This document shows positions 1 to 64,000 of a stretch of DNA of 64,000 nucleotides, piece after piece; the stretch's first letter is position 1; each line of letters starts with the position of its first letter. The stretch covers positions 31,188,986 to 31,252,985 of the forward strand of contig NC_135355.1 of the NCBI RefSeq assembly GCF_051622035.1, given 5' to 3'. The notes under the pieces were generated by a model, which was not told the origin of the DNA, made no database searches, and was given only the letters and a program-made list of their open reading frames with translations. This DNA is from Arctopsyche grandis (lineage: Eukaryota; Arthropoda; Insecta; Trichoptera; Hydropsychidae). A program made the translations under genes and the position numbers.

Positions 1-929
1 GAGGAGATTGTAATGGAAACAGATGGGTACATATTAAATATAAGGTCGCAAAAATAAATGTCATCATAAGTCAAAAGCATAGCTACTCTTAATAAATGAC
101 AAATAATGACCTAAGAGACCTTCGAGCACTTGTGGGAAACCGCAGTTATTAGTATTTAACTTCGAGGAAGTCTAATCTACGGTTATGCTGACGGTAGAAA
201 ATTTAAGCTGAACGATATTGTCATATTAGAAAAATATGTAAAAGGATATGACAATGTGCTGATTGATCATAAATCATAAGTAAGGTTTTTCTCCAGGATT
301 AGGCTAGAGAATTTGACTTTGTGATCGCTAACGTATAAACTCATTTTATATTCAGATTAAGGAAAGACCGATTCCAAGAGGGCTAAAACTATTTTTATCC
401 AAACGATTTTCATAATACGTATTTATGTATATTTATATTTTTCTTACATACATACCATAATATGATAAAAAATATACCTGTCTGTTTTAAAAATAATAAT
501 TTTATCAGTAAATATTACATATATTTAGTTATTATAGTAACAAATTAAAATTAATTTAATTAATTCTTAAACAAGTCGCATGTTACGAATTCGGCTACAT
601 CCATAGATAACACGTATTATTTTTCTTTCCTGAATTTTCTTACTTGATTTAAATATGAAGAAAAATATGAAATTGTTTTAATATAATTAATCAAAAAAAA
701 CGAGTAAAGGTTAGATAGGTTATAGTTAAACTACTTGAAGTGTAAAGACGGAGAATAATTAAATAAAACGAGAGGAAACCCGTAGAAAGGAAACACTCAT
801 TTAAAAGTCAGCGATCCAAAGTGGTGCTTTGCATTTACTTGCACTCTCTAATTTAGTGAGAAGAAAGGAAAGGAATCGGCAATTGAAAAGAAAACAACAT
901 TCAATTTTTCAATTCATTCCGATCATGCA
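1..929. other. AT-rich stretch without a recognisable gene
   Basis: No ORF of note, no splice-supported exon and no repeat that recurs in the window was seen. If longer PDE4 isoforms exist, this is likely intron or upstream sequence of that + strand gene, but nothing in the bases shows it. Confidence 0.5.
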
Positions 930-1340
930 CATTATAACGCGATCGTGACACGCAGCCGCCGGTTATAGCAATCAATTTCCATCTTTATTAAGCATTCGTG
1001 ATACGTAAAAGATTCGATCGCGTGGGATTCGCGAATGGCGAAAACCGGTCGCGAAAGACGAGTGCGCTTCCGCCCCCGCACCACCAATAACAACAACAAC
1101 AATTTGAACCACCCATGACCATAAATGGTGATCGGGGCACGAATTACTACTACGCCGGCGCCACGGTGGCGAGAGACCCTCTCATAGTCCTTTCCAATAA
1201 CAAAACCTAAAATGGCGTCCCAACAACAAAACTCAAAATGGCGTCCCAACATAACCTCTCGGAAGAAGACGATCTTAACCTAAAAAAAGCGTGACTCACG
1301 CTTAACTGCGCCGATGCGATTTTGCATAATCCTTTCATTA
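930..1340. promoter_or_regulatory. GC-rich island with tandem YY1/Pho-like sites
   Basis: This 400-bp block is clearly richer in G, C and CpG than its surroundings. It holds a tandem duplication of about 26 bp (1202-1253) in which each unit contains AAAATGGCGTCCCAAC. AAATGGCG resembles the binding core of YY1 and its insect counterpart Pleiohomeotic. The ORFs that cross it on the minus strand (932-1252 and 1207-1479) have skewed composition and no domain I recognise. A promoter, a Polycomb-type element or a repeat fragment are all possible; the call rests on composition and motif only. Confidence 0.25.
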
Positions 1341-2455
1341 TTGTTGAACACAATGCCTGCAAATACAATATGCGAGATAACAACATCAATAGTTTCATTA
1401 TCGAATACACTCTCCCCACCCCTATATCTCGATGTGATGTAGAAATCCAGACCATATGTCTGATTAAGTACGATTTCATATGTGTTTGTACACGTTTAAT
1501 GAAACCATTCTGGTAACTTGATTATCACCGGTAATGACCAAAGTACGTCACTAATTGGCAAAATCGCAATGATTCATCCAATACAATAATGAAAGCTTAG
1601 GATATCTTGCGGAAATGAAAACACCGGAGATGCTACTTTACAAAGATTCGTTTTCTTTGTGAAAATCATTATCAGTTATGTTTATGGAATTTCTATAATA
1701 ACTCTGGAATTGCGAATTTATTTAAGTCACCAAGTCAATAATCTTAGATTTATAAGTGACTCGTGAAAAATCATAATACTATGTCAATATTAGAATGAGT
1801 TATGAAATACGATGGTGATGGTATTCAAGTGGTGTTAGTTTACTTTTTTAACTCTGCAAACTAACAATGGATATATGTACATAATTTACATATCGATGCT
1901 TTACTAACTGCATATTTCTTCTCTTATAATAACAACGCCTCAAAAACATATCATCATATGTAGTGTATACATGCTCAAGATTTATCAATACCTTTGTATA
2001 TATAATATAAAATTTCTATTGTTTACAATTCAGATATAATAGATACTTGGAAACTTACATGAAACACGTGTTTGTAACAATTTCTTATTAATCCAAGGAA
2101 CAATAATTTCAAGTATTGACATTGATTCATAATATATAATAGTAACATACATTGTTGTTAAAGTAATCGAATTATAAAAATAGTATTGTGCTTAATAAAT
2201 TTGTTCTAATATGAGTAGATTTGCAATATTAAAAAAATATAATAATTTATATGAATAGTTTCTTACTGATTATATTAACCAGTGATCACAATAACTGAAG
2301 AACTATAGCTGTAATGTAATCAAGCCTATTAATGCGAACCAATAAAAATAAATTAATTACAACGGCGAACTTCAATATGAGTGTTGATCGGAAAGATTAT
2401 TGGCTCACCATGCTATCGTTGCGCAAACTAAACATTTTGTTTACCACTGATAAGC
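1341..2455. other. AT-rich stretch upstream of the PDE4 promoter
   Basis: No exon, RNA gene or repeated element was recognised between the GC-rich island and the TATA box at 2461. Confidence 0.5.
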
Positions 2456-2460
2456 AAGTC

Positions 2461-2738
2461 TATAAAAGCAGCTCGGACACACTTCCATATCGTCAGTTGG
2501 TTTTAGTATATCGTCGACAGTTTTTCAGTTGTGTTGAAATGTTGTGGTGTGAAAAATAAGTTTCGGTGATACACAATGGTTTGCTCGCTGATATCCGCAG
2601 TGGATCAAACTTAAATGTGAATATCAGTTGTTAGTGACAAGTTGACAAACGCTTTCGTATATGTAATATTAAATGTGAATGTTTTGTATACATAGAACCG
2701 ATCAGACATAAAAGTATCGACGAGTGATTGAGTAAAAT
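2461..2738 (+). promoter_or_regulatory. TATA/Inr promoter and uORF-bearing 5' UTR of the short PDE4 isoform
   Basis: A TATAAAA box lies at 2461-2467. An initiator-type TCAGTT lies at 2493-2498, placing a likely +1 at A2495, 34 bases from the first T of the box, close to normal arthropod spacing. The inferred 5' UTR of about 244 bases carries at least two upstream ORFs before the PDE4 start: 2539-2559 (6 codons) and 2576-2614 (12 codons). A TAA stands in frame two codons before the PDE4 ATG, which supports 2739 as the real start. Transcription start and uORF function are inferred, not shown. Confidence 0.55.
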
Positions 2739-3143
2739 ATGGGCGTTGAAAAGAAAATAGTACCTGAGGGCCAAAGGGCTGAGGAGCCTGGGGCGCAAGC
2801 TGATGCCCTCAATGAACTCGCAGCCACCTATGGAATCTTGGCGAACATCGCCACGGTTGTGACAGTTTTCGCTCTACAGGTCTTTTCATCTTGAAACTTT
2901 ACCTCTAACTAATCACTTTATTCTACGGAACGAACTAACTTTCCGTTTCAATTCATCCGTAACACTTTAAACTTTGGTTTAAATCTCACTACGATTCATT
3001 TCAAAGCAGATATGTTGGGAAATTTGAAGCACGGCTTGTGATTGTTCTCTTTGATAGACTTCAAACATATGAAAACAAATTTCACATGATATTTTTCCGA
3101 GACAATTATCATTAGCCGTCTACAAAATTCGCAATACAGCTAC

Positions 3144-3209
<66 letters not shown>

Positions 3210-5824
3210 CTTAAAAATGTAATTATAAATTTCTTAAAAGGTTTTCATAAACACACATTGATTGTACTGCCAAATTTTCATTTGAATTCAAATTATAATT
3301 TTTGATTTTTATGTACATTTATTGAATATATAAAACTAATTTTTTGTAATATTTCTTTTCACAGTTCAAGCGAATGCTAAACAAAGAGTTGAGCCACTTC
3401 TCAGAATCCAGTAAATCAGGAAATCAAATCTCAGAATACATCTGCTCTACATTCTTAGGTAGCTTAAATATTTCAATCAAATTTGCAACTTAAACAAACA
3501 TATATAATAAATTTTCAATGAAGTGTGGTATAAGTTTATAATTCTTATATTATAATTTTCAGATAAACAACAAGAGTTGGACGTGCCGTCTCTGCACGTC
3601 GAAGATGCGGTGGAACGGTCAGCGAAGAAAAAAGATAGACCAAGACATGCCGGTTCATCCACTCCCATGTCACAAGTAATAGTCTGTTAATTTTTTTAAA
3701 TAAATAATTCCCTATGTTGTTTTTAAAATTCTGACTTTCAAATCATCAACTTTTTTTTATTTACCCCATGAAATTATTTTAAAACATCCACCCCAGGTCT
3801 TATAAATTTATAAATGAATGAGCTTAAAATTCTTTAGTGATTTTATTAGTGGGATTATAGCAAAGCATTGTTTGAGATAAGTTACTAGATGTTTCAATTT
3901 GGAATGTTAAAACTAATCAAATGGTATATGCTTTATGACGTACATAAATATAGCTACATATAAATAGAATAATACTTTTACAATGTAAAGTTATCTTAAA
4001 AATAACCAGCCAAACTAATCTAACAAGCTCAAGTAGTATTAAAGAGCTATATATCATTGTATAATATATAAAATTTTTGGAATTTACTGTCAAAATTTAG
4101 AACATAAGATACTTTGATAAACAGAATATGTGTTAATATATTTTCTTCCTTCTATATATTTTTTTATATAATTTTAAATATTCCTTTTGAATTACTATAA
4201 GGTTTTAATGTATTTTTTCAGATATCAGGTGTCAAGCGCGCTTTGACCCACACAAACAGTTTCACTGGCGAAAAGCTGCCAAGACACGGTGTGGAATGTG
4301 CCCGGGAAGATGAGCTTACCCGCGTCCTCGCCGATGTGGACCGATGGGGCGTCGATATATTCCGTGTTGGTGAATTGACCACCAATCGCCCTCTGACTTG
4401 CATCGCTTACACAGCATTCACCGTAAGTCATGTCCACCGATAACATATGCAATATATGTATATGTATGTGTATGTTCATGAAATTCAATAATTTTAACTT
4501 TCACATTGTCATGTTTCAGAGTCGGGACCTTTTAAAGACACTGATGATCCCACCAAAGACGTTCATCACGTTCATGATGACACTAGAGGACCACTACATA
4601 AAGGATAATCCGTTCCACAATTCGCTGCACGCAGCAGACGTGACACAAAGCACTCACGTACTCCTCAACACCCCGGCTTTAGAATCCGTATTCACACCTT
4701 TGGAAATCTGTTCAGCTCTGTTCGCTGCCACGATACACGACGTGGATCATCCCGGTCTGACGAACCAGTTCCTGATTAACTCCAGCTCCGAGCTCGCGTT
4801 GATGTACAACGACGAGTCGGTGCTTGAAAACCACCACTTGGCCGTCGCTTTCAAGTTACTCCAGAATGAGGGATGTGACATCTTCATTAACCTTCATAAG
4901 AAGCAACGCCAAACGCTGCGCAAAATGGTGATAGACATGGTGTTATCGACAGACATGTCTAAGCACATGAGCCTGCTGGCCGACCTTAAAACGATGGTTG
5001 AGACGAAGAAAGTCGCCGGATCTGGAGTGCTCCTATTGGACAACTACACGGATAGGATTCAAGTGTTGGAGAACTTAGTGCACTGCGCCGATTTGAGCAA
5101 TCCCACTAAGCCGCTAGCGCTGTACCGTCGGTGGGTGGCACTGCTAATGGAAGAATTCTTCCAGCAGGGTGATCGGGAACAAGAGCAGAAGATGGATATC
5201 AGCCCTATGTGCGATAGGCATAACGCCACCATTGAAAAATCACAGGTATAAATCTACATACGTATATAAAATTGTCGTAACTAACAGATATGTCTCCATC
5301 TCCTTGTTCCAAAAAAGATTTTTCTTTATTATTTTATTTATTTGATCTCATTAATTAGTAACTTTTGAAGTTTATTTCGATAATACATTTTTACTTTATT
5401 AATCTGAAATAAGTTCTAAAATTTTAAATTACACATTGTATGAAGAGTTTTCAAATATGATATAAATTCATCAGGTTGGCTTCATCGACTACATTGTTCA
5501 TCCTCTTTGGGAGACATGGGCCGATCTTGTGCATCCAGACGCTCAGGATATTCTCGACACATTGGAGGAAAACCGCGACTGGTATCAGAGCATGATACCA
5601 CCGTCTCCGCCTCCGTCGGATGATCCACCGGCTCAAGCGCCGGACCGTCCCGACAGTAGACTGGAAAAAATACGATTCCAAGTAAGACTCGATACTTCAT
5701 CTCAAGTGTTTTTGATTTGATTGCAGATTTTTCCAACTGCATCATATTGATTGTATTATTTTCTTTTTAATCACAGGTTACGTTGGAAGAAGGCGAGGGT
5801 TCAGAGGGAGAAGGTGGAATGTGA
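2739..5824 (+). CDS. dnc: cAMP-specific 3',5'-cyclic phosphodiesterase, PDE4/dunce family, super-short isoform
   Basis: Hydrolyses cAMP to AMP and so ends cAMP signalling; in flies this family acts in learning and memory. Exons: 2739-2879, 3365-3458, 3563-3675, 4222-4422, 4520-5245, 5475-5681, 5777-5824. All have AG/GT borders, and the 1530 nt read through to 509 aa. Residues 1-47 are isoform-specific and include a hydrophobic run at about 31-46. Exon 2 begins [15 protein letters not shown], the C-terminal half of the UCR2 regulatory module. UCR1 and the first half of UCR2 are absent, so this is a super-short form. The catalytic domain starts near residue 184 with metal and cAMP site residues in [10 protein letters not shown] (216-225) and HDVDHPG (256-262). 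[20 protein letters not shown] follows in exon 6. The acidic tail [11 protein letters not shown] is typical of dunce. Longer isoforms from upstream promoters are expected but are not visible here. Confidence 0.95.
3147..3207. repeat. (TA)n microsatellite in PDE4 intron 1
   Basis: An almost pure TA dinucleotide run, broken once by TACATA, inside the first intron of the super-short PDE4 transcript. No other feature was seen in this intron. Confidence 0.9.
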
Positions 5825-9483
<3,659 letters not shown>

Positions 9484-11210
9484 TTATTTACATAAACACT
9501 TCAAATTCAATTCCTCGAATTTCTTGAGCAAGCAAGCTGAATTCGCAGTTGAGTCTTTGCTTCTGTAAGTATACAAAATGTTGCTCAATGAATAATCACA
9601 ATCATTAATCGATCATTCGAGTACTTACCCATCACTGAAAATCTTCGGTATCAAATCGAATGAAACTCGACTGCTAGACGAACATTTCCCAGCAAAGATA
9701 TCCTCCAACTTGTCGTGCAAGCGATCTGGGATATCATCATCGAATCTATCCGACAACGACCAAGACCTCCTGGGTATTTGGTAAGTTAATCCATGCGAAC
9801 AATTAGACAATGAAATCGGAGAATCTTGAAACAGTCGATGATACTTGGAGCAGATTCCACAATCGTTCAATCGGTGAATTTTAAACACATCGACATCAGA
9901 AGCCATTATTTTAGACACCGAAGGAATATCTGCATTACTTACTTGCACTGTTGATCTTAAAATCAAAAAAATAAAAACGAAATCATTTAAATACATTATA
10001 TGTATATTATGTACAAAAAATTTTACACAAACCTATGATTGCAACGATTTGATCTTTTATAAGATGTAGAATTTCTACTAATGGAATGTTTGCAAGCTTC
10101 ATGTGAACATTTTTGTCTGAAAAATTGTGTGTTTAAATAATATATCACTATATTTATTGTATATATATATGTATATACATTAAACAAACATACCTGTGAT
10201 AGTCATGTGAATGACAAACGGCTTGCTGCCGTCGTGATAGCTTACTGACAAAATTCGTATCGACATATTGCACATGTCTTTGAATATCAATCGGAGGTTC
10301 CATTAAAGTTTCCAAACTTTCTTCGATTTTTATAGCAGATACTATGTCGATCTTTGGTGATAATATACCCTAAAATATATTTGGCTAACATTTACATATA
10401 TTATATATAAAATCTTATACTCATAACAGTTTTTTTTTTGCATATGCATATAATATCTTAGCCTTGAGGCTCATTTATGTATCTATTATGAATATAAAAG
10501 TACCAATTTGAGTTTTTGTGCATATGAATTATTCATTGATTAAAATTGACAGATAATTACGGGAAAAGAGGACGATGATTGCATCAAGAGTTCAACCGTA
10601 CAATTTGTGAATACACTCGGTGAATAAAGTACGTCGGACAGCGAACTTACAAATTTTGCAAGAACCTTTCCATGTTCGTGACTGCAATTAGAAGGCCATT
10701 GGACTAGCAAGCATCGAAAAGATTCATTTTCTGAAATTATTAAGTGGTTTTTTATATTAGGTTAGGATTTTAATTTTTTGCATGCACCGTGATTTTGCTC
10801 TAACCTAAAATAGATCCAATTCAAAATTGTAACTTAATCTAATGACCAATTTATAAAGTAAATACATAAATCTAAAAATTATTATTATATATTACCGAGA
10901 ACCTTTTGAAGACCCGTCAAGCTATTAGCTCTATCGATACTCTTTGCAAAGTAAAACACTTCATGAAAGTTCAACGGAAAGACCGGAGGCAAGTGTTTAG
11001 TTTCATACTCAATACCAAGTGTCGATACAACCAATGAAATATATCCATTCAGACATAACCATACACCAGGACAGGAAACCTATTTAACAGATACACATTT
11101 TAACTATATCACTTCATAGCAATGAAAATAAAAATGCATTTGAACTGAATTTGAGCGCACACCAACTTAATTTCTAATTCCAATGATAAGTTATACATTT
11201 TTTTCGACAT
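9484..11210 (-). CDS. SPATA6-like protein (spermatogenesis-associated protein 6 family)
   Basis: In mouse, SPATA6 is needed to build the connecting piece joining sperm head and tail; the role here is inferred from the family. Exons in transcript order: 11163-11210, 10896-11079, 10561-10730, 10194-10369, 10033-10116, 9629-9955, 9484-9562. Every junction has GT/AG on the minus strand, phases close, and 1068 nt give 355 aa plus TAA. The start MSKKMYNLSLELEIKL followed by VSCPGVWLCLNGYISL matches the family N-terminus (an 'LELEIK..TCPGV.L' pattern). LPPVFPLNFHEVFYF and SSFPGILSPKID also match conserved family blocks, together marking the N-terminal SPATA6 domain at about residues 1-150. The C-terminal half is rich in Cys, His and Ser and less conserved. 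AATAAA motifs lie just past the stop. The gene faces PDE4 tail-to-tail. The family call is from recalled motifs without a search. Confidence 0.85.
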
Positions 11211-11755
11211 AATTGATCAGCGATTGTAAGACATTTCAATAGAATTTATAAAAAAACTAACAATTTTAAATATTTGCAAGGGAGAATAACCAAAAGCGTA
11301 TGTTTACAATTTACGCATAGTATCGTTGTCAAGGAAACGTTGAACACATAAAAATTGCTAGGTTTAGATCAGACTTTCATACTTTTAAGACTTTTTTATT
11401 TTGTGAAATTCAGTTGAAGCATCTTAAATAATTTAATTTGAGAAATAATAAATAAATAATCTATATAAAAATGGACGCGATGTGTATATGTATATGTGAG
11501 TAAGTGCCAATCAGAGTCAAGTGATCGAGGAGACGCGGGGAAGCAAGAAGGGAAGTGAATTACCTTACACTATATTTATATATATATATATATATATAAC
11601 ATATAACTTTATTTTAATTCGTGTATAAATTCCTTTCCGAAGTCACCCTTTGAAATCAACGGGCGCAACACTAGTTAATACAAACGGAACCACAATAATA
11701 AGAGGTAAGTAAAAAATGTAGAACAACAGACGACTCTTGCACGTGTCACAACAAC
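11211..11755. other. Upstream region of the SPATA6-like gene
   Basis: It begins just 5' of the minus-strand ATG at 11210. No TATA box stands out. A short (TA)n run lies at 11577-11598, and a block with a different, more GC-rich composition (11461-11560) looks like a repeat fragment that I could not place. Confidence 0.4.
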
Positions 11756-12640
11756 TAGAGGTTGTGATCGAGAAATCTCGTCTCGAGATTTCTCGAGAAT
11801 TCTCGAGAAATTTTGATTCTCGTTTCTCGAGAATATTTTATTGTAAAATTTCGAGATTCTCCTTTCTCGAGAATATTTTATTATGAAAATTCGAGATTCT
11901 CGTATCTCGAGAAATCGTTTATTAGAATCTCAAAAATATCGAGAATATTCTTAATTTATCACTACATGTTTTTGCTCAATAAACTGACTGATTTGTATAC
12001 TTGTTAACACGTAAATAATTTTGTGAAGTATTTTAATATGTATAGATGGTCAGTATTTTTATTATTTGTCCGGTAAGTTATTATTCGGTCATCATATAAG
12101 TACATATACACATGTTACAACGAAATCGCACCATTTTTAAGTTACATATATGTACATATGTGCATGATATCACTAAAACGCTAGTGAAAATATATTTTCA
12201 CTGACAATATGACCCCACTTAACACACATAAAACAAAGATTTTTGATTTATTATTTATTTATTCGAGTATTTGTTCCTTAGATATTAATAAATTTATAGT
12301 CAGTATTTTAATATGCATAGATGGTCAGTATTTTTATTATTTGTCCGGTCATAAAAACACGGGCAAAGCCGGGTAGCAAAACTGGGAATTTTATAAAATT
12401 ATTTTTTACATATTGTTATTTTTACTATTTTAAATTACTTTTGTATATTTTTATTTTCTTTTCATGCCTTCTTTTATAATATTTTTTTATATAATTTTAC
12501 TTTTTTTTTCTATTCAATGTTCTACTGTATCTCTCTATATCTTTCTTTCATCATGTCTTTAATAAAGTTGTAAGCCCCTGATATAATATACATATGTAGT
12601 GTTTGTGTCCTTTTGATTTGTGTATGTTGTCAAGTTTAGG
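11756..12640 (+). mobile_element. Left part of a hAT-type MITE (CTCGAG-rich family, copy A)
   Basis: It starts with TAGAGGTTGTGAT followed by many TCTCGAGA-type subterminal repeats, and matches the complete element at 26566-27663 over most of its length, including the CACGGGCAAAGCCGGG block (12359). The right terminal repeat is missing: at about 12640 the sequence switches to the block shared with 32.3 kb. Truncated or recombined copy. Confidence 0.7.
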
Positions 12641-13040
12641 TGGGTCTACCTCACGGGACCGAAAGTGAAAAGCCCGAAAACACAAATATCGGAAGGCAAA
12701 GATCGAAAATCGAAAGATCTTAAGTCGAAAGATCAAAAAAAGGGTGCATGGTAAACAGTACTATGTATACATAATATATATGAGTGGTATGCGGTGAAAT
12801 TATCTCTCTTTTTGTCATACAGCCTTGTTTAATGTGCGCGCGCAGAATACGGGAGGAAAAGCCTGTTCCTCTTGTTCCTGTTGTATCCTGCTCGCGCAAA
12901 TTAAGTGAGGATGTATGACGGGGGGAAAGAGACTTTTACCGCACGTCACTGATATGTATACTAACCGTTTTTCATATGTATGCATGGTAAACGAACATTT
13001 TCTACTTTTTAACATTCGTTGCGGTGACGGTCACCATAAT
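12170..13040 (-). repeat. Composite repeat, inverted partner of 32036-32912
   Basis: This stretch reappears in reverse at 32036-32912 with the same order of parts: a fragment of the CTCGAG-rich hAT element, a 120-bp block ending at GTGAGGTAGACCCA (in reverse), a small hAT-type MITE, and a flank with GGTGACCGT. A 61-codon ORF (12551-12736 on minus; 32331-32516 on plus) is identical at the protein level in both, which points to a recent copy or conversion event. No coding function is claimed for that ORF. Confidence 0.75.
12782..12951 (-). mobile_element. Small hAT-type MITE (CAGTGGCGTGCGGTG family)
   Basis: The ends read GAGTGGTATGCGGTG and CCGCACGTCACTG, imperfect inverted repeats. Flanks are ATATATAT (12774-12781) and ATATGTAT (12952-12959), an 8-bp target duplication in simple sequence and so weak on its own. 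The same family occurs at 20037-20255 and 32117-32285, where ends and duplication are better. Confidence 0.7.
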
Positions 13041-14065
13041 TTTCAATATTAAATAAAAAATCTTTTCAAAACTACACTGTGCTTATTGTCCTCTCCAACA
13101 CGCAATCTCCACATACAAATTTAGACTCACATACAACTTCTATAGACATTTTTACAAAATTTCAAAAGGCAAGTTACAATAATTATAATAGAACAAATAA
13201 AAATATTTTGGTTTTGTTTTTTAATCTTTCATGAAACTTCAGCATCAATTCAACGTTTTTTTTATACCTGCCTTTTTTATACACTTTCCGAAACATCTTT
13301 CGCCTTATTTTCCTCGCATTGTACAAACAATACATTTATTTTAAAAAGCCCCCTTTCTACTATCTAATATTCAGCGCTCTGGCACTTATTTTTTTAGCAC
13401 GACACCACTGTGCTTTTTCATTGTGGAATTAGTTTTTCTTTAAATAAATAAATGTACATATGTATCTGCAAATGAAGGAAGTGGTTGAATATGAGTTTAA
13501 ACTCCACATAATATTAAAGAAATATATGCATTATTCATACAAATTTGCAAGACTATTAAATCAAAAAGAAAATTAAACAATAGATATTTTTGAATAATTC
13601 AATTGAAATATTTTTTTAATTACACAACCGATGAACTGTAAAAGTACATACTGTATTTCTTGTTTCTTTTAAATTTCCTTTACATACATTGTATATAGGA
13701 ACAAAAAATAAATATGTATAGCATAATGGAAACGTTGTTCCTTAATTTGAATTTTCATTCACAACTCGCAATTTTTCTTTACACCAATATTTGCAAATGG
13801 CAATGATAGCCTTGCTCTATATATATTTGTATAATTAAAAGTTAATAAACAACTTATTACGCATTCAATGGTAAACTAATTGAAATCGTAGACTACAATC
13901 TCAAGAATCGACTATTATCAAGAAATTCACTTTCACTAAGTGTCAACCGCAGCTTAGTGCAATATAATATACATACACACATACATACATATATGAATGT
14001 GGGTTCAGTGATTTTCAAACTTCTTTCATAAGTATACTTTTTACACAATATTTTCATTATATAAT
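13041..14065. other. AT-rich stretch with one orphan hAT-like end
   Basis: No gene was seen. A terminal motif TTTAGCACGACACCACTG ends at 13410 and recurs at 35109-35145 with TTTAGCACTACACCACTG, so the two are probably ends of one MITE family whose other ends are lost. The remainder is unremarkable. Confidence 0.45.
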
Positions 14066-17000
14066 AGCTGTGAAAAATAATCTACCCTCTGTCATTCAAA
14101 ATAATTGGTTAACTTCCACAGAAGACCTTTGGATTACTATTACCACTAAATTTTTTAAACTAAATATCTGTACTGTCTATATTCCTCCTGGTAATTCTCA
14201 CCAAACTCTATTAGTTACCCATTTAAATAAAGTATCTGATCTAATAACCAATTATCCAGAGGATCGATTCATTTTACTCGGTGATTACAATCTTCCCACT
14301 ATTGATTGGACAAAATACGACTCAAATCTGCATCTATTTCCTTCCAATTGTATTAATTTTTCTTCCCTTTCCTTTACTCAATTCTTATCTTATAATAAAC
14401 TTTATCAATACAATTATTTGTCAAATACTAATAATCGTATTCTTGACCTAGCTATTAGTAGTTTCCCCTTATATATTTCTCGTGCTGACTCTACGCTAAT
14501 CCATGAAGATTCTCATCATTTATCCTTTTGCATCTCAATAATTTACAACAAATCTTCACCCTTGAATTATAATTATAATAAAACTTTCCTCTTTAGAAAA
14601 GCTGACTATGCTACAATTATTCCAATTTTAAGCGATATCAATTGGAATTCACTTTTGTCCAATTTAAATATTGATTTAGCTTGTAAAAAATTTTACGATA
14701 CCTTACAAAATATTATTGAATGCCACGTCCCTTTTACTCTTAAATCTAAGCGTACCAAATATCCCCCTTGGTTTACATCGTCTCTTATTAAAATAATAAA
14801 AGAAAAAAACAAATTCCATAAAAAATTTAAAATTTATTCAAATCCCTTAGATTATCAAAGTTTTTCACTATTAAGAGCTCGAATTAAAAAATATTCTTTA
14901 ATCTGCTTTAGAAATTATATTTCTCTTATTCAAAATAATATTAAAACTAATCCCAAATCATTTTGGTCATATATAAATTCAAAAAAAAATACCTCCTCTT
15001 CATATCCTTCCGTAATGTATTATGGAAATAAGTCGGCTTCACATGGTTCTGAAATCTGTACCATTTTTGCTGACTATTTTGACTCCACTTTCAATAGTGA
15101 TTCTACCATTAACCTTTCTATCTCTAATACAGATACTTCTTCTTGTAACTTATCTACTTTTCATTTTGACTTATCTACTGTACTCAGTCACATCAACTCT
15201 CTCAATGTTAATCTTGGTGCGGGTTGTGATGGTTTGCCTTCTTTTTTCCTTGTTAAATGTGCTGTCCCATTATCTCTTCCCATAACAATCCTTTTCAATC
15301 TTTCTATGTCGAACGGTAAATTTCCTGACTATTGGAAATTATCTTACATCACCCCTATTTTTAAAAAAGGTGATAAGAATCTTATTGAGAATTACCGTCC
15401 TATATCTAAACTATCTGTCATTAGTAAAATCTTTGAAAAAATTATCTATAATTTCCTTTTCTCCAATTTCAAAAACTACATTATACCTGAACAACATGGT
15501 TTTTTTAAGGGGAGATCGGTAGAGACTAACCTGCTTAATTTCACTAGTACTCTCACATCTTATATGGACAAACGAATCCAAATAGACGTCGTTTATACGG
15601 ATTTCTCTAAAGCTTTTGATAAAATCAATCACAACCTTTTACTCAATAAACTTTGGTCCCTTGGAATCCGAGGAAATTTATTTCGTTGGATCTCTTCGTA
15701 TATACTAAATCGTCACCAAATCATAATTCTCAATGGTTTTAGATCATCACTTAGACATATTCCTTCCGGTGTCCCACAAGGGTCGCATTTAGGTCCCTTA
15801 TTCTTTTTACTCTATATTAATGATATCTCATACATCTTCAAACATTCCTTTATACTTCTTTACGCTGATGATTTAAAAATTTACAAACCTATATACACCA
15901 TAGACGATTGTCATAAGATACAAGAAGATCTAGATAGATTCTCTATATATTGTTTAAATAATGATCTTTTTATTAATCTAGAAAAATGCTCTATTTTAAA
16001 TTTCACTAGAAATAAGTCAATTATTACTAATCAATATCAATTAAATCATTCAATCCTTAACACGTCATCTTCTATTAAGGATCTTGGTGTAATACTCAAT
16101 AATAAACTAGATTTCTCTGAACATATTTCTTTTATTACCAACAAAGCATTTAAATCTCTTGGATTCCTACTCCGCTCAACAAAACCCTTTAATGATCCTT
16201 ATGTACTAAAATTACTTTATTTTTCCTTTGTAAGGTCTCACCTTGAATTTGCCTCAATTATCTGGTCACCTTTTTATTTATCCCATATTAATTGTATTGA
16301 GAAAGTTCAACTTAAATTTATTAAATCCTTACGCTACCTTTTTCCTACCTATACCCATTCTACTGTTTCCGACATTTTAAAAATCCTTTCTTTTAACAAT
16401 CTTTCTGTCAGGCGACGACATTCTGATGCTATATTCTTCTTTAAGCTCATAAATGGTTTCCTTGATTGTTCTGATTTACTGAATAAGGTTAATTTCAGAA
16501 TCCCAGTTCGATACCCTAGACGCGTTACACTCTTTTCACTTGATCCTTTCAATACTAATTCCCAAAAATATTTTTATCTGCAGCGCGTTTATCGTATGTT
16601 TAACGGAGAGCTGAATGAGGTTGATCTGTTTGGTATTTCCCTACATCAATTCAGGTCTAACATCAAGAGAATCTTGACCGATTGATTCATTTTTTCTTCT
16701 ATTCTATTTTTCCAATATTTCCATTATTTTTATACTTTAGTTTAGTTATGTAATGTGCTATTTAATCATATTATAGCTTTCATTCCTTTCCATTTCATTT
16801 GTTTATTTTGTATTTACCTTTTTCATTTGTTTTTTATATTTGTAAATTTCAATTTCTTCTTATATTCTATCTTATAACCTTTTCCAAATATTTTAATACT
16901 ATAGTTTAATTATGCAATGTACTACATATTTTGTCATGCCTTTATTCTTTACTTTTTAATTTGTTTTCCTTATATTTATCTTTTTCATTTTTGTAAAAAT

Positions 17001-17128
17001 CTATTATTGGACTCGGGTGTTACATATATTATTTATTTACTTTTTGTGTTTTTTATACCTATCTCTGTACATCCTGTCTGTTGATTTTTCAATTAATAAA
17101 ATAAAATAAAATAAATAAATAAATAAAT
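14066..17128 (+). mobile_element. Non-LTR retrotransposon (LINE, Jockey/CR1 group), 5'-truncated
   Basis: The element is cut inside its endonuclease domain at about 14066. It then carries one uninterrupted ORF, a T-rich 3' UTR of about 400 bp, and a tail of TAAA/TAAAA units at 17095-17128. 5' truncation with a short simple tail is the normal result of target-primed reverse transcription. I could not identify a target-site duplication with confidence. Confidence 0.9.
14070..16685 (+). CDS. ORF2 of a non-LTR retrotransposon: partial AP-endonuclease plus reverse transcriptase
   Basis: The polyprotein would nick target DNA and copy the element's RNA into it. Residues 1-230 or so are the C-terminal part of an APE-type endonuclease, with LLGDYNLPTIDW near 69 and HEDSHHLSF near 145. 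The reverse transcriptase follows: YRPISKLSVISKIFEKI, EQHGFFKGRSVETNLLNF, TDFSKAFDKINHNLL (about 510), GVPQGSHLGPLFFLLYINDI, and the catalytic YADD at 598-601. The C-terminal region has the usual RSHLEFASIIWSP block. All 871 codons are open with no frameshift, unusual for a truncated copy and a sign of a young insertion. The first Met is only where the truncated frame happens to offer one; the native start is lost. The clade is judged by motif style only. Confidence 0.92.
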   Translation: MKNNLPSVIQNNWLTSTEDLWITITTKFFKLNICTVYIPPGNSHQTLLVTHLNKVSDLITNYPEDRFILLGDYNLPTIDWTKYDSNLHLFPSNCINFSSLSFTQFLSYNKLYQYNYLSNTNNRILDLAISSFPLYISRADSTLIHEDSHHLSFCISIIYNKSSPLNYNYNKTFLFRKADYATIIPILSDINWNSLLSNLNIDLACKKFYDTLQNIIECHVPFTLKSKRTKYPPWFTSSLIKIIKEKNKFHKKFKIYSNPLDYQSFSLLRARIKKYSLICFRNYISLIQNNIKTNPKSFWSYINSKKNTSSSYPSVMYYGNKSASHGSEICTIFADYFDSTFNSDSTINLSISNTDTSSCNLSTFHFDLSTVLSHINSLNVNLGAGCDGLPSFFLVKCAVPLSLPITILFNLSMSNGKFPDYWKLSYITPIFKKGDKNLIENYRPISKLSVISKIFEKIIYNFLFSNFKNYIIPEQHGFFKGRSVETNLLNFTSTLTSYMDKRIQIDVVYTDFSKAFDKINHNLLLNKLWSLGIRGNLFRWISSYILNRHQIIILNGFRSSLRHIPSGVPQGSHLGPLFFLLYINDISYIFKHSFILLYADDLKIYKPIYTIDDCHKIQEDLDRFSIYCLNNDLFINLEKCSILNFTRNKSIITNQYQLNHSILNTSSSIKDLGVILNNKLDFSEHISFITNKAFKSLGFLLRSTKPFNDPYVLKLLYFSFVRSHLEFASIIWSPFYLSHINCIEKVQLKFIKSLRYLFPTYTHSTVSDILKILSFNNLSVRRRHSDAIFFFKLINGFLDCSDLLNKVNFRIPVRYPRRVTLFSLDPFNTNSQKYFYLQRVYRMFNGELNEVDLFGISLHQFRSNIKRILTD

Positions 17129-19700
17129 AACATTGACCATCTCATAATTGATGTTTCATTAGAAAAAAATGTCATCAGACAATATATGTACATCAATTTC
17201 AATAGAAAGTAATTTTAATATAATAGTATTAAAAAGGAATATCCATTTTTTTTTGTTTTTTGTGAAAGTAGATATGCACCTAAAGAATATAAGCTAAATG
17301 TTTTGTAACTGTTAAAAGTGAAAACGTCCATCTCACGCCTTGAATGTTAATGAACCTACTATGTGAAGTCGTAGTGTCATTGTATTACAAGTTTTTATTT
17401 GTTTCCGATTTTTTGTGTATCGATAAATAAACAAGATTATTACAGTATTTATCATATTTTTAATCTGTTGTTATTAAAAAAATCAAATTGAATCACTCAC
17501 TCTTTCATTCAACTGTCGATATCACTACAATGCTATATTTCATCAAAATACTCGTATAATCGTAAATTGTAATTATTTACATTGAATTTATGATTTCATA
17601 AAATTTAATGACATAGCTTACAAAATACATACTCAAATCCATGTGTTAAGTGTAAATAGAAAAACTTGATTATACATAAGTCTAGATCTTTCTCGATATA
17701 GTTTTGCTTTTGGTTACCAACCTCTTCTTATTTGAATTTTTAATGATAAAATCGTGCATTTTTAACCTTTTAAGTACATATTCCTTCTACGATAACAGCT
17801 ACGTATATATGTACATATGTACAATGTAGTATATACAGATTTTAGTTTTCATGTTACTTAGAGCTCGTTCTTAGGTTAAAATTGGTGAGCGCATTATCAT
17901 GAGATTAAATGCTACGCAAATTAATCCAAATTACAATATTTTATAGTCCTACATTATTTAAGAGAAATATATATGTACACATATACATATGTATATACAC
18001 GTCATACACCATATTCGTGATGGTTTTATCAATTCGTGTAAACGATAGACATATTACGACCCAAATTCATTTAATAAGTAGTCGATAACTGCCAGTAATT
18101 ACTTTATCTATGTATATACGAAGAATCAATATATGAAAAGATAAAGTCTTGTGATCGTGAGAAAATCTGACCTCGAAAATTTTGACTGAATTGTACTCAG
18201 TATCGATCCGAGATCACACGTTGATAGTTCCTAGAAAATGTGTGTGTATTCGTTTTAGTGTATAAGTTTGTTAGTGTGGGTGTATATTTTGAAGAAAATA
18301 CAAACATAATCAATCACATCTAAGAATTTCAATATCGAAAGTACCGATATCGGCAATATTTGACCGAAAATAAGCTTTTGGTAATACCGGTATTAAAAAA
18401 TTAAATACCGATAGTATCGATTTTTTTCAAATTCGTACGTTTTTCTCCGAAACCGTTCAATGTTTTGAACTGAAATTTCATATCTATAATATTAAGATTA
18501 GTATTGAATCCTTCAACCAGAAATGACAGTCTTATTTGCTTTTTCTACTATTATTTTTTTCCAGCCTTTTAAATTCGTAAGCTCTTAACGAGAAAATTAT
18601 ATTATCTATCATATTCCTACATCAATATCTTGCAAACAAAAAAATATAAATATGAAGGTGAACTTTATCCATTTAAAAAAGCTAAAAATGTTGAATTGAT
18701 CAAGCTAAGATATGTAAACCCGATATTTGTAGTTTTCTTTTCAATAAAATATCATAATTTTATTTTGATTTTTTAACTTAATCGTCTTTTGTTGATATTT
18801 AATGCTTATAATAATTAGGAATTAAAAAATTATAAACAAAGACGGATACCTGGAAGTAATACTTTCATATTTCATCTGATAATCCAAAATGTGTGAGTTT
18901 TCATACATTAGCGCTCAAACGTGCATAGAGAATGCTTTCTTAGTTTTTTAACATAGTCGTCCGAAGTTTATGATATATCTATGCGTGTATAATATATATG
19001 TACATACATGCATATGTACATATGTACATATGAAGCTTCCTGTGATTCTATCAAGAAATTCAATGCTTATTTATGTATATAAAAGTAATTATAAATCAAG
19101 TTTCTCACCTTACGAAAACCTTTGACCCTGAAGTCAAATTAGTAGTTGAATTTAAATTAACAATTTTCAAATAAATTTCCTTTAAAAACATTCTCTTTAA
19201 TAAATGTTCAAACAAACATGTGACTTGTGTACAAATACGCTGACTTTTTTTATCCATCTTCCCCATCCTCCATTCTCTCCCATTGTTATATTTTTTTCTA
19301 TCCTTTATCAAATTTATTTCCAAGGCTCGAAATTAACGGGAGTGCTTAGGAGCACCGCTCCCGTGAAAAATACAAAATTTCCGTACTCTTTCGTAATTTT
19401 TGCCGAAAATAATATGCCGATATTGATTGACTATGTTAAAAGGGTAAAATTTCTATGAGCTTGCAACAAGCATTTCACCGAATTCGATTATTTTCTTCTA
19501 CATTATCATTTTTCTTATTTTAACTAAATTACTAAAGAACAAAAAAATTATAATTGTTTTGTCTCGCATGTTTCTCTTATGAGATAACTTGAATTTAGCG
19601 AACATATAAAATACATCAGTAATAATTAACTTGAAAAACCCTGACTCATTACCAGAGACCGGGGGACACGATGTTCGACGGCTAAAAATAATGGTTCACT
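17129..19700. other. AT-rich intergenic sequence
   Basis: No gene or clear element. One odd patch at 18335-18425 repeats CCGATA/TACCGGTA-type inverted motifs and may be a decayed MITE. Small ORFs near 19105-19458 have no recognisable content. Confidence 0.45.
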
Positions 19701-19715
19701 ATTGTCAATTACGAT

Positions 19716-19894
19716 TAAGACATTCAATCCCGGGATCCCGGCATTTTCTGGTACCGTGAATCCCGGTGCTGAAAATAGTCTCAATACCAGAATTACGGTG
19801 CTGGCAGAAATTTATTTAAAAATATTTTTTTTACATTTTTTTTCGTATACCGCAATCCCGATGCTGAAAAAACCTTCCGGGATTGGCTGCCCTA
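19716..19894 (+). mobile_element. Short hAT-type MITE with CCCGG-rich ends
   Basis: The left end TAAGACATTCAATCCCGG and the right end, read in reverse as TAGGGCAGCCAATCCCGG, are imperfect inverted repeats. They are flanked by ATTACGAT (19708-19715) and ATTACCAT (19895-19902), an 8-bp target duplication with one mismatch. The interior repeats ATCCCGGTGCTGAAAA-like units. No coding capacity. Confidence 0.65.
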
Positions 19895-20036
19895 ATTACC
19901 ATTGTCAACCATTTTTTTGCTCTCTTACTTTTTCGGACAATGGAGAAGTCTATTGTATTTTATGGCAGCATCCTCACCGCCAAAGTCTACTCATCATTCA
20001 CAAAGATGTAAATTTACTATAAAAACATATAGGTAT

Positions 20037-20255
20037 CAGTGGCGTGCGGTGGATATTTATGTTTCTATCGCACAACTTTATTGAAATTGGTGCGTAGGAT
20101 ACAAGATACAAGAAGATGCGAGTAAGATATAAGAAGATGCGAGTAGGATACAAGAAGATGCTGTGACGTCATACCGCATCCTCTTGTGTCCTGCTCGCAC
20201 AATCGTAAATAAGGCTGTGCTAAGAAGACAGGGAGAATTTCATCGCACGCCACTG
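20037..20255 (+). mobile_element. hAT-type MITE, CAGTGGCGTGCGGTG family, with internal short repeats
   Basis: The ends CAGTGGCGTGCGGTG and CATCGCACGCCACTG are inverted repeats. The flanks ATAGGTAT (20029-20036) and ATAGGTAA (20256-20263) form an 8-bp duplication with one mismatch. The centre repeats GATACAAGAAGATGCGAGTA about three times (20098-20162). Relatives sit at 12782-12951 and 32117-32285. Confidence 0.8.
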
Positions 20256-20564
20256 ATAGGTAAGTATAATATGTAAATATGACGATACTCTTCTTCGAAC
20301 AGTGGCCCATTGAGCCCATATTCCAGAATGGGCTTTCTCAAACATCCGAAAAAAAAATTTCATCCTTTTTTTAATTGGACTTATTGAATGAGAATAATAT
20401 TTTATTCCTGATATTCTAATCTTAAAAATATGTTAACTCATATTTTATATATTATATAACTTTTTAGAGTGCCATCTTTCACTACCCCCCCCCCCCCCCT
20501 CCACTCCCTTTAAATTAAGATTAAGCTTTTTTATGTGTAATATATTGTTTTTGTTTAAAAATAC

Positions 20565-20882
20565 TGTAACGTAGAGATAAGTGGGTGGCTCTCGATGGCT
20601 TACGAGCGCTAATCACCTGTTCTCTCGTTCGCGCCAATAGGTCCTCGCCGAATGAATAAGCCGTATGTAACGGCCAATGGGATCGCCCCACTCATCGACC
20701 AATAGTTTACATGTGTATGTATGTATGTGTATTGTGCCCAACGGGTATAAATATGGGGCGCTCTCAGCCTGGAGACCATTCCGACCTGGGGCGCCGACGA
20801 GAGCACACGAATAAACCGCTACTACAACTTCCTGCGTCTTTCTATCCGATTCTGGAAGCCCCCTCTTCACGTCCACGCAACA
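20565..20882 (+). mobile_element. Solo LTR of a retrotransposon
   Basis: A 318-bp block begins TGTAACG and ends CGCAACA. It is flanked on both sides by ATAC (20561-20564 and 20883-20886), the 4-bp duplication left by many Gypsy-type elements. It is much more GC-rich than its surroundings and has LTR promoter features in order: three CCAAT motifs (about 20635, 20673, 20693), TATAAATA at 20746-20753, and AATAAA at 20810-20815. No internal region or second LTR is nearby, so this is best read as the product of LTR-LTR recombination. Superfamily is inferred from duplication length only. Confidence 0.7.
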
Positions 20883-20886
20883 ATAC

Positions 20887-21640
20887 TTATTCATAATGAA
20901 AAATACAACAACATAGAGGCGTCATTTTCTCTTTTTGCCTCAAGTGACGAAACGTCTAGTCCCGGCTTTGATATGCATATAATGCATTATAAAACAATAA
21001 AAATATTCAAAACATGTTTTGAAAAGTATCGAGCGCTTCCATTCGTGAAAATTTCCATTTCGAGCCCTGTTTATGTCCAATTTTTGCACCCCTCGCCTCT
21101 ACTCGCAGTATCGAAGAAATGGCCTATTCCAGTATAATATTAACGAAATACATATTTTATTCTCAAAATTTTATTTTTAAAAATATTGTATTAATTTTAT
21201 GACGTCACTCTGAAACTCTGAAACCATAAATCATCACACTGCATATATTAAACTCCCTCCCTACATTTACATAGGAGTGATGTAATTTATGGACGACCTT
21301 TAAGGTTTCTAATTTCAGTATAAAGGCTTAGTAATTACCGCTTAACATATCTTCGAAGATATTACACCATGATTCTGTATTAAAACGAAAACTTACCGTG
21401 TATACAAAAGAACAGGGAAACAGAACTAAATTATATAAATTTGGCATTAATGGAGTGAATATTCGTCATATATTCACAATCGAGGGCAACTTATAAAATA
21501 CAAATTTTATTCTGGCGAATAAAACCTTCCAAATTAGCAACTTCTGGATTGGTGGACTCGATTTTTCCCCATTATGCTCAGTTTTCCGTCACTAATAAAA
21601 AAATCAGAATCGAATAGATATTGCACTGTAAACTCAACTA
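20887..21640. other. Intergenic sequence without a recognised feature
   Basis: AT-rich; no exon, RNA gene or repeated unit was recognised. Confidence 0.45.
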
Positions 21641-21649
21641 TGCGTACAA

Positions 21650-21995
21650 TTCCTGCGATTAAGGCCAAAACATTTGACACGGGAGCCCGCGCGGCAAAAT
21701 TGCCAATTCGAGTGTAATAAGCTAGCACGGTACATCGAACGCTATTCAACGATGATATACAATGTTAACACTAGAATAACATATCTAGCGACATTTAAAC
21801 AGCATCGGCGGGGCAATGGCCATCACACACATATATATATATATTATATATATCAAGTGCGTCTGCGCGCAAATGATGGTCACTCCGTCTCGGTTGTTCG
21901 GGTCGAGCGGTCACTTTAGCTCGTGCCGTGTACTGATTTCAACATCTGAAAAAACTCAATGAAGTTTACAAGATTAGAAAATATATCTACAAATC
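21650..21995 (+). promoter_or_regulatory. Possible promoter and first exon of an unidentified gene
   Basis: A CpG-richer block ends in an ATG at 21959-21961 and 12 open codons (MKFTRLENISTN) before an excellent donor, C|GTAAGTAC, at 21995/21996. The layout resembles a 5' UTR plus a short first coding exon, but I could not find a matching downstream exon. It may be a true orphan first exon, or chance. A (TA)n run lies at 21830-21857. Confidence 0.25.
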
Positions 21996-22251
21996 GTAAG
22001 TACGTCTTTTCTAGACCGCTAGTTAGCGTTTACATTCATGTTATTTGAATTGCGCAAAGTTGGATTTTAGGTTATGCAAATGTCAATGTCAAAATCGTGC
22101 GGCGTTTGTTTTTTGCCGCGACGCACAGGTCGTAACGTAATTTATTTCGACCGTTTACCGATGATTTGTTTTGAATCTATTTGCCCTCAATGCTTTTCTG
22201 TTTTTAATTTCGTGGTGTAAGTATAATAACTAGAATTAAAGCAATTTTATG

Positions 22252-22784
22252 TTAAGAGGGCTGTACACCCGAAACCTTAATTTTGTTACCGTTCCTTTCT
22301 TCGATATATATATATATTGAGTGTATGTATATATTGAGTGAATGCGACAATATATATCAATATATATATTGAGTGAATGCGACAGTTGCGCTTCGACCAG
22401 ATAAAACGTGTTTTAAATTGACAAAATCGAGGGTTCGTATTCTACTATTTTCTCCTCCAAAACTGGACCAATTTTTAAAAAAATTTCATCATCGGTATGA
22501 GAAAGATATTTTCTTTGCATCTATTGGCGTATTTTTTTAAAAATCGACCGTTAAATAACCACGCTAGACTCTTTTCGTGGGTGTAAAAAAGAGGCGATTT
22601 TATAGATGTTTGGCAGCTCCTAGCTCCTACAAAAAATAATTAATTAAAAAAATAAAACGATGGATGCACCCCAATGGTGAATATCCATAGCATATTAAAA
22701 AATAATTTCTCTAGTGCCATAATTGAGGTAGGGAGAAGTATAGTACGTTTGTATGGACAAGGCGCTGCTGTCCAGCCCTCTTAA
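22252..22784. mobile_element. TTAA-flanked MITE (piggyBac-like), copy 1
   Basis: It starts TTAA-GAGGGCTG and ends CAGCCCTC-TTAA. The inverted ends and TTAA borders are the mark of piggyBac-type insertion. The interior has TATATATTGAGTGAATGCGAC repeats and no coding capacity. A second copy with the same borders is at 45958-46484 in a cystinosin intron, so both boundaries are confirmed by comparison. Confidence 0.85.
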
Positions 22785-22831
22785 GTATGTATGTTTAAGT
22801 TAGTATGCAAAATGGAAATTTTTAGATCTAC

Positions 22832-23132
22832 ATATGTATAAAAATGAATGTCCTGTGTGTGTGTCTCGAATAGGCTCCTAAGCCACTGAAGCGATTACGA
22901 TGGAACTTTCGGGATTTGTTGTATGCATGTCCGGGAAGATTACTGTGAAAAAAAAACGGGAATGAGTGTCATTCGCTATAATTTCGACCTGGGTGTTCGC
23001 TGCCTGCGTTGTTCCGAAAATTGGGAACGGAACGGGAACGGGAACGAGAACGGGAAGGGGAACGGGAATGAGAACGGGAACGGGAATTGCATGCGTTATT
23101 GTGGCATTGCAACGCATGCAAGGTTCAGCTAG
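22832..23132 (+). mobile_element. Helitron-like non-autonomous element with GGGAAC repeats
   Basis: It opens with TATAAAAATGAATGTC and a TG-rich run, followed by a conserved block containing GCGATTACGATGGAACTTTC, then a tandem array of GGGAAC/GAGAAC hexamers (23025-23087). A 10-bp stem, TGCATGCGTT (23088-23097) with AACGCATGCA (23111-23120), comes shortly before CTAG followed by T at 23129-23133. A 3' hairpin before CTRR-T is the Helitron signature. Copies or parts are at 42391-42716, 42717-42968, 42969-43238 and 60028-60133. The 5' border is approximate. Confidence 0.65.
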
Positions 23133-23452
23133 TTAGTTATAAACGTAGTAAATATGCAGTAGATCTTTAAAATGATTTTTAAAATTTGAATTGCGGTTAT
23201 GCAGACATAAGTTAGTAACATTTTAAATTTCAATTTTTTTCATGTTTAGTTCATTTTTAACAATAATGAAATTGATAATAGTTAACCCCCCCGTCCCCTA
23301 TTTCTCTAGAGTGCAAGAAAGGAAAAATAATAGAAAACGAGATACAGAATAACACACTTATTTACTTTTTCTTTTCTTATATTTATACTAATTCGATCTA
23401 TCGTGTTCTCAAATGTTGGACTATATCGTCGGTATACTGGTATGGTAAACAG

Positions 23453-23625
23453 ATTATTCCGCAAAAAGCGATCTCGCCCACGCCACTGAAATCTCGATCA
23501 CGGAACATCTGGCACTCGTGTTCTCGTTAGTACAATTTTTCGCGATTGATGGAGTTTTTGGGTGCCAAATGTTCCGTGATCGAGATTTTAGTGACGTGCG
23601 CGAGATCGCTTTTTTGCGGAATAAT
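23453..23625. repeat. Foldback palindrome of 173 bp
   Basis: The left arm starts ATTATTCCGCAAAAAGCG and the right arm ends with its near-perfect complement; arms of about 63 bp flank a loop at about 23516-23558. It contains ATCTCGATCACGGAACAT and its reverse. No sure target duplication. The overlapping ORFs on both strands here are reflections of the palindrome, not genes. Likely a foldback MITE. Confidence 0.8.
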
Positions 23626-23916
23626 AACCGAACCACTGGCATAAAGCTTAAGTCAAATATTCTTGTTTTGAAAAAATTGTCTTTTTCGAAAATCAAAAAG
23701 TTTGAAGCTCTCTATTTTGTAACCTAAATCATTATTTATTTTTTGACTTAACGTTTTCTGCTTATTAACCGACGATATTATGTTTGTTTATTTTTTTCAT
23801 TACAAAACTATTATTACATACATATAACTGGCAACTAATGCAGTTGTTAAAGGCTAAGTCAAAACGTCAAAATATTATTCAATACCAATCTATGTATGTA
23901 TGTACATTCAGTAAAA

Positions 23917-24143
23917 TAAAGGCGCAAACACACTGAATCGTACGACATGTACGTGCTCATGGTTTCCAGTTGGGAAGAGCGTTTATTCAGGTCAATATCA
24001 CAATAAAAAATCACCGAAAATACTTCAGAGGGTGATTTTGGGAAGATCGTGACGTACAGACCAAGAATACTAACATTTTTTTTGCATGTGAAAAACTATC
24101 TAAAAAATAGCACGTGCCGCGTACGATTCTGTGTGTAACTTTA
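23917..24143 (+). mobile_element. MITE of the CACACTGA-end family, copy 1
   Basis: Left end TAAAGGCGCAAACACACTGA; right end, in reverse, TAAAGTTACACACAGA. The interior shares AATCACCGAAAATACTTC and CACGTGCCGCGTACG with the larger relative at 57897-58494 and the fragment at 35168-35293. No target duplication was found around this copy. Confidence 0.55.
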
Positions 24144-24565
24144 CTTGAAGCTTTAAAATACTGGTGGCTAATTAGTACTTAAAGTTGTATTTAATTTTAT
24201 TTTTGTTCTTTACTATACATTATTTCCATGCTATATTTTGTTAACATTTTATTACATTTCGATATTTAATTTTTATTTTTGTATCTTTTGTTTTTTCATG
24301 TATGTATGCGTCACTCTAATAAAAAAATAAATATTATACTTTAAATTTGAATTCAACCTTAATAATTTGAATTAAAGAGGTTAGAATAAAAACTGAATAT
24401 TCAACAATTGCTGATTTTCCAAAAATGTGTGCCTTTTAATCAATCACAAAATGGTTAATCTATAAATTTATTCTAACGACCTTTTACGGCAAAATATTTT
24501 ACAAAAATTTGCATATTGCATGTTATTGTAAATTGTTTTTCAATATTATTTTTTTTTCTCTAATT

Positions 24566-25040
24566 TATACCACGAAGGCCTAACAGATAACCCCCAATGC
24601 GCCTACCTGGCCAGAAACATTGTACATTTGATACAAATATTATTAGTATTATACAACGTACATAAATACATATCAATTGATATCCACAGAGACATCTATG
24701 GTCAAATTTGTAAATTTGCAGCATTTTAAACGATTCAGTAAATACATATCAATTAACTTCCGCAGAGAGATTTATGGTCAAATTTGGAAATTTGCAGCAT
24801 TTTATACAATTCAGTGAAATTCGAGATTGCTGAAAACTCGAGATTTTGCTAGAAAATGGATAAGGTTCCCAATTTGTTGGACCCGTTTCAATGAAAATCG
24901 GATAAGTTGGCAAATTCTGATGGGAAACGATCGACCTGGAGTCACAAATCCAAGGTCTGGCCAGCAGAAACCAGTGGGATTTGAACCCGTGACCACTCTG
25001 TTCAAAGCATTATATGCTAACAACTAGTTTATTCTGCTGG
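24566..25040 (-). repeat. tRNA-derived SINE, head type 1 (copy S1)
   Basis: Read on the minus strand, it begins with a tRNA-like head with an A-box-like stretch near 25000-25035 and a B box GGGTTCAAATCC (24978-24989). A body with TTTGTGACTCCAGGTCGATC and ATCAGAATTTGCCAA follows, and a tail related to CCAGGTAGGCGCATTGGGGG lies near 24585-24615. Pol III internal promoter boxes plus a non-tRNA body define a SINE. The middle is diverged. Confidence 0.75.
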
Positions 25041-26557
25041 CTGCAATGTGGACTATACACAATTATATACTTATTGTTTAATAGATATTTTAAAATTCGA
25101 ATCTAAGTGACGATAAACTTATAATTCCACATACATGTATGAAGGTCAATTATTACATCTCTATAATTCTTCTAATAATTCTAATAATTCTTCATGTGCA
25201 ACTGTGTTAATACCTTTGTTCATTTTTATTTATATTTATCAACATATTTTTTTTATTTACATAGATAAATAAAAAATGTGCAAGCTTTTAATTGCGATTT
25301 TCGAGCCATCTGGTCAAATTGCTATAATGGAATAAACACGTTTCGGAACAATAAATCAAATTGAAAAAAATCTAGTCATTCGTAGTATACATTTAGAAAC
25401 CATTGATCATTACAGAGGGGTAACTTAGCAATAACATCAAATAATTGAAATTGATACAATCATACCTACCCAAAGGAAGAAGTGTTATGCAATGATGCAA
25501 TATTCGATGATGGTTGATGCATACAATATTGACACGGTGTCAATCTAGCTCACCACTCCGATTTCAGCACTACAGCGTGTCGCGAAAGTCACGCACTCGC
25601 AAAATAGATCCTGACACAATTTTTCGGATCGCTTCCGGTACATTGTGCCAAAATGTAGCATCGATCATAAATATACCGAATTTAAACCGGCAAATTGATA
25701 ATTTTCCACTTATTCAAAATCCTGTAACACTTGGGACAAATGTCACTAAAATTTGTATCCAGTTTACGCCAAGTTGTCGGTGTCAATTGGACGTTTTGTC
25801 TAGATGTCTAGATCGCGAACAGGATTGCCTGTTGGTCTGTAAAACCGGATAAAACCGGAAACGGCAAATATTATACATATGTAGACTGCGATGCGACGCT
25901 TAAATTGACAATATATTTTCATTTCGAGTCTGAATGAAATTGAACCGCACGACGTGGAATTTATTGGATGTATCGGAAAGACCGAGCATCGATCATTTAT
26001 TTGCAACATACATACATAATGTTGGCTCTGGCACCAGTAAGGCACACATATTATATATGTACTTTAGCCATTGAATGCTGATCAAAGGGTTGATTAAATA
26101 TATAACCAAATTTTGCATGTACAAAGTAAAAAAGAATATACTACCTGCTAAGGCTTTAAAGGTAGCATTGAAAAATATGCATTGAACATGGGTCGTGTGA
26201 TCCGTGTCATTAATTTGTCAACGTTTATAAATACTGGCTTACACCGGAATTTCTGAATTTATAACCATAGCAGAATTACCTGATTGAAATCCCTAGCTGC
26301 CGGGTATTTTGGATTGTGACTTGGAATTTAAATTGTGAGCATTACATTTTAACAACAATGAAAAAGATGGAACTAGTTTTGGAAAAATACATTCATTAAT
26401 AGACTTTTTTTGTTTATTTTATATTGTTGCAAGATATATTAGAGAGTCAAAACACACCTTTACAAAACTCGAAATCCTCGGCCTCAGTTATCTAGGGTTT
26501 GTTTGGATTAGCTACAATTTTTATACCTGCTTTCTATTGGATTTCTAAATATTTCTA
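25041..26557. other. Intergenic sequence, one unassigned ORF
   Basis: A 112-codon + strand ORF (25514-25852) sits in a slightly GC-richer block that starts with the palindrome TTGACACGGTGTCAA (about 25527). I recognise no domain, and codon usage gives no support. It may belong to a decayed DNA transposon. The rest is AT-rich with nothing to report. Confidence 0.4.
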
Positions 26558-26565
26558 GTTGTGTC

Positions 26566-27663
26566 TAGAGGTTGTGATCGAGAAATCTCGAGAAATTTTG
26601 ATTGTCGTTTCTCGAGAATATTTTATTGTAAAATTTCGAGATTCTCATTTCTCGAGAATATTTTATTATAAAAATTCGAGATTCTCGTATCTCGAGAAAT
26701 CGTTTATTAGAATCTCGAAAATATCGAGAATATTCTTAATTTATCACTACATGTTTTTGCTCAATAAACTGACTGATTTGTATACTTGTTAACTCGTAAA
26801 TAATTTTGTGAAGTATTGTAACATGTATAGATGGCCAGTATTTTTATTATTTGTCCGGTAAGTTATTATTCGGTCATCATATACACATGTTACAACGAAA
26901 TCGCACCATTTTTAAGTTACATATACATATGTATGTGCATGTAGGCACTAGTCACTGGTGCGAAATTATTCGGTTATGATATCACTAAAACGCTAGTGAA
27001 AATATATTTTCACTGACAATATAACCACACACATAAAACAAAGATTTTTCATTTATTATTTATTTATTCGAGTATTTGTTCCTTAGATATTAATCAATTT
27101 ATAGTCAGTATTTTAATATGCATAGATGGTCAGTATTTTTACTATTTGTCCGCTCACAAAAACACGGGCAAAGCCGGGTAGCAACACTGGGAATTTTATT
27201 AAATTCTTTTTTACATATTGTTATTTTTACTATTTTAAATTACTTTTGTATATTTTTCTTTTCTTTTCATGCCTTCTTTTATAATATTTTTTTTATATAA
27301 TTTTACTTTTTTTTATTTTCAATGTTCTATTATATCTCTCTATATCTTTCTTTCGTCATGCCTTTAATAAAGTTGTAAACCCCTGATATAATATACATAT
27401 GTATGTAGTGTTTGTGTCCTTTTGATTTTTGTATGTTGTCAAGTTTATAGGCTAAAAAAATCAATTCACTATATTAAAAAAATAATTATACTTTCTCGAG
27501 AATTCTCGAGAATCTCGAGAAACAAAAAAAAGAAAATCTCGAATTCTCGAGATTCAAATATTTCGAGAAAATAAGATTCTCAAATCTTGAGATTCAAATA
27601 TTCCGAGAAAAGGAGATTCTCGAATCTCGAGAATCAAAAAAAGTCGAGAAATCACAACTTCTA
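26566..27663 (+). mobile_element. Complete hAT-type MITE, CTCGAG-rich family (copy B)
   Basis: The ends TAGAGGTTGTGAT and ATCACAACTTCTA are inverted repeats flanked by a perfect 8-bp duplication GTTGTGTC (26558-26565 and 27664-27671). Both subterminal regions are packed with TCTCGAGA-type palindromes, typical of transposase-binding repeats. It is 1098 bp long with no transposase. It holds an internal CACGGGCAAAGCCGGG block (27169-27184) that resembles the end of another element. It serves as the reference for copies at 11756-12640 and 32426-32912. Confidence 0.92.
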
Positions 27664-27951
27664 GTTGTGTCTCCCTATCGTCTGGAATAAAATGTTGGCG
27701 AAATTTTCAGCGTGGCGGGCTGTCAACAGAAAATACGTCAGCACTCAAAGGGTTAATCTTACTTGCGTGGATTGAGCAGGGTGCAATATGCTAGATATCG
27801 AAATGCCACCAGTTATAATAATAATAAGAAAAACTTTTTTATTCCAGACGATAGAGAGAATAGTTTTACCCCCATCGCCCATATAAATAATTTATAAATG
27901 TAATTTAACCCCCTGAATTAGTTTTACTAAGGTTGATACATGTGTGTATAT

Positions 27952-28397
27952 AACAGGAAAGCCTAACAGGTCCTCACAGGAAAGCCTAAACCCCAATGCT
28001 CTTTCGTGGCCAATTACAAACATCAATATACAATTTTTAGAATATATATTTATATTTATAAACAAAGCATCATAGAGGTGTGTATGGATACATTTTTGAT
28101 AAACTTACATTTTCGGAGCATTTTTTATATGTATTATTCGTCAAATTTTGAGATTCAAAATTCGAATCAAAATTGGCGAGACATTTTATATGAGCGAAAA
28201 AACTCGAAAATTGCCAGAAATGGGTATATGTACGTTACGTCTCAATGTAAATCAGATAAATTGGCAAACTCTGATAGGAAACGATTGACCTGGAGTCACA
28301 AACCAAGGTCTGGCCAGCAGCAACTAGTGGAACTCGAACCCGAGACCACTATGCTCGAAAGCATATGTATATGCTAACCACTAGTCCACGCTGCTGG
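27952..28397 (-). repeat. tRNA-derived SINE, head type 1 (copy S2)
   Basis: On the minus strand the head starts CCAGCAGCGTGGACTAGTGG, has a B-box-like GGGTTCGAGTTCC near 28332-28346, then the shared body (TTGTGACTCCAGGTC, CTATCAGAGTTTGCCAA) and tail (near 27953-28015, where the tail motif AGGAAAGCCTAA occurs twice). It overlaps a 123-codon + strand ORF (28006-28377) that is not a gene. Confidence 0.75.
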
Positions 28398-28544
28398 TTT
28401 TTTTAGCCGAAAATTGTGTTTGTGGTGTAAACGATTTTTAATTCAGTAGGCTTTTGTTCAATCTAAGAATTTATCCGTGAATTGAAGAAAAATTAAGAAT
28501 CAATGGCTTCGTCGAAAGTATGTTCTACTACTGATTCAAATAAA

Positions 28545-28730
28545 TAGCCACATCGTAGTGCATTAGTGGAACTTTTGGCATACCAGTAGAGAAGTCGTGG
28601 GTTCAAGTCCCGGCCAAACATGCTGTTGGCGAGATCTTGTGGTTATTAAAATCACAGATCGATCGTCTCCTGTTAAGATTTTCCGATTTTTCTTGCTTCA
28701 TTTTTGCGACGGATCCTATAAATCGGTATC
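28545..28730 (+). repeat. tRNA-derived SINE, head type 3
   Basis: A tRNA-like head with TAGTGCATTAGTGGAA (A-box region) and GTGGGTTCAAGTCCC (B box, near 28604-28618) leads into a body with GATCGATCGTCTCCTGTTAAG, a diverged form of the body seen in the other SINE copies here. It ends near the start of the RTE fragment. Confidence 0.6.
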
Positions 28731-28785
28731 CTCCCCTGGAGTTCATTTGGACGAATGAATATTGTTTTTAAATCAAAAATGCCAC

Positions 28786-29258
28786 TCTGTCTGAAGAAAA
28801 AAAACTTCGATCAATGCGTTTTGCCAGTGATGACGTATGGATATGAAACTTGGACATTGATCGTCAAGATGTTATACAAAGTCCAATGCACTCAAATAAG
28901 TATGGAACGCTGTAGGCTCGGCATAACGAGGAATGACAGAATACGTGGGTGAGAAATATGACAATGGTTGTGGATATAGTGTATAGAGTAGAGATTGAAA
29001 TGACAATGGACGGGCCACGTGGCTAGATGAATGGATGAAAAGTGGACTAAAGAAATACTAGAATGATACCCGAGAATATGCAAAAGGATAAAAGGAAGAC
29101 CGCAGGTAAGATGGGTAGACGAAATTAGGAACATATTTATGTATGTGGAATGAGATGGATGAGAGTTGCGCAAAACAGAGACGAGTGGAAGCGTGTCGGA
29201 GAGGCCTTCATCCAGCAGTGGATGGCGAATGGATGTAGATGATGATGATGATGATGAT
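28786..29258 (+). pseudogene. RTE/BovB-like LINE 3' end, degraded
   Basis: Interrupted frames read VLPVMTYGYETWTL and MERCRLGITRNDRIRG, then pieces of the W..GH.AR, GRP..RW and EAFIQQW motifs that end RTE/BovB reverse transcriptase proteins. The element stops in a (GAT)n tail at 29236-29258, usual for this clade. Several stops and frameshifts show it is dead. Related tails are at 37690-37910 and about 63045-63215. Confidence 0.8.
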
Positions 29259-29262
29259 TCTA

Positions 29263-30740
29263 TGTACTGTTATGTTTGAAAAATTGTTAGTACTTGTGTA
29301 CAAAAATAATCTAACCATATGTATGTATGTGTCGACGTAGGGTAATTCCTGTCATGGAACATATGACGTATTTATGTATGTAATAAAAACTTAATTGAAA
29401 CGATGATGTCGTATTTAAGATAAATAATGAAAAATTCAAAGAATCATAGGTGTGATTTTGTCTTTTGAAGACACATACTGAATTCGAAGTAATAAAGCGT
29501 TAGTAGTATAGCTTATATTACAACTTGCATAGCTGCTGACAATATAAGGACGATACTGAATTCAGAAACTCATATACAAAAATCAATTTATAAAAGTAAC
29601 ATCAATCAGAAGACAAAAACATTAATCAAAAAGTTATTAATCAACCTTCGCGTAAACTGATCAAGATATCGTAAGCTGTAAATTATTCCACAAAACATAA
29701 TTCCCTTATGCTTATGCAAAGCATATCACATTTTGTATTTGCGGTTTGCATATACAAAACATACCGCTTTCTATTACGTATAATAATTACGATTTTCCTG
29801 CCACATGCGATTCCTATCGCACATCCTTTCATTTTTTATCACATTAATAACGAGCGATGAAAGACCTTGCTGTTTTTTGCGCTCGTACAACGAATTTCAT
29901 CTTATCGTGTACAAACAGACCGACAATTCGTGGCCTCTTTTTAAATTTTCGATAGTAATAACACGTTTCAACAAACATACCTTTTAAACATGAAGCATTT
30001 CTTTCAAAATAAACGGTGGTCGATCTCTGACGAGTTTTTTCATTGTATGCACATTTATTAAATGATGTTCTGGTTTGCGATAACATGCCATAATAAAATT
30101 ATAATGGTAAACCAGATGCCAAAAATTGATACGAGTATGGTAAAAAAAATTAAACACTACTTCTCTGTTGTCGAATTAATAATGCAATCGACGTAAGACT
30201 CTGCGCAATTGATGTAAATGACAAATTACCGCTTTGTTTTGAATGCTTAAATTCTTTTGAAGGATTATTGGGATTATCTCATTGTCGGAAATTTGTTGTT
30301 ATCATATCATCTTAATTGCTACAAAGAGCAAAACAAATACGATGTGTATAATATAGTAATCAAGTATCATAGATAACAATATTAATACTCCTTTTATGAC
30401 GTCTGTAAATTTTCTTATAAATATTATACGTACATATGTATGTAGTTAAATTTGTACATTAAGTGTCATGATTATAATGGACCGGATTTTGCACTGCACG
30501 CATACATATGCTAGCATAATATGAAACTTCAAAATGGCATCTGGAGTCAAGATGCTATTTCGATGTTGTGATGCCAGATTCTAGACAAATGCCTGATAAA
30601 GAGATCATTCGTTTCAATGTAATCATATGCGATTTTTTTTTATTCAACAGATATGCTGATAGCAACTTTTATATTACATTAAAAGCATTTTAATGATGTC
30701 GATTAAAATATATTGTTATATAATGGTAATCTTACATATA
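29263..30740. other. Intergenic sequence without a recognised feature
   Basis: AT-rich. A minus-strand ORF at 29844-30086 contains a good-looking donor (AAAG|GTATGT near 29978) after about 36 codons, but no acceptor partner or domain was recognised. Confidence 0.4.
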
Positions 30741-30749
30741 TGCCGCTTT

Positions 30750-31410
30750 TCCCAAGTATTCTTAAATAAATATCTCAAATACGTAGAGACTGAGAAAAAA
30801 ATTGGGATGCTACCAAACCATGACTTTATCTATATATTTGAGGAATATAAGAAGGTTACAAAACAAAATTCGATATTGAACCGTACAAATAGATTATGAA
30901 ATACTAATAACTATGACAACATTTTCGATACAAATTGAGCGCAAATATATGGAAACTTGCACAAGACAAAAGTTCTACTTCCGGTTGTCGGATTTTGTTA
31001 AAATTTTTTTCATTAATTAAAATCACTATCAGTATTATACACATTAAATATCAAGAAAATAAAAATAATTTAAAAGGTCAAAATAGAATAATGAAATATT
31101 GTTTTTAAAAAAAATACTACTTCCGGTTTATGAATTCAGACCAAAACCTTATCAGCTCTATTTTAGTACATAAAGAATACAAATATAAATTTTCAGCTTG
31201 ATACGTTCAGGGGTGTGGACGGAATAGTGGCCACAACATTGTTGACCTTTCTAAGAGGAAAAAATCCCACTTTTTTTTATTTTCATCACATTGATACAAG
31301 AATTATACTTGAAAATTTTCGTGAAGAGCACACATGTTCAAGGGGTCAAAAAAAATAGTGGAAGAAAAATCGAACAAGAGTAAAACTGCCACTTCCGGTT
31401 ATATTAGAAT
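30750..31410 (+). repeat. Dispersed repeat of the ACTTCCGGTT family, copy 1
   Basis: Shares ordered blocks with 39690-40200 and 63330-64000: GACCAAAACCTTATCA, AATACAAATATAAATTTTCA, GCTTGATACGTTCAGGGGTG, and repeated CTTCCGGTT motifs. No coding capacity or terminal repeats were found. Class unknown; its ends are not defined. Confidence 0.65.
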
Positions 31411-31887
31411 AAGAAATGAAAAATAATAAAATGTGTGACTTTTTTCTAATTTTTTTTCATATTTATTCTTTTATATATATTTTTTCATATATGTACATAT
31501 GTATGTATGTGATGACGGCTTTTTCTCTTCATTCTTGCCTGGTATTTGTTTTTATGCATTTTTTACAAATGCATGTACAACAAGATCAAGATATATCTCC
31601 TAAGATAGTCGAGAAATTTAATCAACTTTATCGGTTCAAATGGATTAAAAAATTTCTATTGATTTTTATTTCACGAAAAACTTACATTATTTACTCATAA
31701 AAAAAGTATACATACAATTGATAACTAATTGATTGATAAGTACATATACATAAGAAATTCGTTCCGCCGAATATATAAATATTCATCCTATCATACATAT
31801 GTACATACGACTGAAAAAAGTTTTTCATGTTAAAAATAATGAAAAACATGCACAACTTAAATAAAAGAGTATTCAAAATGACGCTTC

Positions 31888-33167
31888 GCTACAAATGGTT
31901 GCAAACCACGCGGCCGCATGCTCATTTCATACTTTTGTCTCGGCTTTTACCATTTTAAACTTACCAGAAAGATCCAACTCAATTTTAAGAATTGCCAATC
32001 ATCAATGTATATACATACATACATCGAAATGGGGTGACCGTGAAAAAGTCGACAGTGAAGAAGTTGAAAATATTCGTTTATCATGCATATATATGAAAAA
32101 CGGTAAGTATATATATCAGTGGCGTGCGATAAAAGTCTCTCTCCCTCGTCGTACATCCTCGCTTAATTTGCGCGAGCAGGATACAACAGGAACAAGAGGA
32201 ACAGGCTTTTCCTCCCGTATTCTGCGCGCGCACATTAAACAAGGCTGTATGACAAAAAGAGAGATAATTTCACCGCATACCACTCATATATATTATGTAT
32301 ACATAGTACCGTTTACCATGCACCCTTTTTTTGATCTTTCGACTTAAGATCTTTCGATTTTCGATCTTTGCCTTCCGATATTTGTGTTTTCGGGCTTTTC
32401 ACTTTCGGTCCCGTGAGGTAGACCCACCTAAACTTGACAACATACACAAATCAAAAGGACACAAACACTACATATGTATATTATATCAGGGGCTTACAAC
32501 TTTATTAAAGACATGATGAAAGAAAGATATAGAGAGATACAATAGAACATTGAACAGAAAAAAAAGTAAAATTATATAAAAAAATATTATAAAAGAAGGC
32601 ATGAAAAGAAAATAAAAATATACAAAGTAATTTAAAATAGTAAAAATAACAATATGTAAAAAATAATTTTATAAAATTCCCAGTTTTGCTACCCGGCTTT
32701 GCCCGTGTTTTTATGACCGGACAAATAATAAAAATACTGACCATCTATGCATATTAAAATACTGACTATAAATTGATTAATATCTAAGGAACAAATACTC
32801 GAATAAATAAATAATAAATGAAAAATCTTTGTTTTATGTGTGTGGTTATATTGTCAGTGAAAATATATTTTCACTAGCGTTTTAGTGATATCATGCACAT
32901 ATGTAACTTAAAAATGGTGCATGTACTTGTAAATGAGTATGTACCGTTTAACATGCACCATTTTTTTTTTTATCTTTCAACTTAAAATCTTTCGATTTTC
33001 GATCTTTGCCTTCCGATATTTGCTTTTTCGACCTTTTCACTTTCGGTGCCGTGAGGTAGACCCATCGAAATGTCATCTGCGCAACCCCATGAATATCTTG
33101 TCTTTCGTACATGCTGAAATTCAATCGAAATGAGCATGCAGCCGCGTGGTTTGCAACCATTTGTAGC
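31888..33167. mobile_element. Composite unit with 40-bp terminal inverted repeats
   Basis: The left end (31888-31927), starting GCTACAAATGGTTGCAAACC, is matched by the reverse of 33128-33167 with one difference in 40. Between them lie the small hAT MITE (32117-32285), two direct copies of a block about 115 bp long (32310-32424 and 32938-33062, each with TTCGATCTTTGCCTTCCGAT and ending GTGAGGTAGACCCA), and a fragment of the CTCGAG-rich hAT (about 32426-32912). No target duplication was found, so it may be a foldback element or an inverted local duplication. Confidence 0.6.
32117..32285 (+). mobile_element. Small hAT-type MITE, CAGTGGCGTGCG family
   Basis: The ends CAGTGGCGTGCGATAA and CACCGCATACCACTC are inverted repeats flanked by ATATATAT on both sides (32109-32116 and 32286-32293). 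The duplication is perfect but of low complexity. The interior is shared in reverse with 12782-12951. Confidence 0.75.
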
Positions 33168-33239
33168 AAACCCTCAAAATTAACGTCAATTTTGGGGTGC
33201 CACTTCCGATACGAATTTGGCGACACTTTTAATACGCTT

Positions 33240-33720
33240 GCGGAAGCGGAAGTGTGTATACGAAATGCTGCTACATATGTTTATATGTATTTTGCACAAC
33301 CGATGTTATTGTTTGTTTGCGTTTGCGGTTTTGACACGATAAATTGCAGTGGTTCAATTTTAGGCCAAACGGCAAAACTAGTTAGCGCCACCGCTCCACT
33401 TTTTTGCGTCGCGATCGCAGCGCTCTCGCGGACGACAGTGCGAAACAATCAACCGAAGGCCGAAGACGTGCATTTTGCCGCGAGTCTACACTCTTCATAG
33501 ATCGCCTCATAAATAATTCAGGAAACCTTACCGCCGCTTTGGATTAGTGACCTTTTAACTGCGGCCTTGCTCTGCTATTTCGGCGCCCGAAAATATGCTG
33601 TACGGCAAGTAATTTGAACTGTCAATACAATTTAGCGCGGTGTTAATCTCGCTCGCGATTGGGGGGCTTCCACTCTCGAATTACGTATTATATGTAAGTA
33701 GATAGCGTCCATCACAATCC
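33240..33720. promoter_or_regulatory. GC- and CpG-rich block of unknown role
   Basis: This region has many CG dinucleotides (GCGTCGCGATCGCAGCGC near 33405) in an otherwise AT-rich setting. A 129-codon ORF (33111-33500) runs through it but begins inside the terminal repeat of the preceding element, and no domain is seen. It could be a promoter with a non-coding exon, or an old repeat. Confidence 0.25.
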
Positions 33721-34314
33721 CAGTCATAAGACTTACATAATATGTACATATGTATATGATCCTATAAGCTTATATAGTACTACTTGCTCTTTTACGAGGG
33801 TTGTATGTTTTTGCTGTGAGTATTTCTTAAATAAAACACATAATTCGACTCATACTAGTGAACATTTTATTGTATATGATAGTATGATTTATGACAATTA
33901 TACTTTATGTACTACGTTCCAAGTATATTTGCAATAAATTAGACATTCAGGTATAATAAAGATTTTTTTGTTTAATAAAAACTTGATCACCCGTTATTTT
34001 AATAGTGATGCTTGGAGATATCTGTCATGTCTTGTATTTTAGTATAGGTATAGTGGTAAATTATAATGAAACAATGAATGAATTTTATTCCTATGTAATA
34101 ATTTCTTTTCATTATTTACCAAGCAAATTACATAATGTATAACAGAATCATACGGCACGGTAGACTCCAGCTGTGAAAGGGTGTGTCATTGTTAATTCGT
34201 ACGATCGTATTATTTTGACCATCAAAGCCAGGTCGCCGCCCTGGCACTTTGATTGGTATGAAAATTGTTTTATGAATAAAATTAAAAAAAAGATTTTGGC
34301 TAATATTAATAACA

Positions 34315-34690
34315 TTTGAGATGAGAAGAATAAGAGGCGACTTAATTGAAGTCTTTGAAATAATAAATAATCATCATAATTGTCCTATGTCCAAACTCAT
34401 CACATTCAATAAAAACACTCATCTTAGAGGTCACACTCTCACACTCCAAAAAAAAAAATCGACCAAATTGATCAGATATTCCTTCTTTCCAAACAGAGTG
34501 GTTAAAGTTTGGAATAGTCTTCCCAACAATGTAAATTCTGAAAGCCTTAATATTTTTAAAAACAAACTATAAATCTTTCTCAAACTTGAAGATTTTTGTA
34601 ATTCTTCTTTTCCAATCTTTTCTATACTGTGAAAAGACTCTAGTTCTAACATTTGGTGACCACAACCGAAAATTAATCTGAGTATATTCA
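34315..34690 (+). pseudogene. CR1/L2-like LINE, end of ORF2 and 3' UTR
   Basis: An open piece of 83 codons (34321-34572) reads RRIRGDLIEVFEIINN, THLRGHTLTL, FFPNRVVKVWNSLPNNV and NIFKNKL before a stop. This is the standard C-terminus of CR1/L2/Jockey-group ORF2 proteins ('R..GDLIEVFKI', 'FF..RVV..WNSLP', 'FK..L'). Everything upstream is missing, so the copy is strongly 5'-truncated. Confidence 0.8.
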
Positions 34691-36700
34691 TAACTTAAAA
34701 GACGTTTTGATGAAATTTATGGACTTTTTTATCTATGTAAAAACACACAAAACTTCGAAAGAAAACATTATTTAAACTATTAACCATAGGCACTTGAGGA
34801 TAGATAAAATAAGGAAACTCAGCTTAAATAAATAGTCATTCCTAAATTCACATGTTAAAATTTCATGACATATGTACATGGATTTGGCATTGCTAAAAGC
34901 AAATGTTACTATTGACACACAAACATGGGTTTGAAAAATCAAAGGTGTTGAAGAGGATGTATGGAAGGCAGTTTTTATAAAATATAAAAAAACATCATGA
35001 TTTCAAGAAGAATATTTGTTAATAAGCATTTGATTTTTTTATAAATATTTGCACTACCAATATTAGGATATAATGAAAAAAGAGGGGGAGGGGTCATAAA
35101 AATTAAACACCGCCCTGGTTCTTTTTTATTTAGCACTACACCACTGGTCAAATCTATGTTAATACAAGGAAAATATATCACCGAAAACACTCCAGGGGGG
35201 GGGGATTGTAGCCTGGTATAAATCAGGCGTGCTAGCGTTTTTTTTACGTGTGTAAAACTATCTAAAAAAACACGTGCCGCATACCCAAATCCTTCTTTTT
35301 TACATACCTCTTATTTTACAAGCCTCTTCTATATTTCACTTCGTTCATTGATCTGACAACATAAGTATATTATATCCTACATTCTTCCGATAGTTTGGAA
35401 ACTTTGCCATTTTGCGTGGTTTGGTCAACCCTCTCATTTCGTCAGATTTTGATTGTTTAAACGCCTATAACTATTTCTTTTTCACACTATATATTATTCT
35501 AAAATTTTACGAATCTCTCCAAAAGTTAATTACTTATCTACCAAATCTTGATGTTTAATTGTACTTAGTTGTGAAATAATCCGTAAAATACGCCGTATTC
35601 TGAACTCTAATCCGGAAAATAATACTAGTTTGAGAGTCTGCCGTATGTCTAATAGACAGTGTGGTCCATTATCTAATTACCCACTCGACAAGTTTCCACG
35701 GTAATAAAATCGCACTTATCGCGAAGAGTGGATTAATTTCCTTCTTGGTCTTGGCAAAATTCCCAATTAGCAATAATTTTTATGACTTCCTTTTATCTAA
35801 AAATAAATAATTATACTTAAAAAGTGTCCGCCATTTTTTTTTTAATTCTTTTGCGGCCTAATTTGCAAACTCTAGCGCCACTGACCTAACGAATTTAAAA
35901 TGCAGAACGAAGAATACGCACTGAGACGCGTCTTGAATATGTGTCACTGAACGACAATATCAGTTTGGAAATTCAGCAAGTGGCAAATTCCACGAACTTT
36001 TTAGCAAAAATGTATAATTTGAGTTTGGTTTGAACTGGTTTGCGTGATTATACAACGCAACATACTCATTATGTACCCGCTGTAATCGATATTTTTTAAT
36101 AGCAACAATATCGGTAAAACTCGTTACAGCGAAAAATACAACATTTTTTCACGATGAAATACATGCTTAAATACTATATAGGTACATAGAAATAGACATA
36201 ATCCAAAGTTCAATAGAATCAAAGGGCCGCAACGTTGATTTACAATCAAACGTGTGTCACGTCCGTGAACCGTCAAATTTTGCATGTCATCATCATCATC
36301 GTCGTCGATCTGTCGCTAAATTGAGATCAAATCGTTTTAATAATGACCATTGCCATTTTTGCACGCGATTCAACAAATGATACTGACAATCAAATCGTTG
36401 AAACTGTGTGTCATTTTATGATTCACTAATATGTTGTTTGTTATGATTGCCGCATTACAATTTGACGTGTGCATTTAAAATTGCATAGAATATTGAAAAC
36501 TTTGTAACCAATAAATTTATAATGCTTAAGGTCAACTTGTCTAATGGTAGATATAAACTGAAGACAGATCCAATGTTGATTTGGTGGGCAATCATTAAAT
36601 TCTTGCAGAATTTAACTTCAACTATCCTAACTAGACGCAATTTGTTACTTTGCACTCTTCTCCTGTGGCACTTACCAATTTGATGGCTTCGTCACCTGTC
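34691..36700. other. Intergenic sequence with small MITE remnants
   Basis: It contains the orphan hAT-like end TTTAGCACTACACCACTG (ending 35145) and a fragment of the CACACTGA-end MITE at 35168-35293 (TATCACCGAAAACACTCC and CACGTGCCGCATAC). No gene was recognised. Confidence 0.45.
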
Positions 36701-36724
36701 GAAAGGGTATTTATTTATACATTT

Positions 36725-37066
36725 TATACCAGAAAGGCCTTACAGGTAAACCCCACATCGCCTCCCTGGCCAATTACAAAGAACACATCATTTTTATTTA
36801 TTATAAAAGTCGCTGAATTGCGAGACACTGACTTAAACTCTAGTTTTAGCCAATTTTTAATCAGGAACCGTTTCAACAATGAAATCATAGAAAATTGGCA
36901 AACTCTGATAGGAAACGATCGACCAGGAGTCACAAATATCCAGGTCTGACCAGCAGCATTACAAATATACTCAGAAAAAATATTTTCAATCGAGGTCAGC
37001 TCATGGGATCGAACCCGGCGCCTCTCGGTGTTGAGCAGAAGTTTAACGACCGAGCTATGCTGCTGG
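36725..37066 (-). repeat. tRNA-derived SINE, head type 2 (copy S3)
   Basis: On the minus strand: head AGCAGCATAGCTCGGTCGTT (A box), B box GGGTTCGATCCC (near 37006-37017), a linker with GCTGACCTCGATTGAAAA, then body ATATTTGTGACTCCTGGTCG and ATCAGAGTTTGCCAATTTTC, then the tail with CTGTAAGGCCTTTCTGGTAT. This is the fullest copy in the window. Head and linker differ from copies S1 and S2 while body and tail agree. Confidence 0.82.
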
Positions 37067-37295
37067 CTAAAAACTGCTGGTATAAAACTCTTCAACCAGA
37101 TTAAAGTTAGTTTGGATTCTTTGATCGAAAATTTGCTGGTCTTTAATTTGAGATCTTAAACTGATTAATTTATTTGTTTCTTTATCTTATTTTTATACTT
37201 GGGGAAAGGCTGGTGGACCCAATTATATTTCCCATGATGCAATTTTTCGGGTTGCCCCTTAGCGACATACATATATGGTATTAAAATTTATAGAT

Positions 37296-37566
37296 TTTAA
37301 ATTTGAAATCATATTCAAATAGTGATGACACATTAGGCATGATGGTTTTAGCCAATTTGATGAGGGACCGTTTCAACAATTCAATCAAATTAATTGCCAA
37401 ATTCTGATAGGAAACGATCGAATTGGAGTCACAAATATCCATGTTTGACCAGCAGGACTGCAAAAATATTCCGAATAAATTCTCTTCAATTGAGGTCAAC
37501 CCATAGCTTGAACTCGGCAACCTCTCGGTGGCTAGCATTAACGCAACCAGCGAGTTATGCTGCTGA
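37296..37566 (-). repeat. tRNA-derived SINE, head type 2 (copy S4)
   Basis: Same head type, linker and body as the copy 230 bp upstream, in the same orientation, but without the far tail. The B box is decayed. Two minus-strand copies side by side may be independent insertions or a local duplication. Confidence 0.75.
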
Positions 37567-37689
37567 TTACTATATCTCCATTTACTTTTTGTACTACTAT
37601 ATCTTATTTTGTTTTTGCATCCATATTTATTTTTGCTTAGCCATAATGACAACTTGGAGCAATTATATAATGTCACTTTGGAAAAATTG

Positions 37690-37910
37690 TAAATTAATTA
37701 ATATAATGGTAAAAAGGTTGAAATGGCAATGACGGACCACGTATCTAGAAAAACGGACGGTAGATGGACGAAAGAAGTGCTCGAATGGTACCCAATGGAA
37801 TGTGAAATAGTGCAGGGGAGATGAAATGGATGAAAGTTGCCCAAAACGGAGATGAATGGAAGCATGTTGGAGAGGCTTTCATCCAGCAGTAGATTATGAA
37901 TGATGATGAT
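37690..37910 (+). pseudogene. RTE/BovB-like LINE 3' tail
   Basis: It contains GAGGCTTTCATCCAGCAGTA and ends in a short (GAT)n tail, matching the last 220 bp of the fragment at 28786-29258 with differences and deletions. Non-functional. Confidence 0.7.
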
Positions 37911-39157
37911 ACGAAATATTGAGATAAATCGTGCACTGACCAAAAAATAAACTTCAAAATCTTCATCCTAATAAATCATACATTTTTCCAAAATTGCAGT
38001 TCCTGGTTGGTTCCTTTTCCCATTTACAATATTATAAAGAACAAGTTTTAGCACATCTCTTAACTATTTAACTATTTCGAGCATCATCCATTATAAACAG
38101 GCTAGTTTTGTAAACATGATTTTAAATAAAGAGACTTTTAGGTTATACAAAATTTTTGAGCAAAACTGTGAATTGAAGAACAAGTTATAAAAATAAGCAT
38201 CGGTAAACGGTGTAAATTGTGAAGTGCTAAATTGTTAACGGTAACAACATTCTTTACACATATCACATTGAGAATTTCGCACAAAATCAACATTCGATCA
38301 TATCGCATGTCTGTAATAAAATAAACACCGACATAATTGGGTTACAATCAATGAATATATGTACATAGCATTGAAGCTTTGCATTTCGTATTAGGAATAT
38401 TATGATTATATACATATATATGTACATATGTATCTAAATTGAAGTGTATCATATCAGATTATAAGTGTAGTAATAATGAGATTATGTTTTCGGTTTATAC
38501 CAGTCATTTAATAGATACTACTAGTCAGTGGCGGACTGGCCATACAAGCGAACATGCCCGATGGCATGTGGGCCCCACTATCTGTTAGAAAATATGGGCC
38601 CTCAGTAAAATTAAATAATTTTTCAACTATTTCACGTGTGTAAAAATTTATAGGATATTGCACTTTGGGACCTAAAGTTTAGGTATTTCAACAAAACAAA
38701 TTTCTTACGATATACACAAACAACTAATACATGCCTGTACAGCCCAAGGATCGGTTAACTTTTTTTATTAGGCTCGAAATGTAAGTTTCAACATTTGCGT
38801 GGGGCCTTTTGCCGGGCCCATTTCCAACCTCAAGATTATATATATACCAATACCTGTGTAACAACTACCTACTGAAATAAAAATGGGAATAAACAAATTT
38901 CCGTCAATAGTATAAACTGAATTGCTTAAAACAATTTTTATAGGACGATTAGAAATTTAATTCATACTTTCAAAATAACATTTGATTATACTTCGACGAT
39001 ATAGTAAGATTTAAATACACAATTTTAAACAGTTTCCGAATATAAAATCTATTCCTAATCTAGACACATCCATGTATATAGAAATATAGGATAGGGGCCC
39101 CCTCCCCAAAATCCCGATTTTCGATTAACATTAATTGAAAATATTATGCATTGTTTT

Positions 39158-40624
39158 CAGGGACGTAATTTGGAGGGGGGGGGGGCTTAGGGGGGTAATC
39201 GCCCCCCTAAATTAAGGAATAGTGTGAATTTATAAAATATTATAAATTTAATGATTAATGAGATACTACGGATCTATGAATGCTACGTTTATTTCTTATG
39301 TATGTTACTTTTGGGCTATGTGCTTGGAAAAAAAAAAGATTTTATTATTTCGAAGCAAGTATATTTTGGTTTTTAAGTGGTATGCCTTGGGTAAAATTCT
39401 TAGAAATTGTTCATCCTATGGAGCGAATCGTTAGAAAGGTCCTCTTTACTTTATTTTGTCTCAAAAACACATGTGTAACGTAAATTTTTCCAAAAGTTAG
39501 TATATTATTTGTTATCAAGAAAGGTTTTAAATTAATATTTTACTGAATCGGTTCAATCACAAATGATTTTATTTCTCGTATTTTTATTTTATTTGCAGAC
39601 GCCCATTCTCTCACAAAACAATGAATGAGATGGATTTAAACTTCATGTGTAACGAATTCGGTCCAAAAAACGTTTTAGTTATTCAATAAAATTGCTCTCT
39701 GACCAAAACCTTATCAAATTTAGTACATAAAGAATACAAATATAAATTTTCAGCTTGATACGTTCAGGGGTGTGGTAGAAAACATTTTTTAATTTTTTAA
39801 GAGGAAAAAATCCCAATTTTGGTTAATTAAATTTAATGATTTTTTTTATTATATTTTCATCACATTGATACAACGAATCATACATGAAATCATGAAGAGC
39901 ACACATATTTAAAGGTTCGATTAAAATAGTGGAAGAAAACTGCCAACAGGAGTAAACTGTCACTTTCGGTTAACGGGTGTTCACGAAATTTTATTTATAA
40001 TTTGGCATTAGATTTATAATTCTATATATGTAATGTCAGTTCAATACGCCGAAAAGTTTCCGAGAAAAACATAAAAATATCTCGATCTTATAGGGTAAAA
40101 GGACTACTTCTGGTTGAGATAAAAATAATATTATATATACATATACATATATAAAATAATAAAAAGACACACAGACCCACACACATTTTTCTATATTATG
40201 TAAACGTAATCAGTAATCGATTCTGAGTCTGAATTATCCCATGATCACAAAACTTTATTTATTGTTATTACGTACATATGTATGTACATACATAAGTAGA
40301 TAAAGTGAAAAGACAGTCGGTAGAAATTAAGTTAATTGATCATTTTTTAGTGACAGTTTGATGGTCGATTTTTGTTGACCATGTGAAGATTTTTGGATAA
40401 AAATTTTCGCCTGCGGCGCTTTTTTAGCTTTTTACATAATTTTTTTTTATAATTATTTTTGAAAAATTAAGCTTATTTTTTGCATATTTTATAACTCAAT
40501 AAAGTGTATGCAAAGAATACTTTCCATTTTTATTCCGATATAAAAAAGGATTTTTTGAAAAAAAATTGAATTTGATCAATCTTTGCCTGCCCCCCCCCAA
40601 GAAAAAGCTGAAATGACGTCCCTG
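39158..40624. mobile_element. Second hAT-type element nested inside the first
   Basis: Ends CAGGGACGTAATTTGG and, in reverse from the right, CAGGGACGTCATTTCAGC. Perfect 8-bp duplication ATTGTTTT (39150-39157 and 40625-40632). Runs of G (39174-39185) and C (40591-40598) sit just inside the ends. Internally it carries a copy of the ACTTCCGGTT repeat (39690-40200), so that family is either part of this element or was inserted even earlier. One end of the same family occurs at 55914. Confidence 0.93.
39690..40200 (+). repeat. ACTTCCGGTT-family repeat, copy 2
   Basis: Matches 31138-31400 and 63650-63930 through ACCAAAACCTTATCA, TACAAATATAAATTTTCAGC and GATACGTTCAGGGGTGTGG, with CTTTCGGTT motifs. 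It lies wholly within the nested hAT element. Confidence 0.65.
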
Positions 40625-41039
40625 ATTGTTTTCTACCGAAAGTAAAAGCCGCTTTTATGCCGCATTCTTTTATGATGAATTCTATTTACCTAGGACAAGG
40701 GTTATAACGAAATATACAATGTAATTCATGGATCTATTTTGCTTTTACCATTTTTCTTGTACCTAAATTTATGTATTCCCATTTTTGAAAAAAAAAAAAA
40801 AAATTCCCTTGATTTTTAGCGTGATGGAAAGGAGAAAATTTTGTTATATGGGGGGGGGGGGACAAATTCTTTTAACCCTGGGTGGGCCCCCTTTGACTCC
40901 TGGCATGTACTAATTTCAGTCCCAGTCCGCCACTGCTACTAGTGATTTATCATCGTGTGTCTGTTTTTTATTATTATTTTATATCGTATGTATTCTAATC
41001 TTGCAGAATGCGTGATTGATTTGCACATCTCATTCCAAA

Positions 41040-41688
41040 CGATATATGAAGCATAGGAAGCGGCGAGTTATGATCACTTTCGGTTTCAGCTCATCCAAAT
41101 ATTGTGAATTATATTTTTGACAATTACCAAAACAGTATTTTTTCAAGTGAGTATTTTGGATAAGTTAATATATTATGTTGCTTTTCTTTTTTTCTAAATA
41201 CATACAAAATTATTGAATAATACCATCGATATTCTTTGAAAAATTATAACTTTTGGATAACATTATTTAATTTGCAAAAAATATACATATGTTTGTAGAT
41301 TGTAAATGTTTTTTTATGATTTTTTCCTTGAATTTAATATATGTATGTGCAACGAGATGTTTTATGTACGTAAATGTGTAACACCTTGAAAAACACCTAA
41401 TTCTACATACATACGTATACCTATTCTCAATATGCATACTCATATTTCACATAAATTACTATAATCGTAAATATTAAAATCGAAAAATATTTTCGAAACT
41501 GTTTTTTATCTACAGTTTTTTATACACTAAGCATGACATGAGTAAAACTTTCAAATGCAATTTGCAAAGTCACCGTAATGACATCATAAAACTTTTTACT
41601 ATTATGTTTATTGTACATACATGACAGGTGTTTATTTTAAAAATTTCAGACGTTGAATTGCGATAGAAATCGTTGACAATATCCGAAG
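41040..41688 (+). promoter_or_regulatory. Likely cystinosin 5' non-coding exon and intron
   Basis: A probable first exon ends at 41146 (TTTCAA|GTGAGT) and the next begins at 41650 after TTTCAG, 39 bases before the ATG. An initiator-like TTCAGCTC lies near 41085. The splice sites are good in form, but no transcript evidence is available. Confidence 0.4.
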
Positions 41689-44600
41689 ATGTCTGTGCCT
41701 GCATTATACCGCTCTAGAAAAAAATTATCAACAGTATTATTATTTACACTATGTTTGATGCAATATGGTATGAATATTTTCTTTGCTATATTCATTTTCA
41801 ATTATGTAATAAAACTAAATAAAACTTTTAAATATTTTCAGCGTCGAGTTTCACAGAAGCAAGCTATGCCGCTATAACGCCTAAGGATCTCACGGTTCTC
41901 GTCGGGAACAGTAATTCTTTCACATTAGAAGTATTGTAAGTTTTCATTGAACTAAAATACAATTTTTATTACACATAAACATGTTGAATATTGGGTCAAT
42001 TTGAAACATCTATAAATGTGAACAGCTAAATTTTTTTTCAAATTTAAAAATTGAGTCTGAACTAAGAAGAAGTTAGTAATAAAATCATCAAACTTTTTGA
42101 AATTGGCTCTTTTAAAACCGAAATACGATGTGGAGATATATACACTAAAGACAAAGCCGTAGCTAAGGCAGTGCGTCTTTTAAATAAAATATCGAAATTA
42201 CCGTGTTCTCATTTAATACGAACGACAAATACATTAACCACTTCATCGCCATAAACGCATCCTTCGTATTTAAGGCTATGGCTCGAAATCGATTTTGGTT
42301 TCTTCACAGCGACATCTAAAAATATCTTGTGATACTAATGAAATTGAAAAAAGTCAACATTTTTCGTTAGTATATCTATAATAAAAATGATATATATAAA
42401 AATGAATGTCTGTGTGTGTGTGTGTGTGTGTCTTGTATAGGTTGCTAAACCACTGAACCGATTACGATGAAACTTTCAGGATTTGTTGTGTGCATGTCCG
42501 GGAAGATTACTGTGAAAAAAAACGGGAACGGAAACGGGAAAAACGGGAATGAGTGTCATTGCAACGCAATAATTTCAAATGTGTTCGCTATCTGCGTTTT
42601 TCCGACAAATGGGAATAGGAACGGGAACGGGAACGGGAACGAGAACGGGAACGGGAACGAGAACGGGAATTGCATGCGTTATTATAGCATTGCAACGCAT
42701 GCCGGGGTTCAGCTAGTATATATGTATATAAAAATTAATGTCTGTGTTTGTGTCTCGAATAGGCTCCAAAACCACTGAACCGATTACGATGGAACTTTCA
42801 GGATTTGTTGTGTGCATGTCCAGGAAGATTACTGTGAAAGAAAAACGGGAAAAACGGGAATGGGTGTCATTGCAACGCTATAATTTCAAATGTTTTCGCG
42901 TCGCGACCAACGTGTTCGCTGCCTGCGTTTTTCCGACAAATGGGATCGGGAACGGGAACAGGATAGGGATATATGTATGTATAAAATTGAATGTCTGTCT
43001 GTGTGTCTCGTATAGGCTCCTAAACCACTGAACCGATTACGATGGAATTTTCAGGATTTGTTGTATGCATGTCTGGAAAGATTTCTGTGAAAAAAAATTG
43101 CCCAAAAACGGGAATCAGTGTCATTGGAACGCAATAATTTCAAATGTGTTCGCTGTCTGCGTTTTTCCGACAAATAGGAACGGGAACGGGAATTTCATGC
43201 GTTATTTTGGCACTTCAACGCATGCCGGGTTCAGCTAGTTTCTTATATATTCAAGAGGTAGTGTCAAGGGTTGGCACTTAACATATAATAAAATAATCGA
43301 ATCGGTTTCTACAAACGCGTGGTGGTTAAGTGGTTAAAAATCAAAACAACCTAGTCTAGCGGCATAGCTTAATGGTTGTATTAATACTAACCACAGAGAG
43401 GTTGCCGAGTTCGATCTTGTGTGATGACCTCCATTGAAAAGAGTTTATTCCGAATATTATCTGTAGTGCTGCTGATCATACTTGGATATTTGTGACTCGA
43501 AGTCGATCGTTTCCTATCAAGAGTTTGCCAATTTATCTGATTTCATTGATCAAACGGTTTATCATCTATTTGAATATGATTTAAAAAAATATATAATCTA
43601 TAAATTTATATACGTATATACAAGTTTAGTACCATAAATGTCGCTCATGGGCAGCCTCATAACACCATCATGGTAATATACGTATTTGCGCACTGTGTTT
43701 CTATTTTAAATTTGATGATAATTATAACCAGATTAACATGACCCAATATTTAACTCTTTTTATAATATCTCAGTTACCTAACATTAGAATTCAATTTGAC
43801 ATTGATTTTAATAAAAATAGTATTCTCATGGATACTTAAAAAAGTTGTTTTTTTATCACAGAAATCAATTAAAACATAACAAAGTAGGTTATCACTCGAG
43901 AGCATCACTCGACATATGTATATTGAAATCAATATTGAAACATGCATAGTAAATTGGCACCTTTTCATTAAAAAAAAATTTCACAATATTAAATTTGCAT
44001 TCAAAAAGTAAGATTTTCTTGGTTGAACCGCATTTGACTCTTTCAGGTTTAAGTTTAGCATAAAAATTAGCATCTTTTTTCACAGACAATGATACTAATG
44101 TTTTATTTATTTTCAGTGGCGAATACAATACTGATTTAACCTTAACGTTCGTCGAACAGCATGATAGCATTGTAACCATCGATCCATCTAGCATAGTTAT
44201 CTTAGCCAATTCTCCGCCGAAAGAATATGAAGTGTCTGTCTACGGCCATGATCCGGGCCGTTTGGATGTTTGGGTCAATGCTACACCTGACGGTATTATA
44301 GAGTAAGTCCTATACACATATAATATGTATGTATGTTGTTACATATTTTAATTTCTTCTCAATATATTTATTAATGGTTGCTTTATTGTTTTCAGCACAA
44401 ACGAAGCGTTTGTAAAGGTTACCGTTCTGCACTCGAATGCCATCTACCATATATCGAGCGTGGTGGGATGGATTTACTTTGTTGCATGGTCGATTTCCTT
44501 TTACCCACAGATTTATATCAATTTCAAAAGGAAAAGTGTTGTCGGACTGAACTTCGATTTTATAAGCTTAAATATCGTTGGATTTGTCTTGTATTCGCTT

Positions 44601-47600
44601 TTCAATTTGGGATTATTTTACATTCCGGAAGTACAGGTTAATAAAAATTGGCATATTTTTTTATAATTTTATACTAATACATTACATTCTAATGTAATTT
44701 ATTAATAATATTTTCTTGAAACGTATTATGAACTTTTAACAACCATATATCAAGTATCATATATGTATATTATATATAATATCGCTATTCTGTTAGTCTG
44801 TGTAAGATAACGCTCGCCATACTATAATAGTCGTTTCGATTCGACATATGTACATATGTACGTCATAGCTGAAACTCTACGAATATAATAACAAAAGAAA
44901 AAAACCTCTATATATACTGTTTGCTACCAATATTTCTTCTAGGCTAATAGAAGGTGCTAATTCTCTGAGCATTTAGCGCCATCTATTGAAATTTTATTTA
45001 ATTAATTAATTTTTCTATTGATGTTTTATATTGTTTATATGTACTTAGGTAGGTAGGTAGGTAGTTTTTACCTTTTTTTTTATATTAAACAATTAAATAT
45101 AAATATTAAATTAAATATATTTAAAAGGTATTTAAAAATATTCGACCGTATGCGAATCGACACATTTCTTTTTATTTTTTTTTATTTAATAACTTAATAT
45201 GCCAACACTCATGTGATGATATTTCATGGGGTACAACACTAGTACATATATACAAAAAAATAATTATCAATCATGTGCGGGGCCTCCCAGAGAAAATGTG
45301 AGGCTCAGGGCAACCGATATTTTCAAGGACTCCCCCCCCCTCCCTTCCTTTTTAAAAATTCAAAACCATGGGGAACAAAAACCTTTTTAAAATATATGTA
45401 TGTATGTATATTACAAAAATCAAATTAAAAAAGTTTTTAATGTATATTTTCTTAGAAAATTTATTTAACAAGAGTTTTTTGCACTTACGCATTAGCAAAA
45501 TCATATATTATTTCAGAATTATCCAAAAGATGGGATTTTTATATATACATACCTGTGTATGTTTGATGTACAAGCTATGTATTTTTCCTGATTGGGTATA
45601 AAATTGAAGGCCGTAAAATTATGAAGCCCATGGCAGCTGCCCTTTCTGCTCCCCCCCCCCCCTAATTTAAGTGTTATCATTAGCAATTCATTTACGAGAA
45701 TATCAAGTAACCTTGTATCGTATAGTAGTTTCGGTTTTCAAATACTCAATTTGAATTTTGAACAGTAAGACTCATTTCACATATTTACATAAAGTTTTAA
45801 GAAGGTCAAAGTAGTTTAAAATTATATAAGAATCTAAAGGAAATTTACTTTAAAAGCATTGCAAAAATATTCAAATGCGATAGGAAATGCTATTCATATT
45901 ACATATACATACATTTACAAGTGTATTTACTAATTCCTTTATAGTGGTCGTCAATCATTAAGAGGGCTGTACACCCGAAACCTTAATTTTGTTGCTGTTC
46001 CTTTCTTCGATATATATATTGAGTGAATGTATATATTGAGTGAATGCGACGATATATATCAATATATATATTGAGTGAATGCGACAGTTGCGCTTCGACC
46101 AAATAATACGTATTTTAAATCGACAAAATCGAGGTTTCGTATTCTCCAATTTTCTCCTCCGAAACTGGACGAATTTTTAAAAAAATTTCATCATCGGTAT
46201 GAAAAAGATATTCCCTATGCAACTGTGCGCGTATTTTTTTTTAAATCGACCGTTAAATAAGCACGCTGGACTCTTCGTAGGTGTAAAAAAGAGTCGATTT
46301 TATAGATGTTTGGCGGCTCCTAGCTCCTATAAAAAATAACTAATCAAAAAAATAAAAGCACAGATGCATGCCAATGGTGAATATCCATAGCATATTAAAA
46401 AATAATTTCTCTAGTGCCATAATTGAGGAAGGGAGACGTGTAATACGTTTGTATGGACAAGGCGCTGGTGCTCAGCCCTCTTAAGGTTTTAATATTAAAA
46501 AAATAACAATAATTTACCATTATAACATTACCATGTACAATTTAATGTTAAATACGCTTTGTGATTCAATATGTGATGTATAAATTTCAGGAGGAATACT
46601 TCAACAGATACCCTAGAGGTTTAAATCCTATTCAAGTGAATGATATATTCTTTTCATTGCACGCAGTGTTGGCCACGACATTCACTATCGTTCAATGTTT
46701 CTTATATGAGGTACATCTTTTGTACTATTTAACACGTATGTATTTAAAATAATTTTGTCTAGGTTAAGCTCACGTTCTTTCATTTATTCTTTCAGCGAGA
46801 AAACCAAAGAGTCTCAACCACGGCCAGAATCATATTAGGAATATTTGGAGTTGTGATATTAGTTAGTTTAATTTTAGCAGCGACGATTGTCATCACCTGG
46901 CTAGACTTCCTATACTATTGTAGTTATATTAAACTGTCGATTACGTTGATTAAATATGTACCGCAGGTATGAACTATGACCGTACCTATTTATCTCTCGA
47001 ATTATTCATTCAAAATGCGTTTCGATTCAATGTGTTATTTGTTTTGTATTGTAGGCGTACATGAATTATAGACGAAAATCCACTGTTGGATGGAGTATTG
47101 GTAATATATTTTTAGATTTTGTCGGCGGCACTTTGAGCATGCTTCAAATGATACTCAATGCTTACAACTACAATGATTGGGTTTCAATATTCGGAGATCC
47201 TACCAAGTTTGGTCTCGGACTGTTCTCTGTAATATTTGACATCTTCTTCATGATTCAGCATTATGTTCTATATAGGTATATTAATTTTTAATAGATAATA
47301 TTTTTTTTATATTCCAAGTACGATTAGTGATTTCCGATGCAAAAATGACTATAATAAAAAGAAAGTTATCATTTTTGCTTTAAATTCGAATACAAACTTT
47401 TTTGTATGTATGTATATGCACATATATGCGTGTATTATTAATTATTTATTTATGCTATGTATATTATAATCTAATACATTATTATATTTTAGGGGCGCAG
47501 ACAAAATAATCGATTTATCCAATAGTATTTAATTTTTTGTAATATTATTACATATTACTATCATTTATATATTTTAGTAACGAGTGCCAGATTAATTTTA

Positions 47601-49321
47601 TATTGTTTTAATGTCAATTGCTGTATTTTATTTTCATGAAATTCAGTATTATATTATATTGTAGATATAGTATTTTCATAAGTAGCATTTATTTTATATG
47701 AAATCTCTTACTTAAACATTTTGGAATCTACATTCCCTTTTTGTATATTTGTAATAATTATTTATATATAAATAATGGATAGTGTGTACATGAACTATGT
47801 AAATTATGTATTTTATAAATTAATTTTATTGTATATTTTCTACATTAAATAAAGTTTGATAGTCAAAAGTCCAAAAAAATATATAATATATATGGAAGTG
47901 GATGGAAAATATTGTGTTTGAAAATATTGAGAGTGAATCGTGACCGAGATGTGAAATTTGATCATACTTTTACATAAAATATACTATTTATATTTGAAAG
48001 AAAATCAAAATATATCGTTTAATGTGTGTTTTAATTACAAATTATATGAAAGAATATCTATAAAAATAATAGAAATTATTAACACTGGTTTATAAGTTAT
48101 TCCAATATGAAAAACAATATTGAAAAATGAAATTGATAAGAAATCATCGGATAAGAGAATGAAGATTACAAGATTTCATCACAATCTTATGAGTAGATGC
48201 GACTAAATTACAGCTAAACACCTGTAAATATTTATAAACGATATAAATGTGCCTTATTACCTTTTAATAAATAATTATAAATGACACAAAGGAAAGAGCA
48301 ATACTGCATTTTGATTTAAAATAAAAAATGCATCCACCCAACTTTTTGTGTAAATAAATCTGTCCTATTACCACACTTCCAAGATATTTTATTTATGATT
48401 CCATTACTAAGTAAATATGTTTGTGTAAATAAAATTATAATCAAAATAAGACGTAAATAAATGTAAGAGGAGATAGTGAAGTGTGATATGAAAAAACATA
48501 TACATATGTACATATATTATGCATAGAAAAATATTGAAAACGTGTTGTGGTCGAGTTTGACTTGCAACTGGTTGATCTTGATTGTGCTAAATACATACAA
48601 TAAAAAAAATAATTATATTATAAAACCAAGCAAAACTCGTTAGTAGAATTTTGTTTGATTTTAAAATGCTTTTTATTATTACTAAATTATGTTCACAATA
48701 CATCTTATATCTATTTTAATATCTACTGATCTACTGATCATTTTCTATTTTACAATTTTAATTTAATTTTGTTCGGTATCAAAGTATTATATTATTATAA
48801 TGTTAATGTACAGCATAATAGGAAAAAGAGCTCAAAAACCTATTTACAATTCTTGTAAGCAGAATAATAAATTGTAAACATATGAAAAAATCTACTGGAC
48901 TCGATTTCGATCCACTTCATGGCGAATTAAATTATCAATCGTAAATGGCGAGTTCTACAAGTTGCTTATAGATGGGGCGTTATTTATTATTAAAAAATAT
49001 AGTTATTGCACTATTAAATAAAATTTATACACAATTATAACGGTTTTATTGTATGTATTTTAGTATGAGGTCCTCTGTGTGCTTGTATTTAAAATTTTCC
49101 CACTAAAATATTATAGGATTAATTGTAAATTTATTGCCTAAAATATAAGTTATTTTCTCTCAGTTATTATGCTTTGACATGAAAGTATCACGGCTTTATG
49201 TTTAATTTGGATTTTATATTGTTTCAGACGTATGGAACCTTATATGGAAATAACGGGAAATAATTCACCAGAAATTGAAGAAAACAATTTAAACGAAAAC
49301 AATGAAAGTGATGAAAAGTGA
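41689..49321 (+). CDS. CTNS: Cystinosin (lysosomal cystine/H+ symporter) with two alternative last exons
   Basis: Exports cystine from lysosomes with protons. Shared exons: 41689-41767, 41842-41935, 44117-44302, 44396-44636, 46591-46710, 46796-46966, 47055-47275; all have GT/AG borders with closing phases. The last exon is either 47493-47532 (383 aa in all) or 49228-49321 (401 aa). Residues 1-27 form a signal peptide ([14 protein letters not shown] core). A luminal domain with one NAT glycosylation site follows, then seven membrane segments. The two PQ-loops are [14 protein letters not shown] and [25 protein letters not shown] and [11 protein letters not shown] are cystinosin hallmarks. The distal tail has YMEI, a YxxPhi sorting motif; the proximal tail ([12 protein letters not shown]) does not. 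Intron 2 holds a Helitron-like cluster and a SINE; intron 4 holds a TTAA MITE. Confidence 0.95.
42391..42716 (+). mobile_element. Helitron-like element, full copy in cystinosin intron 2
   Basis: Same order as the 22.8-kb copy: TATAAAAATGAATGTC start, conserved CCGATTACGATGAAAC block, GGGAAC hexamers (42610-42670), 3' hairpin TGCATGCGTT...AACGCATGC, then GGTTCAGCTAG-T (CTAG at 42713-42716). Confidence 0.65.
42717..42968 (+). mobile_element. Helitron-like element, copy lacking its 3' hairpin
   Basis: Begins directly after the previous copy and follows it through the GGGAACGGGAAC start, but then runs into the next copy without hairpin or CTAG. The tandem order of three suggests repeated insertion at one target or unequal exchange. 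Confidence 0.6.
42969..43238 (+). mobile_element. Helitron-like element, third tandem copy
   Basis: Starts TATGTATAAAATTGAATGTC and ends TTCAGCTAG-T (CTAG at 43235-43238) after a decayed hairpin (ATGCGTT...AACGCAT). The hexamer array is reduced to two or three units. Confidence 0.6.
43357..43600 (+). repeat. tRNA-derived SINE, head type 2 (copy S5)
   Basis: The + strand head AGCGGCATAGCTTAATGG (A box) and GAGTTCGATC (B box) are followed by the linker with GACCTCCATTGAAAAGAG and the body ATATTTGTGACTCGAAGTCG and ATCAAGAGTTTGCCAATTTA. It ends in an AT-rich tail. Located in cystinosin intron 2. Confidence 0.75.
45958..46484. mobile_element. TTAA-flanked MITE (piggyBac-like), copy 2
   Basis: TTAA-GAGGGCTG at the left and CAGCCCTC-TTAA at the right. 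Matches the 22252-22784 copy along its whole length with scattered differences. Lies in cystinosin intron 4, ending about 100 bp before the exon at 46591. Confidence 0.88.
48661..48862 (-). repeat. 200-bp repeat, partner of 52607-52797
   Basis: The reverse of this block matches 52607-52797 closely, including GAGCTCTTTTTCCTATTATG and ATGATCAGTAGATCAGTAG, and similarity stops at both sides. It lies between the two alternative last exons of cystinosin. No terminal repeats were identified. Confidence 0.7.
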
Positions 49322-50161
49322 TATTATATATATAAATATTTAGATTTTAATATTTTGTATGCTTTAAATTTTATTCCATATGTTTAATTATACCAGTGCA
49401 CAACGGTCACAATATTACCTGTAATTATGTATATACATATTTTTAATACATTTCAAGCTGATACTATTCTTTTTATTTACCTAAGACTATTAAGCAAACA
49501 TATTTATTTATTTAAAAATACTTGGGAAAGGCAAAGTCATGGATCCAAAGTACGTGATTTTTCGTTCCGACAATACATACAGTTTACTATTAGTATAAAA
49601 ATAAAAATAAATCATATTTTCATCATTATAAAAAAATAAACTTATCTATAAATCAAGCAAACAACTCCATCTTTTGATAGTGTGAAATATTTTATGTGCA
49701 TAAACTTTATAATAGAGAATTGATCAATTTAATAATTGTTCTGAAAGAGTGATGTCTTGAAATAAATATATTATGTATGTAATTACAAATTAAATCATTC
49801 CATACAAACTAATAAAATGCTGAAAACTATATATGTATGTATATATATATAATATGAAAAATAGAATTTTTATTTTCAACTAATGCATACATACAAATAC
49901 TGACCGAAACGTAAACAGCAGATGTACGAAAGTGACAAAATCATCTTCATACCACAATAAAAATATTTTCATGCGGTTTTATCTCTTTCGAAACACGACA
50001 AGAACTAATAAATAAACATATTTTTTCAAAAGGATTATCTACATTAAATTATATCTAAAAGCCATAACAATACAAGTTTATAACCATACATCTCGGTAGA
50101 TAATAGATTGAGAAATTTAATCAACAAAACTTCGCGGTTTTGGCAAAGCACTAACATAGTA

Positions 50162-50254
50162 TATAAATCAAAGACCTAAAATTCAACTTCATCAGTTGGT
50201 AAAATATCATCAACCGGTTCGTGAATTTTGCACTGTGCTAACCAAGAATTGAAG
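50162..50254 (+). promoter_or_regulatory. TATA/Inr core promoter of the carbonyl reductase gene
   Basis: TATAAA at 50162-50167 and TCAGTT at 50192-50197 give a likely +1 at A50194, with the TATA box starting 32 bases upstream. The ATG follows after a 5' UTR of about 61 bases. The same TATA plus TCAGTT arrangement precedes the PDE4 isoform. Confidence 0.6.
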
Positions 50255-51695
50255 ATGTCGGAACAACATGTCGCTGTTGTAAGTTTTGCTGCACTATTTA
50301 TAACACTATACACTTTATTTTATTGTGTATTTAATACTTATGTTATTGGAAACGTTTTTTTTCAGGTCACTGGAGCCAATAAGGGTATTGGCTTTTCCAT
50401 TGTCAAAAGCCTCTGCCATAGATTCAACGGCATAGTCTATTTGACGGCTCGCAATGCCAGTAAAGGAGAAATGGCAATATCTGAATTGAACAAGGTGTTT
50501 CTATTGACTACATAGTTTCAACGCGAAGCTAACACTAACAAATGATTTAATTTTAAACTGTATTAAAAATTATACATAACGTGTATTCGAGTCGTGATCA
50601 AACTATGCAACGATATAAATTTTTTGTTAATTCAATCATTTTATACAGTTTTAACTTTTATTTCAGTTGGGCTATTATCCATTGTTCCATCAGCTGGATA
50701 TATCAGACGAGCATAGCGTCAAAAGATTCCGAGACTACATCGCCGCAAATCATGGAGGAATTGATATTCTCATCAACAATGCCGGCTTCCAAATATTTGT
50801 CAGTTAATATTTAATTCATTAATTAATTGTGTTTTTTAGCTTAACATTGCTATAAAATATATATTTTCAATAAACTTAATATTATTTCAAGTATACGTAA
50901 TGCTTAAATATACTTAATAATTTTGAAATATTGAATTATGTACTAAATTTATACCATTTATATAAAGTTACAATGTAATATTCACATTTTAGAGACCATA
51001 CAAGGAACCTTTGGTAGACGTTGCTCTGAAAACAATCCGAGCCAACTACAGAAATTTACGAGACACCTTCAAAGACCTGGTTCCGTTGCTCCGCAACGAT
51101 GCCAGAGTCATCAACACGTCGAGCGGCTTCGGTCATCTATCTATGGTTCCCGGTGCTAAGATTCGCGCAGCACTGTCCAAACCAAATCTCACCGTCGACG
51201 AATTGACCAGACTGATGGATGATTTCATCAGGTATAACAAATACTAATTTATATAAAATTCAAATTAAGATGTGGCTTTCAATAATTTAATTTTAAACAT
51301 TACAGATCTATCAGAAGCGGCAACAACATTAAAGACGGTTGGGGTGATGATCCATACAAGATATCCAAGGTAGCCATAGCAGCGTTGACTTTCATCCAAC
51401 AACGAGAGCTGATTAATACAAACGTCAAAGTTAATTGCATCAATCCCGGGTATGTTTTTCAGGATTAATCTTAATGAGATATAATCATTATATGGATTTT
51501 TAATGTATGTATTGTTTTTATTGTTGCAGATATGTTAATACGGATATGACTCGCCATATGGGAGTCCTGACACCTGACCAGGGAGCTGAAGTGGCTGTGT
51601 ATGTAGCGTTGGATGCTCCCAATAGTCTCAAGGGTTCCTTCGTTTGGGCTGATAAATCAGTGATCGATTGGACTGGACCTTTCCCTGATAAATAA
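50255..51695 (+). CDS. Carbonyl reductase (NADPH)-like short-chain dehydrogenase
   Basis: Expected to reduce carbonyl compounds with NADPH in the cytosol. Exons: 50255-50278, 50366-50494, 50667-50798, 50993-51231, 51306-51449, 51530-51695; 834 nt give 277 aa, the same length as human CBR1. One donor is GTGTTT; the others are ordinary. The cofactor-binding TGANKGIG lies at residues 10-17, NNAG at 88-91, the catalytic serine within INTSSGFG (138-139), and the active-site YKISK at Y192 and K196. NCINPGYVNTDMT is the conserved block after the active site. All catalytic residues are intact. Polyadenylation motifs AATAAA overlap the stop region (51691) and occur at 51772-51777. It begins about 930 bp after the distal cystinosin stop codon on the same strand; a functional link between the two is not suggested. 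Confidence 0.95.
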
Positions 51696-52098
51696 AGCAT
51701 CAAATCAGAAATTAATGATTGGAAAAATTGAAATTGGATTAGAAAATTTGATATTGTATTTACATATGAGAAATAAATTAAATTTTGAATATTAAAAAAA
51801 ATCTTTTTCCTTTGTTTTTATTGCATACATATGTATTTATCTAATCTATCATTCAAAAAAAAAATTAATTTACTGCAAATACTTACTCACCCAAGAATAC
51901 ATCTTAATCTGAACTACTTTTTTGAAACATCTCACATTACTTTTAAACTTTTTGTAAGCAAAATCTTTATTAAATACATATAGTACATGCAGTGTTTTAT
52001 CCATTATTATTATCCATCTAAATATATCGAATATTGAAACAGAACAGAATAGAAAATGACAAAATACTTTCTCATGTATTTCAACAAAAGCCAAAGGA

Positions 52099-52870
52099 AT
52101 GCAGTTAGTGAAAAACTATTTCAGTTTTCTTGAACCTCGCAATATTATGAATTCATTAGAAGAAAATATTTTAGAAAATTGTTTAAAATTAAGGAAAAAA
52201 TATCTAGAAATTTTCTCAGATCAATTTGATGACCACTTTATTCAAATAATTTCGTTATTGAAAAACTATTTAATTGAAAACATGACCATAAAACAATTTT
52301 CACAATTACGTATCACAAAATACAGTTGTTTAAAAAGTGAATTTTGGGAAGTTTATGTCGTGTTTAAGTTATTTTTTTATAATATTCCGTTTGTTACAGA
52401 CATTACTAACAAAATAACCAGTAGATTCTATGACAGAATCACTAATAACCATACTAGCACACTTGTGAAGAGTCTCGGTGATTACAACAAAATGTCTATA
52501 CCCTTCAGGTATAAACACAGATTACCTAAACACAATCTGCTTTAGGTCATCGACTTTAGTGAGTCTTTAATTAATATTATGTATTAGATGTGTTATGAAA
52601 ATTTATAAGGATTGTAAATAGGTTGTTCAGCTCTTTTTCCTATTATGCTGTAGATTAACATTAGAATAATATAATACTATGATTACTAACCAAATTAAAT
52701 TAAATTGTAAAATAGAGAATGATCAGTAGATCAGTAGCTATTAAAATAGATATAAGATGTATCGTGAGCATAATTTCGTAATAATAAAAAGCATTTAAAA
52801 ATAAAAAAATAAATGTTATTTTTTACTTTACCAATAACATTGGCGAGTGTTGAAAGATCTTTCAGTAAAT
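52099..52870 (+). pseudogene. hAT-type transposase C-terminal fragment split by an insertion
   Basis: The first part (52099-52545) is an open frame of 148 codons without a certain domain but in the style of ZMYM-like hAT transposases. After 52800 another frame reads LPITLASVERSFSKLKMIK, the conserved hAT dimerisation motif. Between them lies a 200-bp repeat (52607-52797) also found at 48661-48862. The best reading is a dead transposase gene interrupted by a later insertion. The link between the two parts is inferred. Confidence 0.6.
52607..52797 (+). repeat. 200-bp repeat inserted in transposase remnant
   Basis: Matches the reverse of 48661-48862; boundaries are set by where the similarity ends on both sides. 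Confidence 0.7.
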
Positions 52871-52899
52871 TAAAAATGATTAAAATAAAATTATATATT

Positions 52900-54760
52900 T
52901 TTACTATTGTTTCCACATAAAATAATCAATTTTGATAATTTATTATCTAAAAATATGCATATAAATAAACGTTCCTATGTACATATTATTGTGTGGGACG
53001 TTACAATCGACAGTAGTAAATATTTGAGAAAATCATCAAGTTTAAAAAGTAATCTCAGAGACTAGATAAATGAAACTATCAAATAAATAATATTGAAACC
53101 TCACAACGAAACGATTTCCATATACAAACACATTGTATTTACTTATTATTGCTTTTTTTCCAAATAATCACGGTGTAAATGTACGATTAAATATTTTAAT
53201 AACCGATAAAAGTTCACTTTATATGGAAACATGTATTTATGTATAGTGATATACATTTTTTTCTTACAAAAAAATCTTATTATACATACAAATGCCAATA
53301 TAATTAGTCCAAAAATAAACAAACATTATCTAATGTTTCAAATAAGTTAAAAAATGCCATTTCAAATATATATGTATTTTATATGCATACAAATGCTCAT
53401 ATTGACATATCACAAGTAAAATTTCGAACACTCATAACTAAACTGTTTATGTGAAGACTAAAAACATTCAACAAGCTATTTATATACATATTGACATATC
53501 AAAGTGATGATCAGAAGCCTTGGTACTGATTTAATTATGATCCTTAAGTCAATATGATGCCATGAAAACAACTCTTGAAAAGATGTACCTGAAAAATATT
53601 ACATATTATTACATCGAAATTTCTAAAATATAATACTTCATAAAGAATTCAAGCTATGTATACATAAATATAGATTTAAAATTTAATAATTGACTAAAAA
53701 TGTGTATATCATAAACATTGAATTGTAAGTTAGTATGGTACTGCGTAGATCTTTTTGACCGTACATGTATATTGGGTCAATAAAATCTCGTGATTGGTAT
53801 TGTCGAAACTTTGAGTTCTGTTTTCAATTAAAGGTTCACATTGTTTGACCCAATCGAGTGGGTGAAATACGAAATATCGAAAGTGATCGAATCAGAAGGC
53901 AAAAAAATAATACAGGAGAAGAAATATAAACAGAGCCGAGGGCGTAGACATTTACGTCACTGTTCTGATGGAAACGTATTGACTTATTTATTGACCTTGA
54001 TCAGGTTTGACAATCCTTATTGGTTGATCGATTGGTGATTTGGGGGCTCGTACGCGCATTCTCCTCGTAAATAGCCTTCGAATCACTTCATCAAAAGTAA
54101 TGCCATGCCTGTAATATATAATAGTAAACGTTGTGTTGTTATGAATACAATATATGTAAGTATACAATAAATTATATATAATTGAATTTGACTCCAGTCC
54201 TTTTAAGAAATTAAACAATCAATTCTTTATTATATTCGGTCTTAATTTACATCTTCAATTTTCTTATAATTGTACAATTTTCTTATAACAATAATATCCC
54301 CTAGAAAATCCGTCTTGTTTCGTGTTGTCATTCGAGGAATTTGGTTTCCTCTATATATGTATGTAGGTATTTTGATATTTTAGGCGATAGGTGTGCCTAA
54401 CTGTTATTGAGAATCCTTCGAAGAGTTTTACATAATGATTGAGATTTACACTATGGTGAGATTTACATAATCTGATTCCTTTGGTGGCAAGCTATACTCT
54501 GGTGATTACTCTTCCAGATTTCAAGAATTACTATAGAGATATCATCGAAGATGTTCACAATAGATATTCTTTATCACAAAGCATACATCTTGCAATAACA
54601 TTCATAATAATGTTATGCGTAAAATCAACCAGTCATGTCTTAACATGTACATAGATGCAGTATATTTATTCTGGTTTATTTCATGATAAGAGTCCTTGCA
54701 TTAATAGTCCTTGACTACATATTTATTTATTCAAATTTTACCATAGTGACGTTACAGATT
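52900..54760. other. Intergenic sequence without a recognised feature
   Basis: AT-rich with only short meaningless ORFs (for example 53841-54038). Nothing here repeats elsewhere in the window as far as I could see. Confidence 0.45.
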
Positions 54761-54770
54761 TACTCAAGAG

Positions 54771-55717
54771 CAGTGGCTCTCAGGCGAAATTTTACCGTGG
54801 CCGCACAGGTGACAATGGTGGTCCCATGGAAATGTCTGTTGAATGAAAATTTAATCATTTAATCAAATAAATTAAAGTTACAAAAAAAGTAGATCAATTT
54901 ATTCATAAAATAAAATAAATTTTAACATTTTGGTATCTATTTATTTAATAATAATGCAAATGGAAATTGCTCAATACTCCTTTCTTCCAATGCAAGCCGC
55001 ATTGCTGCTTCTAAGTTTGCGTCTGTCAGCTGGTTTCTAAATTTGTTTTTAATAAAGTGCATTACACTGAATGATCTTTCGCAATATACGGTAGTGGGAA
55101 AAATAGACAATATTAATAAAGCAATTGTTGCCAAATCTTTATATTGGTTTGTTTCATTGTCAACGTATATTTCCGACCAAAATTTTTGAACCGAAATATT
55201 ATTAAAATGGTTATTAAGTACTTGATCATGACTAATTTCTAATAATGCATATTTTACGTTAGCCCAGTTAATTAATCTCAATACTGAAAATGATTTTAAT
55301 CTATTTAGTAGTACTATGAAATTTTCATTTGTCATCATAATAAAAGGGGAAGATACAAAAGAAACAGTTTTTAAAAAATTCAATTCTTCGAACCTTTTAT
55401 CAAGTTCCAGATTCAGAGATTTAAGACACTCTATTATTTTAAATTTTAATTTTAATTTTGAACTTGTGTCTGTCATCTTATCTATCAAATCACTAACAGA
55501 AGATAAAATTGAAAAATTGTCATTTTCAACTTATGTCACAAGGCTTTTCTCTATATTTTTTTGTTTGTCAATGATGAGCATGGTTTCTATTATTGTTAAG
55601 TTACGTTTTTGTAGTTTTTAAAATCTATTTAATTTTTTTTAAATATTAGTATTATTTACTATTAAGTCGCTGGTGGCCGCAGTAAAATCCACTAGTGGCC
55701 GCACTTGAGAACCACTG
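54771..55717 (-). mobile_element. Internally deleted hAT element keeping part of its transposase
   Basis: Ends CAGTGGCTCTCAGGCG and, from the right, CAGTGGTTCTCAAGTGCG. Flanks CTCAAGAG (54763-54770) and CTCTAGAG (55718-55725) agree at 7 of 8 positions, a hAT-type duplication. It encloses a minus-strand ORF with the hAT C-terminal domain, so ends, duplication and protein all agree on the superfamily. Confidence 0.88.
54937..55488 (-). pseudogene. hAT transposase C-terminal fragment (dimerisation domain)
   Basis: 183 open codons. Residues about 117-165 read DLATIALLILSIFPTTVYCE, RSFSVMHFIKNKFR and LTDANLEAAMRLAL, the hAT family dimerisation region, of the ZBED5/SCAND3-like type. The BED finger and the DDE catalytic residues upstream are missing, so the protein cannot be a working transposase. 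The ATG is simply the first in this remnant. Confidence 0.88.
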
Positions 55718-55913
55718 CTCTAGAGCATCACTGTTACCAAGGAAAAGTATTCAAAAATAAAATATGAAATCAAAATAAAATACAAAAACAAAAATTAATA
55801 TGGAAACAAAAATAAAAATAAATAAATCAAAATATGAAAACAAATACTTTTATATGTATGTATATCTAATGTGAAAACATATTTACGATCTCAAATTAAG
55901 CAATCCCTCAACC

Positions 55914-55960
55914 AGGGACGTCACTTCAGCTAGTTATTGGGCAAAAGTTGGCCAATTTGT
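55914..55960 (+). mobile_element. Single end of the CAGGGACGTCA hAT family
   Basis: CAGGGACGTCACTTCAGC matches the right end (in reverse) of the nested element at 39158-40624. No partner end was found, so this is a truncated copy of uncertain extent. Confidence 0.5.
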
Positions 55961-55999
55961 GGTTGTTTTTTATAAAACCTCTTTTTAAAAGCTTTTGAC

Positions 56000-57180
56000 T
56001 GAGATTCTAAACTTGTTCCTGCTGGTATAAACTTTTAGTAATGAATTATCGATTTGATAAAGATAAGTATTTCATTAAATGACATGCATATTCCTGACCT
56101 GGTCGAATCTAGTATTTGAGTTGACTGGGAACAGTGAAGCTCAATTCTGCAAGAATTTGAGGATTGTTCACCAATTTGTAGAAATGTTTTCCCAGATATA
56201 ATTTACATCATGACTAGAGAAAATAAGGTAGGGTGACGTAAAGTACTCCTCAATTTCAAACCAATTTCAAAAATGTGGAAAGTTGTACTACAAAAAAAAA
56301 ATGAATATGTGTATATGTATATTCCATGTATATATATATTTGAACCAGTTTTTAAAAATTGAAAATTTAGAATCGATGGCTCAAATTTAAAAAATACATT
56401 GGAAATTCTTTAAAAATTCAGAGTAATTTTGTTAACGGTAAATATAAAATCTTTTGGATTTTAGTCATTGAATTTTATGATGATACAGTATTGATTAAAT
56501 AGGTACACATGTGTAAAAATAGTATTTCTTTGAAATATAAAATGAGATAAAAATACTTTAATTCGATTGATCGTGACGTAAAAAACCAAACAGGAAAATT
56601 CAAATAGAAAAAGTCGGACTGATTTGTTTTTTTTTTTTTGTTTCTTTGACAAGTTTCGTTGTCATCATTATTTAGATAAGTCAATATACATAAGTATGTA
56701 AATGAATTGATCTTCCATATACGTTGTTGTTACGTGTATGATACATTAAAGATTTCTTGCTACTGATCTTTTCTAAGGAGAGTGCAAATATTTTGACAGA
56801 ATTAAGTGAAGCAAATATGTACACCCTCAATAATAGATCAATTTGTGTTAGTTAAAATCAATAGGGTTTGTCAATGCGAACACAATATTGACACATCGCT
56901 ATTTTCAAATCTATTTAAATATTTATGACGACTGACTTTAATCGATAAAAATAATAGCGTTAGCAAAATAGTAAACCTGCGTTATTCTTATTGGTCATCT
57001 GGATTTTATTTCCTCAATGAAATATCAAGCTAAATTTATTGTATAAAAATTAAAATTCCAACATCAACCATTTAAATCGTGCATTTTTGCTTAGTCTGTT
57101 ACAGATCATGCCTAATAATCCAACCCTTATTTTAAATAAATAAATAGAAGATAGTGCTCTAAAATCGGATATTTTTAAAG
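56000..57180. other. Intergenic sequence without a recognised feature
   Basis: AT-rich; short ORFs near 56461-56684 have no content that I recognise. Confidence 0.45.
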
Positions 57181-57182
57181 TT

Positions 57183-57413
57183 CATGAACATACTAGTTTG
57201 TTCGTACACGAACTATTGGTTTTAGTTTAAACTTTAAGACTTTAAAAGGAAAATAAAATTGAAACCACATTACAACTATGCATGTATGCTTACATAGAAG
57301 ATGTGACAAACGATTGATAATACTTAAACTTATGCCTAATAGTTCGTTTGTTCATTTTTGTATACTATAACTGGCCAGATTAGTTTGTATATGAACAAAC
57401 TAGTATGTTCATG
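57183..57413. mobile_element. MITE with CATGAACATACTAGTTTG inverted ends, copy 1
   Basis: Left end CATGAACATACTAGTTTGTT; the right end is its complement with GAACAAACTAGTATGTTCATG. The centre is AT-rich. The partner at 62538-62851 has the same ends. Target duplication unclear; superfamily not assigned. Confidence 0.65.
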
Positions 57414-57587
57414 GGTGCTTTTTACTAACCACTTCTTACTTTCGCTTACGATTATAAGATGACAGTGATTCCCATATTTGAAGACATGTAGGAGAAACTT
57501 GTTCAAATAAAAAAAATTACGAATTAACGATGATATAAGGCACAGCTGTAAAGTCTTCCTAGAAAAAACGTGCCGTACAATTATTTA

Positions 57588-57700
57588 TTTATTTATTTTT
57601 AAAGTTTAGACCATTGTGGCATTACAAGAATTCCTAATGCGCCACAATGGTCAAAAATGTAGCACAAAAGAAACAAAATAATAACTATGCATGAATTAAT
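57588..57700 (-). repeat. 5'-truncated 3' tail of the LINE at 60.8 kb
   Basis: Reading on the minus strand, this is the 3' UTR end of the element at 60808-62440: TTTTGTTTC.. then GACCATTGTGGC, an AGGAATTC loop, GCCACAATGGTC (57609-57652), then a (TAAA)n tail at 57581-57600. It confirms the 3' end of that LINE family. Confidence 0.8.
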
Positions 57701-57896
57701 ACATATACATACAATTCATAAAAAAAAAAACAAAGTACAAGCAATGAGTTGGTCACATAACATATACATACATACATAATAATATTTAACTAAAAGGAGA
57801 AAAATTAGGAATTTCTAGTATCAACAGACAGTACCAATATATGTATGTATGTGTATTTACATATGTACAAGAACCAACCGTCTCATTATGCATATT

Positions 57897-58494
57897 TAGG
57901 GTGAAAGCACACTGAGTGGTATGGGACATCACGTGTCCATGGCTTCCCGCTGTGACCCTAAACAGTGGGTGTTCCCCAAGCCAAGTTCGGATGAACTTGC
58001 ACGCCCAAAATGCATATATTTGACTGGAAAAATGCACTCGAGATAGTTGCACTCTCGAGACATCCAAACTTTCAAAGAAGCTCAAGGAGAACGAACGCAA
58101 TAGAATTCCACAAAAAAAGCGTCAAGAGGTATTTGTATGTTATCCGAGGGGGCTAAACTTTTTTTTTTGTGGAATTTTTATGGAATTCAACTCTTTGGGT
58201 GCCTTTGAAAATTATGACTTCTCAAAACTCGCTAATATTCAGTGCAATATAGTATTTCCGGGAACCGTTTGGGAGGTCGCACGTGGATGCATATCCATAT
58301 GCAACCGAAAAGTTTCTCCTACATGTCTTCAAATATGGGAGTCAAGCAAGGATAAATACAAGGATAAAATATCACCAAAAACACTCCAGGGGGTGATTTT
58401 TGGGAATAGGGATGCTGCGTTTTTTTTGGCATGTTTAAAAGTATCTAAAAAACAAAACACGTACCACGTACCACTCAGTGTGTTTTCGCCCCTA
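57897..58494 (+). mobile_element. MITE of the CACACTGA-end family, large copy
   Basis: Left end TAGGGTGAAAGCACACTGAG and right end, in reverse, TAGGGGCGAAAACACACTGAG. Flanks TGCATATT and TGCACTTT agree at 6 of 8 positions, consistent with an old hAT-type duplication. The 113-codon + strand ORF (58180-58521) crosses the right border and is not a gene. Confidence 0.7.
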
Positions 58495-58499
58495 TGCAC

Positions 58500-59800
58500 T
58501 TTTAGACTTTATATATTGTGAAAACAATTTTCGTAGGCTTTACGCTATCACGTATCTACTATTAACTATAACTGCCCTTATAAACGTTATTGTTGGCAGT
58601 AAATCTTACAACTATTGTAAATACATTAAAATTGACAGCTTTATCTTCGAAAAATATCTCAACGATCGAACAATACTTAAAAATAAAGCAATTATATTCA
58701 CGATCGTTGCGGTAAATAATTAGATACAACACAATTGATAAATTTCACATTCGGCTAATCAAATTGAAAAATCAAACGGCATAACAGTTTGACGATCGAC
58801 ATAAATTATAATATCGGCAATAAAGTTTCGTAATCAAAACATCAATTACTTATGCAATCGCTTGAAAATTATCCAATTTTCCACAATCGAAACAAAACAA
58901 GTCATTAAAGTAAATCAATACGTCGGTCACGTCGCATGTCCAATATATAATATTACTGACACAATTGGAATTTAATTAAATATTAACGAAAACCGCTTTT
59001 TCCGTATCTACATATTTTGTAGAGCCTTAAAACTGGAAGCTGGTTTTCTTGAATTGGTATTTAATTGTTGTTTTTCGTTATTTGAGCATTCTCATTTCGT
59101 AATGTCGTGTTCAATTCGTAACATCAAAACAGGTTGTATAAAGTAAACAACGCAAAAATATTAATATAAATTATTTTTTATTAAGATTTCTTAAAAGAAT
59201 TTCCAGTAATCATAGGCCCAATTGATTGATTGATTTTTGCACTTTAAAACCACGACAAATTGTGGTTTGAAAAATAATGATGTGTAATAATGACGATATA
59301 ATACGTTTATGTTACAATCGAGGTATATTTTAATTTGTAATATATTCCAACGGGCGTTTTAGATCATTCATATTCGAATACAATTAAATTCAAGTATATC
59401 TCTACAAGCACAAATACACTTTCAACAATGTGCGCCAGCTGTAAAATAACAGTTGACTTTTGACAGCACTAATGTTTTTGCGAATGCTTCAATAATGCGC
59501 TAATTTTTGCTAGGTATTACGAATAAACATAATGAGTACGTATAACGATAACTTTAAGAGTGTGTTCAAAACAAAAATCGGACTTTCCAACTCAATTTAC
59601 TAATCGATTGACGAATTTTTTTTTCCACAAAAACCTAACCTCTCCATCTAACCTGAACAGTTGAAATGTAATTAGCCATCAACTCACGAGGGTTAAACGG
59701 AATATAATCCAACTAGTCAACATATATAATAATGGGAATTAATTTATAATAAGCATTAGAATTATATTAGGAATCGAATAACCTTTATGTAATTTTATGT
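58500..59800. other. Intergenic sequence without a recognised feature
   Basis: AT-rich; no gene, RNA gene or recurring element was recognised. Confidence 0.45.
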
Positions 59801-59809
59801 TTAGCACCG

Positions 59810-60020
59810 AGAGGCTACCAAGTCTGATCAGCAATATCAATCCAATTTAATATTGGTAAAATAATTCGATTGATCGACTTGGAGTCACGAACATCCAAGT
59901 CGATCAATCGAATTATTTTACCTTTTAATATCCAAATTCGAACCTTAATTACATCCTCAGATACTATTCATGCTTGAACGATTCAAGCACTTGGGAACAT
60001 CCAAGTCTATCGTTTCTTAG
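59810..60020. repeat. SINE fragments around a perfect 28-bp hairpin
   Basis: Pieces of the SINE are recognisable: the head part GCACCGAGAGGCTACCAAG and the body part GGAGTCACGAACATCCAAGT. In the middle, 59855-59882 and 59895-59922 are perfect inverted repeats around a 12-base loop. The palindrome contains the SINE motif GATCGACTTGG and its complement, so it probably arose by inverted duplication of a piece of the SINE. Confidence 0.65.
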
Positions 60021-60027
60021 ACTCGGA

Positions 60028-60133
60028 TGAGAACGAGAACGGGAAAGAGAACGGGAAAGAGAACGGGAAAGAGAACGGGAACGGTAATTGCATGCGTTAT
60101 TGTGGCATTACAACGCATTCCGGGCTCAGCTAG
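60028..60133 (+). mobile_element. 3' end of a Helitron-like element
   Basis: GAGAACGGGAAA hexamer-type repeats (60030-60085), hairpin GCATGCGTT...AACGCAT, and CTCAGCTAG-T ending at 60133. The 5' half is absent. Confidence 0.6.
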
Positions 60134-60134
60134 T

Positions 60135-60805
60135 GTAAAATAATCGTAAGTAAAACGTAAAGGAGGTTAGTAATAAAACAAAATATATACGTATACTGAG
60201 TAAAATAAAAATTAGAATCCATGGGGTACAAAAAATAATCGGTATGGAAACGACCCATAAATTAATTATCATTTTTTTATAAATTCGTTGGATCTGAAAC
60301 AGTTACAAGATCGATTCTCATTATAAATACAGTGCGTTTTGATTTTTAAAAATTAGCAGTCACTTCTAGTAGTATATCAAATTTAGCTCCATTACTGAAA
60401 ATCAGCAAAAGATCATTTTGCGTGAGGAAAAACTAATTCTTTTCAAAGGTCATAAATTTGAAGAAAAAAAAAGTATTTTTTCATAAAGATTTACCTTACA
60501 TGACACAATAGCTTTAGGACACATGCAAGGCCGATGTAAACATTTATGCAAGCAAGTTTATGTGATACAAATAGAACAATATTTATTCACTAATATGATC
60601 ACTACATACATATATACATAAATACAAATAACAATTACACACACATGTACACACAGTATCATTAGTATTTGCATATACGATTAATAAAATAACGAGTCTT
60701 ATTATGATAATAAGTATACATTTTTAAAGATAAAATAAATCAGATCCGAATTACACAAGAGAAAGTAACTTGAATGAAAACTCTTACCTCTCGAGATACA
60801 TAAGA
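60135..60805. other. Intergenic sequence without a recognised feature
   Basis: AT-rich with short runs of TACATA; nothing recognised. Confidence 0.45.
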
Positions 60806-60807
60806 CT

Positions 60808-62440
60808 GCATCATTCCCAAAATTTTTGACATCATCCTTCACCGTTTGATTCTTGCGCAGTTTAAAAGATTATTGTGTGATGAGCAACATGGTTTTACAC
60901 CCTGTCGTTCCACTACCACTAATCTCGCCTGCTTCACACATTTGATCATGTCTAAAGTTGACGTTGGTCAGCAAGTTGATGTAGCCTACTTTGACTTTCG
61001 TAAAGCCTTTGATCAAGTCAATAATGACGCTCTTTTGATCAGGTTAGCTGAAGTGGGTTTTTCAACGCGTCTTCTTAAACTCTTTGCTTCTTATCTTAGT
61101 GATAGGAAGCAATTTGTTAGATATGGTCTTTATGAATCTCCTTCATTTTTTACTCGATCTGGTGTTACTCAGGGGTCCACTTTAGGCCCATTACTATTTA
61201 CAATTCTTATTAATAACCTCCCTAGAGTTTTATGTAATGCATCATGTCTCTTGTTTGCTGACGACGTTAAATTATTTTATGCTGTCAAGGATGAGAGGCA
61301 AGCCTCTCTCCTTCAAGCTGATATTAACGCTGTCTTGGAGTTCAGTTCTAGTTTAGGCCTTGAACTTAATTTAAACAAATGTGCAATTATGAGCTATGGA
61401 CGTGCACATTCACTCTATTGTCACGGATATTCCATTAGATCCGTCTTGTTGAAGCGTGTGGAATCTATTGTCGATTTGGGTATCACTTTTGATCCTCAGC
61501 TCACCTTTCACAACCATATCAAAAAAGTCGCTGACGTTTCCTTTCGTCGACTTGGATTTGTTTTGAGATATGCAAGATTATTCTCCAATCCTTTGTCTTC
61601 TCGCTTGCTTTTCAATTCGCTTGTGAGAAGTAAGCTAGAGTATAATGCGATTGTGTGGAATCCGCATGAAGCAAATTACTCTCTGATGATTGAGAAAGTG
61701 CAAAAAGCATTTCTTCGTTTCCTATATAGGAAAGAATATGGGTATTACCCATATCTCTACCCCACTCCTTTCCTTTTGGGCATGCTTGGGTATAATTCCC
61801 TTGAACTTCGGAGAAACTTCTCATTAATTCGTTTCGTTCTCCTGCTCTTACGTGGTAATACGTCATGCCCGTTGTTGCTGGAGCAGTTGGGGCTTTATGT
61901 CCCTATTCACTATGTGCGTGGTAGACATCATCATTTGCTGGCTGTACCTCCTGCCCGCACAGTCCTTTTTCGAATGGCTCCTATTCCAAGAGCTATCCGA
62001 CTTCTTAATGAAATCGTTGCTGCCGAGACTGAATGTGATATTTTCCACCTTAGTGAGCGTAAATTGTCGGAAATTACTCTAACCCATTTATCTGGTAGTC
62101 TGCGCTCATCATTGTTTTCATGATTGATTGTGATTTATGAGTGAAATTTTGATTAACTCTCTTCCATTTGGGCCTTACAGGGATGTTTTGTATTTGTAGT
62201 TGTTTCTTACATATTTATTGAAACTGGCTGTAGGTGCAAGGCATTCCTTATGCTATATTTTATTTGATATTTTTACTTTATCTGTTATTATAAATGCTAT
62301 TTTTTATGTATGTATGGATGTATTTATGTTTATGTTTAATTGTTATTTTGTTTTTTTTTCTTTTTTGTGTTATATTTTTCGACCATTGTGGCGCTTTAGG
62401 AATTCCTGTTATGCCACAATGGTCTGTTTAAAATAAATAA
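60808..62440 (+). mobile_element. Non-LTR retrotransposon (Jockey/CR1 group), 5'-truncated, with 3' hairpin
   Basis: The element begins inside the reverse transcriptase domain (frame open from about 60810 with IIPKIFDIILHRLI), keeps the rest of ORF2, and has a 3' UTR of about 300 bp. Close to the 3' end is a perfect 12-bp stem, GACCATTGTGGC and GCCACAATGGTC (62380-62423), then AAATAAATAAATC. A second copy of this tail is at 57588-57700. Confidence 0.9.
60846..62123 (+). CDS. Reverse transcriptase ORF of a truncated non-LTR retrotransposon
   Basis: 425 codons are open up to TGA; the frame actually runs on upstream from 60846 (a TTG), so no native start is present. Motifs in order: DEQHGFTPCRSTTTNL, DFRKAFDQVNNDALL (about 50-64), SGVTQGSTLGPLLFTILINN, catalytic FADD at 137-140, LELNLNKCAIMSYGR, VDLGITFDPQLTFHNHI, and RSKLEYNAIVWNPHEANY. 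The C-terminal half is the usual arginine-rich tail of Jockey/CR1-group ORF2. There is no frameshift, suggesting a fairly recent insertion; the endonuclease is missing, so it cannot move on its own. Confidence 0.92.
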   Translation: MILAQFKRLLCDEQHGFTPCRSTTTNLACFTHLIMSKVDVGQQVDVAYFDFRKAFDQVNNDALLIRLAEVGFSTRLLKLFASYLSDRKQFVRYGLYESPSFFTRSGVTQGSTLGPLLFTILINNLPRVLCNASCLLFADDVKLFYAVKDERQASLLQADINAVLEFSSSLGLELNLNKCAIMSYGRAHSLYCHGYSIRSVLLKRVESIVDLGITFDPQLTFHNHIKKVADVSFRRLGFVLRYARLFSNPLSSRLLFNSLVRSKLEYNAIVWNPHEANYSLMIEKVQKAFLRFLYRKEYGYYPYLYPTPFLLGMLGYNSLELRRNFSLIRFVLLLLRGNTSCPLLLEQLGLYVPIHYVRGRHHHLLAVPPARTVLFRMAPIPRAIRLLNEIVAAETECDIFHLSERKLSEITLTHLSGSLRSSLFS

Positions 62441-62537
62441 ATCATTGTGATCGCATCGACATTCATACTATATTTATATATGTATGTATGTATGTACATA
62501 CATATATGTTATGGTTGAAGTGTACATTTCGTTCGAT

Positions 62538-62851
62538 CATGAGCATACTAGTTTGTTCATACACTAACCAAGCTGGCTAGCTGTAGTGTACACAAAAAAA
62601 AATTGACAAACGAACTAGTTTGTTCATGCACAGACTAATAGGCGTAATTATTCTCAATGTAAGTATGGATACTTCAATATTTTGAAAGTGAAAACCAGAA
62701 TTATAGCAACGTTCTTGTGTGGCTTCCATAGGATTTGCAGCTGAAAAGTTTGGACAGCGTTAAGTTTCATACGACACCTGGTGAGTCTTTGGATTGTCAG
62801 CACTTAAGCTAAAACCATTAGTTAGTGTATAAACAAACTAGTGTGTTCATG
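62538..62851. mobile_element. MITE with CATGARCATACTAGTTTG inverted ends, copy 2
   Basis: Left CATGAGCATACTAGTTTGTT extends through CATACACTAAC; the right end is complementary over about 31 bases with few mismatches (GTTAGTGTATAAACAAACTA then GTGTGTTCATG). An additional internal GAACTAGTTTGTTCATGCAC near 62608-62630 suggests a partial internal duplication of the end. Confidence 0.65.
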
Positions 62852-63044
62852 AACGAACTACATAAATGCACACTTGGACTGTAACATATGCATACACACT
62901 TATATGAATCTTTTCAATCATTTTCCGGTAGTAAAATATGGATTGCGTAACTTGATAATTGTTGTATGAAACGCCGCATGCTTGGTATAACTAAGGGAGA
63001 TTTGACACGAAACACGTATGATGCAATTAGTAGATAGCAGTTAT

Positions 63045-63215
63045 TGAAATGGCAATGCGTCTAGAAGAATTAAAGGTGGACAAGATAAATAGGCCACAAG
63101 TAAGATGGGCGGATGAATCACGGGAAATGAGTGTACTTAAAACAGAGAGTAATATAAGGATATACATACATCAAACACTGAATGGCGAACGGTTTCAAAT
63201 GATCATTGTAATGAT
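63045..63215 (+). pseudogene. RTE/BovB-like LINE tail, decayed
   Basis: It retains CAAGTAAGATGGGCGGATGA and ACTGAATGGCGAACGG, blocks found in order at the end of the fragment at 28786-29258. Heavily diverged. Confidence 0.5.
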
Positions 63216-63329
63216 ATAATAAAACCATCCGTCGGAATTGTAAATTTCAAAGCATCAAAACATATTAAATCAATTGCGGTGCACAAATATCAATATATCA
63301 ATACAATATTTCCGATCTAATTTAGTAAA

Positions 63330-64000
63330 AAAATTCGGATGTGACTAACCCATGACTATATCTATGTATTTGAGGAATATGTGAAGTATAAAATACAAAA
63401 TTCGATAATGAAACATACATACACGTTCACACATACCGGCTACGAGAACATTTTCGATAAAAATTGAGCGCAAATGTAAGAAAACTCACACAAGACAAAG
63501 CTTTTACTTTCGGTTTTCGGATTTTGTTTATTTTTTTTTATTACTTAACATCACTATAAATATAAAATATCAAGAATATAGAAATAATTAAAAATATCAA
63601 AATATAATAATTGTTTAAAAAAAACTACTACTCCCGATTTACGAATTCTGACCAAAACCTTATCAAGTTAGTACATGACGAATACAAATATAGATATTGA
63701 GCTTGATACATTCAGTGGTGTTGAGAAAATCGTGTGGTCACAACATTTTTGACATTTCTAAGAGGATAAAATCCCACTTCCGGTTTATTAAATATTTTTT
63801 TTTCATTTTCACCACATTGGTAAAAATATTATACCTGAATTTTATCGTAAAGAGCACACATATTTAAAGGGTCGAAAAAAACAGTGGAAGAAAAATTGAA
63901 CAAGAGTAATCTGCCACTTCCGAACCACTACGGAACCTTACTTGGTATTTAGCTAAAACTTCTAGATTCATATATTCTAATTCAATAACTCTAAAAGTTT
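63330..64000 (+). repeat. ACTTCCGGTT-family repeat, copy 3, running off the window
   Basis: Aligns in order with 30810-31400: CCATGACTATATCTATGTAT, TTTTCGATAAAAATTGAGCG, GACCAAAACCTTATCA, GCTTGATACATTCAGTGGTG and CCACTTCCGGTTTATTA. The copy reaches the edge of the window, so its full length is unknown. Confidence 0.65.

Follow-up and report, generated by a model that had tools for sequence, protein, structure and literature searches.

Dunce is the memory enzyme that degrades cAMP, and the locus described here raises the question of whether the dunce gene of Arctopsyche grandis also begins a super-short PDE4 from inside one of its introns, and what the private N-terminal tip of such an enzyme would do. 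The window analyzed is a stretch of 64,000 nucleotides (C1:31188986-31252985); positions given without a contig are those of the window, and negative positions lie upstream of it. We consider it very likely that a super-short isoform of PDE4 (dunce) has an ORF of 47 codons at 2739-2879 as its first coding exon. This would probably represent a super-short PDE4 outside the vertebrates, with an unusual tip. The exon together with some targeting role of its tip is a reading that we favor more modestly.

A candidate first exon within the UCR2a/UCR2b intron

The ORF opens with an ATG that lies one codon downstream of an in-frame TAA (2733-2735), and it reads letter for letter as first described. Past 2879 the frame was seen by eye to stay open for four codons (VFSS) before a TGA at 2892-2894, so that a longer protein could be made only via splicing. 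The exon ends in a phase-0 donor (CAG/gtctttt, the last codon CAG being 2877-2879), and the acceptor before 3365 (ttttcacag/TTCAAG) opens the second half of the PDE4 UCR2. The splice from 2879 to 3365 is a prediction. Its donor, CAG/GTCTTT, agrees with the consensus at six of nine positions; three of the six other scored donors of the gene also reach 6, and the rest reach 7, 7 and 8. Exon 2 ends at a donor at 3458 (TCTTAG/gtagct), and the seven exons, joined across GT-AG introns, form one frame of 509 codons with a stop at 5824. A first-pass annotation of the window had described a 47-residue first exon with a hydrophobic run that could be spliced to 3365, and the ORF, the phase-0 donor, the acceptor and the joined frame bear this anatomy out.

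In Pfam, the 509-residue protein matched PDE4_UCR (E 5.9e-17; residues 38-79 against profile positions 78-119 of 119) and PDEase_I (PF00233; E 3.9e-93), the latter identifying a PDE4-type class I catalytic domain. Its best relatives in the PDB were PDE4D and PDE4B chains, with E values down to 6.5e-203, and the alignments to the five best chains started at residues 40-47. In the two best chains, 8ylc and 5wh6, the alignment ran from protein residue 47 and chain residue 5, so that PDB homology marks the junction only roughly. The notion that this homology starts exactly at the junction was dropped, given the chain starts and the further chains whose alignments open at residue 40 or 45. Rfam gave no match over the window at gathering scores.

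The genome (475.7 Mb in 189 contigs) was searched with the PDE4_UCR profile (PF18100), which at E up to 1 matched three times in the whole of it, each time over the cut-off, on one strand of C1 and within about 71 kb. At 69-71 kb upstream of the putative super-short exon, this same genome encodes UCR1 and the first half of UCR2, so that the gene contains both UCR1 and UCR2. PDEase_I gave 17 matches at seven genomic places, and matches to PDE4_UCR were confined to the dunce gene.

The UCR2a exon ends in phase 0 (DMASLK/gttagt) at C1:31122537, so that a long form would join its K to FKRMLN via the same acceptor at 3365, across an intron of 69,812 bp that runs up to 3364. Since UCR2a sits on an exon of its own 69 kb upstream, the intron in which the ORF lies is the UCR2a/UCR2b intron. 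In genome coordinates, the putative super-short exon occupies C1:31191724-31191864, its start lying 69,187 bp beyond UCR2a and 626 bp short of UCR2b, which begins at 31192350. It has the layout of the super-short class, a 5' exon between UCR2a and UCR2b with an in-frame join to UCR2b. The decisive fact of this layout is that the candidate exon is an alternative start within the UCR2a/UCR2b intron.

Table 1. Positions of features of the dunce gene and of the predicted super-short form (window positions unless a contig is given).
Feature	Position	Strand	Basis
TATA box TATAAAAG, candidate core promoter of super-short transcript	2461..2468	+	
Initiator TCAGTT; its A at 2495 is the predicted start site	2493..2498	+	
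Predicted 5' UTR, six upstream ATGs	2495..2738	+	
Putative first coding exon of super-short form (47 codons; donor in phase 0)	2739..2879	+	ORF, coding score, predicted helix
Codons of hydrophobic run (16 residues)	2829..2876	+	Kyte-Doolittle
Predicted intron of super-short form; acceptor shared with the 69,812-bp long-form intron	2880..3364	+	
UCR2b exon, first exon common to long and super-short forms	3365..3458	+	
Exon with the end of UCR2 and the linker, up to ...TPMSQ	3563..3675	+	Domain borders by eye
PDE4 exon, ISGVKR... to CIAYTAFT	4222..4422	+	
Main catalytic exon	4520..5245	+	
Catalytic C-terminal exon	5475..5681	+	
Last coding exon and stop	5777..5824	+	
PDE4_UCR profile 1-30	C1:31121100-31121189		Profile match
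PDE4_UCR profile 39-87 (contains UCR2a)	C1:31122391-31122537		Profile match
PDE4_UCR profile 86-118 (exon 2 of the window)	C1:31192344-31192442		Profile match

Coding signal and predicted promoter

The coding signal of the exon was ranked against all ORFs, plus or minus strand, that run from an ATG to a phase-0 NAG/GT donor within a stretch of 69,820 bp, made up of the UCR2a-UCR2b intron and the last 8 bases of UCR2a. Two codon tables were used for scoring. The first was compiled from 1,124 codons. These came from 16 matches at the six other PDE loci, each represented by its longest stretch free of stops, and the window's own match was left out. The second was compiled from dunce exons 2-7, with exon 1 excluded. 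With the first table, the super-short exon was second of 11 ORFs of at least 30 codons with a score of +8.6, its other five frames scoring -7.0, -25.4, +3.6, -1.1 and -4.0; the top scorer was a repetitive Gly/Arg/Ala-rich ORF of 90 codons on the minus strand. With the second table, it was first of 21 ORFs of at least 14 codons (+9.9). The exon has a GC content of 0.54, against 0.33 in the upstream and 0.24 in the downstream flank, and its ATG stands in a strong start context.

A candidate promoter was found just upstream. A strict pair of elements (TATAAAAG, then TCAGT[CT] 20-28 bases on) occurs once on the plus strand of the 69,820-bp stretch and nowhere on its minus strand, while a relaxed TATA/initiator search of the intron gave five distinct sites on the plus strand and three on the minus strand. 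The first T of the TATA box is 34 bases from the initiator A at 2495, a spacing at the long end of the usual range. The upstream ATGs of the predicted 5' UTR include uORFs of 6, 12 (the longest) and 10 codons, all of them closed before 2739. Translational control through these ATGs is possible, and they could lower translation.

The intron and the window hold other features. An ORF of 34 codons, MEAEEEDDRERELWGCLRAPPQWLFRGFSINVAK, at window -359 to -258 (C1:31188626-31188727), has a strong start context and a phase-0 donor (AAG/GTCTGC). It ranked third of 11 with the first codon table and, with a negative score, sixth of 21 with the second, in which a 17-codon frame at window -517 ranked fourth. 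This ORF is a possible second super-short first exon and is offered as a lead only. Three related signal-peptide-like starts (M[VA]SVK[LF]LALFS...LPLEKAGLSD) were seen on the minus strand at about C1 31156048, 31158836 and 31160194 (window -32937, -30149 and -28791), and they may form a nested, secreted-protein-like family inside the dunce intron on the opposite strand; one of the three matched MBF2 at E 0.2, below the cut-off. The introns of Drosophila dunce are likewise described as holding nested genes (PMC7230524). By eye, long reverse-transcriptase-like ORFs of non-LTR retroelements were recognized at 13968-16685 and 60804-62123 (plus strand), a hAT-transposase-like C-terminal ORF at 54937-55530 (minus strand) and an apparent spliced gene at 9600-11100 (minus strand) that converges on the 3' end of dunce. 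The minus-strand ORF at 9625-10032 matched no Pfam family above the cut-off.

The 47-residue tip and what it may do

AlphaFold2 predicted one long helix for the 47 residues alone, spanning residues 17-46, with a mean pLDDT of 96 at residues 31-40; having been run on a single sequence, the prediction shows helix propensity and no more. Hydrophobicity was scored with Kyte-Doolittle and Wimley-White values. The best 19-residue Kyte-Doolittle mean of the tip was 1.77 and its best Wimley-White octanol sum was -5.2 (residues 30-48), against 0.56 and -0.9 for the PDE4A1 N-terminus on the same scales. The Kyte-Doolittle maximum was equaled by 523 of 20,000 shuffled tip peptides, which makes the run only moderately unusual. 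The hydrophobic part has a low helical moment (0.19) and is therefore hydrophobic on all sides, not on one. The run, in which Asn, Thr, Gly and Tyr occur, is borderline as a transmembrane helix. The tip contains no Trp and no Cys that could be palmitoylated, and its start, MGVEKK, was judged by eye to fail the N-myristoylation consensus (MG-x3-[STAGCN]), having Lys where a small residue is needed.

Database searches with the tip returned little. The 47 residues had no PDB match at E up to 10, and a sub-threshold Pfam match to Olduvai (E 0.2) was rejected. Searches of the virus and prokaryote contig collections gave 0 and 21 pattern matches for the 509-residue protein and 264 and 19 for exon 1 plus 8 residues (55 residues in all), none of which was confirmed; these collections are uninformative on insects. 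Six overlapping pieces of the tip were not found in print in the open-licence PMC literature.

The PKA site of PDE4 is carried by UCR1 (PMC11820465). The dimer contact described for an engineered human PDE4B is made by the UCR1 C-terminus and the UCR2 N-terminus, and the same source reports that UCR2 reaches the active site, that short forms are as a rule monomers and that super-short forms have an N-terminally truncated UCR2 (PMC5526615). A start at 2739 would thus produce an enzyme lacking UCR1 and that dimer contact, with a private tip added. In the mechanism that we propose, transcription would start at about 2495, from a predicted TATA/initiator promoter of its own within the 69.8-kb UCR2a-UCR2b intron, and 2739-2879, as the first coding exon, would be joined to UCR2b at 3365. 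The resulting enzyme would have neither UCR1, which provides the PKA switch and a part of the dimer module, nor the first half of UCR2. As it would keep the second half of UCR2 and an intact catalytic domain, it should be a cAMP phosphodiesterase that is not activated through UCR1. It may be monomeric or differently assembled. The tip encoded by exon 1 would most likely form one long helix continuing into the UCR2 helix. Its uniformly hydrophobic stretch, at about residues 28-46 and ahead of the basic QFKRMLNK, may tether the enzyme to a membrane or keep it at some other local site. We infer that such a form would probably serve as a local sink for cAMP that PKA does not control through UCR1.

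Basic residues that follow a hydrophobic run, here QFKRMLNK, are the usual cytosolic flank. A run that is hydrophobic all round and is then followed by these residues favors membrane tethering; given a real exon, its hydrophobicity and predicted helix put the chance of such tethering at about even. The exon may also be real with a helix that works within the protein. In that case the tip would lengthen the UCR2 helix and pack against a second copy of itself in a dimer, or else against the catalytic domain. It would take the place of the UCR1/UCR2a contacts and determine basal activity, and it would not bind membranes. Such a role would agree with a predicted helix that runs to residue 46 and straight into UCR2, with the UCR1/UCR2 dimer contact of the engineered PDE4B (PMC5526615) and with a hydrophobic run that is borderline for a membrane helix. 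The hydrophobic faces all round and the moment of 0.19, however, better suit lipid or a buried bundle than one-sided packing, and we regard this role, the chief alternative to tethering, as rather unlikely, while giving it real weight.

Two further explanations dispense with the super-short isoform. The ORF at 2739-2879 could be a chance or decayed frame in a long intron, with no transcript that joins 2879 to 3365, as a donor at 6/9 and the higher score of the Gly/Arg/Ala-rich minus-strand ORF with one of the two codon tables would allow. This is improbable for a frame that has the right place and phase, a strong start context, a GC content of 0.54 in an AT-rich intron, a top coding rank and a TATA/initiator pair just upstream. 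Translation of the unspliced ORF as a separate hydrophobic micropeptide of 51 residues would make use of the four codons (VFSS) between the donor and the stop at 2892-2894, but the donor is in phase 0 and the next exon restores the PDE4 frame exactly at a known isoform junction, leaving this explanation scarcely credible.

Comparison with known super-short forms

If 2739-2879 is taken as the coding start of a super-short PDE4, it can be set beside the forms already described. A 2010 survey, in which Ciona was the sole invertebrate, reports the super-short 5' exons of the vertebrates that it covered to lie between UCR2a and UCR2b (PMC2929239). The published view is that super-short PDE4 forms arose within vertebrates. 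In the human numbering of that survey, PDE4A1 (RD1) is PDE4A4. The predicted caddisfly form resembles PDE4A1 in being super-short, in having its first exon between UCR2a and UCR2b and in having a tip followed by QFKR. It differs in that the PDE4A1 tip has 22 residues with Trp and Cys (sequence of 1loi), whereas the tip here has 47, lacks both residues and is more uniformly hydrophobic. The solved PDE4A1 tip peptide, 1loi, is helical. Binding of phosphatidic acid and Golgi association are reported for the PDE4A1 tip (PMC6022864, PMC4516881). PDE4B5 and PDE4D6 are likewise vertebrate super-short forms with the same junction and a different tip, and the PDE4B5 tip is reported to be kept from pufferfish to human (PMC2929239).

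Tip similarity was assessed in 15 shuffle tests, comprising six local comparisons with the two vertebrate tips, three local comparisons within the gene and six in fixed register, with the UCR2a exon as a control. The PDE4B5/PDE4D6 tip has 16 residues and is shorter than the tip here. Against the PDE4A1 tip, the local alignment score was 9.0, a score reached by 1,989 of 2,000 shuffles, so that no similarity was detectable that would mark the two tips as orthologous. Against the PDE4B5/PDE4D6 tip, 728 of 2,000 shuffles did as well, which is no significant similarity. The lowest of the 15 results came from the 34-codon candidate against the PDE4B5/PDE4D6 tip in fixed register (168 of 5,000 shuffles) and is unconvincing among 15. 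Common descent of the tips is thus unsupported, and peptides this short could hide it. Judged by sequence, the feature shared with the vertebrate forms is the junction, not the tip.

The first-pass annotation had held that the N-terminus is unrelated to that of PDE4A1, which agrees with the shuffle result, and that the form is built at PDE4A1's junction. The latter holds as far as a super-short form starting in the UCR2a/UCR2b intron is concerned. As the super-short forms of the survey, PDE4B5 and PDE4D6 included, have this junction in common, no special link to PDE4A1 follows from it.

Drosophila dunce belongs to the same gene family. It is described as a gene of 167.3 kb, 94.8% of it intron, with 17 transcripts, a second promoter inside the gene and, within the introns of dnc-RT, eight further genes (PMC7230524). 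An EGFP exon trap in Drosophila dunce is reported to tag all but one isoform (PMC4379497). That pattern would fit one fly isoform that starts further downstream, though it does not show one. Such an isoform may already be present in annotated insect gene sets. Among the open-licence papers listed, none pointed by title or abstract start to an insect super-short PDE4, which does not mean that none has been published.

An insect with a super-short exon at this very junction would extend the form beyond the vertebrates. It is tentatively hypothesized, with the chances against it, that a membrane-tethered super-short PDE4 with an internal promoter and the UCR2a/UCR2b junction either predates the insect-vertebrate split or arose separately in both lineages, the junction being a conserved docking site for interchangeable, lineage-specific membrane tips. 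If true, an ancient or repeated membrane-tethered form would overturn the view of super-short PDE4 arising within vertebrates. By the removal of one small exon or promoter, insect genetics could probe the part played by a UCR1-less, possibly membrane-held PDE4 in cAMP signaling and memory.
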